Part shown: positions 1-36,602 of the stretch, in pieces | How the letters are laid out: the number at the start of each line of letters is the position of its first letter | Position numbering within the stretch: position 1 is the first letter of the stretch | IMG/VR virus record: IMGVR_UViG_3300042260_000800 | Coordinates: 1 to 36,602 of that record | Direction: 5' to 3' (one strand) | Source: a virus | Length of the DNA stretch: 36,602 nucleotides | Notes under the pieces: model-generated | Seen by the model: the letters and a program-made list of their open reading frames with translations, nothing else | Databases searched by the model: none | Told to the model about the DNA's origin: nothing | Translations under genes and position numbers: made by a program

Positions 1-1
1 G

Positions 2-1063
2 ACCGCGCCGGTGCATGTCGCCAAGGGGCTGACGGTCAGCCAAGCGCGCGCCTTCCGGATCATGGACAACCGCTCCAGCGAGAACGCCGAGTGGGACAAG
101 GACCTTTTGAACCTTGAACTGGCCGACCTGCTCGAGGCGGATTTCGACCTCGGCCTTACCGGCTTCACCGAAGATGAGCTGAACGCGTTGATGTCGAGCC
201 TCGATGCAGACACCGGTCCGCAGGAGGGCGAGGACGATATCCCTGAAACCCCTGAAGATCCGATCAGCCGTCCCGGCGATCTCTGGATCCTCGGCAACCA
301 CCGGCTGCTCTGCGGCGACAGCACGGTGGTGACCGATTACGAAAAGGTACTCGGGGGCGTGAAGGCAGATCTCTGCTTTTGCGATCCACCCTATAACGTT
401 GATTATGCCGGTGGTGTTGGGGCTGAAAAAGCGGGCAAGGGCCGTCGTATCAAGAATGATGCACTGGGCGATGCATTCGGGCAGTTTCTGAACGACGCCT
501 GCGTGCTGATCAACATGCACACCGATGGCGCCGTTTACATCTGCATGTCGTCCAGCGAGCTGCAGACACTGCAGGCAGCATTCAAGTCCGCAGGTGGTCA
601 TTGGTCGACCTTCATCATCTGGGCGAAGGACCGCTTCACGCTGGGTCGCGCCGATTATCAGCGGCAATATGAGCCGATCCTCTATGGCTGGCCGGAGGGC
701 GTGAAACGTCACTGGTGTGGCGATCGCGACCAGGGCGATGTTTGGAATATTCAACGGCCATCAAAGAATGACCTGCACCCTACAATGAAGCCGGTGGCAT
801 TGGTTGAACGCGCTATTCGGAATTCGAGCCGGAAAGGCGATCTTGTCTTCGACCCTTTTGGTGGCAGTGGCACGACGCTGATCGCCGCGGAAAAGACCGG
901 TCGCCATGCCTCATTGATCGAACTCGACCCAAAATACGTCGATGTCATCGTCCGTCGATGGCAAGAGTTCACTGGTCGAGAGGCGCAGTTGTCGCAGACG
1001 GGACAGACCTTCGGTGACATCGAACGGAGCCGGGAGGCGGGACATGCAGCAATCGCTGTTTGA
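2..1063 (+). CDS. ParB-like / DNA methylase (N-4/N-6 type), 5' end outside the window
   Basis: Adenine- or cytosine-N4-specific DNA methyltransferase fused to the tail end of a ParB/sulfiredoxin-like N-terminal domain. The reading frame is open to the left edge, so the gene probably starts upstream; the first in-frame start codon seen is a GTG at 11. Counting from that GTG, residues 1-45 carry the end of the ParB-like segment (HVAKGL, IMDNRS). The catalytic motif DPPY is at 125-128 and the SAM-binding motif FGGSG at 283-287. DPPY before FxGxG is the beta-class order. Genes of this type are common early in alphaproteobacterial prophages, where they protect or mark phage DNA. Target base and site cannot be read from sequence. 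It overlaps the next gene by 20 bp, which suggests one operon. Confidence 0.9.
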   Translation, partial: TAPVHVAKGLTVSQARAFRIMDNRSSENAEWDKDLLNLELADLLEADFDLGLTGFTEDELNALMSSLDADTGPQEGEDDIPETPEDPISRPGDLWILGNHRLLCGDSTVVTDYEKVLGGVKADLCFCDPPYNVDYAGGVGAEKAGKGRRIKNDALGDAFGQFLNDACVLINMHTDGAVYICMSSSELQTLQAAFKSAGGHWSTFIIWAKDRFTLGRADYQRQYEPILYGWPEGVKRHWCGDRDQGDVWNIQRPSKNDLHPTMKPVALVERAIRNSSRKGDLVFDPFGGSGTTLIAAEKTGRHASLIELDPKYVDVIVRRWQEFTGREAQLSQTGQTFGDIERSREAGHAAIAV

Positions 1064-1568
1064 GCATCTGGGATTTGATTTGCCCGACAGCGAGTTTGAC
1101 AGGCCAGACGTCGAATGCAGTGATGATCTGGAAGTTGGCAAGGCCGCCGAGCACTTGGTCTGTGCCGACCTCATCATGAGCGGCTATCGCGCGTTCTTGA
1201 GCGATCAAGGGCTGCCATACGATATTTTGGTGGATGTCGATGGGGCGTTGCTTCGCGTTCAGGTCAAATCAACCCGGAAGCCGAAAAACCATGACCCCAA
1301 GACAAGGGTCACGCCCGGGTATTTGTTCCAACTTCGACGCGCCGGCAAAGGTGGGCGGCGTCGGTATCCGGAAAATGCCTTTGATCTTTACGCCCTCGTT
1401 GCGCTTGACCGGCAGGCGATCGCTTATCTGCCGGCCGCCGACTGTTCCAATCAAACCATTGCGCTGCGCGTTCCCGGTGAACGTTACCTCCAAAATGGCA
1501 GCATGAATCGGGAGTTTCAGGAAGCGAGTTTTCGGCATGCCCTGAGCCGCTTGGGGTTTGAGGTATGA
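1044..1568 (+). CDS. PD-(D/E)XK-like nuclease fold protein
   Basis: 174-residue protein resembling the group I intron-associated or Holliday-junction-like PD-(D/E)XK nucleases. The candidate active-site order is Glu36 (GKAAEHL), Asp60 (LPYDILV) and Gln73-X-Lys75 (VQVKST), the usual E-D-QxK layout of this fold. The ATG at 1044 is preferred over a longer in-frame extension because it follows a purine-rich GGGAGGCGG and overlaps the methylase end by only 20 bp. Pairing with a methylase suggests a DNA-processing or restriction-like role, but no restriction specificity domain is visible. The family call rests on motif spacing only. Confidence 0.65.
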   Translation: MQQSLFEHLGFDLPDSEFDRPDVECSDDLEVGKAAEHLVCADLIMSGYRAFLSDQGLPYDILVDVDGALLRVQVKSTRKPKNHDPKTRVTPGYLFQLRRAGKGGRRRYPENAFDLYALVALDRQAIAYLPAADCSNQTIALRVPGERYLQNGSMNREFQEASFRHALSRLGFEV

Positions 1569-1831
1569 AGCAGTCCCGCCTGGTGTCACTCCTCGAAGCA
1601 ATGACGAATGTCGCCGTCGGCTACATCTTGGCCATCATTACGCAGATTGTGGTGTTCCCGTGGTTCGGTCTTGAGGTCACGCTCGGTGAGCATCTGGCTA
1701 TCGGCTCGGTGTTTGTCGCGGTATCCTTGGCGCGAGGGTATTTGCTGCGGCGGCTGTTCGAAAGGCTCAGGGTTGCCAGTCAGCCCGGCGACCATGGCGG
1801 ATATGTAGAACCTGAACAGACCCGTCGATGA
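1565..1831 (+). CDS. Small phage membrane protein, DUF7220-like
   Basis: 88 residues with two hydrophobic segments (about residues 12-32 and 42-58) followed by a basic tail (RRLFERLR). It matches what I remember of a small two-helix family in Rhodobacterales phages (DUF7220): an opening of the form KQSRLxSLxEA and a middle FPWFGLEV. Its ATG overlaps the previous stop (ATGA), so it is translationally coupled to the nuclease gene. Function is unknown. Its last 65 bp are overlapped convergently by the ParE-like toxin gene on the other strand. Confidence 0.7.
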   Translation: MKQSRLVSLLEAMTNVAVGYILAIITQIVVFPWFGLEVTLGEHLAIGSVFVAVSLARGYLLRRLFERLRVASQPGDHGGYVEPEQTRR

Positions 1832-2078
1832 CGGCGTAATAGACGCGCCAGCGCGTCGCCGCGCCGTAGAGCGCTCGGCGGATCGGTAGATCGAATTCAC
1901 GCGATTCCGGGGCAATGGGATGCACATCTGGCATTGTGCCGAGGGCGAGAATTGTGTCGCGGATGCCCGCTAACCATTCATCTGCGGCCCTTGGGTTGCG
2001 ATCGCGCAGGTAGTTCCATGACGCATTTAGATCATCTGCCGCATTTGGCGTGATGATTACGGGCAGCGAGGAAGTCAT
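1767..2078 (-). CDS. ParE/RelE-family toxin
   Basis: 103-residue type II toxin of the RelE/ParE fold. It shows the N-terminal helix pair (PNAADDLNASWNYL), the RNPRAADEW segment, a central strand with RRALYG and RWRVYY, and the C-terminal HIRHGRR typical of ParE. ParE toxins inhibit gyrase and RelE-type members cleave mRNA; which applies cannot be told here. The start overlaps the antitoxin stop by 4 bp (2075-2078), so the order is antitoxin then toxin. The gene runs against the phage early operon and overlaps the 3' end of the small membrane protein gene, which looks like a transferred module. Confidence 0.85.
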   Translation of the reverse strand: MTSSLPVIITPNAADDLNASWNYLRDRNPRAADEWLAGIRDTILALGTMPDVHPIAPESREFDLPIRRALYGAATRWRVYYAVIDGSVQVLHIRHGRRADWQP

Positions 2079-2350
2079 TTGGTCCGCGCGAGGCCATCGA
2101 AGAACGTGTTAGCATCGGCGCCCTCACCGGCGCGAGCCTGCGCCAGTCCCTTGCGGATACCGGCCACCGTCTCGGCATAGTCGAGCTGGTCCTGCATCTC
2201 TTGCCAAGCGGCGGCGTCCATGACGACGACTGACGGCTTGCCGTTCACGGTCAGGATCTGCGGCCGACCCGTCTCCTTGATCTGGGCGATCAGGCGCGCC
2301 GAATCCCGTTTGAATTCGGTCAACGGGCTGATGTCCTTGGTGATGTTCAT
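2075..2350 (-). CDS. Phd/YefM-family antitoxin
   Basis: 91-residue antitoxin. The N-terminal half (SPLTEFKRDS, TVNGKPSVVVMDAAAW) is the Phd/YefM DNA-binding fold. The C-terminal part (from about residue 60, acidic and Ala/Gly-rich) would wrap the toxin. The ATG at 2350 is chosen over a start 7 codons earlier because a strong GGGAGG lies 7 bases upstream of it. The pair is expected to repress its own promoter in the region 2351-2410. This is the first of four recognisable toxin-antitoxin modules in the window, all on the minus strand. Confidence 0.87.
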   Translation of the reverse strand: MNITKDISPLTEFKRDSARLIAQIKETGRPQILTVNGKPSVVVMDAAAWQEMQDQLDYAETVAGIRKGLAQARAGEGADANTFFDGLARTK

Positions 2351-2365
2351 AGAAAACCTCCCGGT

Positions 2366-2408
2366 GCGCATCTAATTCAGTGCGAATATAATGCGGATTT
2401 CGATGCGC
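2366..2408 (-). promoter_or_regulatory. Putative promoter/operator of the Phd/ParE module
   Basis: Seven-base inverted repeats GCGCATC (2366-2372) and GATGCGC (2402-2408) flank an AT-rich core containing TATAAT/TATATT-like hexamers, directly upstream of the antitoxin ribosome-binding site. Position and symmetry fit autoregulation by the antitoxin. No site is experimentally known here. Confidence 0.35.
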
Positions 2409-2881
2409 GTCGAGGGATGCCGATCAGTTCGTCACGAAACCGCAGCGGCATCATTCCCGTTTCCGAGGCGCCAGCAGCGCGCATGGACCGGCGTTCCTAT
2501 TGCAGCAAAGGAGTGGTTCCCCTGATTGTGGCGTATGTGCCAGTAAAATGAGCCAAATCCGATGCATACTGTTGGTATGTGAATGTCGGCCCTACGGAAA
2601 AAATGGGCCAGCGCTAGGCTGGCCCAGTCAGAGGCAACTTGGCGGCCGAGCAGGTCCGCCAGTGGGCAGAGAATCATACAGGCAAGATTCTCACGTACTT
2701 GTTGGCGAATAAGGCTCTGAGTCAGCAAGTTACCTTGCGATCTTCATGTGAAAGAGTCACCGGAACGTCACAGGTCTGGACCAGATGACGGCCAGTGCCG
2801 CCTGAGGTGAAGCCTTGCACACCGACTGGATCCGCCGATGAAGGCGCGCCACCGGTTGCGGGATTGTCGGAGGTGATCTGG
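2409..2881. other. 473-bp stretch without a supportable gene
   Basis: Several short open frames exist on both strands, but none shows a recognisable domain, a good ribosome-binding site or coherent composition. The only structured element is the hairpin with a T-tract at 2598-2625. The rest may be debris from insertion of the neighbouring minus-strand genes. Confidence 0.5.
2598..2625 (-). terminator. Rho-independent terminator, minus strand
   Basis: The stem GGGCCAGC / GCTGGCCC with a 5-base loop (2605-2625) is followed, on the minus strand, by ATTTTTT (2598-2604). This is a canonical intrinsic terminator and would end minus-strand transcripts from the gene at 2882-3283. Confidence 0.75.
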
Positions 2882-3283
2882 TCAGGGGCTTTCGCCTTGT
2901 GCAGCGGCTGCGGCAAAATACTGCACCCAACCGGTCAGGTAGGGCAGCCCTGCGGGGATGCCCTCAAGACGCTGGGTCTGCGCAGAAATGCGCCAGGCCT
3001 GCCATTTGGTGATGCTGGACTTGATGGCGCTTTCGCTGTCGGGGGTTCCACTTTGCAGGGCCCCCATCACCTCATCTGCGAAGTGGCGCCCCATGCGGCT
3101 GTCCAGAAAATCGTGAACCCCTGCGAGGTCTTCTTCGCTCTTTGCGTTAATCGCGGCGGCGATCAGATTTGAGGCCAGCGCCCAGACTTCTGTGCTCCGC
3201 CGCTCGCGGAGGGGGCAGGTGGTCAGTGTCCCGAAGAAGCCAGCGTCTTCGTTGCGGCTGTGCAGAATGGGGTGTTCGGTCAT
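2882..3283 (-). CDS. Conserved hypothetical protein of plasmid/mobile-element type
   Basis: 133 residues, no membrane segments or signal peptide. The segment HDFLDSRMGRHFADEV (about residues 57-72) and the closing GLPYLTGWV are features I associate with small conserved proteins on alphaproteobacterial plasmids and integrative elements. No biochemical function is known to me. The start ATG is preceded by a GGAAG. It is encoded against the terminase genes and is followed by the minus-strand terminator at 2598-2625, so it is probably an independent transcription unit. Confidence 0.65.
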   Translation of the reverse strand: MTEHPILHSRNEDAGFFGTLTTCPLRERRSTEVWALASNLIAAAINAKSEEDLAGVHDFLDSRMGRHFADEVMGALQSGTPDSESAIKSSITKWQAWRISAQTQRLEGIPAGLPYLTGWVQYFAAAAAQGESP

Positions 3284-3403
3284 GGCTGCTTCCGGCGGGT
3301 GAGTTGCATCGTTTTCTTGGGATCAGCTTCGCTCTGCTTGGGATGCATATCCAGTCGTATCGCAGCAATTCCATGGCTTTAATCGGATTGGCGGGGTCAC
3401 CAA

Positions 3404-3994
3404 ATGTCGGCAGCCACGCAACCGATCGGCGTCATCGCGCGGCTGCTTGATCTCTCGGAACGGCGGGTCCAGCAACTGAGCCGCGAGGGGGTGATCCCGA
3501 AGGCCGAACGCGGGCAATACGACCTGATCGGCTCGGTGCGGGGCTATGTCCGGTATTTGCGCGATCAGGCGCTGAAAGCGCAGGCAGGGGCACCGGATTA
3601 TGCGGCTGAGCGGGCGCGGTTCATCCGGGCGCGTGCCGACCTCGCCGAGATGGAGGCTGAAGAAAAGCGTCGTTCCCTGATCGCCGCCGACGAAATCGAG
3701 GCCGCTTGGGTTGCCGTGCTGGCGCTCCTCAGAACCCGCCTCTTGGCGCTGCCAGACCGGCTGGCACCACAGGCTTTTGACCAACCCACCGTCGGAGACA
3801 CCCGGAATCTGATCCGAACTGCGATCCGCGAGGTGCTTGATGATCTCGCAGAACCAGAAATTGACTTCGAAGCTGACATTGGTGGGGTCGCCGATCCTGA
3901 AACGGACGGTCGCGAAGGCCTTGGCGGTCTTGAGGCCGCCACCGGATCTGACAATCAGCGATTGGGCGGATCAGAACCGCAGGCTGAGTTCTGA
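3404..3994 (+). CDS. Terminase small subunit (Nu1-like)
   Basis: 196-residue DNA-recognition subunit of the packaging terminase. The N-terminus is a MerR-like winged helix (IGVIARLLDLSERRVQQLSR, about residues 7-26) like lambda gpNu1. It is followed by a charged helical region (AERARFIRARADLAEMEAEE) and an assembly domain. It would bind the cos/pac site and deliver DNA to the large subunit. Its 3' end overlaps the large-subunit gene in another frame by about 110-155 bp, depending on the true start of that gene. Start chosen: ATG with GGCGGGG upstream. Confidence 0.88.
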   Translation: MSAATQPIGVIARLLDLSERRVQQLSREGVIPKAERGQYDLIGSVRGYVRYLRDQALKAQAGAPDYAAERARFIRARADLAEMEAEEKRRSLIAADEIEAAWVAVLALLRTRLLALPDRLAPQAFDQPTVGDTRNLIRTAIREVLDDLAEPEIDFEADIGGVADPETDGREGLGGLEAATGSDNQRLGGSEPQAEF

Positions 3995-5804
3995 GGCCAG
4001 CGCTGAGCCCGGTCAATGGCGCACTGCCCGTGCCGAATACCAGCGCGGGATCATGGAGGCGGTCTCGGATGCAAGCACCGAAACCGTTGTCATTATGTCC
4101 AGTTCACAGGTGGGCAAGACGGAAGTGGTGAACAACTGTGTCGGCTACCACATCGACCAGGATCCGGCACCGATCATGGTGGTGATGCCGACCGAGCGGG
4201 ATGCGGAAACTTGGTCGAAGGACCGCTTCTCGCCGATGGCGCGGGACACGCCCTGTTTGCAGACCAAGATCGCCAACCCGAAGTCTAGGGACGGCAACAA
4301 CAAGATCCTGCACAAGCGGTTTCCGGGCGGGCATCTGACCATCGTCGGGGCCAACGCACCCTCGGGGCTTGCGAGCCGCCCGATCCGATTGCTCTTGTGC
4401 GACGAGGTGGACCGCTATCCCTTCAGCGCGGGGGCCGAGGGCGACCCGGTCAATCTCGCGAAGAAGCGGACGGTGACGTTCTGGAACCGCAAGATCGTGC
4501 TGGTCTCGACGCCGACCAACAAGGGCGCCAGCCGGATCGAGGCGGCTTTTGAGGAAAGCGACCAGCGCCGGTATTGGGTGCCGTGCCCGGTGTGCGGTGC
4601 GGAACAAATCCTGACCTGGGGACAGGTGAAGTGGGACAAGGACGAGAACGGCGGCCATCGCCCCGAAACAGCGCGCTACCACTGCGCGGACTGCGATGCG
4701 CCCTGGAAGGATGAGACCCGCTGGGCCGCAATCTCGAAGGGCCGCTGGATCGCAGACGCGCCATTTAACGGGACGGCTGGCTTCCACCTGAACGAGATCT
4801 ATTCGCCCTGGGTGCGGCTCGAGGCCATGGCCAAGGCGTTTCTGTCGGCGCGCGCCGGTGGGGACGAGACGATGAAGACCTTCATCAACACCTCTCTCGG
4901 CGAGACTTGGATGGAAAGTGGGGAGGCGCCGGACTGGCAGCGCCTCCAAGGGCTGAAGGAAGATTGGCGCGCGGGCACGGTGCCGGCGGGAGGATTGTTC
5001 CTGACCGCGGGCGCTGACGTCCAGAAGGACCGGATCGAGGTCGATATCTGGGCCTGGGGCAGGGGTCTGCAAAGCTGGCTCATTGATCACATCGTCATCG
5101 ACGGCGGCCCGGGCGAGCAAGCCTGTTGGCAGAAGCTTTCTGACCTTCTTGGCCGAACTTGGGCTCACGCGAGCGGCACGACGATGACGATTGCGCGGCT
5201 CGCGATCGACACCGGTTATGAAACGGCCGCAGTCTACGCCTGGGCGCGGCAGGTGGGCTTTGGACAGGTCGCGCCGGTGAAGGGCGTGGAAGGGTTCAAT
5301 CGGGCAAGCCCTGTGACAGGGCCGACGTTTGTGGATGCGACGATCGCGGGCAAACGTCTTCGCCGAGGTGTACGGCTTTGGACCATCGCCACCTCGACGT
5401 TCAAGGCCGAGACTTATCGCTTCCTGCGGCTTGATCCGCCGGAACCCAGCCCGGTTGGTGGAGAGACGTTTCCTCCCGGCTTTCTCCATCTGCCGGGCTG
5501 GGTCGACGCGGAATGGCTGAAGCAGCTGACGGCCGAGCAGCTGGTCTCGGTCAAGAACAAGCGCGGCTTCGCGAAACTCGAATGGCAGAAGCTGCGGGAA
5601 CGCAACGAGGCACTCGACTGCCGTGTCTATGCCCGGGCAGCCGCTTGGATCCTCGGGGCCGACCGCTGGTCGGAGGCGCGGTGGGAGGAATTGGCGGCGC
5701 AGTTCGAGGTCACTAGCGCCGGGCTGAATGCCAAATCGGCTCAGCCGTCGCAGACCCGCATGGCACAGGTTCGCCGCATCGCACGGTCAACTTATATGGG
5801 ATAA
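3840..5804 (+). CDS. Terminase large subunit (GpA-like)
   Basis: ATPase/nuclease motor that packages DNA into the prohead, lambda gpA family. Numbering is from the TTG at 3837. The conserved N-terminal LRPPPDLTISDWAD is at 32-45. The Walker A-like SSQVGKTE is at 89-96 and the Walker B-like LLLCDEVD at 185-192. Paired cysteines (CPVC at 250-253, CADC at 283-286) form a zinc-finger-like insert. The nuclease acidic motifs are ADVQKDRIEVD (393-403) and IDTGYET further on. About 650 residues is normal for the family. The start is ambiguous: TTG 3837, ATG 3840 or GTG 3882. Even the shortest choice that keeps the family motif overlaps the small subunit substantially. Confidence 0.93.
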   Translation: MISQNQKLTSKLTLVGSPILKRTVAKALAVLRPPPDLTISDWADQNRRLSSEASAEPGQWRTARAEYQRGIMEAVSDASTETVVIMSSSQVGKTEVVNNCVGYHIDQDPAPIMVVMPTERDAETWSKDRFSPMARDTPCLQTKIANPKSRDGNNKILHKRFPGGHLTIVGANAPSGLASRPIRLLLCDEVDRYPFSAGAEGDPVNLAKKRTVTFWNRKIVLVSTPTNKGASRIEAAFEESDQRRYWVPCPVCGAEQILTWGQVKWDKDENGGHRPETARYHCADCDAPWKDETRWAAISKGRWIADAPFNGTAGFHLNEIYSPWVRLEAMAKAFLSARAGGDETMKTFINTSLGETWMESGEAPDWQRLQGLKEDWRAGTVPAGGLFLTAGADVQKDRIEVDIWAWGRGLQSWLIDHIVIDGGPGEQACWQKLSDLLGRTWAHASGTTMTIARLAIDTGYETAAVYAWARQVGFGQVAPVKGVEGFNRASPVTGPTFVDATIAGKRLRRGVRLWTIATSTFKAETYRFLRLDPPEPSPVGGETFPPGFLHLPGWVDAEWLKQLTAEQLVSVKNKRGFAKLEWQKLRERNEALDCRVYARAAAWILGADRWSEARWEELAAQFEVTSAGLNAKSAQPSQTRMAQVRRIARSTYMG

Positions 5805-5814
5805 GCCCGCGAGT

Positions 5815-6429
5815 TCAGTGTAGCCGTTTTGTGCGACTGCGCTCAAAGGCCTCGAGAGCAGCTTTGCGCTTCTGGGCGATGGTGCGGACATTTTCGATTA
5901 TGCGCTCTGCGCCGAAATCGACTGGATTGAAGGGGCCGCCATACCAGCGAACGAGGTCCTTCCTTTGAGGATGGTGAGGTTTTGCCATGGCCTCGATGAA
6001 GTCCATGAAGCCGGGTGGGCCGCCCACATCTTCTGGTGGGGCAGTGCGCTCGCCGTCGACAAAGAGCGGATAGTCGGTGCCTAGTGTCCCGCCGATGACC
6101 TCTTCCACGGTGATGCGATGCTGCCAGTCATCGCCAAAATCGTAGGTATAGAGCAGTTCTGTAATGCCACGATCCAAAAGGGTGCCGAGGCGCATGCTCT
6201 TGGCTTGGAAAATCTTGCGGCCCCAGGCTGTGCCGGTGAGATCGGGTTCTCCATAAACAGCTTCGCCCACTTTGAACTGGTAGAGGTGGCAGTTCTCCCA
6301 AGGCATGACTGCCTGAATGATCTCGTGCAGCGCACGGAGGTTTGTTGTCAGACTGACGTCAGCCCGCCGCCAGATGCGTGGCGCAATGTGCTCGAGTTCA
6401 ATCCTGATGCGGGCGATCTTTAGGGGCAT
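5815..6429 (-). CDS. Plasmid pRiA4b ORF-3-like protein
   Basis: 204 residues matching the pRiA4b ORF-3 family seen on plasmids, IS1096-type elements and prophages. It has the opening IARIRIELEHIAPRIWRR, then YQFKVG, YTYDFGDDWQHRI (about 104-116), and GGPPGFMDF plus WYGGPFNPVDF near the end. Molecular function is unknown. The ATG at 6429 begins the conserved domain; the longer open frame upstream runs antisense through the next phage gene and is discarded. It lies on the minus strand between the terminase and the head-joining gene, 10 bp past the terminase stop, so it is inserted cargo (a moron). Confidence 0.88.
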   Translation of the reverse strand: MPLKIARIRIELEHIAPRIWRRADVSLTTNLRALHEIIQAVMPWENCHLYQFKVGEAVYGEPDLTGTAWGRKIFQAKSMRLGTLLDRGITELLYTYDFGDDWQHRITVEEVIGGTLGTDYPLFVDGERTAPPEDVGGPPGFMDFIEAMAKPHHPQRKDLVRWYGGPFNPVDFGAERIIENVRTIAQKRKAALEAFERSRTKRLH

Positions 6430-6477
6430 GGTGCGACCTGGCTGTGGCTTTGGTATGAAACCTAGAAGGTGATGGCG

Positions 6478-6693
6478 ATGGCCACAATCACAGACCTGCG
6501 CGCCCGCCGTGAAGCATTGGCGGCGCAACGTGCCTCGGGCGTGGCCCGCGTCAGCTACGATGGTAAGACGGTGGACTATCGTTCTGTCGCGGAAATCGAT
6601 CGAGCTATCGAGGCGCTCGACCGTGAGATCGCTGCGGCTGAAGGCCGGCGGATGGTGCGACAGGTGCGCGTGACCGCGACCAAGGGCCTCTAA
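6478..6693 (+). CDS. gpW-like head-tail joining protein
   Basis: A 71-residue helical protein with the hallmarks of lambda gpW (head completion): an N-terminal helix LRARREALAAQRASG, a short VSYDGKTVDYRSVAEIDRAIEAL hairpin-helix core in two parts, and a basic C-terminus. gpW binds the portal after packaging and builds the connector for tail attachment. Its place between terminase and portal is the lambda position. ATG 6478 is preferred because AGAAGG lies 8 bases upstream; GTG 6469 and ATG 6472 are in frame. Confidence 0.85.
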   Translation: MATITDLRARREALAAQRASGVARVSYDGKTVDYRSVAEIDRAIEALDREIAAAEGRRMVRQVRVTATKGL

Positions 6694-6698
6694 CCAAC

Positions 6699-8207
6699 AT
6701 GGCATTCTTGGATATTTTCCGCCGCCGGGCCACTGGCGGCCCTGAGGCCGCGCGCGCACGGCTTGAAGGCGCCATGGCCAAGCGCCGCTTACGGGGCTGG
6801 AACCCGCCCTTGGAAAACATCAACGCGTTGGTCGCCTCGGGCGGTCCGCGGCTTTTGGCGCGGTCGCGAGAATTGGTGGTCACCAACGGTTATGCCGCCA
6901 ATGCCTGCGAGGCCTTTGCTGCCAATCTGGTGGGCGACGGCATCAAGCCGTCCTCGCTTATCATGGATGCGGCGCTGCGCGACCAGGTTCAGAAGCTCTG
7001 GCTTGCCTGGACGGATGAAGCGGATGCCGATGGGCTGACGGATTTCTACGGCCTGCAGGCCATGGTCGCGCGCGAGATGTTTGTGGCGGGCGAGTGCTTC
7101 GTTCGCCTGCGGCCTCGTCGCGTGGAGGACGGGCTGCTGGTGCCGCTACAATTGCAGCTTCTGCAATCCGAGATGCTGCCGTTTGAGAAAACCGAGACGG
7201 ACCCGAACGGCAATCGTATTCGCTGCGGGATCGAGTTCGACCTGATTGGGCGGCGCGTGGCCTATCACTTCCGGCGCAGTCACCCGGGTGACAGCACGGA
7301 TCAACGGGTGGCGGTGCCTGACACAGTCCGGGTGCCCGCTGAGGAGGTATTGCACATCTATCGGCCCATCGACGCCGGTCAGATCCGGGGTCTGCCCCAT
7401 GTGGCGCCTGCCATGGTTCGGCTCTTTCTGCTGGACCAATATGATGACGCTGAACTCGACCGGAAAAAGACCGCCGCCATGTTCGCGGGCTTCATCACCA
7501 AGACGGCACCCGAAGACCCAATGATAGGTGAGGGTGAAGCCGATCTCGACGGTGCGGCCATCGCAAGCTTAGAGCCGGGTACCATGCAGGTGCTGCTGCC
7601 AGGGGAGGATGTGAAGTTCTCAAGCCCGGCGGATGTTGGCGGCGGCTATGAGGCGTTCCAATACCGGACGCTCTTGGCGGTCTCAGCTTCACTGGGTCTG
7701 CCGTATCACTTGGTCACCGGCGATGTCCGGCAGGCGAATTACTCAAGCCTCCGGGCTGAGCTCGTCGAATTCCGTCGTCGCATCGGACAGTTGCAGCACG
7801 GGGTTATGGCGCATCAACTGTGTCGGCCGATCTGGCGACGCTGGCTGGAAACGGCCGTCCTAGCTGGTGCCATCAATGTTGATCTCACCGCAGCACGACC
7901 TGTGCAGTGGATCCCGCCGCGCTGGGATTGGGTCGATCCATTGAAGGACATTCAGGCGCAGGTCTTGGCGATGGAGGCTGGGATCACCTCGCGACGCAAG
8001 GTTGTCGAGGGTACCGGCTACGATATCGAAGAGGTCGATCGTGAGAACGCCGCGGATGCCAAGCGCGCATCGGATCTGGGGCTGACCTATCGCGCCAGCC
8101 CGGGCGAGACGCAGGGTGCACGGGCCACGCCAATCCAAGAGAAAAGCCCCAATTCTAATGACGGACCGTCCGACTTTAGCCGGGAAAACAACCCCGCAGA
8201 GGAGTAA
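6699..8207 (+). CDS. Portal protein (lambda gpB family)
   Basis: 502-residue portal, the dodecameric ring through which DNA enters and leaves the head. Family features include WNPPLENINALV near residue 35, a REMFVAGECFVR strand, YHFRRSHPGD, the VLHIYRP segment, GLPHVAPAMVRL, and YSSLRAELVEFRR in the clip/crown region. It starts 5 bp after the gpW-like gene. The C-terminal ~45 residues are polar and probably disordered. The stop is 4 bp before the protease start. Confidence 0.94.
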   Translation: MAFLDIFRRRATGGPEAARARLEGAMAKRRLRGWNPPLENINALVASGGPRLLARSRELVVTNGYAANACEAFAANLVGDGIKPSSLIMDAALRDQVQKLWLAWTDEADADGLTDFYGLQAMVAREMFVAGECFVRLRPRRVEDGLLVPLQLQLLQSEMLPFEKTETDPNGNRIRCGIEFDLIGRRVAYHFRRSHPGDSTDQRVAVPDTVRVPAEEVLHIYRPIDAGQIRGLPHVAPAMVRLFLLDQYDDAELDRKKTAAMFAGFITKTAPEDPMIGEGEADLDGAAIASLEPGTMQVLLPGEDVKFSSPADVGGGYEAFQYRTLLAVSASLGLPYHLVTGDVRQANYSSLRAELVEFRRRIGQLQHGVMAHQLCRPIWRRWLETAVLAGAINVDLTAARPVQWIPPRWDWVDPLKDIQAQVLAMEAGITSRRKVVEGTGYDIEEVDRENAADAKRASDLGLTYRASPGETQGARATPIQEKSPNSNDGPSDFSRENNPAEE

Positions 8208-8211
8208 CCCC

Positions 8212-9192
8212 ATGAAATCCTGGTACACGATCCGTGCTCGCGCCTCGGGCACGGAAGTGCTGATCTATGACGAAATCGGCGCTTACGGCGTCACAGCGAA
8301 GGGCTTTCTGGCGGAGTTGGGTGCACTGCCCGATGATGCGGCCATTGATCTGCGCCTCAACAGCCCCGGCGGCTCGGTCTTTGACGCAGTCGCCATTTAC
8401 AACGCGTTGAAGCGTCACGCGGGCGAGATCACGGTCTGGGTCGATGGCATCGCAGCCTCGGCCGCGAGCTACATCGCCATGGCCGGCGACACCGTCGTCA
8501 TGCCGGAAAACGCCTTCCTGATGATCCACGACCCTTCGGGGCTGGTGATGGGGACGGCTGAGGATATGCGCGCCACGGCCGAGGCGCTAGACAAGGTGAA
8601 GGGCTGCCTCATTCAGGGCTATGCCGCGAAATCTGGCAAAGCTGATGAAGAGATTGCCGCCCTGATGGCAGCCGAAACCTGGCTTGATGCCAAAGACGCG
8701 CTGGATATCGGCTTTATCGACCGCATCGCCGAGCCCGTTAAACTCGCCGCCTCCTTTGATGTGGCGCGGTTCCGCAACGCGCCGCCGGCAGTAATCGATG
8801 CGGCAAGTGAACCAGAAGTGCCTGCCGTCCCTGAGCCCCAGACTGAGGGTGTCGCAGAGGCCAACACCCAAGCTGACCCTGAACGCCCGGCTGCGGAAGC
8901 GTCAAACCAGGCCGCAGGCGACGCCACAATCGCCGACGCCGCAAGCGTCCGCGCCGAAGCCATCGCCCATGCCCGCGCCGTGATTGATCTCTGCCGCCTT
9001 GCGGGGCAGCCGCAAATGGCAGGCCGCTTGCTCGAGGACGATATCGACCTTGAGGACGTCAGGGCCCGCCTATTGGCTGTGAAGGCCGCTGTAACCCCCG
9101 ACATCACCGCGGCCCATGCTCAACCAGGACGCGCGGCAACCACCAACACCTGGGGCGATGTGATCGCCCGCACGTTCAAGACGAAAGGCTAA
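8212..9192 (+). CDS. Head maturation protease, ClpP-related (S14/gpC-like)
   Basis: 326-residue prohead protease. The ClpP-like domain covers about residues 5-180: NSPGGSVFDAV (50-60), the nucleophile region GIAASAAS with Ser83, and the histidine motif MIHDPSG with His106. The C-terminal half is Ala/Glu-rich and ends in a helical segment. In lambda-like phages this part serves as, or encodes, the scaffold, so it may do the same here (inference). ATG 8212 is preferred to a longer overlapping frame because CAGAGGAG lies just upstream and the ClpP fold begins there. It processes portal and scaffold during head maturation. Confidence 0.93.
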   Translation: MKSWYTIRARASGTEVLIYDEIGAYGVTAKGFLAELGALPDDAAIDLRLNSPGGSVFDAVAIYNALKRHAGEITVWVDGIAASAASYIAMAGDTVVMPENAFLMIHDPSGLVMGTAEDMRATAEALDKVKGCLIQGYAAKSGKADEEIAALMAAETWLDAKDALDIGFIDRIAEPVKLAASFDVARFRNAPPAVIDAASEPEVPAVPEPQTEGVAEANTQADPERPAAEASNQAAGDATIADAASVRAEAIAHARAVIDLCRLAGQPQMAGRLLEDDIDLEDVRARLLAVKAAVTPDITAAHAQPGRAATTNTWGDVIARTFKTKG

Positions 9193-9198
9193 TGTCTC

Positions 9199-9570
9199 AT
9201 GACCACACTCACGGAAGGCAAACACGCGGGTGGCTTCCTCGTTTGGGAAGTTTTGCGCGATTACACCCGAGAAACCGTCACTCTTGCTTCGGGGGCAGGC
9301 AAGATTGAGCCCGGCAGGGTGCTTGGCAAGATCACCACGGGTGGCAAATACACTGGCCTTGCACCTGCCGCGACGAACGGCAGTCAGACGGCGGCCGGCA
9401 TTCTCTGGGCTGGGGTGGATGCCAGTGCGGCCGATGTGCCTGGCGTCGTGATCCTGCGCGGCCCGGCCATCGTCAACCGCCACGATCTCGTTTGGCCCGT
9501 CGGTGCGACGGAGGCCCAGATCGCTGCGGCTACGACGGCGCTTGGCGCGCTTGGGATCGTGCTGCGCTGA
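9199..9570 (+). CDS. Head decoration protein (lambda gpD-like)
   Basis: 123 residues matching the head decoration protein D family: an N-terminal strand (TEGKHAGGFLVWE), PGRVLGKIT, GILWAGVDAS and a terminal VILRGPAIVNRHDL segment. Trimers of this protein cement the expanded capsid. It sits between protease and major capsid genes, as in lambda. A small GAGGCG/CGCCTC hairpin follows its stop at 9569-9587. Confidence 0.92.
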   Translation: MTTLTEGKHAGGFLVWEVLRDYTRETVTLASGAGKIEPGRVLGKITTGGKYTGLAPAATNGSQTAAGILWAGVDASAADVPGVVILRGPAIVNRHDLVWPVGATEAQIAAATTALGALGIVLR

Positions 9571-9615
9571 GGCGGGGCTTTCGCCTCTCGAACATCACAT
9601 CAAGGAGTTTGGCAT

Positions 9616-10629
9616 ATGGCTAGCATGGATATTTTTGAAGGCGATGCCTTCTCTGTCATCGAACTGACGCGCGCGTTGGAAAACATTCCCTTCAAGCCCG
9701 CGACCTTGTCGGGCTCGGGGCTCTTCGGCGAGCGGGGCGTGCGCACACGCACGGTCGTCATTGAAAGCCGTGATGGCACGCTTGCCCTGATCCCGTTCTC
9801 GGAGCGTGGCGCATCTTATGACCAGCAGTCGCCGGAAAGCCGGCAGGTGCGGGCCTTTGTCTGCCGTCAGTTCAAGAAGCAGGATGTGCTTTGGGCGTCC
9901 GAGATCCAAGGCATCCGCGAGTTTGGCATGGAAAGCGTGACCCAGCAGGCTCAGGCCGAGGTTGCGCGCCGGATGCGCCGTCTACGCTCGGACGCTGAGG
10001 CCACCTTTGAATACCATTTGCTGAACGGCATTCAGGGTTTGGTGAAAGATCCGCGCGATGGAGCGGTGGTCGTCAATTTTGCCACGGAGTTTGGCATCAC
10101 GCCAGCGGCAGAGGTCGACTTTGATCTCGACAATACGGCACCGGCATCGGGGGCACTGCGCAAGCGGTGTCAGGCCTTGATCGAAAGCGTGGAAGAAAGC
10201 CTGGGTGGGCTGGCCGTTGGTCCCGTGCAACTGCGCGCGGAATGTGGCTCGTCCTTCTTTGCCGATCTCGTGGCCCATAAGGAAATCCGCGAGACCTATC
10301 TCAACACGGCGGCCGCGAATGAGTTGCGGGGCAGGGTGGTTGATGAGTTCACTTTCGGTGGCATCACCTTCCGCCGTTATGGCGGTAGTGCGACGATCGG
10401 TGTGCCGACGGATAAGGCCTTTTTCTATCCGCAAGGCATCGAGGGCCTTTTTGAAATCTACTTTGCGCCGGCTGACACGTTTGAGACGGTGAACACACTG
10501 GGCCTGCCGCTTTATGCGCGGATGATCCCGGACCGTGAGCGGGACGAATGGGTGCGGCTTGAAATCGAGTCGAACCCGCTGCCGATTTGCACCCGGCCAC
10601 AGGTGCTGCGCAGTGCGAGGCGGACGTGA
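9616..10629 (+). CDS. Major capsid protein (lambda gpE family)
   Basis: 337-residue major capsid protein of the HK97 fold, lambda E type. It opens with the early helix/strand DAFSVIELTRALENIPF. It then has the RTRTVVIESRDGTLALIPFSERGA region, the MRRLRSDAEATFEYHLLNGIQG spine helix in two parts, and the C-terminal PLYARMIPDRERDEWVRLEIESNPLPICTRPQ segment typical of the family. AAGGAG lies 8 bases before ATG 9616. The stop overlaps the next ATG (TGATG). It forms the icosahedral shell. Confidence 0.94.
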   Translation: MASMDIFEGDAFSVIELTRALENIPFKPATLSGSGLFGERGVRTRTVVIESRDGTLALIPFSERGASYDQQSPESRQVRAFVCRQFKKQDVLWASEIQGIREFGMESVTQQAQAEVARRMRRLRSDAEATFEYHLLNGIQGLVKDPRDGAVVVNFATEFGITPAAEVDFDLDNTAPASGALRKRCQALIESVEESLGGLAVGPVQLRAECGSSFFADLVAHKEIRETYLNTAAANELRGRVVDEFTFGGITFRRYGGSATIGVPTDKAFFYPQGIEGLFEIYFAPADTFETVNTLGLPLYARMIPDRERDEWVRLEIESNPLPICTRPQVLRSARRT

Positions 10630-10935
10630 TGACGGCCTTTGCTGAGGCGCTTGGGGTCCTCTTCGGGGACCTCAACCTTGCGGTTGAGATTTGGCATCGC
10701 GATGGCGAGGGGCGTTTCACGAGGGGAAGGGGTGTCCTGCGCCGTCCGGATGAAATCACCGAGTTCGGCGCGGCTCTTGTCTCAGACCACCCGGATTGAT
10801 GTTCGGGTGGCGGATATTCCTGATCCCCGCCCGCAGGAGCAGATCCTGATCGGGGAAGAGACGTTCTTGATCCAGGGGGAGCCGCGGCGAGACCGCGAGC
10901 GGCTGATCTGGACTCTTGATCTCTGCCCTGCGTGA
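10629..10935 (+). pseudogene. gpFII-like head-tail joining protein, split by a +1 frameshift
   Basis: Two frames together make one family-length (~100 residue) head-tail joining protein. Frame A (10629-10799) gives MTAFAEALGVLFGD ... DEITEFGAALV and then runs into a stop. Frame B continues as QTTRIDVRVADIPDPRP ... GEPRRDRERLIWTLDLCPA to 10935. The join falls near 10779-10784, where one extra base (a T at about 10782) separates the halves. There is no good start or ribosome-binding site for frame B alone and no canonical slippery heptamer. So this is either a disabling indel, an assembly error, or unrecognised recoding. The overlapping ATG at 10629 couples it to the capsid gene. Confidence 0.65.
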
Positions 10936-10941
10936 CCCAGG

Positions 10942-11571
10942 GTGAAACTGAAGCTCAACATCGATCACGACATTGTTGCGATGATGCAAGCCGAACTCCT
11001 CGCCGGCGAAAAGGCGGTCTCGGACGCCGTTCGTGGCGCGGCGCTCCGTCTCAAGGCCGATTGGCGAGACCAGATCGCGCAAGCGGGTCTTGGGCAACGG
11101 CTTGGCCGCACTATTCGATCCGAGGCCTATCCCAAAGGGCAACCCAGCTTGAATGCGGCGGCGCTGGTCTGGTCGAACGCGCCGGTCATCGTCAGGGCGC
11201 ATGACAGCGGGCCCTTGATCCGGTCGAAGAGCGGGCTCTGGCTGGCAATCCCGACGGCTGCTGCGGGCAAATCCTCGCGGGGCGGTCGGATTACCCCCGC
11301 AGAGTGGGAAAGGCGGCGCGGATTGTCGCTGCGGTTCATCTACCGGGCTCGGGGGCCGAGCCTTCTCGTGGCAGAGGGGCGGCTCAACAGTCGCGGGCTT
11401 GGGGTGGCTTCCCGTGCGAAATCCGGCCGGGGGCGGACCACCGTGCCGATCTTCCTCTTGGTGCGGCAGGTGAAACTGGCAAAACGGCTGGATCTGGCCG
11501 GGGCTGCGGAGGTGGCGGTGGGGCGTATTCCGGGGGCGATTGTCGTGAATTGGGTGGAGGCGCGCGCTTGA
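10942..11571 (+). CDS. DUF6441-like phage protein (head-tail connector or tail completion)
   Basis: 209 residues, basic. The N-terminal half is helical (GEKAVSDAVRGAALRLKADWRDQI, two adjacent pieces) and the rest is strand-rich (SGLWLAIPT, GRTTVPIFLLVRQVKLAKRL). It corresponds to the DUF6441 family of Rhodobacter-type phages, located between the FII-like and tail-terminator genes. In this position lambda-like phages encode gpZ-like tail completion proteins; that role is inferred from order only. The start is a GTG, 6 bp after the previous stop. Confidence 0.75.
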   Translation: MKLKLNIDHDIVAMMQAELLAGEKAVSDAVRGAALRLKADWRDQIAQAGLGQRLGRTIRSEAYPKGQPSLNAAALVWSNAPVIVRAHDSGPLIRSKSGLWLAIPTAAAGKSSRGGRITPAEWERRRGLSLRFIYRARGPSLLVAEGRLNSRGLGVASRAKSGRGRTTVPIFLLVRQVKLAKRLDLAGAAEVAVGRIPGAIVVNWVEARA

Positions 11572-11585
11572 ATTGCTTCGCGCGT

Positions 11586-11876
11586 TTAATAACCGGCTTC
11601 GCGCTGATGACGAATGGCAAGGATGATCGCGGTTTCTCCATCGAAGCGGTAAAGCGACACATAGCCGCTGTCGCCAAAGGTGATGAACCACTCGCGGAAC
11701 TCGGGTTCCATATCCTCGACAGGTCGACCCGCCCCTGGTTGGGCACGTAAGATGTTCATGCCTTCGCGGATCGCCGCGGCAGCACGGCGGGCTGCGTCAG
11801 GGTTCTTGTCGGCAAGGAAGTGGTAAAGTCGCTCGACGTCCCGCAGGGCTGCGGGTGACCAGATCAGTTGTGGCAT
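11586..11876 (-). CDS. ParE-family toxin
   Basis: 96-residue RelE/ParE toxin: SPAALRDVERLYHFLADKNP at the N-terminus (residues 7-26), AAIREGMNIL, PGAGRPVEDMEPEFREW, and a closing strand YRFDGETAIILAIRHQRE ending EAGY. ParE toxins typically act on DNA gyrase. It overlaps the upstream ribbon-helix-helix antitoxin gene by 13 bp and lies on the minus strand between two late tail genes. It is unlike the ParE-like protein at 1767-2078 in sequence, so the two modules were acquired separately. Confidence 0.87.
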   Translation of the reverse strand: MPQLIWSPAALRDVERLYHFLADKNPDAARRAAAAIREGMNILRAQPGAGRPVEDMEPEFREWFITFGDSGYVSLYRFDGETAIILAIRHQREAGY

Positions 11877-12148
11877 TCAGGACCTGTCGCCACTTCGCCC
11901 GCTTCCAACTTCGCAAGCCAGGCATCGGCTTCCTCATGCGTGACGTGTTTGCCGGTCGCCTGAAACTCCTCCCAGGCCTGAAGTCCTGCCTGACGAAATG
12001 CCTCGCGCTTCTCTTCGCGCTCAACGAACTGCGCAACGGCCTCGCGCAACATCCAGTGGGTGGAGCGATCCTTGGCATCCGCCAACCGCTTGAGGCGGTC
12101 ACGGGTATCCTGATCGAGCTTCACGGCGATGGGACGGATGGCATTCAT
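11864..12148 (-). CDS. Ribbon-helix-helix (CopG/ParD-like) antitoxin
   Basis: 94 residues. Residues 5-45 (IRPIAVKLDQDTRDRLKRL, STHWMLREAVAQFVE) form a ribbon-helix-helix DNA-binding unit. The C-terminal half is acidic and helical and contains EEADAWLAKLEAGE, a common toxin-binding and degradation-prone tail. It is expected to neutralise the ParE-like toxin that follows and to repress its own promoter. The interval 12149-12237 holds that promoter and the start region of the next late gene. Confidence 0.87.
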   Translation of the reverse strand: MNAIRPIAVKLDQDTRDRLKRLADAKDRSTHWMLREAVAQFVEREEKREAFRQAGLQAWEEFQATGKHVTHEEADAWLAKLEAGEVATGPECHN

Positions 12149-12164
12149 GGGGGCAACTCCCAGA

Positions 12165-12182
12165 GAGTATTCACGGGTATTA
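12165..12182 (-). promoter_or_regulatory. Possible operator of the RHH/ParE module
   Basis: Upstream of the antitoxin the minus strand carries two related motifs in tandem, GTAATAC and GTGAATAC, separated by CC. Short repeated half-sites like these are typical of ribbon-helix-helix autoregulation. The call is positional and weak. Confidence 0.25.
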
Positions 12183-12237
12183 CTTTTAGCACATCAGCCA
12201 CCGACGCAGAAGTCACAATTGAATCGAAGGCGGTAAA

Positions 12238-12660
12238 ATGCCCACCCTCCGCGAAACCATCCTCGCCGCGCTCCTCGCGCGTCTGTCAGCGCTGCCCGCC
12301 ACAACCTTGCGTGGGGAGGTGCTGCCTGAACGCATCCCGGCTGCAGGCCTCTTGATCCTGCGCGACGGCGACCCCGGCGAGCCGGAGGTCACGCTGTCGC
12401 CTCTGCGCTATCACTACCGACAGAGGGCGGAACTGGAGGTGATTGTGCAATCCGCACGTGATCGGGACGGATGCTTTGACAGGCTTGTGGCTCAGGTGGG
12501 CGCAGCGCTCGCCGCCGACCGCACGTTGGGCGGTCTCTGCGATTGGGTTGAAGCGGAAGCGCCGCAACCCGTGGATCTGCCGATGGAGGGGGCGGCGCAG
12601 GCGAAGGCGGCGGTCCTCGCCATCGTACTCCATTATTCGCTGGCTGATCCGCTGGGCTGA
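12238..12660 (+). CDS. Tail terminator / minor tail protein (gpU-like position)
   Basis: 140 residues: helix RETILAALLARLSAL, strands LLILRDGDPGEP, YHYRQRAELEVIVQ, then LVAQVGAALAADRTLGGLCDWVEAEAP and a final strand. This alpha/beta arrangement and the place just before the tail tube fit a gpU-like tail terminator that caps the tube. The sequence alone does not prove it. GAAGGCGG precedes the ATG. Its last 28 bp are overlapped convergently by the bactofilin gene. Confidence 0.7.
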   Translation: MPTLRETILAALLARLSALPATTLRGEVLPERIPAAGLLILRDGDPGEPEVTLSPLRYHYRQRAELEVIVQSARDRDGCFDRLVAQVGAALAADRTLGGLCDWVEAEAPQPVDLPMEGAAQAKAAVLAIVLHYSLADPLG

Positions 12661-13052
12661 GCGGCCGGTTCTGCGGCGGCCAATTCGGCAGGGCTCAGTT
12701 CCGTGGGCATCACCTCAACCGGCGCCATCTTGCGGATCTCCGCATCAAGGATCGCCCCGGCTTCAACTGCGAGCGTTTTATATTGCAGCGATCCGGTCAG
12801 CTGCCCTGCCGTTCCGACCGTTACATCCTCGACAAAGGCGGAGCCTTGAACGGACCCGTAGATCTTGGCCTCAAGCGCTTCAACGTCCCCGATCACCTCA
12901 GCACCTTGCTGAAGGGTCAGAGCGGCGGCTCTGATATTGCCTGTGACTTTGGCCTGAACCACCAAAGTCCCGGCATGGCGGATATCCCCGGTCACTTCGA
13001 GATCTGCCGCCAGAAATGATGGTTTTGCCGAATGCCGTGCTGTGCTGTTCAT
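12633..13052 (-). CDS. Bactofilin-family polymer-forming protein
   Basis: 139 residues. Residues about 10-112 have the repetitive beta-helix pattern of bactofilins, for example VTGDIRHAGTLVVQAKVTGNI, here split across its turns as VTGDIRHAG and VTGNIRAAAL. These are followed by GAEVIGDVEAL, AKIYGSVQGS and GQLTGSLQYKTLAV. The N-terminal ~14 residues and the Pro/Ala/Glu-rich C-terminal ~28 are flexible tails, as usual. Bactofilins self-assemble into membrane-associated filaments that position cell-wall enzymes or DNA-partition proteins. One encoded in the late region of a prophage, antisense to tail genes, is unexpected. It could alter host cell shape or surface in the lysogen (inference). Confidence 0.88.
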   Translation of the reverse strand: MNSTARHSAKPSFLAADLEVTGDIRHAGTLVVQAKVTGNIRAAALTLQQGAEVIGDVEALEAKIYGSVQGSAFVEDVTVGTAGQLTGSLQYKTLAVEAGAILDAEIRKMAPVEVMPTELSPAELAAAEPAAQPSGSASE

Positions 13053-13230
13053 CGAAGTCCTGCTTTGTCATCTGCCGCCACTGCTGGCGCTGAAAAAATC
13101 TATTGCCCTAAGCATGAAGAGCCTTCGGCCTCGGCGCAACATATAGGGATTTGGGCATAAGATACCAAAAACGATACCGGCGCCTCAAACGCACGCAGGG
13201 CGACGGAACGAGAGAGAGCAGCTCCCCGGG

Positions 13231-13671
13231 TCAGCAGGTGCCGTAAAAGCCGCCAGAGTAGCGGCAATATTCTGTCGCGACACCCATAGAGATCATGGCT
13301 TCGGCGATGTCGCGGCCATTTGGTAAGAAACACTGGCCGACGAGGCGCTGGTAACGATCGATGTCGATGAGGACGCAGGTCAGCGGTTGGCCGGCGATCA
13401 AGCCGTGTATCGCCTTGGTGGCGGCGGAACCGCCGCGCTCATCACGCTCCGGCGCATCGAGGCCCCAGACGCGGATGGCAGGGTCCACGCCACTCAGATG
13501 AAACGTGTCACCATCTGTGACGCGTGTCACGGTGCCAGAAAACTCTTCGGCGTTTGCCGCGGTCGGCGCGAGGGCTGCGGCGAGGCACATCGCCCCTACC
13601 GCCGCGAAAGTAACGCCCCGCGAGACACCCGTGTCGGCCAAGCCAGCCATATATCTGGACAATCTGTTCAT
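13231..13671 (-). CDS. Secreted thermonuclease (SNase-like)
   Basis: 146 residues. A signal peptide is visible: basic N-terminus, hydrophobic run about 18-38, and a probable cut after TAANA near residue 41. The SNase fold follows: VTDGDTF (51-57), RVWGLDAPE with Arg67, Asp72 and Glu75, and DRYQRLVG with Arg109. These correspond to the catalytic Arg35/Asp40/Glu43/Arg87 set of staphylococcal nuclease. The C-terminus (EYCRYSGG) is typical of small alphaproteobacterial members. It would degrade nucleic acid in the periplasm or outside the cell. It is minus-strand cargo next to the bactofilin gene, with no link to virion assembly. Confidence 0.88.
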   Translation of the reverse strand: MNRLSRYMAGLADTGVSRGVTFAAVGAMCLAAALAPTAANAEEFSGTVTRVTDGDTFHLSGVDPAIRVWGLDAPERDERGGSAATKAIHGLIAGQPLTCVLIDIDRYQRLVGQCFLPNGRDIAEAMISMGVATEYCRYSGGFYGTC

Positions 13672-13741
13672 TCTGCACCCCCGCTCAGGAAGCTGGCAGG
13701 CCGTGCGGTGAACACAATCTATCTTAAGAGGGAGGAAGAGG

Positions 13742-13757
13742 ATGGCACGAGCCCATG
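13742..13757 (+). repeat. Duplicated start of the tail tube gene (upstream copy)
   Basis: Sixteen bases, ATGGCACGAGCCCATG, are identical to the first sixteen bases of the tail tube gene at 15199-15214, and the similarity continues weakly for about ten more. A strong ribosome-binding site (GGGAGGAAGAGG) directly precedes this copy. Translation would give MARAH and then diverge. This is the probable original start of the tail tube gene, cut off when the 13.8-15.2 kb cargo arrived. Confidence 0.75.
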
Positions 13758-13834
13758 CGCGCGGGCATCAGCCACGAGAGCGAGCTCTAACCGCGACAGA
13801 GGACTTATTGACGTTATCAGGCAATTCCAGAACC

Positions 13835-14029
13835 TTACTGTTTACGCGCAACGCGGCGGGCGTGGGCCGCGGCATTGTACCGCCACCTGTAATCACTCGG
13901 TGTTGATGGCATTATAAGCTCACCTTCCTCACACAGTACGGAAAGATGCTTTCCGCGATGGCGCAATCCGATGACACTCAAGCCATTCGAAACGCAGATT
14001 GCCCGGCATTCACGCATGTGCTTATTCAT
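13835..14029 (-). CDS. Small HicA-like protein
   Basis: 64 residues with the HicA-like pattern: an N-terminal helix, a short strand, then HRGKHLSV with candidate catalytic His28, and TPSDYRWRYNAAAHARR near the end. HicA proteins are small RNA-cleaving toxins with a double-stranded RNA-binding fold. A strong GGAGG lies 6 bases upstream of the ATG. It overlaps the stop of the XRE regulator gene by 8 bp, so the two are co-transcribed. No HicB partner is seen, so the XRE protein may be the partner, or this may be a non-toxic relative. Confidence 0.6.
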   Translation of the reverse strand: MNKHMRECRAICVSNGLSVIGLRHRGKHLSVLCEEGELIMPSTPSDYRWRYNAAAHARRVARKQ

Positions 14030-14915
14030 TTGGAGCCTCCATGAGGCGATCCGCTAAATAGGCTTCGGCAATCCATGCGACGCGTTCAGAAGTCCTATTC
14101 GGTGACATCAACTCAAGTGGGATGTCGCGCACGAGCACCTCACCCAATGAGATCGCTTCAGTCGCGGCAGAATCGTTGGCATCAGCACAAAATGGTATCA
14201 GATCAGTAAGGGCGTCATCGTCGTTCAAATTGTAGCAAATGTCGTCGATATGGCACCCATAAAGATCAAGTTCCCGCCCCGCTTTCCCAGCAAGCTCCTC
14301 AAGCAATTCGAAGAAAGGATGCTGCTCGACGCACTCCGTAGTGCGATTGCTTGGATCACTGCTGTAGGGGCCGGATGCACCACTCGCGAGATCGCGCGCT
14401 TCGATGGACTCAATCTCTGCCCAGTAGAGTTCCAGTGCTCCATCTTTTACCCAGCGGATCTCCTCCTCGTGCTGCGCAGGGGCAGCCTTCAATGATGCCT
14501 CCAAAGACGCATACCAATCCTCAATCCGGGAGCGGCGCTGCTTCAGACTTATCTGCGCAACGATGGTGAACAGCATTGGAGCGTAGGCAATCAACGTTCG
14601 CACCGAGACATTGTAATGATGTGAAGTCATCCACAAGCGGTTCAGAGTAAGGCCGTCCATATCGACAACAAGGCGCTGCATCCCCGGGGCCACTTTGCTC
14701 TTGCCGATAAGAGCGTCTGAAGGCGGTTTGAGCAAAGTCTCCAAATCGACACCAAGCGCTACCGCAAGCTTTTCAACATTGGAGGGACGGAGTTCTTCCT
14801 CAAGACGGATCCGCCCAATGGTTTTGGTCCCGATCTTTGACTTTCGAGAGAGTTCGGTCCGGGTCATGCCGCGCTCGCGAAGGAGCGCTTCAAAAGTTTC
14901 TACATTGATACGCAA
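14022..14915 (-). CDS. XRE-family transcriptional regulator with a large C-terminal domain
   Basis: 297 residues. Residues 1-62 are an XRE helix-turn-helix (FEALLRERGMTRTELSRKS, IGRIRLEEELRPSNVEKLA, ALGVDLETLL). The rest is an unassigned helical domain with a conserved-looking HHYNVSVRTLIAYAP stretch and an acidic C-terminal half. The start is a TTG preceded by AGAGGAG. Base composition is noticeably less GC-rich than the tail genes on either side, a sign of transfer. It probably represses its own promoter and controls the HicA-like gene. Confidence 0.8.
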   Translation of the reverse strand: MRINVETFEALLRERGMTRTELSRKSKIGTKTIGRIRLEEELRPSNVEKLAVALGVDLETLLKPPSDALIGKSKVAPGMQRLVVDMDGLTLNRLWMTSHHYNVSVRTLIAYAPMLFTIVAQISLKQRRSRIEDWYASLEASLKAAPAQHEEEIRWVKDGALELYWAEIESIEARDLASGASGPYSSDPSNRTTECVEQHPFFELLEELAGKAGRELDLYGCHIDDICYNLNDDDALTDLIPFCADANDSAATEAISLGEVLVRDIPLELMSPNRTSERVAWIAEAYLADRLMEAPNE

Positions 14916-14940
14916 GTCAATATCTCCTCTGTTCTGCCCG

Positions 14941-14962
14941 ATATGATCAATAGGTCACATAT
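14941..14962 (-). promoter_or_regulatory. Putative operator of the XRE regulator
   Basis: An imperfect inverted repeat, ATATGATC and GGTCACATAT around AATA, lies about 25 bases upstream of the TTG start in an AT-rich patch. Position suits autoregulation by the XRE protein. Confidence 0.35.
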
Positions 14963-15198
14963 ACGCAGGCCACAATGGAAATTTAGTAACCAAATTTCAC
15001 CAAAAATCCGTCATGCTCCTGCTTTTTTGTTTGCGTCTGGGTGAGAAAGTGACGCTGTGGGGTAGATATATCCGTCGTTTTGTATCCATCCTCCCTCACT
15101 CGCCATCTTTCTGACCATCATACTCCAGAGAAACCTAAGGCGCGGCTTGCCTGATTCTCTGAGCGCGAATGCATCTTTGTTCAGTAAAGGAACTTCCA

Positions 15199-15214
15199 AT
15201 GGCACGAGCCCATG
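15199..15214 (+). repeat. Duplicated start of the tail tube gene (functional copy)
   Basis: Partner of the 16-base identity at 13742-13757. The HicA-like/XRE cargo lies exactly between the two copies. Confidence 0.75.
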
Positions 15215-16137
15215 GGGCGCGGGCGCAGATGGCGCTTGCGTTTGAGACCACCTATGGCACCGCCCCCACAACGGGGTTCCGGGTGGTGCCTTTTGCCAGC
15301 ACGACGCTCGGCTCCGAGCAGCCGCTGATCACCTCGGAGCTTTTGGGCCAGGGGCGTGACCCGCTGGCCCCGATCAAAGACGCGGTGACGGCAGATGGCG
15401 ATGTCGTGGTGCCGCTTGATGTTGAGAACTTCGGCCTTTGGCTGAAGGCGGCCTTCGGGGCCCCGACCACCACCGGCACCACGCCGAAGACCCATACGTT
15501 CCAATCCGGCAACTGGGCGCTGCCGAGCATGGCGATCGAGACGGGTATGCCGGAAGTGCCGCGCTATGCGATGTATGCGGGCTGTGTTTGCGATCAGCTC
15601 AGTTGGCAGATGGCGCGCTCGGGACTGCTGACCGCGACCGCCCGCCTGGTGGCCCAGGGCGAGAGCGTCGCTGCCGCCTCGGCGGCAGGCACGCCCACCG
15701 CGCTTTCGCTGCAACGCTTTGGCCACTTCAACGGGTCGATCAGTCGCAACGGGGTGCCGCTTGGCAATGTCATCTCGGCTGAGGTGACTTATTCCAACGG
15801 CCTCGACCGGATCGAGACAATCCGCTCGGATGGCAAGATCGAGGGGGTTGATCCTGGCATGGCAGCGCTGACCGGCAAGATCGAGGCCCGCTTTGCCGAC
15901 ACCACGCTGATCACCCAAGCGATGGATGGCACGCCTTGCGAATTGGTCTTCGGCTGGAGCCTGGGGGCCAATGCCAGCTTCAGCTTCACGGCGCATGCCG
16001 TCTATCTGCCGCGGCCCCGGATCGAGATCCCGGGTCCGCAGGGGATTCAGGCCACCTTTGATTGGCAGGCAGCCAAGGCGGCAAGCCCCGCTCGCATGTG
16101 TACCGCCACCCTCGTCAACACTGTCACCTCCTATTGA
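15199..16137 (+). CDS. Phage tail tube protein
   Basis: 312 residues resembling the tail tube family of Rhodobacter-type siphophages. It has GARAQMALAFETTYGTAP near the start, repeated strand segments (DVVVPLDVENFGLWLKAAFG, LSLQRFGHFNGSISRNG), and a C-terminal domain with FSFTAHAVYLPRPRIEIPGPQG, here quoted in part. It stacks as rings that form the tail lumen around the tape measure. ATG 15199 is preferred to a start 30 bases earlier because AAAGGA precedes it and it aligns with the duplicated start at 13742. The new upstream region came with the cargo. Confidence 0.85.
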   Translation: MARAHGARAQMALAFETTYGTAPTTGFRVVPFASTTLGSEQPLITSELLGQGRDPLAPIKDAVTADGDVVVPLDVENFGLWLKAAFGAPTTTGTTPKTHTFQSGNWALPSMAIETGMPEVPRYAMYAGCVCDQLSWQMARSGLLTATARLVAQGESVAAASAAGTPTALSLQRFGHFNGSISRNGVPLGNVISAEVTYSNGLDRIETIRSDGKIEGVDPGMAALTGKIEARFADTTLITQAMDGTPCELVFGWSLGANASFSFTAHAVYLPRPRIEIPGPQGIQATFDWQAAKAASPARMCTATLVNTVTSY

Positions 16138-16153
16138 GAGGATCTCTTCCGCC

Positions 16154-16591
16154 ATGCTGACCCTTGATCTTTCCAGCGCACCGTTCTGGTGCGAGCTCCT
16201 CCCCGGCCTGCGGGTCAAACTCCGGCCGTTGACCACGGCGCTGATGGTCGCCAGCCGCGCGGATCCTGCGATTGCCGCCCTCACCGAAGGGGTGGCGCCT
16301 GAAGAGGCCGCCCTTGCTATGGCCAAGGCGCTGGCGCGGCGCGCGATCCTCGACTGGGAGGGCGTTGGCGATGCCACGGGGGAGGCCTTGCCGGTCAGCC
16401 CCGAGGCGATCGACGCGCTTCTCGATGTGTGGCCGGTCTTTGAGGCCTTCCAGACCCGCTATGTCGCAAAAGGCCTGCTCTTGGATGCCGAAAAAAACGC
16501 CTCATCGCCCTTGCCGATTGGGAGTTCGGCGGGGGCGGCGGCTATTGCGCCGCCTGTGGGCCCGTCTGCCCCGACTGCCCCGCAAGGCTGA
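16154..16591 (+). CDS. Tail assembly chaperone, short form (gpG-like)
   Basis: 145 residues in the zero frame: strand LDLSSAPFWCELLPGLRVKLRPL, then helical segments (PEEAALAMAKALARRAILDW; AIDALLDVWPVFEAFQTRY) and a low-complexity Ala/Pro/Ser tail. Position between tail tube and tape measure and the presence of a slippery heptamer identify it as the gpG analogue. It would coat the tape measure during tail polymerisation. ATG 16154 is preferred because the preceding in-frame 228 bases run antisense-like through the tail tube 3' end. Confidence 0.8.
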   Translation: MLTLDLSSAPFWCELLPGLRVKLRPLTTALMVASRADPAIAALTEGVAPEEAALAMAKALARRAILDWEGVGDATGEALPVSPEAIDALLDVWPVFEAFQTRYVAKGLLLDAEKNASSPLPIGSSAGAAAIAPPVGPSAPTAPQG

Positions 16592-16821
16592 ACGCGCCGC
16601 AGACTTGGGAGGGCGCGCAAGTCTGGGACCTCGTTCAGCGCCTAGGCGGGCAGCTGCGCCTCATCACCGGTGCGGTGATCGGTTGGGATATGGGGGCCGC
16701 ACTGGCGCTCGGGGCGGCGCTTGGCATCCCGGCGCTTGCGGTTGCGGAGCTCATGCCGCCCATCGAGGCTGTGATGGTGCGCAAGATCAATGAAGCGATG
16801 CAGGCTGACGCTGGCGGCTAA
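16154..16821 (+). CDS. Tail assembly chaperone, frameshifted long form (gpG-T-like)
   Basis: A -1 shift at A AAA AAC (16492-16498) fuses the first 115 codons to a 107-residue extension ending at 16821 (about 222 residues in all). The extension reads RLIALADWEFGGGGG, then a four-cysteine knuckle CAACGPVCPDC, then WEGAQVWDLVQRLGGQLR and a helical C-terminus. It has no start codon with a ribosome-binding site of its own. In lambda the equivalent gpGT is made at a few percent and recruits tail tube subunits. The level here cannot be read from sequence. Confidence 0.8.
16492..16498 (+). promoter_or_regulatory. -1 ribosomal frameshift site A AAA AAC
   Basis: The heptamer X XXY YYZ is in the correct phase: zero-frame codons GAA AAA AAC at 16490-16498. 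Slipping back one base puts the ribosome in the frame of the downstream extension. Confidence 0.82.
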
Positions 16822-16841
16822 TCTGTCAGGCTTTGCCCTGC

Positions 16842-17132
16842 TTAGGCCGCTCGAAGGGGCTGGATTCCTGTGAGGTCTACCTTCTCGCGGGCGCGGGCCA
16901 AATCCCAGGACCGTTGCAGGTTCATCCAGTATTCTGGCGTGGTGCCAAAGAAGGTTGCAAGACGCATGGCCGTGTCGGCAGACAAGGTCGTCTCGCCCTT
17001 GACCAGCCGTTCGATCCGGGTGCGCGGCACAGCCAGGCGCTTTGCTAGGGCTGGCGCACTCATCGCCAGCGGCTCCAGATAGAGCAACGAGAGCACTTCA
17101 CCAGGATGGGAAGGATTATGCAGCAGGCTCAT
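16842..17132 (-). CDS. higA: HigA-family antitoxin
   Basis: 96-residue HTH antitoxin of the HigA type: HPGEVLSLLYLEPLAMSAPALAKRL (given here as HPGEVL and APALAKRLAVPRTRIERLVKG), then TLSADTAMRLATFFGTTPEYWMNL, the signature that closes the HigA helix bundle. It binds HigB and the operator upstream of higB. Toxin precedes antitoxin, as is normal for higBA. It starts 11 bp after the higB stop and ends 20 bp from the tail chaperone gene on the other strand. Confidence 0.9.
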   Translation of the reverse strand: MSLLHNPSHPGEVLSLLYLEPLAMSAPALAKRLAVPRTRIERLVKGETTLSADTAMRLATFFGTTPEYWMNLQRSWDLARAREKVDLTGIQPLRAA

Positions 17133-17143
17133 CGTGTCTCCTT

Positions 17144-17425
17144 TCAGTGATAATCTACAAGTTCAACTTCGGCTGGACCTTGATCTGTCCAGACAAAACA
17201 AATGCGCCACTGGCCGTTGATGCGGACCGAATGCTGGCCGATCCTGTCGCCAACCAAGGCTTCCAGATGGTTGCCCGGCGGAAAGCGCAAGTCTTCCAAA
17301 ACAACCGCCGCATCCAACGCAGAAAGCATAGCACGCGTTCGCCGTACCAGATCCGCCGGAAAGCCTTTGCCGAAACGGCCAGAGAGCGCCTGCTCAGTCA
17401 GTTTGCCGCGAATGCTGATGATCAT
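17144..17425 (-). CDS. higB: HigB-family toxin
   Basis: 93 residues: MIISIRGKLTEQALSG, RRTRAMLSALDAA, DLRFPPGNHLEALVGDR, and GQHSVRINGQWRICFVW, the standard HigB/RelE pattern with the RINGQWRICF core. HigB is a ribosome-dependent mRNA endonuclease. ATG 17425 matches the usual family start; an in-frame ATG lies 9 bases upstream at 17434. Transcription should start just upstream at the palindrome 17435-17451. Confidence 0.9.
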   Translation of the reverse strand: MIISIRGKLTEQALSGRFGKGFPADLVRRTRAMLSALDAAVVLEDLRFPPGNHLEALVGDRIGQHSVRINGQWRICFVWTDQGPAEVELVDYH

Positions 17426-17434
17426 GTCAAGCAT

Positions 17435-17451
17435 GTATCATGCCGTGATAC
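17435..17451 (-). promoter_or_regulatory. higBA operator palindrome
   Basis: Perfect inverted repeat GTATCA-TGCCG-TGATAC directly upstream of higB. HigA-type antitoxins bind such short palindromes at their own promoter, so this is the likely autoregulatory site. Confidence 0.65.
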
Positions 17452-17452
17452 G

Positions 17453-17510
17453 AAAATCAAGGAGCCCGAGCCATGTCACAAAAAAAGGTCTCCGTCCGGC
17501 TTGTCGCCGT
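17453..17510 (+). repeat. Duplicated start of the tape measure gene (relic copy)
   Basis: AAAATCAAGGA, an ATG at 17473 and 12-13 codons match the region 18162-18220 in front of and inside the tape measure gene. From the ATG, 34 of 38 bases agree; most differences are at third positions (CAA/GAA is the one coding change). The relic reads MSQKKVSVRLVAV and soon stops. The VapBC module lies between the copies. The synonymous drift shows the copies come from related but different phages, not from a fresh duplication. Confidence 0.85.
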
Positions 17511-17518
17511 GGAGGCTG

Positions 17519-17899
17519 TCAGCCCTTGATCTTCTCGATCAGGGTGACCCCCGGCAGGCCCTCGAAATGCTTGTCGCAGGTCAGCAGTTCCGCTCCTTTG
17601 GCGCGGGCGGTCGCAAACATGATGGCATCGGCCGTTGCAAGCTTGTGGTTGCGGCAGGCCTCTGCCGCCGCGATAGCGATTTCTGTATCGAGCGGCACCA
17701 CTTGGCAGACTTGGGTAAAGGCAATGACCTGATCTGCCTTGTCCTCGCCCGCTTCCCGCGTCAGCCACTTTGCCAGTTCCAGCTGAACCATGCTGGGGAC
17801 AAGCCAGTCGGACTGTTCAGGCAGATGCGCCGCCAGTTTGTCGCCGGTCGGGGACCCGATCAGCCATTCGATCCAAGCGGATGTATCGACGAGGATCAT
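17519..17899 (-). CDS. VapC-family PIN-domain toxin
   Basis: 126-residue PIN-domain ribonuclease: MILVDTSAWIEWL with Asp5, VQLELAKWL with Glu41, LATADAIMFATA with Asp91, and LLTCDKHFEGLPGV with Asp109. These four acidic residues bind the metal in VapC toxins, which typically cleave tRNA or rRNA. It overlaps the antitoxin stop by 3 bases and is on the minus strand directly in front of the tape measure gene. Confidence 0.9.
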   Translation of the reverse strand: MILVDTSAWIEWLIGSPTGDKLAAHLPEQSDWLVPSMVQLELAKWLTREAGEDKADQVIAFTQVCQVVPLDTEIAIAAAEACRNHKLATADAIMFATARAKGAELLTCDKHFEGLPGVTLIEKIKG

Positions 17900-18111
17900 C
17901 AGAAGCGGTCCGCTCGATCACGGTAATCGGCGGAAGATGCGCCACGTACCAGTCCCTTCAAGGCATCGCGTTTGGGGACCGGGACCAGTAAGACGCCAGT
18001 ACCCTTCGGAATGAACGCAAAGGTCAGACCTGCCTCCCAATGCTGGGCACTGCGGATCGCCTTCGGGATCGAGATCTGGAACTTGGAGGAAAGGGTCGCG
18101 GTCTCGGACAT
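17899..18111 (-). CDS. AbrB-type antitoxin (VapB)
   Basis: 70-residue SpoVT-AbrB swapped-hairpin DNA-binding protein: TATLSSKFQISIPKAIR, then GLTFAFIPKGTGVLLVPV, and a basic C-terminal toxin-binding part (ALKGLVRGASSADYRDRADRF). ATG 18111 is preferred to ATG 18117 because the GGAGG lies 9 bases upstream of 18111 but only 3 from 18117. It should neutralise the PIN toxin and repress the pair. Confidence 0.88.
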   Translation of the reverse strand: MSETATLSSKFQISIPKAIRSAQHWEAGLTFAFIPKGTGVLLVPVPKRDALKGLVRGASSADYRDRADRF

Positions 18112-18161
18112 GATCATACGCCTCCATGATCGATGTCGATAACGTAAGATGACTATAGCCC

Positions 18162-18220
18162 AAAATCAAGGATCTCGCCTCCATGTCAGAAAAGAAGGTC
18201 TCTGTCCGGCTTGTCGCTGT
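18162..18220 (+). repeat. Duplicated start of the tape measure gene (functional copy)
   Basis: Partner of 17453-17510. It includes the ribosome-binding site AAGGA and the first codons of the tape measure protein. Confidence 0.85.
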
Positions 18221-20642
18221 CGGCGGCCGACAGGTGCGGGCCGAGCTCGAAGGGATCGGCGAGGCGGGCGCGCGCGGCTTTGGCCGGCTCTCGTCCGAGA
18301 TGACCGCGGCCAATGCGCGGCTCGCGGGTTTTGCCAGCAAGGCCGGGATTGCGCTGGCCGCCTTGACCACTGCCGCCACGGCGGCCGGAGTTGCAATGAT
18401 CCAGTCAGGCCTCGAGGTGATCGGGGCACAGGCGGATATGGCAGCCTCGCTTGGCACAACAGTAGAAAGCCTGCAGGTGCTAACCTGGGCGGGGGAGTTG
18501 GCCGGGGTCTCGCTCGGAGAAATCGAACAGGCGACAAAAAAGCTGACGACGCGGCTTTCTGAGGCGGCGACGGGGTCAGGCACGGCGGTGAAGGCGCTGG
18601 CGCGTTTGAACCTGACGGCGACGGATCTGCAGGCTTTGCCTTTGGATCAGCGGATCGTCGCCATTCAAGAGGCGCTGAACAGGCTTGTCCCGGAGGCCGA
18701 GCGCGCGGCGGTGGCCTCGGACCTCTTTGGCGACAAGGCAGCACTGGCGTTCCTGCGGGTCGATCCCGCGACCTTGCGCGAGGCGGCAAGGGATGTGCGC
18801 GACTTTGGCGTGGCGGTGAGTGCTGCCGATGCGGTCCAGATCGAACGGACGGGGGATGCGATTGCGAAGTTGAGCCTGATCTGGCTCGGCCTCACGAACC
18901 GTCTGACGGCGGCGGTTGCGCCGGCGCTGGAAGCGGTGGCCAATGCACTTGCAGACATGGCACGCGGCACGGGACCGCTGGGACAGGCGATCAACCTGGT
19001 CTTCGACAACCTTGGACGGCTTGTGACTTATGCCAGCACATTCGCCGCGCTGATGGCCGGGCGCTGGGTCGTGGGAATGGCTGCGGCCGCGCTGTCGGTC
19101 AAAGGCCTTGCGACCGGGCTCGTGGTTTTGCGCGGGGCGCTCATTCGCACCGGCATCGGCGCGCTGATCGTGGGCGCAGGGGAGCTCGTCTATCAGTTTA
19201 CCGAGCTTGTCGGCAAAGTCGGTGGGGTTGGTGCAGCCTTTGGCCTTCTCAAAGAGGTGGCTGTGGAAGCCTGGGATCGTCTGACGCTAGCGGCGACAGC
19301 CTCTTGGTCCCGTGTCGAGGCTGGCTGGGCCGGGGCGCAGGCCATGATCTACGAGGGACTGCAATCGGCACTGGCAGCCATGGTGGGCTGGGGCAATTCT
19401 GCCGTGGGCAGCTTCCAAGGCGCCTTTGATGCGGTGAAGGCGATCTGGGGGGCGCTGCCGCAAGTGATTGGCGATTTTGCCTATCAAGCCGCGAACGGTC
19501 TGATCGATGGCGTCGAGGCGATGTTGAATGCTGTAGTCACCCGCATCAACCGCTTCATCGAAGGCTTGAACGCGGCGCTGGACCTGCTGCCGGACTGGGC
19601 CACCAGTGAGGGCGGCATCAAGATCGGCACGCTTGATGCCGTCGATCTTGGCGGCATTGCCAATCCCTTCGCAGGGGCGGCAACGGCCGCGGGCACAGCG
19701 GCGGCTGATGCCTTCCAGGCGGCGATGGGCAAAGCTTACGTGGATACGCCTGACCTCTTCGGCGGCATGGCAGCGGCGGCGCGCACCCGGGCGGATGGCT
19801 ATGCTGAGGCGGCGGGGATGCTCTCGGAGGCTGCCGCCAAGCCGATGACAGCTTGGGCCGCGCTGAAATCCGCGATCTTCGGCGCGGGCACCGAGGGGGA
19901 AGCGGCCTTGGACCAAGCCGCCACTGCCGCCGACGCGCTGTCGGACGGATTAGACAATGCCGGCAAATCTGCCGGTGGGGCTGGAGGGGCTGCGAAGCAC
20001 GCGGCGGATGAGGCGGCCACGGGATGGGCGGCGGTCACGAAGTCGCTCTCTGACTATGCCAAGGGCGCGATGGAGTGGGGCAAGGGGCTTGGCGAGACGC
20101 TGACGGGCGCCTTCTCCTCGGCCGAAAACGCCTTCCGGCAGTTTGTCACCACCGGCAAGTTCGACTTCAGATCGCTCATCTCCTCGATCCTGGCCGATCT
20201 TGCGGTGCTCTCGTTCAAACGCGCGGTGCTCGGGCCGATCGCGGATGCGCTGTCCTTTGCCTTTGGCGGCGGGAGCTTTCTGGATGGCCTTGTGGCGCAT
20301 AACGGTGCCGTTGTCGGCACCAGTGGGTCGACCCGATCCGTCCCCGCCATGGTCTTCGCAGGCGCGCCGCGGATGCATGAGGGCGGCTGGGCGGGTCTCA
20401 AGCCCGATGAGGTGCCGGCCATCCTGCAGCGCGGGGAGCGCGTGCTGTCGCGCCGAGAGCTTGCAAGCCAAGGGCGTGCTGGCGGGGCAGTTCCCGGTAT
20501 CACGGTGAACATCGACGCGCGTGGTGCGCAGGTGGGTGTGGCCGAACAGATCAATGCAAAATTGCGGGCTGCTATCCCGGAAATCGCCCGCATCGCAAAG
20601 GAAAGCGTGGCCGACGGCCGGCGCAGAGGTCAGGGGATTTGA
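18183..20642 (+). CDS. Tail tape measure protein (lambda gpH-like)
   Basis: 819 residues. The N-terminal part is helical with heptad-like Ala/Leu patterns and a hydrophobic region about residues 270-345 that could insert in the membrane during DNA ejection. A Gly/Ala-rich helical section follows. The C-terminal ~180 residues include FDFRSLISSILADLAVLSFKR (quoted in two halves: FDFRSLISS, ILADLAVLSFKR) and the gpH-like motif MHEGGWAGLKPDEVPAILQ followed by RGERVLSR. By the usual ~0.15 nm per residue rule the tail would be near 120 nm. AAGGA lies upstream of the ATG. The stop overlaps the next ribosome-binding region. Confidence 0.9.
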   Translation: MSEKKVSVRLVAVGGRQVRAELEGIGEAGARGFGRLSSEMTAANARLAGFASKAGIALAALTTAATAAGVAMIQSGLEVIGAQADMAASLGTTVESLQVLTWAGELAGVSLGEIEQATKKLTTRLSEAATGSGTAVKALARLNLTATDLQALPLDQRIVAIQEALNRLVPEAERAAVASDLFGDKAALAFLRVDPATLREAARDVRDFGVAVSAADAVQIERTGDAIAKLSLIWLGLTNRLTAAVAPALEAVANALADMARGTGPLGQAINLVFDNLGRLVTYASTFAALMAGRWVVGMAAAALSVKGLATGLVVLRGALIRTGIGALIVGAGELVYQFTELVGKVGGVGAAFGLLKEVAVEAWDRLTLAATASWSRVEAGWAGAQAMIYEGLQSALAAMVGWGNSAVGSFQGAFDAVKAIWGALPQVIGDFAYQAANGLIDGVEAMLNAVVTRINRFIEGLNAALDLLPDWATSEGGIKIGTLDAVDLGGIANPFAGAATAAGTAAADAFQAAMGKAYVDTPDLFGGMAAAARTRADGYAEAAGMLSEAAAKPMTAWAALKSAIFGAGTEGEAALDQAATAADALSDGLDNAGKSAGGAGGAAKHAADEAATGWAAVTKSLSDYAKGAMEWGKGLGETLTGAFSSAENAFRQFVTTGKFDFRSLISSILADLAVLSFKRAVLGPIADALSFAFGGGSFLDGLVAHNGAVVGTSGSTRSVPAMVFAGAPRMHEGGWAGLKPDEVPAILQRGERVLSRRELASQGRAGGAVPGITVNIDARGAQVGVAEQINAKLRAAIPEIARIAKESVADGRRRGQGI

Positions 20643-20644
20643 TT

Positions 20645-21232
20645 ATGGCGATTCCGATCTTGCCTCAGACGCTGGTGACCTCGCTCGAGCGGCGGCTGGT
20701 CAGTTCTGTGGCGGAGGCGCGTTCCCCGTTTACCGGCACCTCGCAGATCCAGGATTGGGGGGCCTCGTGGTGGGAGTATCAGATCGAGATGGCGGTGAGC
20801 CAAGGGGCCAATGCCCGGCGGTTGTCGGCTTTCTTTGCAGCCCTTGGCGGCCTCAGAGGCCGGTTCTTGTTCCCCGATCCGTCGATTGAGGTGTCAGTGG
20901 CGGTGGGTACTCCTTACGTGACCGCAGCCCAAAGTGCTGGTGCATCGACATTGCAAACCACCGCTTGGGGGCTGGGTCTCCGCGCGGGCGACTTCTTCCA
21001 ACTCGGCGCCGATGTGACGACCCGGCTTTATCAGGTGATTGAGGATGTGGCGCCCGTGGGCGGTGAGGCGGCGCTGTCCTTCGTGCCGTCGCTCAGGTCG
21101 GCGGTATCGGCTGGCACCTTCCTTGGCGTTGAGACCCCCTCCGCGCTCCTGCGGCTGACGGCCCCGGTGCCGACGGTGATAGGCCGGGCCGACCAGCACC
21201 GCTTCACCCTCTCAGCGCGCGAAGCGCTTTGA
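20645..21232 (+). CDS. Minor tail protein downstream of the tape measure
   Basis: 195 residues, strand-rich, no signal peptide. Notable segments are DWGASWWEYQIEMAV, GLRGRFLFPDPSIEV, and a central Ala/Ser/Thr-rich strand region (AQSAGASTLQTTAWGLGLR). Order immediately after the tape measure suggests a distal tail or gpM/gpL-type component linking the tube to the tip. I do not recognise a named family. ATG 20645 starts 2 bp after the tape measure stop. Confidence 0.72.
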   Translation: MAIPILPQTLVTSLERRLVSSVAEARSPFTGTSQIQDWGASWWEYQIEMAVSQGANARRLSAFFAALGGLRGRFLFPDPSIEVSVAVGTPYVTAAQSAGASTLQTTAWGLGLRAGDFFQLGADVTTRLYQVIEDVAPVGGEAALSFVPSLRSAVSAGTFLGVETPSALLRLTAPVPTVIGRADQHRFTLSAREAL

Positions 21233-21272
21233 AGCTTCGTTCTGTGCAGGCAACGATCTCGAAAGCTCCCCC

Positions 21273-21833
21273 ATGTCGCGTGATCTCACCGCCGCCTTTG
21301 CTTCTGCGCTGGCGGATCAGACCCTGCGGCCAGTTATCTTCTTTGAGGGCCAGTTTGCTTCGGGCTGGGTGCGGATCTGGTCAGGCTTGGGAGAGGTGAG
21401 CTGGAATGGCCAGACTTGGTCTGGGGCTGGGTCGCTCTTGGGCCTCGGCTCCTTGGATGAGACCGGCGAAGTCGTGGCTGGCGGAACCGCGATCTCGCTC
21501 TCTGGCGTGCCGCTCGATCTGGTGCAGATGGCCATCGAGGAAGCGCGGCAGGGATTGCCGGGCCGGATTTGGCTTGGGCTCTTGGCCGAAGATGGCAGCA
21601 TCATCACCAACCCGGTGCAGGCTTTCTCCGGCCGTCTCGATGTTCCAGAAATCAAGGATGATGCAGACACCTGCACGATCACCATCAGCTATGAAAGCCG
21701 TCTCATAGACCTGACCGTGGCGCGGACCTGGCGTTACACCCACGAAAGCCAGCAGGTGCTGTTTACTGGAGATTTGGGGTTTGAATATGTCACCGCGATC
21801 CAGGATCGAGAGATCACTTGGGGGCGGGGGTAA
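21273..21833 (+). CDS. Minor tail / hub-type protein
   Basis: 186 residues: DLTAAFASALADQTLRPVIFF near the start (quoted from residue 4), FEGQFASGWVRIWSGLGEVSW in pieces FASGWVRIWSG and VSWNGQTWSGAG, a FSGRLDVPEIKDD segment, and YESRLIDLTVARTWRYT near the end. The SGLG/WNG and SGR-LD pattern resembles the beta-rich hub proteins that sit between the distal tail and the J-like protein. It is followed by an AT-rich 334-bp gap, unusual in this otherwise tightly packed operon. Confidence 0.7.
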   Translation: MSRDLTAAFASALADQTLRPVIFFEGQFASGWVRIWSGLGEVSWNGQTWSGAGSLLGLGSLDETGEVVAGGTAISLSGVPLDLVQMAIEEARQGLPGRIWLGLLAEDGSIITNPVQAFSGRLDVPEIKDDADTCTITISYESRLIDLTVARTWRYTHESQQVLFTGDLGFEYVTAIQDREITWGRG

Positions 21834-21993
21834 AGGGGATGAAACTGTTGTAAAATATGGAGATCAGTGCACTTTATGCACATTTTGAAAATCCCGACAC
21901 CAGCCGGAATTTTGCAACACTGTGACGCACTTATCCTACGCCTTCCTGCATGCGGAAACTTATTATCACTATATAACAAAGAGATAGAATTTA

Positions 21994-22010
21994 TGCCTAT
22001 TTTTTAGGCA
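21994..22010. repeat. Inverted repeat TGCCTA-N5-TAGGCA
   Basis: Perfect 6-base arms around five T residues. The T-run is in the loop, so this is not a standard terminator; a protein-binding site or small RNA hairpin is possible. Confidence 0.4.
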
Positions 22011-22074
22011 AAATCTCCAAGCGTCTGATGTCACTCAATTTTTACATCTACCTCTTGCTCCACCCCCAGAGATA

Positions 22075-22091
22075 TCCACAGATTCTGTGGA
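22075..22091 (+). repeat. Inverted repeat TCCACAG-ATT-CTGTGGA
   Basis: Perfect 7-base arms with a 3-base loop, followed by a pyrimidine-rich GTCTTCTCCTCTT. It may be a weak terminator or an operator. Confidence 0.4.
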
Positions 22092-22167
22092 GTCTTCTCC
22101 TCTTGCGCCGGGCGCCTATCTGGCGGCTGGAACGTGAGGGGTGAGTCGATCCAAAGGACATTGCGCC

Positions 22168-22575
22168 ATGCCCCGCATTGACCACTGGGAGCGCAGGCTT
22201 GCGGGTGCGATCGACACAGCCCGGGCCCGGCCCTTCGCTTGGGGTCTTAACGATTGCCCGACCTTCGCCTTTGAGACGCGCACGGCTCTGACCGGCGGCG
22301 AGGATGTCGCCTCGCTCTGGCGGGGAAAATATTCCACCCATCTTGGCGGGCTTCGCGTCATGCGTCGCTTGGGGTGGCCGTCACTTGAGGCCATGGGTCA
22401 TGCGCTTTTGGGGGTGCCATGGGATACCCCGCTTTTGGCGCAGCGCGGCGACATCGTGCTCACGGACAGCGGCATTGGCTTCGGCGTCGTGATTGGCGCC
22501 ACGGCGGTTGGATTAACACCGGAGGGCCTCACCTTTGCCTCGATACGCTCTTGTCGTGTGGCTTGGCCTGTTTGA
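22168..22575 (+). CDS. DUF6950-like / NlpC-P60-position tail protein
   Basis: 135 residues: IDHWERRLAGAIDTARARPFAWGLNDCPTFAFE, quoted as WERRLAGAI and RPFAWGLNDCPTFA. A cysteine follows the WG-ND pattern as in NlpC/P60-type peptidases (Cys at about residue 29), and LLAQRGDIVLTD lies downstream. This is the phage DUF6950 family, located where lambda-like phages encode the gpK peptidase. A typical distal histidine is not obvious, so peptidase activity is uncertain. ATG 22168 begins the conserved region and follows CAAAGGA. Confidence 0.75.
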   Translation: MPRIDHWERRLAGAIDTARARPFAWGLNDCPTFAFETRTALTGGEDVASLWRGKYSTHLGGLRVMRRLGWPSLEAMGHALLGVPWDTPLLAQRGDIVLTDSGIGFGVVIGATAVGLTPEGLTFASIRSCRVAWPV

Positions 22576-22894
22576 TCCAAACGCGTTTGAGGTCGCTGTC
22601 GGGAAGCTGCGCGGCCCAGGCCTCCCCACCCGGACCGCGCATCGGGGCATACGTGGACCCGGAGACCGAGCAGCTTGGGTCACTGCATGGTCCAACGTCA
22701 CCCCGCATTCGTCTGACAATAGATCGGTTGGCAATTGGTTGATGCGGGGCGCACGGGCTAGCGCCCGCGAACGGCTTATGCAGCGTAAAGCATCGTCAAA
22801 AGATTCATTCCTGACGCTCATGTATCACTCATGTCGCAAATTATCTACGATTCGTCGCTGAGGCCGCCGAGCGCCCTCATTCCGGAGCCTTTCC
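22576..22894. other. 319-bp intergenic stretch without a supportable gene
   Basis: Short overlapping open frames on both strands lack motifs or ribosome-binding sites. A CGGGC-TAGC-GCCCG hairpin lies near 22752-22766. Such a gap between the gpK-position gene and the tip gene is unusual for this operon and may be a remnant of a deleted cassette. Confidence 0.45.
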
Positions 22895-25456
22895 ATGCCC
22901 TTCATCGTGACAGCCGTCACCGCAGTCGCGGGGGCGATCGGCGGGGTATTGGCGGCTGGCGGGATTGGGGCGGCACTGCTCCGGATCGGCGGCACGCTTC
23001 TCTTGTCCTACGCGGCACAGGCCTTGATGCCGAAACCGCAAGCAACGCTTGCAAACCGCACGGTGACGATCCGCGAGCCGGTGGTGCCACGCGATCTCGT
23101 CTATGGCCGCACCCGCAAGGGCGGGGTCATTGTCTTCCTGCATGCCTCGGGGCCGGCGGATCAATATCTCGATCTTGTTGTCGTGCTGGCCGCGCATCGC
23201 GTCAAATCCATTGGTGCCATCTACTTTGAGGGAGAGATGGCCCTCAATGCAGCCGGCGCCGCGCAGGGCCGCTGGGCCGGGAAAGTTCTTGTTGAGAAGA
23301 AACTCGGCGCGGCCGATCAGACAGCCTTCGCGGGCCTGAAAGCCGCGCTGCCTGACAAATGGACAGAAAACCACCGCCTGCGGGGCTGTGCAGCCATTAG
23401 GCTGCGGCTCACCTATGACCAGGACGCCTTCCCGGGCGGCATCCCGAACATCACGGTCGATCTCGAGGGCAAGGATGACATTTGGGATCCACGGACGCAA
23501 CGCGCGGGCTACTCCGAGAACTCCGCTCTGTGTTTGGCCGACTATATGGCGAACCCGACCTGGGGTGTGGGGGCACGGATCGGCGAGGCCGACGGGATCG
23601 ATGAGATGTCGCTCATTGAGGCCGCCAACATCTGCGACGAGCCCGTCGCCCTTGCCGGTGGCGGCACGGAACCGCGCTACGCCTGCAATGGGGTGATCAC
23701 GCTGTCCGAGCCCCCGAAGACCATCATCGAAGGGATGCTCTCGTCCTTTGCCGGGCGCTGCGCCTTCTCGGGCGGGACCTGGCGCCTCTATGCAGGTGCG
23801 TGGCGGGCACCCGATCTGGCGCTGACGGCAGATCATGTCCGTGAGGGCGGGCTGACGCTGGCGACGCGGGTGACGATGTCAATGAGCTTCAACGCGGTGC
23901 GGGGTCAATTTGTCAGCCCCGAGAATGACTGGCAGCCGGATGACTTCCCGGCTTACGCATCAAGCGTTTACCTTGCAGAAGACGGCGGCGAGCAGAAATG
24001 GCGCGATATCTCGCTTCCGTTCACCATCTCTGCCGCAATGGCGCAGCGCTTGGCGAAGATCGAGCTTGAACGCGCACGGCGGCAAATGACGGTGCGGCTT
24101 TCTGGCAAGCTCTCGGCTTGGGCGGCGACGGTGGGCGATGTGGTGACGCTGTCCTATGCGCGCTGGGGCTTTGCCTCCAAACCCTTCGAGGTGCAGGGCG
24201 TGAGCCTTGATCTCACGGCCTCTGGCGATGGGGCATTGCTCCTGCCCGAGCTTGTGCTGCGCGAGACCTCACCCTTTGTTTATGATTGGACGGCCTCAGA
24301 AGAACAGATCTACGCCGCGGCCCCGAGGACGGCGCTGCCGAGGGCCCATGACATTCCCGCCCCAGGCCCGCCGCAGGTCACGGAAGAGATCTATGTCACG
24401 CGCGATGGCGGTGGGCTGAAGGTTCTGGCCAAGATCACTTGGGCGGCGGCACCGTCTGGTTTTGTGGCCGCGTATCAATTGCAGGCCCGTCGTTCCGAGG
24501 CGGCGGACTGGCTTGCCGGGGAATGGCTGGATTATGGGCGCACGGAGGGTTTGAGCCTCGAGATCCGCGACATTGCACCGGGGCTTTGGGACTTCCGGAT
24601 CAAGGCGATCTCTGTTCTGGGCGTCTCTTCGCCGTGGCAAGAAACTGCAGTGGAAATCCTCGGCCTAACCGCGCCGCCACAGGGGTTGGAGAATGTGACA
24701 CTGCAAACAGCAGGCGGGCTCGCCATTCTCAAATGGACGCGCTCGGTCGACCCCGATGTGCGCGTCGGCGGCAATATCGTGATCCGGCATTCGAAGGAGG
24801 CGACGGCCACTTGGGCCGACAGCTATTCGATGGACCGGGTCTCGGGGGGAGAGGCGATTGCCGTCGTGCCCTTGAAGCCCGGCACCTATCTCTTGCGCGC
24901 AGAAGATAGTGGTGGGCGCGCCGGCCCTGAGGTCCGGGTCTCGACCAAGGGGGCGCAGGTGCTGGCTTTCTCGCCCCTGGGCTTTCTGCAGGCTGATCCC
25001 GGCTTTGTCGGCGCGCAATCCGGCCTGGCGGTCAGCGGCACGAGCCTGACGCTCACCACGGCAACGGCAAATGGTGTGACGCAGGTCACCGCGATGGAGG
25101 GGCAGTACAGCTTCGCCGCCGGGCTCGATCTCGGAGCGGTGAAACGCGTGCGGCTGCGCTCAGAGATTGGGCTTGCGGCCTTGGCGCTGAATGACCGGAT
25201 CGATGCCAGGACCGCGCTTATGGATGCTTGGGCGGATTTTGACGGGTCGGCCGGCGCAGAAATCGATGTGCTCTTCGAGATCCGCGAGACGGACGACGAT
25301 CCCGCGGGCAATCCGCTCTGGGGTCCCTGGGGCCGTCTCGATGCCCATGAAATCGAGGCGCGTGCGGTTCAGGCGCGGGCGCATCTCACGACGAAGGACG
25401 CGTCTTATACGCCCATCGTCAGTCAATTGCGGCTTTACGCCGACGAGGTCGTTTGA
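22895..25456 (+). CDS. Tail tip / host-specificity protein (gpJ-like)
   Basis: 853 residues. A hydrophobic N-terminus (about residues 5-45, Gly/Ala/Leu-rich) precedes the conserved J-type region: VTIREPVVPRDLVYGRTRKGG, quoted in halves VTIREPVVPRDLV and YGRTRKGG, then LCLADYMANPTWGVG (about 213-227). Two fibronectin-type III-like modules (about 500-680) follow, for example WDFRIKAISVLGVSSPW. The C-terminal region ends in IVSQLRLYADEV. It forms the tail tip and contacts the host receptor, and is the usual host-range determinant. Confidence 0.9.
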   Translation: MPFIVTAVTAVAGAIGGVLAAGGIGAALLRIGGTLLLSYAAQALMPKPQATLANRTVTIREPVVPRDLVYGRTRKGGVIVFLHASGPADQYLDLVVVLAAHRVKSIGAIYFEGEMALNAAGAAQGRWAGKVLVEKKLGAADQTAFAGLKAALPDKWTENHRLRGCAAIRLRLTYDQDAFPGGIPNITVDLEGKDDIWDPRTQRAGYSENSALCLADYMANPTWGVGARIGEADGIDEMSLIEAANICDEPVALAGGGTEPRYACNGVITLSEPPKTIIEGMLSSFAGRCAFSGGTWRLYAGAWRAPDLALTADHVREGGLTLATRVTMSMSFNAVRGQFVSPENDWQPDDFPAYASSVYLAEDGGEQKWRDISLPFTISAAMAQRLAKIELERARRQMTVRLSGKLSAWAATVGDVVTLSYARWGFASKPFEVQGVSLDLTASGDGALLLPELVLRETSPFVYDWTASEEQIYAAAPRTALPRAHDIPAPGPPQVTEEIYVTRDGGGLKVLAKITWAAAPSGFVAAYQLQARRSEAADWLAGEWLDYGRTEGLSLEIRDIAPGLWDFRIKAISVLGVSSPWQETAVEILGLTAPPQGLENVTLQTAGGLAILKWTRSVDPDVRVGGNIVIRHSKEATATWADSYSMDRVSGGEAIAVVPLKPGTYLLRAEDSGGRAGPEVRVSTKGAQVLAFSPLGFLQADPGFVGAQSGLAVSGTSLTLTTATANGVTQVTAMEGQYSFAAGLDLGAVKRVRLRSEIGLAALALNDRIDARTALMDAWADFDGSAGAEIDVLFEIRETDDDPAGNPLWGPWGRLDAHEIEARAVQARAHLTTKDASYTPIVSQLRLYADEVV

Positions 25457-25558
25457 ACGCGCTTTGCGTTCCTATGGAGCGCGCCTTCGCTGCCGCTCAG
25501 TTCCGCCTCAAACGCGAACGCCCGCATGTCTTTTTGAGCAAGAACGGAAAACGCTGAT

Positions 25559-26218
25559 ATGCCCCAGACATCCAGCTTCGTGATCGCGAATGACGCGGGC
25601 GCGGCCGTTCGCGCCCGGATCAATGAGATTTTTGCGGCGCTGCAATCGACAAGTGCTGGGGCCTTGGCGCCGTCGGCCACGGTGGCGGGTATGCTCTGGG
25701 TCGACACCTCGGTCTCGCCGCCGGTCTTACGGCGGCGCAATGCCACCAACACCGGTTGGGATGCGCTTTTGGATGCGGCGGGCAATCTGGCGGGTTTGGC
25801 AAATACGGCCGTGGCGCGGGCAAACCTTGGGCTTGGCTCCATGGCCCAGAAATCCGCCGCCGACTATGATGCGGTGATTGCGGAAAAGGCCGCACTCTCT
25901 GGGGCCACCTTCACCGGGGTGGTAACGGCGCCAAACTTCGTCTCTTCGTCCGATGCCCGGCTCAAGACCGAGGTCGAGACCATTGTGGGGGCACTGGCCC
26001 TTCTCGGATCCTTGCGCGGGGTGCGCTTTACCATGGATGGAAGCCGACAGATCGGGGTGATCGCGCAGGAGGTGGCGACCGTGCTGCCCGAAGTGGTGCG
26101 GGCGGATGCGCAAACAGGCCAGCTCTCGGTGGCTTACGGCAATATCACCGGTCTCTTGATCGAGGCTGTCAAAGAACTCGCGGCCCGCGTGGCGGATTTG
26201 GAAGGACGGTTACTATGA
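25559..26218 (+). CDS. Tail fibre protein with S74 intramolecular chaperone
   Basis: 219 residues. The N-terminal half is a phage fibre stalk (TVAGMLWVDTSVSPPVLRRR, ANLGLGSMAQK, ALSGATFTGVVTAPNF). From about residue 127 the peptidase S74 domain begins, with the SSDARLK cleavage region followed by GVIAQEVATVLPEVV and LSVAYGNITGLLIEAVKEL. S74 domains help trimers fold and then cut themselves off at the serine before DARLK. It overlaps the holin gene by 4 bp (ATGA). Confidence 0.9.
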   Translation: MPQTSSFVIANDAGAAVRARINEIFAALQSTSAGALAPSATVAGMLWVDTSVSPPVLRRRNATNTGWDALLDAAGNLAGLANTAVARANLGLGSMAQKSAADYDAVIAEKAALSGATFTGVVTAPNFVSSSDARLKTEVETIVGALALLGSLRGVRFTMDGSRQIGVIAQEVATVLPEVVRADAQTGQLSVAYGNITGLLIEAVKELAARVADLEGRLL

Positions 26219-26529
26219 GCGAAGGCGATGGGTTTATCGAGACGATCAACACGCTCTTTGGCGGGGCGGTGACCACGTTGATCGGGGCCTTCACCGGGCG
26301 GCTCATGTGGCATTCTGGCGAAGTGAAGCTTGGGCGGCGGCGCTTTTTTGGCAAGGAACTCCTTTGGGAAATCCCTGTGGCTGTCGGCATGGCGCTGATC
26401 GGCGAGGCGGCGGCGCGCTACATCGGGCTCTCGCAGCCGGTCTCGACAGGGTTTGTGGCGACATTGGCCTATCTTGGGCCGCGCGGAGCGGAGGCATTGC
26501 TGACCGCTTGGATTGGGCGGAAGAAATAA
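26215..26529 (+). CDS. Holin (LydA/phage_holin_3-like)
   Basis: 104 residues: an N-terminal amphipathic segment, hydrophobic helix FGGAVTTLIGAFTGRLMW, a basic linker (GRRRFFGKELLW), then two more hydrophobic stretches (IPVAVGMALIGEAAARYIG; FVATLAYLGPRGAEALLTAW) and a basic tail. The size, three membrane segments and location in the lysis region indicate a holin that permeabilises the inner membrane for the endolysin. Confidence 0.8.
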   Translation: MSEGDGFIETINTLFGGAVTTLIGAFTGRLMWHSGEVKLGRRRFFGKELLWEIPVAVGMALIGEAAARYIGLSQPVSTGFVATLAYLGPRGAEALLTAWIGRKK

Positions 26530-26530
26530 C

Positions 26531-26547
26531 CTGCCCAAATTGGGCAG
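26531..26547. repeat. Palindrome CTGCCCAA-A-TTGGGCAG
   Basis: Perfect 8-base arms immediately after the holin stop. A loop of one base disfavours an RNA hairpin, so a protein-binding site is more plausible. Confidence 0.35.
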
Positions 26548-26617
26548 AGCGCAAGATAGCTTCACCTGGTAGCGGTAGGGCGCTAACGTCGCCAAAACAA
26601 AACGCAGGGGCCGGGAC

Positions 26618-27094
26618 GTGCAGCACGAGAAAATCTACAGCATCTTCGGCCAAATGCTGGCCTTTGCCGTTTTGGGCCTGATGTTTTGTTCCGTCTATTG
26701 GACTCTTCACGGGTTGATAGGGCTATCGGCGCCCTTGCTTGGGCAAACTGGTAGCCTCTTTCTCGGATTGGCCGGAATTCCACTCTTGCTTATCATAGCA
26801 AGACGAAGCGTTAGCTTGGCTTTGGTCGTATCTTTGCTGATCGCTGGGGTGGATCGCGCCTATTATCGGGGTGTCGACTACCCGTTGGCGAATAGCGTGA
26901 TTGCGGGCCTCTGCTTTGTGATTGCAGCGGTCATGTTGATCGGCGTCCTGTCGGAGCGCAGGAAGTTTGCCAACAAGGCCCTGCCGAAAGTGCTGATGGT
27001 TGTTTTGGGATTGGCCTTTCTGCTGCCAGCGGGGCTCATCGCCAAAGTGCTGACCATGCTGCGGATCCTCCCCCAAAGGTCGGACAGCGAATAG
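26618..27094 (+). CDS. Hypothetical multi-pass membrane protein
   Basis: 158 residues with about five hydrophobic segments (roughly 11-32, 45-60, 65-80, 90-112, 122-142) separated by short charged loops (ARRSVS, DRAYYRG, SERRKFANKALPK). No family is recognised. It starts at a GTG in the lysis region between holin and endolysin. It may be an accessory lysis protein, a superinfection-exclusion protein or other lysogenic cargo; the sequence does not decide. Confidence 0.6.
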   Translation: MQHEKIYSIFGQMLAFAVLGLMFCSVYWTLHGLIGLSAPLLGQTGSLFLGLAGIPLLLIIARRSVSLALVVSLLIAGVDRAYYRGVDYPLANSVIAGLCFVIAAVMLIGVLSERRKFANKALPKVLMVVLGLAFLLPAGLIAKVLTMLRILPQRSDSE

Positions 27095-27215
27095 GCCAAG
27101 GCGGTTTGATGATCTGCCTGCTTGGCGGTTGAGCCGTTCCCCGATCGTCCATCGCGTCCCCAGAATAGTCTGCCGCCGAGAAATAACGCCGGCGACACCA
27201 CGCCAACCCAGAAAG

Positions 27216-27245
27216 AACGCCGTCCCATCACCGGGGCGGCGTTTT
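27216..27245 (+). terminator. Probable intrinsic terminator before the endolysin
   Basis: AACGCCGTCCC pairs with GGGGCGGCGTT (one G-T wobble) around a 6-base loop, followed by TTTT. It lies 21 bp before the endolysin start and could reduce read-through into the lysis and fibre genes or act as a processed 5' hairpin. Confidence 0.55.
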
Positions 27246-27265
27246 GCATTCTACGGGAGAACCCC

Positions 27266-28198
27266 ATGACGCCTTTTGACATTGCGAAGAGTTACATCGG
27301 TACGACCGAGGGCGCAGGCACCGCCGACAATCCCAAGATCATGGAGATGTATGCCTCGGTTGGTCAGGCCCATGTGGAGCATGATGATGTGGCTTGGTGC
27401 GCGGCCTTCGTCGGGCATTGCCTCGAGAAGGCGGGCATTCGGTCAACGCGCCGGCTGAACGCGCGGTCCTATCTCGACTGGGGTGTGCCGGTGGAGATCG
27501 CGGAGGCCCGGCAAGGCGACATCGGCGTCATCCCCCGCGGCAGGTCTGGTTGGCAGGGGCATGTCTTCTTCATCGACCGTGTTGAGGGGCAATGGGTCTG
27601 GGGCCTTGGCGGCAATCAGGATGATGCGGTCAGTGTGAAGCGTTATCCGGCTTCAAAGCTTTTGGGTGTTCGCCGTGCAGGGAATGTTGCACCTGCCGTG
27701 ACGATGCCGGTCGAGGCGGTGCAAAGGCGCCTGAACGCGCTCGGCTATCACGAGGTGGGTCAGATCGATGGAAAGATCGGGTGCCGCACGCGGGCTGCCA
27801 TTCTGGCCTTCCGGCAGGATAACGACCTCAGCCTAGTGCCCATCATCGATGTCGCGCTTACCGAGGCGCTGGAAGCCGCCTCGCCCCGCGAAATCGCGCC
27901 CGCGCGTGCAGCTGGCACTCCTGCCAAGAGCCGCATCATCACGGCAGCCAATGCTCAGGTTGGGCTTGGCGTGCTTGGCGCGGCGGGCTCGATCGGGAGC
28001 CAGATTGCGCCGGCCCTGATTGAAGCCGAACATGCCCGTGAAACAGCCGGGCGCCTGTTCAACCTGATCGGGCTTGAGACTTGGCTTGCGAGCGCGCTGC
28101 CGTGGATCGGAGCGGCCGTGTTCCTCGGGGTGATCTTCTATGCCCTGCGCGCCCGCGCGGCCCGGATCGAGGATCACAGGTCGGGGAAAACGCCATGA
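27266..28198 (+). CDS. Endolysin, CHAP/NlpC-like (TIGR02594-like) with peptidoglycan-binding domain and C-terminal membrane helix
   Basis: 310 residues. The catalytic domain (about 1-135) has DDVAWCAAFVGHCL with Cys45, GWQGHVFFIDR with His99 and GLGGNQ with Asn117, the TIGR02594/CHAP layout. A peptidoglycan-binding domain follows (about 147-202, VQRRLNALGYHEVGQIDG). The C-terminal part has a helix LPWIGAAVFLGVIFYALRA (279-297) that may anchor the enzyme. It cuts cell-wall peptides at lysis. ATG 27266 follows GGGAGA. The stop overlaps the next ATG (ATGA). Confidence 0.88.
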   Translation: MTPFDIAKSYIGTTEGAGTADNPKIMEMYASVGQAHVEHDDVAWCAAFVGHCLEKAGIRSTRRLNARSYLDWGVPVEIAEARQGDIGVIPRGRSGWQGHVFFIDRVEGQWVWGLGGNQDDAVSVKRYPASKLLGVRRAGNVAPAVTMPVEAVQRRLNALGYHEVGQIDGKIGCRTRAAILAFRQDNDLSLVPIIDVALTEALEAASPREIAPARAAGTPAKSRIITAANAQVGLGVLGAAGSIGSQIAPALIEAEHARETAGRLFNLIGLETWLASALPWIGAAVFLGVIFYALRARAARIEDHRSGKTP

Positions 28199-28452
28199 CC
28201 GTGTTTGTCACGCGGATCTTCGCCGCCATCGGTCGCCGGGCGGCGCTGTGGATGGCGTTGATCGTGATCTTCTTTACCGCTTTGCGCCTTGCCGTCCGAC
28301 AGGGTCGTCATGCGGCCAAGGCCGACTTTGCCATCCGCCACGCCGAGGCCCGGATCCGGGCGCTGCAAACCTCACAGGAAACCCGTCATGACATTCAAAA
28401 CGCTGACCGTGCTGATCTTGAGCGCCGGGCTGACCGCTGGATGCGCGATTGA
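28195..28452 (+). CDS. Inner-membrane spanin (Rz-like)
   Basis: 85 residues: a single N-terminal membrane anchor (about 14-32, ALWMALIVIFFTALRLAV) and a charged, coiled-coil-like periplasmic part (AKADFAIRHAEARIRALQ). Location after the endolysin with an overlapping lipoprotein gene is the classic Rz/Rz1 arrangement. Together they fuse inner and outer membranes in the last step of lysis. The start overlaps the endolysin stop by 4 bp. Confidence 0.78.
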   Translation: MTVFVTRIFAAIGRRAALWMALIVIFFTALRLAVRQGRHAAKADFAIRHAEARIRALQTSQETRHDIQNADRADLERRADRWMRD

Positions 28453-28591
28453 TCCACGAGGGGAGCGGGACGACTGTGATTGGGCAGAGCCGATCAGACC
28501 CTCGCGCGCGGATGTTCTCTCAGACGGCACTCTGGCGCAGATCGTTGCCCATAATGAGGTCGGTGCCCGGCTTTGCGGGTGGGCGCCATGA
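28388..28591 (+). CDS. Outer-membrane lipoprotein spanin (Rz1-like)
   Basis: 67 residues with a lipoprotein signal: TFKTLTVLILSAGLTAGC, lipobox LTAGC, Cys18 becoming the acylated N-terminus. The mature part is short and contains PIRPSRAD. The gene overlaps the Rz-like gene by 65 bp in another frame, the typical nested o-spanin organisation. No long proline run is seen, unlike lambda Rz1, but the position and lipobox are convincing. Confidence 0.78.
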   Translation: MTFKTLTVLILSAGLTAGCAIDPRGERDDCDWAEPIRPSRADVLSDGTLAQIVAHNEVGARLCGWAP

Positions 28592-28950
28592 CCAACACGC
28601 ATCTTCAGGAAGGACCGGTCATCCTGATCGGCTACGAATACCGGCTGCAGCTTCAGGCCGATGCAGAGCTCTTTCCTCAGGGCGCCAGTTTTGCTGGGCA
28701 GGTGCGCAGCACGATCAGCGCGGCAGCGGTCCTGGCGGAGCTTTCGACGGCAACGGGCAGCGTGCTGCGCCTCGACGCGCGCACCCTCGAGATCATTCTG
28801 TCCCCCGCAATTACAGCTGAGCTCGCCCCTGGAATGGTCGTGCTGGATCTGGTGCGTTCCGATCTAACACCAGACCGGCATCTCGGCTTCGTACTGGAAA
28901 TCCCCGTGGTCTTGCCGGTGACGAGGTACCCCGTCCCTGGGGGGCTCTAA
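28588..28950 (+). CDS. Hypothetical phage protein, fibre region
   Basis: 120 residues, strand-rich: GPVILIGYEYRLQLQADAEL, FAGQVRSTISAAAVLAEL, VLRLDARTLEIILSP, and LGFVLEIPVVLPVTR. Small beta-sandwich proteins of this kind occur next to fibre genes in Rhodobacter-type phages. Function is unknown, and a fibre accessory or assembly part is a guess. The ATG overlaps the lipoprotein stop (ATGA), so it is translated in the same operon. Confidence 0.65.
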   Translation: MTNTHLQEGPVILIGYEYRLQLQADAELFPQGASFAGQVRSTISAAAVLAELSTATGSVLRLDARTLEIILSPAITAELAPGMVVLDLVRSDLTPDRHLGFVLEIPVVLPVTRYPVPGGL

Positions 28951-28953
28951 GCG

Positions 28954-29181
28954 ATGACAGACGCGCTTGAGCTTCGGCCCCTGACCGGGCCGATCCGCCT
29001 GCATCTGACCTCAAGCGAACCGATCAGACTGCGCGTTCTGTCTGGGCCAGTGGCTGTGCGGCTTCTCGGCCAGCCCGGGCCCCAAGGCCGAACGGGTCTG
29101 CAGGGGGACAAGGGCGATCAGGGCACGCCCGGCGTGACCATTCTGCCCACTGACACCCCGATCACCGGAGGCTTCTTCTGA
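28954..29181 (+). CDS. Short collagen-like fibre protein
   Basis: 75 residues. The first ~38 residues are strand-like (RPLTGPIRLHLTSSEP). Residues 39-60 are Gly-X-Y repeats (GQPGPQGRTGLQGDKGDQG), and ITGGFF closes the protein. Collagen-like repeats form trimeric stalks in tail fibres. The stop overlaps the start of the next fibre gene (TGATG). It is one of two collagen-like proteins upstream of the oxygenase genes. Confidence 0.7.
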   Translation: MTDALELRPLTGPIRLHLTSSEPIRLRVLSGPVAVRLLGQPGPQGRTGLQGDKGDQGTPGVTILPTDTPITGGFF

Positions 29182-30164
29182 TGGCCAATACCATCCAACT
29201 CAAACGCCGGATCTCAGGGCTCGCTGGCGCGCCCGCTGCTCTGAAGTCAGGTGAACTCGCCCATAACGAGGTCGATGACACGCTTTATGTCGGCAAGGGG
29301 GATGACGGGGCGGGTAATGCAACCTCCGTCATTCCGCTCGCCGGCAAGGGCGGTTTCGTCGATCTGACAGGCGCGCAGACGATTGGTGGGGCCAAGACCT
29401 TCACATTGGTCCCGAAATCCTCCCAAGACGCCAGCGCTGCGTCTGATCTCATCCGCAAATCGCAACTTGATGGCTTGCTTGCGGGGAAAGCCCCCCTGGC
29501 TTCGCCAGTCCTGACCGGAACTCCAAGCGCCCCAACGGCAGTATCGGGGACAAACAGCACGCAAATCGCCACCACCGCCTTCGTGCAACAGGCCACTGCT
29601 GCCTTTGGCCCCGGCGATATGCTGAAATCCACCTATGACACCGACAATGACGGCAAGGTCGATGCGGCCGAGGTGGCTGATGCTGCACCTTGGGCCGGGA
29701 TTACCGGCAAGCCGACAAGCTTTCCGCCCGCGACCCACCCGCATGTCGTGAGCGATGTGACGGGCCTGCAAGCGGCACTGGATGCGAAAGCGCCGCTTGC
29801 TTCCCCCGCGCTGACCGGAACGCCGACGGCGCCCACAGCGCTCTTGGGCACCAACACGACGCAGCTGGCGACGACGGGGTTTGTGGCTGCGGCCATCGGG
29901 GCGCTGATCGATGCAGCCCCGGGCGCCATGGATACTTTGAACGAGCTAGCGGCCGCTCTCGGGGATGATCCGAGTTTTGCTTCCACCGTGACCAACGCGC
30001 TGGCGGGGAAACTGGCTTCTGCTTCAAACCTTGCCGATCTGCCGAACAAGGCCACATCGAGGACGAATTTGGGGCTTGGCTCACTTGCCACGCAGGCCGC
30101 GAGCAGCGTCGCGATCACGGGTGGGACGATCGATGGCATTGCGCTTGATGGGGGGACGTTCTGA
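29181..30164 (+). CDS. Tail fibre protein with repeated stalk units
   Basis: 327 residues. The N-terminus MANTIQLKRRISGLAG plus SGELAHNEVDDTLYVG is a common virion-attachment motif of phage fibres. Two copies of a repeat unit follow: KAPLASPVLTGTPSAPTAV (101-119) and KAPLASPALTGTPTAPTAL about 100 residues later, each followed by TTQ/STQ-(I/L)ATT-(A/G)FV. The end (ITGGTIDGIALDGGTF) is a typical fibre terminus. It has no S74 chaperone of its own; the next gene supplies one. Confidence 0.85.
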   Translation: MANTIQLKRRISGLAGAPAALKSGELAHNEVDDTLYVGKGDDGAGNATSVIPLAGKGGFVDLTGAQTIGGAKTFTLVPKSSQDASAASDLIRKSQLDGLLAGKAPLASPVLTGTPSAPTAVSGTNSTQIATTAFVQQATAAFGPGDMLKSTYDTDNDGKVDAAEVADAAPWAGITGKPTSFPPATHPHVVSDVTGLQAALDAKAPLASPALTGTPTAPTALLGTNTTQLATTGFVAAAIGALIDAAPGAMDTLNELAAALGDDPSFASTVTNALAGKLASASNLADLPNKATSRTNLGLGSLATQAASSVAITGGTIDGIALDGGTF

Positions 30165-30167
30165 GCC

Positions 30168-30863
30168 ATGGCCAACACGCTTCTAGTCAAGCGCACGACG
30201 GTCGCGGGCCGGGTGCCGACCACCGCACAGCTTGCGGCCGGGGAGCTTGCGGTCAATGTGACCGACGGCAAGCTCTTCCTCAAACGCGTCTCTGGCGCTG
30301 AAACGGTGGTGGAGCTTGGGCAAACCGGGCCTCAGGGGCCAGCCGGTCCTGTAGGGGCAACTGGTCCGGCGGGGCCACAGGGCGCAACAGGCGCCACGGG
30401 ACCACAAGGTCCTGCGGGCACAAATGGCTCTCCCGATACCGCAGCGCAGGTGCTGGCAAAGCTCATCACGGTCGACGGCGCGGGCTCCGGTCTTGATGCC
30501 GATCTTCTTGATGGCAGCCACGCCAGCGCCTTTGCCTTGCTGGCAGGCGCCACCTTCACCGGCACGGTGACCGCGCCGAACTTTGTGTCGTCCTCAGACG
30601 CGCGACTCAAATCCGACATCGCCGTGGTCCCGGATGCACTTCAGAAACTGCGGGCGCTGAGGGGCGTCACCTATCGCATGGCCGGGTCTGAAGCCCGCCA
30701 GATGGGTCTCATTGCCCAAGACGTGCAGGCGGTTGCCCCGGAAGTGGTGGTCGTGACGGAGGGTGTGCTGCGTCTCGCCTATGGCAATCTCATCGGCCTC
30801 CTCGTCGAGGCCATCAAAGACCTCGCATCTGAGGTCGATCAGCTCAAAAGGACCGCCCCATGA
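30168..30863 (+). CDS. Tail fibre with collagen-like stalk and S74 chaperone
   Basis: 231 residues. The attachment motif (MANTLLVKRTTVAG, AGELAVNVTDGKLFLKR) is followed by Gly-X-Y repeats from about residue 52 to 86 (TGPQGPAGPVGATGPAGPQG is one stretch). Then comes LDADLLDGSHAS and the S74 domain starting at SSDARLKSDIAV, with GLIAQDVQAVAPEVV. The S74 part and the APNFVSSSDARLK junction are nearly the same as in the protein at 25559-26218. The proline-containing Gly-X-Y stalk is a plausible hydroxylation substrate for the oxygenases encoded just downstream (inference). Confidence 0.88.
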   Translation: MANTLLVKRTTVAGRVPTTAQLAAGELAVNVTDGKLFLKRVSGAETVVELGQTGPQGPAGPVGATGPAGPQGATGATGPQGPAGTNGSPDTAAQVLAKLITVDGAGSGLDADLLDGSHASAFALLAGATFTGTVTAPNFVSSSDARLKSDIAVVPDALQKLRALRGVTYRMAGSEARQMGLIAQDVQAVAPEVVVVTEGVLRLAYGNLIGLLVEAIKDLASEVDQLKRTAP

Positions 30864-31774
30864 TCGAGACCGGGCTTTATGCCATCACGAACTGCGGCGT
30901 GCCGCGCCATTACGCGGTCGATGTCAAACCGGGCTATGCCGGGCTTGCGGTCTTTGTGCCTACCAGCGAAGGCACAACTGCGGGCATGGCGGGTATCATG
31001 CTCTGGGCTGATCTGCGCACCTATCTCGAGACCCCGCCCGATTTTGGCAACGCGGCAGGCTTTGTCGACACGCGCAATGACGAGGTCTTTGTCCCGGACC
31101 TGCCTGGCACGGCGCATGGCGGGGTTTACAAGGGGCGCTCTTACATCTTTGCCTCAGGCATGAACGGGCTCGATGAGCTCGTTGACTTCTCGCTTCTTGA
31201 TATTGCGGTGGGGCTGAATGCCCAGCCTTTGCCCTGGCGCAACCGCTTCGCCCAGACCGCCCGAGAAAAGGTCGACACCTCCTTCCGGCACCGTGCGCGT
31301 GAGCGCCTCTCCAATGCCATGGTGGTGTTCATGCCGATCGCTGCCCCCTTCGATCAAACCCGCATTGAGGTGCTCTGCGAGGGCGATCCGATCCTGCTGA
31401 ATGGCACAGTGCTCGCCGGCCGAGTCCCTGATGCCGACATCCCGAAGGACGGGGTGTGGTTCAAGCAGTTCTACTTCCATGCGGTGGCAGATGGCCCAGC
31501 GGGGGAGGTCTTGACCGTGCCCGCCGGCGGACGGGCAGAGGTTCCCGTTCATTTGCGCTGGAACAAGGACGCATCTCCTTGCGCCCATGCCATGACGCTC
31601 AGGCTTGAGAGCGATGCGGGCTATCTGCCAAGCCGGCGTCTTCACACAGACGAAACCGGCCAGGCTCGTTTTGCAGTCGAGGCCTTAGGGCTGACGGCGG
31701 GCGAGCGCATCACCGTCAAGATCAACACCGAGCATTACACCGCCATTGGCAAGATCACCTTGGAGGTCGTGTGA
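30860..31774 (+). CDS. Unassigned fibre-region protein with an Ig-like C-terminal domain
   Basis: 304 residues, coupled to the collagen-like fibre gene by ATGA. The N-terminal half begins ETGLYAITNCGVPRHYAVDV, quoted only in part, and contains a mixed alpha/beta region. The C-terminal ~90 residues (VLTVPAGGRAEVPVHLRW, LESDAGYLPSRRLHTDETG, ALGLTAGERITVKI) resemble a bacterial Ig-like (Big_1-type) beta-sandwich. I do not recognise the N-terminal part. It may be a receptor-binding adhesin, or a scaffold protein of the modification cassette that follows. Its stop overlaps the first oxygenase start. Confidence 0.6.
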   Translation: MIETGLYAITNCGVPRHYAVDVKPGYAGLAVFVPTSEGTTAGMAGIMLWADLRTYLETPPDFGNAAGFVDTRNDEVFVPDLPGTAHGGVYKGRSYIFASGMNGLDELVDFSLLDIAVGLNAQPLPWRNRFAQTAREKVDTSFRHRARERLSNAMVVFMPIAAPFDQTRIEVLCEGDPILLNGTVLAGRVPDADIPKDGVWFKQFYFHAVADGPAGEVLTVPAGGRAEVPVHLRWNKDASPCAHAMTLRLESDAGYLPSRRLHTDETGQARFAVEALGLTAGERITVKINTEHYTAIGKITLEVV

Positions 31775-32517
31775 TGGAGATTGCGACCACGAGCATGATG
31801 CAGGTGATTTATCCTACCTTTGTCCTGCACAAGCATTGGGACATGCCTAAGGGGTTTAACGATCGCCTTTCCGCGCTGGCGAAAGAGGACACGGAACGCA
31901 ACCGCATCAGGGACCCCCGAGATCCGCGCACCTCAGGGGACATGACCAATCACCTAGGCCATCTGCGCCACAACTTTCTGATGGACAGCAAAGACCCTGT
32001 GATCGCGATGCTGGCTCAGATGGCAGCGGCTGGCGTGCGCGAGTATCTGCAGCTCGCTTACGGCTATGACCATGCCGGAGAAATCCGCATGATGGCGGAC
32101 AGCTTCTGGCAGCGCCGGGCGCAGCGGGAGAATCTCGGGATTCACACCCATACGCATCCCCAGACGGACATTGTCTGCACCTACTATCCGCGGGTCATAT
32201 TGGACCAAGATTGCCCGGACACATCGCAGCTCCATCGCGGCGCTGTGCGGTTCTATGATCCGGCCAATGTCGGCAAGCGGCTTTGGCCCTGCCGAAACCC
32301 TGACGTTTACGTCAGCGGATGGTATGCGGTCGAGCCGCGCACTGGGTCCATGCTTATCTTCGAGGGGCATGTGCCCCATGACAGCACCTACTTCGAGGGG
32401 GAGGAGCGGATGTGCATTCCGGTCCTGTGCAACCTCGATCTTCCCAACTCCCATTGCAAGGTCGGGCTTCGCGACATTCTCGCGGCCCAAAGAGAAGGAG
32501 GCTCTCATGGCCTATAA
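31774..32517 (+). CDS. 2-oxoglutarate/Fe(II)-dependent oxygenase (first of two)
   Basis: 247 residues with the double-stranded beta-helix pattern of 2OG-Fe(II) oxygenases of the TIGR02466/2OG-FeII_Oxy_5 type. NLGIHTHTHPQTDIVCTYYP (118-139 in part) supplies metal-binding His126/His128 and Asp132. GSMLIFEGHVPHDS supplies the distal His202, and EERM supplies the 2OG-binding Arg212. Such enzymes usually hydroxylate protein or small-molecule substrates. ATG 31774 is preferred over GTG 31771 because TGGAGG is 7 bases upstream. It overlaps the Cys-tail peptide gene by 11 bp, so the two are co-translated. Confidence 0.82.
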   Translation: MEIATTSMMQVIYPTFVLHKHWDMPKGFNDRLSALAKEDTERNRIRDPRDPRTSGDMTNHLGHLRHNFLMDSKDPVIAMLAQMAAAGVREYLQLAYGYDHAGEIRMMADSFWQRRAQRENLGIHTHTHPQTDIVCTYYPRVILDQDCPDTSQLHRGAVRFYDPANVGKRLWPCRNPDVYVSGWYAVEPRTGSMLIFEGHVPHDSTYFEGEERMCIPVLCNLDLPNSHCKVGLRDILAAQREGGSHGL

Positions 32518-32764
32518 AGTTGGCACCACCATCGTGATCGACGATCAGGGTTTTGTGCCCTGGTCACGCATCTCTGGGGCACCGGCGGCGGGTTTGACAC
32601 CCGGCGAATACACCAAGACCGCCGCAGAATACAAAGCTGTAGGTGCAGGTAACCTCTCGAGCACCGCATATCTGGGTGTTGAATATCAGCCCGACATGAC
32701 GTTCCACGATGTCTATGTGACGACCTATTCGAACTGCAACTGCAACTGTGCCTGCCGGTGCTGA
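32507..32764 (+). CDS. Small protein ending in five alternating cysteines; candidate modified substrate
   Basis: 85 residues. The N-terminus is YKVGTTIVIDDQGFVPWSRI, which resembles the VGxTxVID opening I associate with marine phage fibre proteins. A middle with seven tyrosines overall (Y3, Y35, Y42, Y55, Y60, Y70, Y74) follows. The C-terminus is SNCNCNCACRC, with Cys77, 79, 81, 83 and 85 ending the protein. There is no signal peptide, no double-glycine leader and no membrane segment. A very strong GAAGGAGG lies 6 bases before the ATG, suggesting high expression. It lies between two oxygenase genes and one gene before a radical SAM/SPASM enzyme. It is the most likely substrate of that enzyme and is RiPP-precursor-like. 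No known precursor family is recognised. Confidence 0.85.
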   Translation: MAYKVGTTIVIDDQGFVPWSRISGAPAAGLTPGEYTKTAAEYKAVGAGNLSSTAYLGVEYQPDMTFHDVYVTTYSNCNCNCACRC

Positions 32765-32766
32765 CG

Positions 32767-33393
32767 ATGGAGGTTCATAGCAGGAGCGTCGAGCTCTGGC
32801 CTACCCGCGTTAGCTTCTTCGAGACGCCTGTCGATTGGGAGGTGAACCGACAGGTGGCGGATGAGGCCATTGCGGCTGTGAAGGGCAATACCACGCGCCT
32901 TTCTGCGGCCGAGCGCCGGGTGCGGGGAATTCTCGAACGCAGTGATGCCGGCCAAGCCCTGAAGTCCCACCTCTTTGCCTGCGCGCGCGCCGTGCTCGGT
33001 CCCTGGGCCCCGTGCCTCGACCCCGACCATTGCGAACACCGCGCCTTGGTCATCGGGCCCGGTGGCTTCATCTCGACCCACAAGGACAGCCGCGAGGGGG
33101 ACCTCACTTGCGTGCACTTCCTGACCGGTAGCGGGGTAGGGCAGCCGGTGAACTCTGTCGGCACCCCGCGCTTTGTGATTGAGGATCCGTCGCGCTACTT
33201 CGATGAGGGACGGCTGCCCTATGAGAGCCGCCATGGCTACTCGGTCAATCCGCGACCGGGGCTCTCGGTCTTCTTCCCCTCCCACATTCCCCACAACCAG
33301 CACCCCTATGAGGGGAGCGCGCCGCATGTGCAGGTCGTCGCGAACTTCCGCGTCAATCTGCCCGTGGCGATCGAAGAAAGGCTTTTTGACTGA
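32767..33393 (+). CDS. 2-oxoglutarate/Fe(II)-dependent oxygenase (second)
   Basis: 208 residues with a textbook HxD...H triad: ISTHKDS with His105 and Asp107, the distal His173 or His176 in FPSHIPHNQHPY, and Arg195 in VVANFRVNL for 2OG. The architecture resembles aspartyl/asparaginyl beta-hydroxylase-like or prolyl-hydroxylase-like cupins. It differs clearly from the first oxygenase, so the pair probably acts on different residues or steps. ATG 32767 or GTG 32758 may start it; no strong ribosome-binding site is seen, so translation likely depends on the peptide gene just upstream. Its stop overlaps the radical SAM start (TGATG). Confidence 0.85.
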   Translation: MEVHSRSVELWPTRVSFFETPVDWEVNRQVADEAIAAVKGNTTRLSAAERRVRGILERSDAGQALKSHLFACARAVLGPWAPCLDPDHCEHRALVIGPGGFISTHKDSREGDLTCVHFLTGSGVGQPVNSVGTPRFVIEDPSRYFDEGRLPYESRHGYSVNPRPGLSVFFPSHIPHNQHPYEGSAPHVQVVANFRVNLPVAIEERLFD

Positions 33394-34649
33394 TGTGGTT
33401 TGATCTGACGTTGGAAGCGCGGGATGGCAGCCGCCATTCCGTCCGCTACAACCCGCACACTTCGGAATGCGAGGGGCTGCCACTGCCTGTTAACCCGGGA
33501 ACCTTCGCGCAGGTCGCCCGTGTGGCCAAAGACAAGCCCCTGGGCAAATCCCGTGCGCCTCTGGTGCTCAAAATCCAGCTGGGCCTGTCGTGCAACTATG
33601 CTTGCACCTATTGCAGTCAGGCCTTCCAGATCGCGGATGCCACGGTCTCGAGGCTGGCGGATGTTGAGCACTTCTTGACCCAGCTTGACGGCTGGATTGC
33701 CCAAGCCCCAGAAAAGATTGAGCTCTGGGGCGGAGAGCCATTTTTGTATTGGGCCAAGATCAAGCGGCTGATCCCGGCGCTGGCGGAGCGGTTCCCGACG
33801 GCAGCCTTCTCAATCATAACCAACGGATCCCTCCTCGACCGCAAAAAGCTCGACTTCATAGCCGCGCATGACCTCGCCATCACGATCTCGCATGACGGGC
33901 CGGGGCAGCATCTGCGAGGGCCGGATCCGCTTGATGATCCCGACAAGCGGCGCTGGATTGAAGCCCTGCTGGCCGAGCGGCCGGGCAGGACTGGCTTCAA
34001 CGCGGTGCTGACGCGCCAGCATCACGACCTTCGGGCCCTCAAGTCCTGGTTCGCCGAAAAGGTCGGGCCCGACATCTTCGTCGGGCTCGAGGGCGTGGTG
34101 AATGTCTATGACGCGGCGACCGCCATCGGGACAGGGCGGTTCGATCCCGCGGAGCTGAACAGCCTGACGCGGTCGATCTTTGAAGCGCTGGTCGAGGACC
34201 AGAATGCCTTCGGCCTTGGGGAACGCATCAACGAGTTCTATGCCTCGATCCAGCGTCGGCGGCCAATCGAAGCCCTTGGTCAGAAATGCGGTATGGACAG
34301 CCCGGACGCCATCGCAGTTGATCTTCGCGGCAACGTCATGACCTGCCAGAACACCGGGGCAAAGGGGGCCCACAAGATTGGGCATGTTGCCGACTTTGAC
34401 GCCATCGCGCTTGATACCGCGACACACTTTGCGTTTCGGGAGGAATGCATGGCATGCCCTGTCGTTCAGCTCTGCAAGGGGTCCTGCATGTTCCTCGAAG
34501 GGGACTTCTTCAAGCAGTCTTGTGCCAACGAGTTCGCGTTTAACATGGGGATCATGATGGCGGCATTATGGCATTTGATGGGGATGGTGGTGGTCGGGTT
34601 GAAGGCAAGATCGGGCGAGAAAACGGCGCAGGTTACGCTGGCCGGATAA
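33393..34649 (+). CDS. Radical SAM / SPASM-domain protein
   Basis: 418 residues. After a 55-residue N-terminal extension comes the 4Fe-4S/SAM motif CNYACTYC (Cys67, 71, 74, CX3CX2C), then LWGGEPF (111-117) for SAM binding and SIITNGSLL. The C-terminal SPASM domain has all seven cysteines in canonical spacing: Cys299, GX4C at Cys318, CX2CX5CX3C at 352/355/361/365, and Cys377. Such enzymes usually install thioether, C-C or epimerised linkages in ribosomal peptides or mature enzymes, using two auxiliary clusters. No recognisable RRE domain is seen. Being last in a tightly coupled operon with the Cys-tail protein, its substrate is probably that protein. Confidence 0.9.
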   Translation: MWFDLTLEARDGSRHSVRYNPHTSECEGLPLPVNPGTFAQVARVAKDKPLGKSRAPLVLKIQLGLSCNYACTYCSQAFQIADATVSRLADVEHFLTQLDGWIAQAPEKIELWGGEPFLYWAKIKRLIPALAERFPTAAFSIITNGSLLDRKKLDFIAAHDLAITISHDGPGQHLRGPDPLDDPDKRRWIEALLAERPGRTGFNAVLTRQHHDLRALKSWFAEKVGPDIFVGLEGVVNVYDAATAIGTGRFDPAELNSLTRSIFEALVEDQNAFGLGERINEFYASIQRRRPIEALGQKCGMDSPDAIAVDLRGNVMTCQNTGAKGAHKIGHVADFDAIALDTATHFAFREECMACPVVQLCKGSCMFLEGDFFKQSCANEFAFNMGIMMAALWHLMGMVVVGLKARSGEKTAQVTLAG

Positions 34650-34986
34650 CTCTGGTCTGGATCAAGGCATGAAGATGCTCACGAAGCCTGCTCGGCACAT
34701 CTCCTCCACGGATGATAACGCCGGCTTCCATGTTTTTTTCGAGTGCGTGTCCAGTAAGGTTCGCGCTGGTCAAGAATGCCGAATTGCCGTCAGCGACAGC
34801 CACCTTTGCGTGAACCCTTCCTTCGACAAACGGATAGGGTCGGTCAGTCCAGACATACAAAGACGCCGAAGGAACACAGCTTCGCATCGTCGAAACGGGA
34901 TCGACGGACAGGCTCCCGCCATGGCTGGTGGATGTCTCCAACAGTATTCTGGTGTCAATTCCGCGAGTGTGTCCGCCATCAGCACC
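34633..34986 (-). pseudogene. Remnant of a PLD-family (DrmC-like) gene, 5' end lost to the IS
   Basis: The C-terminal ~117 codons of a phospholipase D-like protein: GIDTRILLETS, SASLYVWTDRPYPF, the catalytic HxKx4D motif HAKVAVAD (34789-34812), FLTSANLTGHALEKNMEAG and RGGDVPSRLREHL. This closely resembles DrmC, the PLD-type protein of DISARM defence loci. The N-terminal part is missing: reading continues straight into IS DNA at 34989. No other DISARM gene is visible. Its stop overlaps the radical SAM stop by 17 bp, so it is convergent with the modification operon. Confidence 0.75.
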
Positions 34987-34988
34987 CT

Positions 34989-35034
34989 TGGGACAGTTTG
35001 GCGTGATTGCGTAGCGGAGGGTTTGCGGCTCATC
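34989..35034 (+). repeat. Left inverted repeat of the IS
   Basis: Pairs with 36418-36461 over most of its length with scattered mismatches and two small gaps. Confidence 0.8.
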
Positions 35035-35056
35035 TTTACCCCAGTTGGAGTTGAAG

Positions 35057-35431
35057 ATGATGAAGAAGCCCGTGACTACGAAGGCCCCTGCCGAGCAGGT
35101 CGTGAAGGACATCCGGCGTGCGACGCGCAAGTTGCATTCGTCCGAGGAGAAGATCCGGATCGTGCTATCCGGCCTGCGTGGCGAAGACAGCATTGCCGAG
35201 TTGTGCCGCAAGGAAGGGATCGCCCAAAGCCTTTATTACAGCTGGTCGAAGGAATTTCTCGAGGCTGGCAAGAAGCGCCTGGCCGGTGACACAGTCCGGC
35301 AAGCGAACACCGGCGAAGTAAAAGACCTGCGCGCTGAGGCAATGGCGCTGAAGGAACTGGTGGCCGACCTCAGCCTCGAAAACCGCTTGCTCAAAAAAAA
35401 CATGAGCGGGGCTGGGGGAGACCAAGAATGA
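35057..35431 (+). CDS. IS3-family transposase OrfA
   Basis: 124 residues: HTH_Tnp_1-type helix-turn-helix (SSEEKIRIVLSGLRGEDSIAEL in parts, CRKEGIAQSLYYSWSKEF), followed by a leucine-zipper-like coiled coil (LRAEAMALKELVADLSLENRLLKKN in parts). It binds the IS ends. ATG 35057 is chosen. Near its end, A AAA AAC (35395-35401) is in phase for a -1 shift that would join it to OrfB. Confidence 0.88.
   Translation: MMKKPVTTKAPAEQVVKDIRRATRKLHSSEEKIRIVLSGLRGEDSIAELCRKEGIAQSLYYSWSKEFLEAGKKRLAGDTVRQANTGEVKDLRAEAMALKELVADLSLENRLLKKNMSGAGGDQE
35395..35401 (+). promoter_or_regulatory. -1 frameshift heptamer A AAA AAC (OrfAB)
   Basis: The zero-frame codons AAA AAA AAC place the heptamer correctly. The shifted frame is that of OrfB and is open through to it, giving the OrfAB transposase. 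The separate ATGA overlap at 35428 also allows OrfB alone. Confidence 0.75.
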
Positions 35432-36408
35432 GATACCCAGCCGCCGAAAAGCTTGAAATCATCCGGCTGGTGGAGCAGTCGCATCTGTCCGTCAGGCGCA
35501 CCCTGTCCAAGATCGGCATCCCGCCCACCACATTCTACCGCTGGTATGACCGCTTCGTCGAACAGGGGCCCGAGGGGTTGGAGGACAGGCCCTCTTCCCC
35601 TTCCCGGGTCTGGAACCGGATCCCCGAAGCGGTGCGGGATCGGATACTGGACCTGGCGCTCGAGGAGCCGGAACTGTCGCCGCGCGAACTAGCCGTGAGG
35701 TTCATTGATACGGAAAAGTATTTTGTGTCAGAGGCTTCAGTTTACCGCCTGCTCAAATCCCACGACCTCATCACCAGCCCCGCCTACGTCGTCATCAAGG
35801 CGGCGGATGAGTTCAAGGACAAGACGACGGCGCCAAACCAGATGTGGCAGACTGATTTTACCTATCTCAAGGTCATCGGCTGGGGCTGGTTTTACCTGTC
35901 CACGATCCTCGACGACTACTCCCGCTACGTCATCGGCTGGAAACTCTGCGGCAACATGCGGGCCGAGGATGTCACCGACACGCTCGACATCGCCCTTGCC
36001 GCATCAGGCTGCGACAGTGCCAAGGTTCTGCACAAACCTCGGCTTCTCAGCGATAATGGCTCGTCCTACATCGCCGAGGATCTGGCCAAATACCTCGAGG
36101 ACAAAGGCATGGCGCACGTCCGCGGGGCGCCGATGCATCCCCAGACCCAAGGCAAGATCGAACGCTGGCACCAGACCCTCAAGAACCGCATTCTCTTGGA
36201 AAACTACTTCCTCGAAGGCGAACTTGAGGCCGCCATCGCCGCATTCATCGACCACTACAATAACCATCGCTACCACGAGAGCATCGGCAACCTCACCCCA
36301 GCTGACGTCTACTTCGGCCGCGGCGAAACCATCTTGGCCGAAAGGAGGCGCATCAAACAGCAGACCATCAAAAACCGCCGCTTGAACCATCAGCGTCAAG
36401 CAGCATAA
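35428..36408 (+). CDS. IS3-family transposase OrfB (DDE integrase core)
   Basis: 326 residues. An N-terminal helix-turn-helix (EKLEIIRLVEQSHLSVRRTL, FYRWYDRFVEQG) precedes the rve catalytic core: WQTDFTYLKV with the first Asp, LSDNGSSYIAED with the second Asp, and QGKIERWHQTLKNRI with the Glu, which is the DDE triad in IS3 spacing. It appears intact, so the element may be mobile. The last residues are basic. Confidence 0.92.
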   Translation: MRYPAAEKLEIIRLVEQSHLSVRRTLSKIGIPPTTFYRWYDRFVEQGPEGLEDRPSSPSRVWNRIPEAVRDRILDLALEEPELSPRELAVRFIDTEKYFVSEASVYRLLKSHDLITSPAYVVIKAADEFKDKTTAPNQMWQTDFTYLKVIGWGWFYLSTILDDYSRYVIGWKLCGNMRAEDVTDTLDIALAASGCDSAKVLHKPRLLSDNGSSYIAEDLAKYLEDKGMAHVRGAPMHPQTQGKIERWHQTLKNRILLENYFLEGELEAAIAAFIDHYNNHRYHESIGNLTPADVYFGRGETILAERRRIKQQTIKNRRLNHQRQAA

Positions 36409-36417
36409 CCTGAAACC

Positions 36418-36461
36418 GATGAGCCCGAGCTCTCCGCTCCAAAATCAGGCCGCCTGTTCCA
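36418..36461 (-). repeat. Right inverted repeat of the IS
   Basis: Reverse complement partner of 34989-35034. The outermost bases TGG/CCA fit IS3-family ends (5'-TG...CA-3'). Confidence 0.8.
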
Positions 36462-36501
36462 AATCTTTCGACGACGGACAAAAGCGCCATCTTGGGCGTT
36501 G

Positions 36502-36523
36502 ACAGCAGGATGCCTGCTGTTTC
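36502..36523 (+). terminator. Small hairpin with T-run, possible terminator of an upstream host gene
   Basis: ACAGCAGG-ATG-CCTGCTGT is followed by TTTC. It lies outside the IS, between the phage side and a new gene, and may mark the end of an interrupted host unit. Confidence 0.4.
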
Positions 36524-36532
36524 TAGTGGGTA

Positions 36533-36549
36533 AAGTTGTCTGACAACTT
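36533..36549 (+). promoter_or_regulatory. GntR-type operator palindrome
   Basis: Perfect repeat AAGTTGTC-T-GACAACTT containing TTGTCTGACAA, which fits the FadR-subfamily GntR consensus TNGTNNNACNA. It lies about 24 bp before the next start codon, a good place for repression of a substrate-induced transport operon. Confidence 0.6.
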
Positions 36550-36572
36550 GTCAAAACATCAGGGAGGATGGA

Positions 36573-36602
36573 ATGAAAAAGATCATCACCACGCTGGCTG
36601 CC
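36573..36602 (+). CDS. Start of an exported protein, cut by the window edge
   Basis: Only ten codons are visible: MKKIITTLAA, a typical start of a signal peptide. AGGGAGGA lies 5 bases upstream. With the GntR-type palindrome in front, a periplasmic substrate-binding protein of an ABC or TRAP transporter is a reasonable guess, no more. It probably belongs to the host chromosome. Confidence 0.55.
   Translation, partial: MKKIITTLAA

Follow-up and report, generated by a model that had tools for sequence, protein, structure and literature searches.

The radical SAM/SPASM enzyme and a protein C-terminus of alternating cysteines, (Cys-X)n, form a conserved pair in hundreds of phages and prophages, and the enzyme is probably a phage-dedicated maturase that modifies this tip of the tail fibres, most likely via Cys thioether cross-links. 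The pair is described here from IMG/VR virus record IMGVR_UViG_3300042260_000800, positions 1 to 36,602, the whole stretch analysed being called the window, and the observations suggest that many phages may chemically remodel the tip that contacts bacteria.

Gene organisation of the locus

The window contains lambda-type head and tail genes, and the cassette is surrounded by the tail and lysis genes of the phage. The initial annotation had drawn it as four genes (31774-34649) with overlapping or near-overlapping starts, and these are real, with all four reading frames open and junctions that either overlap by 1-11 nt or are spaced within 2 nt; the coupled unit, however, begins one gene earlier and comprises five genes, the first at 30860 and the last ending at 34649, in the order Ig-like partner, 2OG oxygenase 1, 85-aa Cys-tailed protein, 2OG oxygenase 2 and radical SAM/SPASM enzyme:

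30168..30863, + strand, collagen-like tail fibre with a C-terminal S74 chaperone, context gene directly upstream (Peptidase_S74 E=6.8e-16, Collagen E=2.5e-6)
30860..31774, + strand, Ig-like partner protein, 304 aa (translation; structure model)
31774..32517, + strand, putative 2OG-Fe(II) oxygenase 1, HxH...H, PF13759/phrog_81-like (profiles; a GTG start is also possible at 31771)
32507..32764, + strand, 85-aa Cys-tailed protein, putative mini tail-fibre or tip, the proposed substrate (sequence, relatives)
32732..32761, + strand, (Cys-X)4-Cys tail, NCNCNCACRC (sequence; reciprocal scan)
32767..33393, + strand, putative 2OG-Fe(II) oxygenase 2, HxD/E...H (profiles, ligand conservation; alternative GTG start at 32758)
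33393..34649, + strand, putative radical SAM/SPASM maturase, 418 aa, phrog_1802 family (profiles, AlphaFold2, fold matches)

The window showed no exporter, no immunity gene and no peptidase of the leader or C39 type, and among its scanned ORFs the only peptidase or exporter family found was a ClpP/SDH-type (phage head) protease, with the PqqD-like family absent. The megablast of the window region against the phage collection gave zero matches.

The Ig-like partner was assigned to no family of Pfam, NCBIfam or PHROG and had zero tblastn matches, while its AlphaFold2 model (pLDDT 88.3) contains a C-terminal invasin/Big-like domain (203-304) resembling intimin 1f00 (Z 9.7 by VIA-align, for residues 202-304 only). 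The N-terminal part of about 200 aa is matched only by uncharacterised phage proteins, and the nearest BFVD model to the partner is that of an uncultured Caudovirales protein (TM 0.86). No relative of the N-terminal part turned up in the PDB, which does not in itself speak for a new fold. The C-terminal domain occurs in 134 of 212 enzyme loci, always on the same strand as the enzyme, and the partner probably either forms part of the tail or of an adaptor or assists in assembly.

The radical SAM/SPASM enzyme and the oxygenases

The enzyme matches PF04055 at 36.9 bits (cut-off 29.5) and the SPASM model TIGR04085 at 30.6 bits (cut-off 27), which places it in the radical SAM superfamily with a SPASM domain. 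The CX3CX2C motif (C67, C71, C74) and the seven SPASM cysteines (C299, C318, C352, C355, C361, C365, C377), arranged with G313 as C-x-GX4C ... CX2CX5CX3C ... C, do not vary among 38 diverse homologues of 33-92% identity. The complete set of ten cysteines read initially from the sequence was confirmed. The nearest folds to its AlphaFold2 model (pLDDT 93.9) are CteB (5wgg, Z 23.8, 359 residues aligned), ChlB (9gmc, Z 22.1) and anSME (4k36, Z 21.1); because these neighbours include anSME together with SPASM enzymes of other chemistries, the type of bond made is left ambiguous by the fold. A complete RRE, i.e., three strands plus three helices, is not fused to the modelled enzyme, the N-terminus of which is predicted to form three short strands and zero helices before the core. 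The enzyme stays below the cut-offs of all NCBIfam SPASM maturase equivalogs (PapB, nif11, QhpD, anSME), the best score being 65.9 of 340 for PapB, and TIGR03906 (QhpD) matches residues 57-366 with E=1.6e-12 (46.9 bits; cut-off 453); on plasmids, its closest relatives are the QhpD/PeaB maturases. The radical SAM matches in Campylobacter (CP220 group) and Erwinia jumbo phages were set aside, with 29-33% identity over the core and no adjacent CX tail seen. The locus of the Erwinia jumbo phage carries a Cys/Ser/Gly-repeat protein of its own.

Oxygenase 1 scores just under the PF13759 cut-off (E=8.6e-6, 26.5 bits of 27) and below that of TIGR02466 (E=2.7e-7), and matches phrog_81 with E=2.6e-11; for oxygenase 2 the corresponding PF13759 and phrog_81 values are E=0.02 and E=3.2e-5. 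The labels given to the two initially need correction, since it is the supposedly diverged oxygenase 2 that has the classical HxD/E...H set (H108 and H179 in 61/61 homologues, D/E110 in 57/61), whereas the PF13759-matching oxygenase 1 has HxH...H (H126, H128 and H202, kept in 49/49). Comparison of gene neighbourhoods, as the initial annotation had proposed for the four-gene order, recovered the enzyme and the (CX)n tail repeatedly, but an oxygenase in only 52 of 133 enzyme loci, so that the core function does not depend on it. The 2OG families recurring in the loci also differ (PF13759, PF13640, Asp_Arg_Hydrox). The constant core of the system is the enzyme with the (CX)n tail, and the two-oxygenase arrangement is typical of the Rhodobacteraceae branch and not of the whole system. 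Lysogens with the cassette include Thalassobacter stenotrophicus CECT 5294, with four loci (L317-L319 and L366), and Thalassovita autumnalis CECT 5118.

The (Cys-X)n tail, its pairing with the enzyme and its fibre scaffolds

The 85-residue protein ends, as first noted, in (Cys-X)4-Cys, with all five of its cysteines within the terminal SNCNCNCACRC, and in Pfam and PHROG searches it had itself no match to tail-fibre families. Its 30 distinct relatives keep the N-terminal block MAYKVG[TS]TIVI.D.G...W.RI and an NCNC(NC)xRC-type C-terminal tail, while the middle is variable; the enzyme accompanying these 30 peptides is nevertheless about 80-90% identical, which argues that its target is the tail or the head, not the body. 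Over the loci, the number of Cys per tail ranges from 3 to 10; the tails reach the exact C-terminal end in 83 of 184 cases, and have N (341), A (97), D (68) and R (28) as the main X residues (n=571).

In the reciprocal scan, the DNA pattern of the tail was searched without reference to the enzyme, only the tails with enough flanking DNA being counted, and the pattern matches that were simple-repeat or off-frame chance matches served as the control. The enzyme was found to adjoin 36 of the 43 real C-terminal CX tails versus 1 of the 84 off-frame matches (Fisher p=1.8e-23). When loci with sufficient flank were retrieved by the enzyme only, the strict CX filter was passed by 29/35 from IMG/VR and 44/52 from GTDB, and CX tails are visible by eye in five of the IMG/VR filter misses (L024, L030, L037, L038 and L068) and in one of those from GTDB (L384); a few enzyme loci (L060, L320, L332, L342) show no CX protein. 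The recurrence over hundreds of loci and the landing of the enzyme-blind search beside the enzyme indicate that the pairing is not due to chance.

Such a tail might instead be a metal- or Fe-S-binding tip, with the radical SAM enzyme and the oxygenases serving another protein or cluster insertion, a reading that we consider unlikely. In the alternating C-X-C-X, whose X residues are small and polar, the cysteines all point to the same side of a strand, in the manner of the HxH iron-binding tips known in tail fibres, such as T4 gp37 (PMC11705849). However, simple metal binding does not account for so strict an association with a SPASM maturase, the closest folds to which are peptide modifiers, and the range of 3 to 10 Cys per tail is wider than a defined cluster site would permit.

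Somewhat less likely still is an anSME-like reaction, anSME being the enzyme that turns Cys into formylglycine: the tail cysteines would be converted in this way, or their sulphur otherwise removed, so that the tip would bear a reactive aldehyde for attachment to amines of the host surface. The Cys-acting anSMEcpe (4k36) is indeed among the top fold neighbours, and the enzyme of Achromobacter phage JWF is labelled anaerobic sulfatase-maturating enzyme in KP202971. Against this stand the absence of the anSME motif C-X-P-X-R from the tails, the higher Z and larger number of aligned residues of CteB, and a score of 38.9 of 349 with the NCBIfam sulfatase maturase model.

The (CX)n tail caps the C-termini of unrelated fibre scaffolds, i.e., T7 gp17-like, collagen, tail-repeat and short tips, and the tail-bearing relatives match Phage_T7_tail (E=1.4e-20), Collagen, the tail repeat and, in PHROG, mostly tail-fibre families. 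The tail is followed in 11 loci by a Hint domain of the self-cleaving kind, its Cys continuing or immediately following the CX run in all of them except L113; cleavage should expose the tail, and the presence of Hint changes label at least 6 times on the enzyme tree. In phage JWF, the predicted cleavage site lies just before the Cys of CFPAGT. In a small nested cellular clade of Ramlibacter/Variovorax (L325-L329), the enzyme lies close to a small Cys peptide and to a RiPP enzyme of the YcaO-nitroreductase type. The initial annotation would have taken homologous operons occurring routinely beside exporters and proteases away from phage genes as refuting its reading; only this clade lies off-phage, and no exporter or protease was seen in the parts of its loci that were scanned. 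In an ordinary RiPP pathway carried by prophages, the modified C-terminal core of an 85-aa precursor would be cut off and set free, e.g., when the cell lyses, to act as an antibiotic or signal. A SPASM enzyme beside a short Cys-ended peptide, as at ranthipeptide and sactipeptide loci, and the existence of the YcaO-associated clade speak for this reading, but it is highly improbable and was rejected as the main one: in relatives, full-length fibres whose shafts are of the T7-gp17, collagen or tail-repeat type end in the same tail, Hint domains would release it at the fibre end and not free a peptide, the modelled enzyme has no complete RRE, and export, leader-peptidase and immunity genes were not seen in the window. 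The earlier proposal of a virion part as the substrate, not a secreted antibiotic, is upheld by these tail-fibre relatives, the tail and lysis neighbourhood and the lack of such genes.

Proposed mechanism and known systems

In the favoured thioether maturase mechanism, the Cys-tailed protein, which is a minimal fibre or tip here and the C-terminus of a full-length fibre elsewhere, would be located in the virion and present an exposed (Cys-X)n tail of beta type, in which Asn, Ala, Asp and Arg are the main X residues. This tail would be bound by the radical SAM/SPASM enzyme and modified, most likely by the formation of thioethers from Cys to neighbouring or inter-chain residues, with a covalently locked tip as the result, and in the Rhodobacteraceae branch the two 2OG-Fe(II) oxygenases may add oxidations, probably hydroxylations, to the same protein. 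More broadly, and with slightly less confidence, we favour a phage-dedicated, horizontally mobile radical-chemistry system that would put a covalent modification on a short C-terminal Cys code grafted onto unrelated fibres and sometimes unveiled by Hint, which would extend the receptor-binding tip beyond the 20 standard amino acids. If this is true, receptor-binding tips bear an enzyme-made chemistry missing from genome-based predictions of fibres or host range. Such phages could then be found by a simple sequence signature, (Cys-X)n at the C-terminus, and proteins capped by thioethers would have a substrate tag that is easy to score. A role would also be at hand for the phrog_1802 radical SAM enzymes of phage genomes, hitherto unexplained, and for part of the phrog_81 oxygenases, and SPASM chemistry would reach virion structure, beyond natural products and periplasmic enzymes. 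In the literature searched, with few subscription papers and preprints covered, there was no account linking a phage radical SAM/SPASM enzyme to tail fibres, to RiPPs or to the sequence of the tail.

CteB and the related SPASM thioether maturases of ranthipeptides and sactipeptides share with the phage system the radical SAM and seven-Cys SPASM domains, a Cys-containing substrate gene and the best fold match; they differ by an identity of 17%, by the complete RRE that the modelled phage enzyme lacks, by the substrate, here of the tail-fibre type with an alternating Cys tail at the C-terminus, and by export and proteolysis genes, absent here. QhpD/PeaB matures a functional protein and not a natural product, its substrate being the periplasmic subunit of quinohemoprotein amine dehydrogenase. 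The proposed phage maturase would likewise have a functional protein as its target, but QhpD/PeaB is not phage-borne, and the phage enzyme scores far below the QhpD cut-off. The anSME fold is shared as well, and anSME acts on a Cys of an intact protein, whereas at the phage locus no sulfatase was seen nearby. T4 gp37-type tips have a comparable motif of alternating X residues at the receptor-binding tip, with His, not Cys, within the fibre and not at a free C-terminus, and with no dedicated modifying enzyme described (PMC11705849). Finally, the S74 endosialidase chaperone and Hint autoprocessing provide the precedent of a self-cleaving C-terminal domain on phage fibres, with the difference that here Hint begins where the CX run ends, so that cleavage would expose the tail to the enzyme or the host.

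Organization of the cassette and its phage setting

The window, an IMG/VR virus record, includes lambda-type genes (portal, terminase, capsid, tail tube, tape measure, holin), and S74/collagen fibres were found immediately upstream of the cassette, in agreement with its initial placement after collagen-like fibre genes. The four genes of the initial annotation were all confirmed at their coordinates, but the coupled unit comprises five, since the upstream 304-aa gene is joined in the same manner as the others, with the junctions being overlaps of 1-11 bases or gaps within 2 bases.

30860-31774: 304-aa Ig-like partner, upstream
31774-32517: oxygenase 1
32507-32764: 85-aa protein
32767-33393: oxygenase 2 (GTG at 32758 is an alternative start)
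33393-34649: radical SAM enzyme
35045-36408: IS3-type transposase pair (HTH_Tnp_1, rve), immediately after the cassette

The 85-aa protein ends in SNCNCNCACRC, which is the (Cys-X)4-Cys terminus originally described, and all its cysteines are in this tail. The radical SAM enzyme exceeds the Pfam/NCBIfam cut-offs for Radical_SAM (36.9 bits versus 29.5) and SPASM (30.6 versus 27), and its CX3CX2C motif and all seven SPASM cysteines, as initially read, are invariant in the alignment of 38 homologues of 33-92% identity. L032/L126, L056, L061/L236, L063, L067, L091 and L125 have, upstream of the main radical SAM gene, another gene or match of this type that is more diverged.

The expectation of an HxD...H oxygenase with a diverged second one was correct in the number of oxygenases but not in the assignment of ligands: the classical H-x-D/E...H belongs to oxygenase 2, whose matches to 2OG-FeII_Oxy_5 and phrog_81 are weak, while oxygenase 1, matching phrog_81 and, slightly below the curated cut-off, 2OG-FeII_Oxy_5 (E 8.6e-6), carries an invariant H-x-H...H. 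The 2OG oxygenases are not universal, with the profiles matching 52 of 133 loci, in two copies in the Rhodobacteraceae-type ones; other 2OG families occur elsewhere, such as PF13640 (L281) and Asp_Arg_Hydrox (L040). The Ig-like partner (AlphaFold2 model, pLDDT 88.3) has an invasin-like C-terminal domain, the rest resembling uncharacterised phage proteins only, and accompanies the enzyme in 134/212 loci, on the same strand every time.

Pairing of the enzyme with C-terminal alternating-cysteine tails

With the enzyme as query, 153 relatives were obtained from IMG/VR and 80 loci were fetched; in most of these the enzyme is adjoined, usually 0.5-4 kb upstream, by a short or long protein with a C-terminal alternating-cysteine run, an adjacency persisting down to 35-49% enzyme identity. 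Among the enzyme-fetched loci with sufficient flanking DNA, the strict filter for such (Cys-X)n (CX) tails was passed by 29/35 from IMG/VR and 44/52 from GTDB; tails were also seen by eye in the rejected L024, L030, L037, L038, L068 and L384. In the reciprocal scan, the enzyme was ignored and IMG/VR DNA was searched for CNCNCNC or five cysteines spaced by N/D/A/T-type codons, a real tail being the motif in an open frame ending at most 12 residues before the stop. Among the matches listed, the enzyme family was present at 44 of 63 real C-terminal tails and at 4 of 159 off-frame or other matches, the latter four all being genuine CX proteins excluded by the rule on length or on C-terminal position; for loci above 8 kb the values were 36/43 and 1/84 (Fisher's exact p = 1.8e-23). 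Thus, the C-terminal (Cys-X)n tail is diagnostic of this enzyme family.

The 146 non-identical tails contain 3-10 cysteines per run, with the X residues being mostly Asn (341 of 571 positions), followed by Ala (97), Asp (68) and Arg (28), and the tail is the exact C-terminal end in 83 of 184. It is carried by unrelated bodies: some have the N-terminal domain of T7 gp17 (E 1.4e-20), others collagen or phage tail repeats, others belong to various PHROG tail-fibre families, and still others, like the 85-aa protein, are very short tips. Thirty distinct relatives of the 85-aa protein share its first ~25 residues, MAYKVG[TS]TIVI.D.G...W.RI, and its NCNC tail; since the middle diverges strongly despite accompanying enzymes of ~80-90% identity, the enzyme would most likely recognise the ends rather than the body. 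The 'W.RI..[KA]P' block resembles tail-fibre linkers by eye, and no profile support was found for this likeness in the 85-aa protein itself.

A Hint domain lies C-terminal of the tail in 11 loci, among them those of the cultured Achromobacter phages JWF and 2-1 (in JWF, NCNCDCNCNCS-CFPAGTMVLMADG), and in all except L113 its first cysteine extends or directly succeeds the CX run, so that Hint cleavage would free the run as a C-terminus. The Hint label changes at least six times on the enzyme tree; therefore, the same exposed tail is reached by differing means in separate lineages. Another variant (L073, L075, L077, L080, L104) has ~175 residues beyond the tail, beginning SKII[CV] and containing KLYDFGLM..AADQAYG.., that could be a removable chaperone. 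Two or three differing Cys-tailed small proteins stand in tandem in each of L155, L192, L113, L026, L027 and L040, suggesting multi-subunit tips.

Bacterial hosts and the cellular clade

The GTDB hosts of the enzyme include Thalassovita, Nereida, Rhodoplanes, Bradyrhizobium, Limnohabitans, Magnetospirillum, Burkholderia paludis MSh1 and Thalassobacter stenotrophicus CECT 5294. The latter, a cultured strain well suited for experiments, has four copies (L317, L318, L319, L366), three of which adjoin a Cys-tailed protein.

One clade of six rows (Ramlibacter, Variovorax and a gammaproteobacterial MAG; SH-aLRT 99) has no CX tail. In its four tested loci (L325, L326, L328, L329) the enzyme lies away from phage genes and near a YcaO-nitroreductase fusion, with small Cys-containing peptides in L325, L328 and L329 (TSDCGCF/TSDCIA in L328 and L325); these are probably uncharacterised azole/radical SAM hybrid RiPP loci. 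In the midpoint-rooted enzyme tree the clade is nested within the phage family, a topology consistent with a putative reuse of the enzyme in a cellular RiPP locus.

Proposed chemistry and comparison with known systems

The Cys tail is probably the substrate of the enzyme, and the modified product would probably be located in the virion, at the tip of the fibre; the oxygenases have about an even chance of acting on the same protein. One rival is a Cys tail serving as a metal-binding tip. With regard to the chemistry, the confident AlphaFold2 model of the enzyme (pLDDT 93.9) is closest in the PDB to CteB, which forms thioethers (5wgg, Z 23.8, rmsd 4.2 across 359 residues), followed by ChlB (9gmc, Z 22.1), anSMEcpe (4k36, Z 21.1) and TigE (8vpo, Z 18.6). 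Thioether cross-linking is a tentative assignment, a little short of an even chance, and anSME-like oxidation is its rival. The N-terminus of the model has three short strands without helices and, therefore, no complete RRE. A further rival is a hitch-hiking RiPP. In ten GTDB loci, the flanking genes belong predominantly to tail and baseplate families, and an exporter/peptidase pattern was not found there.

Erwinia phage EarlPhillipIV encodes a 128-aa protein built of CSGSC/CSGTC repeats (gp162; L084 6107-6493), adjoining two radical SAM genes (gp157, gp158) and virion genes, which is possibly an analogous, unrelated Cys-repeat virion modification. The literature searched contained no description of these Cys tails or of tail fibres as a target of phage radical SAM/SPASM enzymes, and the closest described tip chemistry is that of the HxH iron-binding fibre tips (PMC11705849). 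In that literature, the enzyme class is already known, but not the substrate class or the setting.

Follow-up and report, generated by a model that had tools for sequence, protein, structure and literature searches.

The window, by which is meant the whole 36,602-nt stretch analysed (IMG/VR virus record IMGVR_UViG_3300042260_000800), carries a tailed-phage structural module in which two fibre genes are followed on the same strand by a cassette encoding a 304-aa protein (P304), two 2OG-Fe(II) oxygenase-like proteins (A and B) flanking a short protein that ends in a run of cysteines, and a radical SAM/SPASM enzyme (Table 1). Oxygenase-like protein A scores 26.5 bits against the PF13759 cut-off of 27 and matches TIGR02466 at 2.7e-7, also below cut-off, while protein B, which could also start at an ATG at 32767, reaches 15.8 bits with PF13759 (cut-off 27). 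Other features of the window include four toxin-antitoxin-type pairs (ParE/Phd-YefM, ParE/RHH, HigB/HTH, and PIN with an unassigned partner), which lie on the minus strand among plus-strand structural genes (1767-2371, 11586-12148, 16842-17434 and 17519-18117), and an SNase-like protein inside the structural region (13231-13671, minus strand; PF00565 6.5e-9). Directly 3′ of the radical SAM gene are transposase genes, comprising HTH_Tnp_1 (35045-35431) and a larger transposase-like ORF (35428-36408).

Table 1. Fibre genes, cassette genes and elements of the Cys-tail gene, in window coordinates.
Feature	Position	Strand	Remarks
Phage tail fibre gene	29181-30164	+	phrog_2631 3.7e-50; carries W..I.G.P motif
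Second fibre gene, collagen repeat and S74 chaperone	30168-30863	+	PF13884 6.8e-16, PF01391 2.5e-6
P304, 304-aa protein with C-terminal Ig-like domain (residues 203-304)	30860-31774	+	Recurrent partner
2OG-Fe(II) oxygenase-like protein A	31771-32517	+	phrog_81 2.1e-11; PF13759 8.5e-6
Shine-Dalgarno AAGGAGG	32495-32501	+	5 nt before ATG of 32507 ORF
Cys-tail protein, 85 aa	32507-32764	+	24 viral relatives; ends conserved, middle variable
Conserved N-terminal 29 residues (MAYKVGTTIVIDDQGFVPWSRISGAPAAG)	32507-32593	+	Putative attachment/recognition segment
C-terminal tail NCNCNCACRC, residues 76-85	32732-32761	+	Proposed modification site; Cys invariant
2OG-Fe(II) oxygenase-like protein B	32758-33393	+	phrog_81 3.3e-5; HKD...H motif
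Radical SAM/SPASM enzyme, proposed tail maturase	33393-34649	+	CX3CX2C and 7 SPASM Cys

The Cys-tail protein begins MAYKVGTTIVIDD and ends SNCNCNCACRC, with cysteines at positions 77, 79, 81, 83 and 85, so that the chain closes on a cysteine; the original prediction, of five cysteines at alternate positions at the very end of the protein, is exact. Among the 341 window ORFs of ≥40 aa, this is the only one whose final 25 residues contain CxCxCxC, and residue shuffling gives a chance expectation of 0.017 such ORFs per window. The longest mechanical ORF of the gene opens earlier, with a TTG at 32171; the start was placed at 32507 because a MAYK start is common to the relatives. A very strong ribosome-binding site, from which production in structural amounts had been predicted, does precede the gene, and such amounts may follow from it.

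Scanning viral contigs with the 85-aa protein recovered 24 relatives, of which 22 keep the C-terminal CxC tail and the remaining two run off their contigs. In a 27-member alignment seven columns were invariant (M1, T8, V10, C77, C79, C81 and C83), whilst the middle of the protein varies freely among relatives. Conservation is thus highest in the tail. The prediction was to have been refuted by a lack of fibre homology combined with a C-terminus variable among homologues, and the latter is clearly not what was found. More distant versions (L051, L052, L057, L061 and L062) retain both the tail and the opening around T-x-V, and in many relatives the two ends are separated by GDITSV...SLSGGGTSGAVTITAN, a stretch which we take to resemble common fibre sequence. 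Tandem paralogous Cys-tail genes, two or three per locus, were seen in L146, L161, L168, L200 and L217, in L052 and in L124; their products could perhaps form a hetero-oligomeric tip.

The VGxTxVID-type N-terminus had been described as fibre-like, a likeness that profile searches did not bear out. The window protein had no match among PHROGs, Pfam or NCBIfam profiles, none of the 27 relatives matched a PHROG significantly (best E 0.0047, to a family matched by two members), and no fibre homology of the N-terminus was found among 50,697 phage records; direct fibre homology of the VGTTIVID N-terminus was rejected on these grounds. When viral contigs were scanned with the N-terminus, 36 loci were recovered, five of which were translated, and an N-terminal HMM run over the collected ORFs detected short Cys-tail and Cys-tail/Hint proteins and no long classical fibre. 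The conserved N-terminal segment also precedes Hint-type Cys tails. The one motif link to fibres is a weak one, W..[IVL].[GN].P, which within the window is common to the Cys-tail protein and the fibre gene at 29181 alone. The broader proposal of a fibre-type Cys-tail protein fares better: although its own N-terminus has no significant fibre profile match, tails of the same kind end real fibres in other phages.

One such protein (L088, 646 aa) combines a T7 fibre N-terminal domain (PF03906 1.4e-20) with collagen and phage tail repeats and terminates in ...CNCDCNCDCNCACND. Collagen repeats above the Pfam cut-off (PF01391) are present in the Cys-tail proteins of L119 (616 aa), L140 (545 aa) and L259, and fibre PHROGs were matched by those of L119 (phrog_5073 1.8e-48), L259, L130, L107 and L149 and by gp028 of Achromobacter phage JWF, the body of which also resembles annotated fibre proteins of other phages. 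Those of L079, L163 and L146 gave no fibre PHROG or Pfam match. Overall, fibre-type proteins with T7-fibre or collagen repeats that end in the same tail span 300-726 aa, and because the tail ends differing, mostly fibre-like bodies, it behaves as a portable C-terminal module. The residues interleaved between its cysteines were counted in enzyme-derived loci, an earlier tabulation having been biased by the NCNCNCNC search pattern: in 72 tails (273 residues) Asn made up 55%, Ala 19%, Asp 13% (35/273) and Arg 6%, and Asn made up 6.6% of the protein bodies in a partly pattern-selected set. A few tail ORFs (L054 and one ORF of L292) are spurious low-complexity matches.

In other proteins the cysteine run is internal. 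That of JWF is followed directly by a Hint (Hedgehog/intein)-type start, NCNCDCNCNCSCFPAGTMVLMADG (PF05203 3e-12), and the same arrangement, with starts that include CFPAG, CFVKG and CFLAG, occurs in phage 2-1 and in L053, L087, L124, L279, L286, L293, L296 and L304. Domain order suggests that these relatives are self-processing; the window protein, in contrast, has no Hint domain and ends at its last cysteine. In the available part of PMC3556154 the Hint domain lies in a terminase, and that report was set aside. A Cys-rich run followed by a different shared domain, starting NCSKI(I/V)C, was seen in L095, L097-L102, L105 and L116; the one example searched had no Pfam match.

The window enzyme has the hallmarks of a radical SAM/SPASM protein. 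PF04055 is matched above cut-off, and the CX3CX2C cysteines (C67, C71 and C74) and those of the SPASM region (C299, C318, C352, C355, C361, C365 and C377) are invariant in 39 aligned rows, the latter in the seven-cysteine pattern for two auxiliary clusters. Its model (pLDDT 93.6) has as nearest fold the SCIFF maturase CteB (PDB 5wgg, 5why; Z 23.8, rmsd 4.0, 354 residues, 17% identity), followed by ChlB and anSME (Z about 21) and TigE, with SuiB also matching well. Residues 1-50 of the model, inspected for a possible fused RRE peptide-binding domain, consist of a few strands. The enzyme belongs to phrog_1802 (6.5e-54), which PHROGs lists as a radical SAM domain-containing phage protein, without function or partner, but which in Achromobacter phages JWF and 2-1 is encoded beside the Cys-tail/Hint fibre. 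PapB is its best NCBIfam model (NF047865; 3.6e-18, 65.9 bits against a cut-off of 340), and PapB, geopeptide or nif11 models lead for its relatives, all far below cut-off; across the curated maturase models (PapB, SCIFF, nif11, geopep, QhpD etc.) no cut-off was reached, the best relative being L095 with 85.2 against 340 bits. Radical SAM matches in Campylobacter phages were dropped, the neighbourhood in CP220 being by annotation without such a cassette.

Tail and enzyme co-occur whichever is used as the starting point. In a tail-first search, a DNA pattern for NCNCNCNC alone was run against viral contigs, yielding at least 120 loci; a match counted as a tail when it fell within the final 25 residues of an ORF ≥60 aa long, and the enzyme family was scored with an HMM built from 80 relatives. 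Among the pattern matches listed, the motif formed a C-terminal tail in 91/120, and 75 of these 91 tail loci had an enzyme-family ORF, always on the same strand (75/75) and downstream of the tail in 74/75 (median 1286 nt). Where ≥3.5 kb of downstream sequence was available, 58 of 60 tails among the matches listed had a same-strand downstream enzyme, compared with 2/15 listed matches that did not form a C-terminal tail (Fisher 8e-11). As a control, 79 loci were fetched with the collagen/S74 fibre gene of the window: 26 had tail and enzyme, three the tail only, 50 neither and none the enzyme only, so that the enzyme was present in 26/29 loci with a Cys tail and 0/50 without. The original prediction suggested that the protein may be matured by the radical SAM enzyme, and so tight a co-occurrence points to modification of the tail, although linkage of this kind is not proof that the tail is the substrate.

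Starting instead from the enzyme, a same-strand C-terminal Cys tail was found in 56/80 viral loci and, in bacterial genomes, in 49/80 loci (the best 80 of 238 relatives, which come from Rhodobacterales, Limnohabitans, Magnetospirillum, Burkholderia and others), with none on the opposite strand in either set (0/80 each). Loci L235, L236 and L238 are from the Rhodobacterales strain Thalassobacter stenotrophicus CECT 5294. Taking 210 enzyme loci together, an opposite-strand tail match occurred in one, and 35 had no tail by the search patterns, 18 of these being well covered. On reading, six of the 18 had Cys-Hint or YCSYC tails; the other 12 had no recognisable tail and include the Ramlibacter/Variovorax loci L242-L246. 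The enzymes of L242, L244, L245 and L246 (42-48% identity) have no Cys tail, oxygenase or P304 nearby, and this group maybe acts on a different substrate.

The remaining cassette genes recur with the pair. On the enzyme's strand in the 210 loci were a Cys tail (terminal or pre-Hint) in 164, a P304 homologue in 144 and an oxygenase in 127; the window is represented twice among these loci, in full and again as L001, and some loci are incomplete copies, hence the enzymes were also clustered at 70% identity, giving 76 clusters with a Cys tail in 58, P304 in 50 and an oxygenase in 26. Partner counts come from iterated HMMs, which can drift, and the oxygenases were accordingly checked in ten diverse partners: eight matched PF13759 at E ≤1.2e-4, four of them above cut-off, and two had no match. 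The common gene orders were CYS-P304-rSAM and, as in the window, P304-OX-CYS-OX-rSAM (33 loci each), followed by CYS-P304-OX-rSAM (29). P304 itself had no Pfam or NCBIfam match and no significant PHROG; in its model (pLDDT 89) the last 100 residues resemble Ig-like domains (Z about 10), the only part to match the PDB, and the whole fold is common to uncharacterised phage proteins (best TM 0.85). That the N-terminal part of P304 has no assignment is no evidence of a new fold. A second, weaker radical SAM member lies directly before the main enzyme in L131 (5437-6459), L132 (7139-8137), L216 (5826-6842), L220 (8990-10012) and L223 (4695-5711), possibly as a paired maturase.

Judged from sequence and gene neighbourhood, the 85-aa protein is probably a short component of the tail fibre or tail tip, and the SPASM enzyme encoded two genes downstream probably modifies its CxCxCxCxC run covalently. 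As in RiPP systems, a candidate precursor is encoded beside a peptide-modifying enzyme; on our best reading, the Cys tail would serve that enzyme as substrate and would form the working end of a fibre or tip protein, of which the window would encode a very short version. Against this reading stand the lack of a significant fibre-profile match for the window protein itself and the 12 well-covered enzyme loci in which no tail is recognisable. A fibre-type protein would be made by the tail-module genes among which the cassette lies, and the SPASM enzyme would then act on the Cys run, a step to which the reciprocal co-occurrence points strongly. By analogy with CteB and PapB, the chemistry would most likely be the formation of thioethers from Cys sulphur to carbons of the interleaved Asn, Ala or Asp residues or of a neighbouring chain, our best guess being staples inside each chain of a trimer or from one chain to the next. 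The 2OG oxygenase, perhaps hydroxylating residues of the tail or of a partner, and the Ig-like P304 would, from their recurrent linkage, belong to the same pathway or structure. In those relatives in which a Hint domain follows the tail, it may cut itself off and so leave the tail as C-terminus, and the product would be a rigid, chemically locked tip contacting the host surface.

Similarity to known maturases supports the superfamily rather than a particular reaction. CteB shares with the window enzyme the radical SAM and SPASM fold and a Cys-rich partner, but the window enzyme falls far below the TIGR03974 cut-off and belongs to another family, and where CteB acts on a 45-residue peptide, the substrate here would be the terminus of a fibre-type protein of a phage. 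PapB, likewise acting on a Cys-rich substrate, joins Cys to side-chain carbons of Asp or Glu, according to the accessible part of PMC9413430; the window tail is not such a CX3D/E site because it has neither residue. Since the nearest fold is CteB and the best NCBIfam model PapB, the superfamily fits Cys-based cross-linking. It is nevertheless conceivable, if unlikely, that the SPASM enzyme modifies the tail without thioethers, by Cys oxidation, epimerisation, C-C or other cross-links or dehydrogenation: such reactions are known among superfamily relatives, the folds of anSME, TigE, ChlB and SuiB match well and the scores of several NCBIfam maturase models are similar, but CteB and PapB, ranked first by fold and by sequence model respectively, are both thioether formers and the substrate is Cys-rich.

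A little more doubtful is a metal-threaded needle, in which the axis-facing alternate cysteines of three chains bind a row of metal ions and the enzyme does something minor or has another protein as its substrate. Alternate spacing does set every cysteine on one face of a strand, some relatives carry many more cysteines, and a free-thiol cluster could equally bind metal. The tip of T4 gp37, where HxH repeats bind iron (the ‘Trojan/Ferrojan horse’ idea, in the part of PMC11705849 available), offers a model in which the tip of a fibre likewise has ligand residues at alternate positions. The window tail, however, has Cys rather than His and no HxH repeats, is terminal and is tied to a radical SAM enzyme; a metal needle needs no SPASM enzyme, yet nearly all well-covered tails among the matches listed have one (58/60), so that this rival accounts for the Cys spacing and not for the enzyme. 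A secreted RiPP, with the gene as a bacteriocin-like prophage moron, the N-terminus as leader and the tail as core with no part in the virion, is very improbable: small size, a conserved N-terminus, an adjacent maturase and two or three tandem small paralogues at some loci would suit it, but the same tail terminates large fibre proteins elsewhere, because of which it is unlikely that, as a general rule, a leader is cleaved off and a small peptide set free.

To return to the enzyme-modified fibre tip, the pairing of a Cys tail with a radical SAM partner suggests that some phages finish their fibre tips chemically after synthesis. A wider proposal can be advanced only tentatively, namely that SPASM enzyme, 2OG oxygenase and Ig-like partner form a widespread, unnamed phage system that staples a portable Cys tail on unrelated fibre tips, with Hint exposing the tip in some. 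Searches of the open-licence PMC literature did not turn up any account of fibres that combine a Cys tail with a radical SAM partner, and NCBIfam had no model for the tails tested; pelagimyophage host-recognition clusters do hold radical SAM cassettes (PMC7029224, in the available part of which the word ‘cysteine’ is absent).

If this interpretation is correct, many environmental phages and Proteobacteria prophages would use radical chemistry to complete the tips with which they contact receptors. Such chemistry would then contribute to the assembly of virions and to the recognition of hosts, and fibre tips would constitute a new class of radical SAM substrate. PHROG 1802 would gain a function, and the presence of oxygenase and radical SAM genes commonly labelled auxiliary metabolic genes would be explained. 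The tails would moreover provide a large natural substrate set for a new maturase family, and cultured phages (Achromobacter phage JWF, for example) as well as marine lysogens would offer systems in which to test fibre-tip chemistry.
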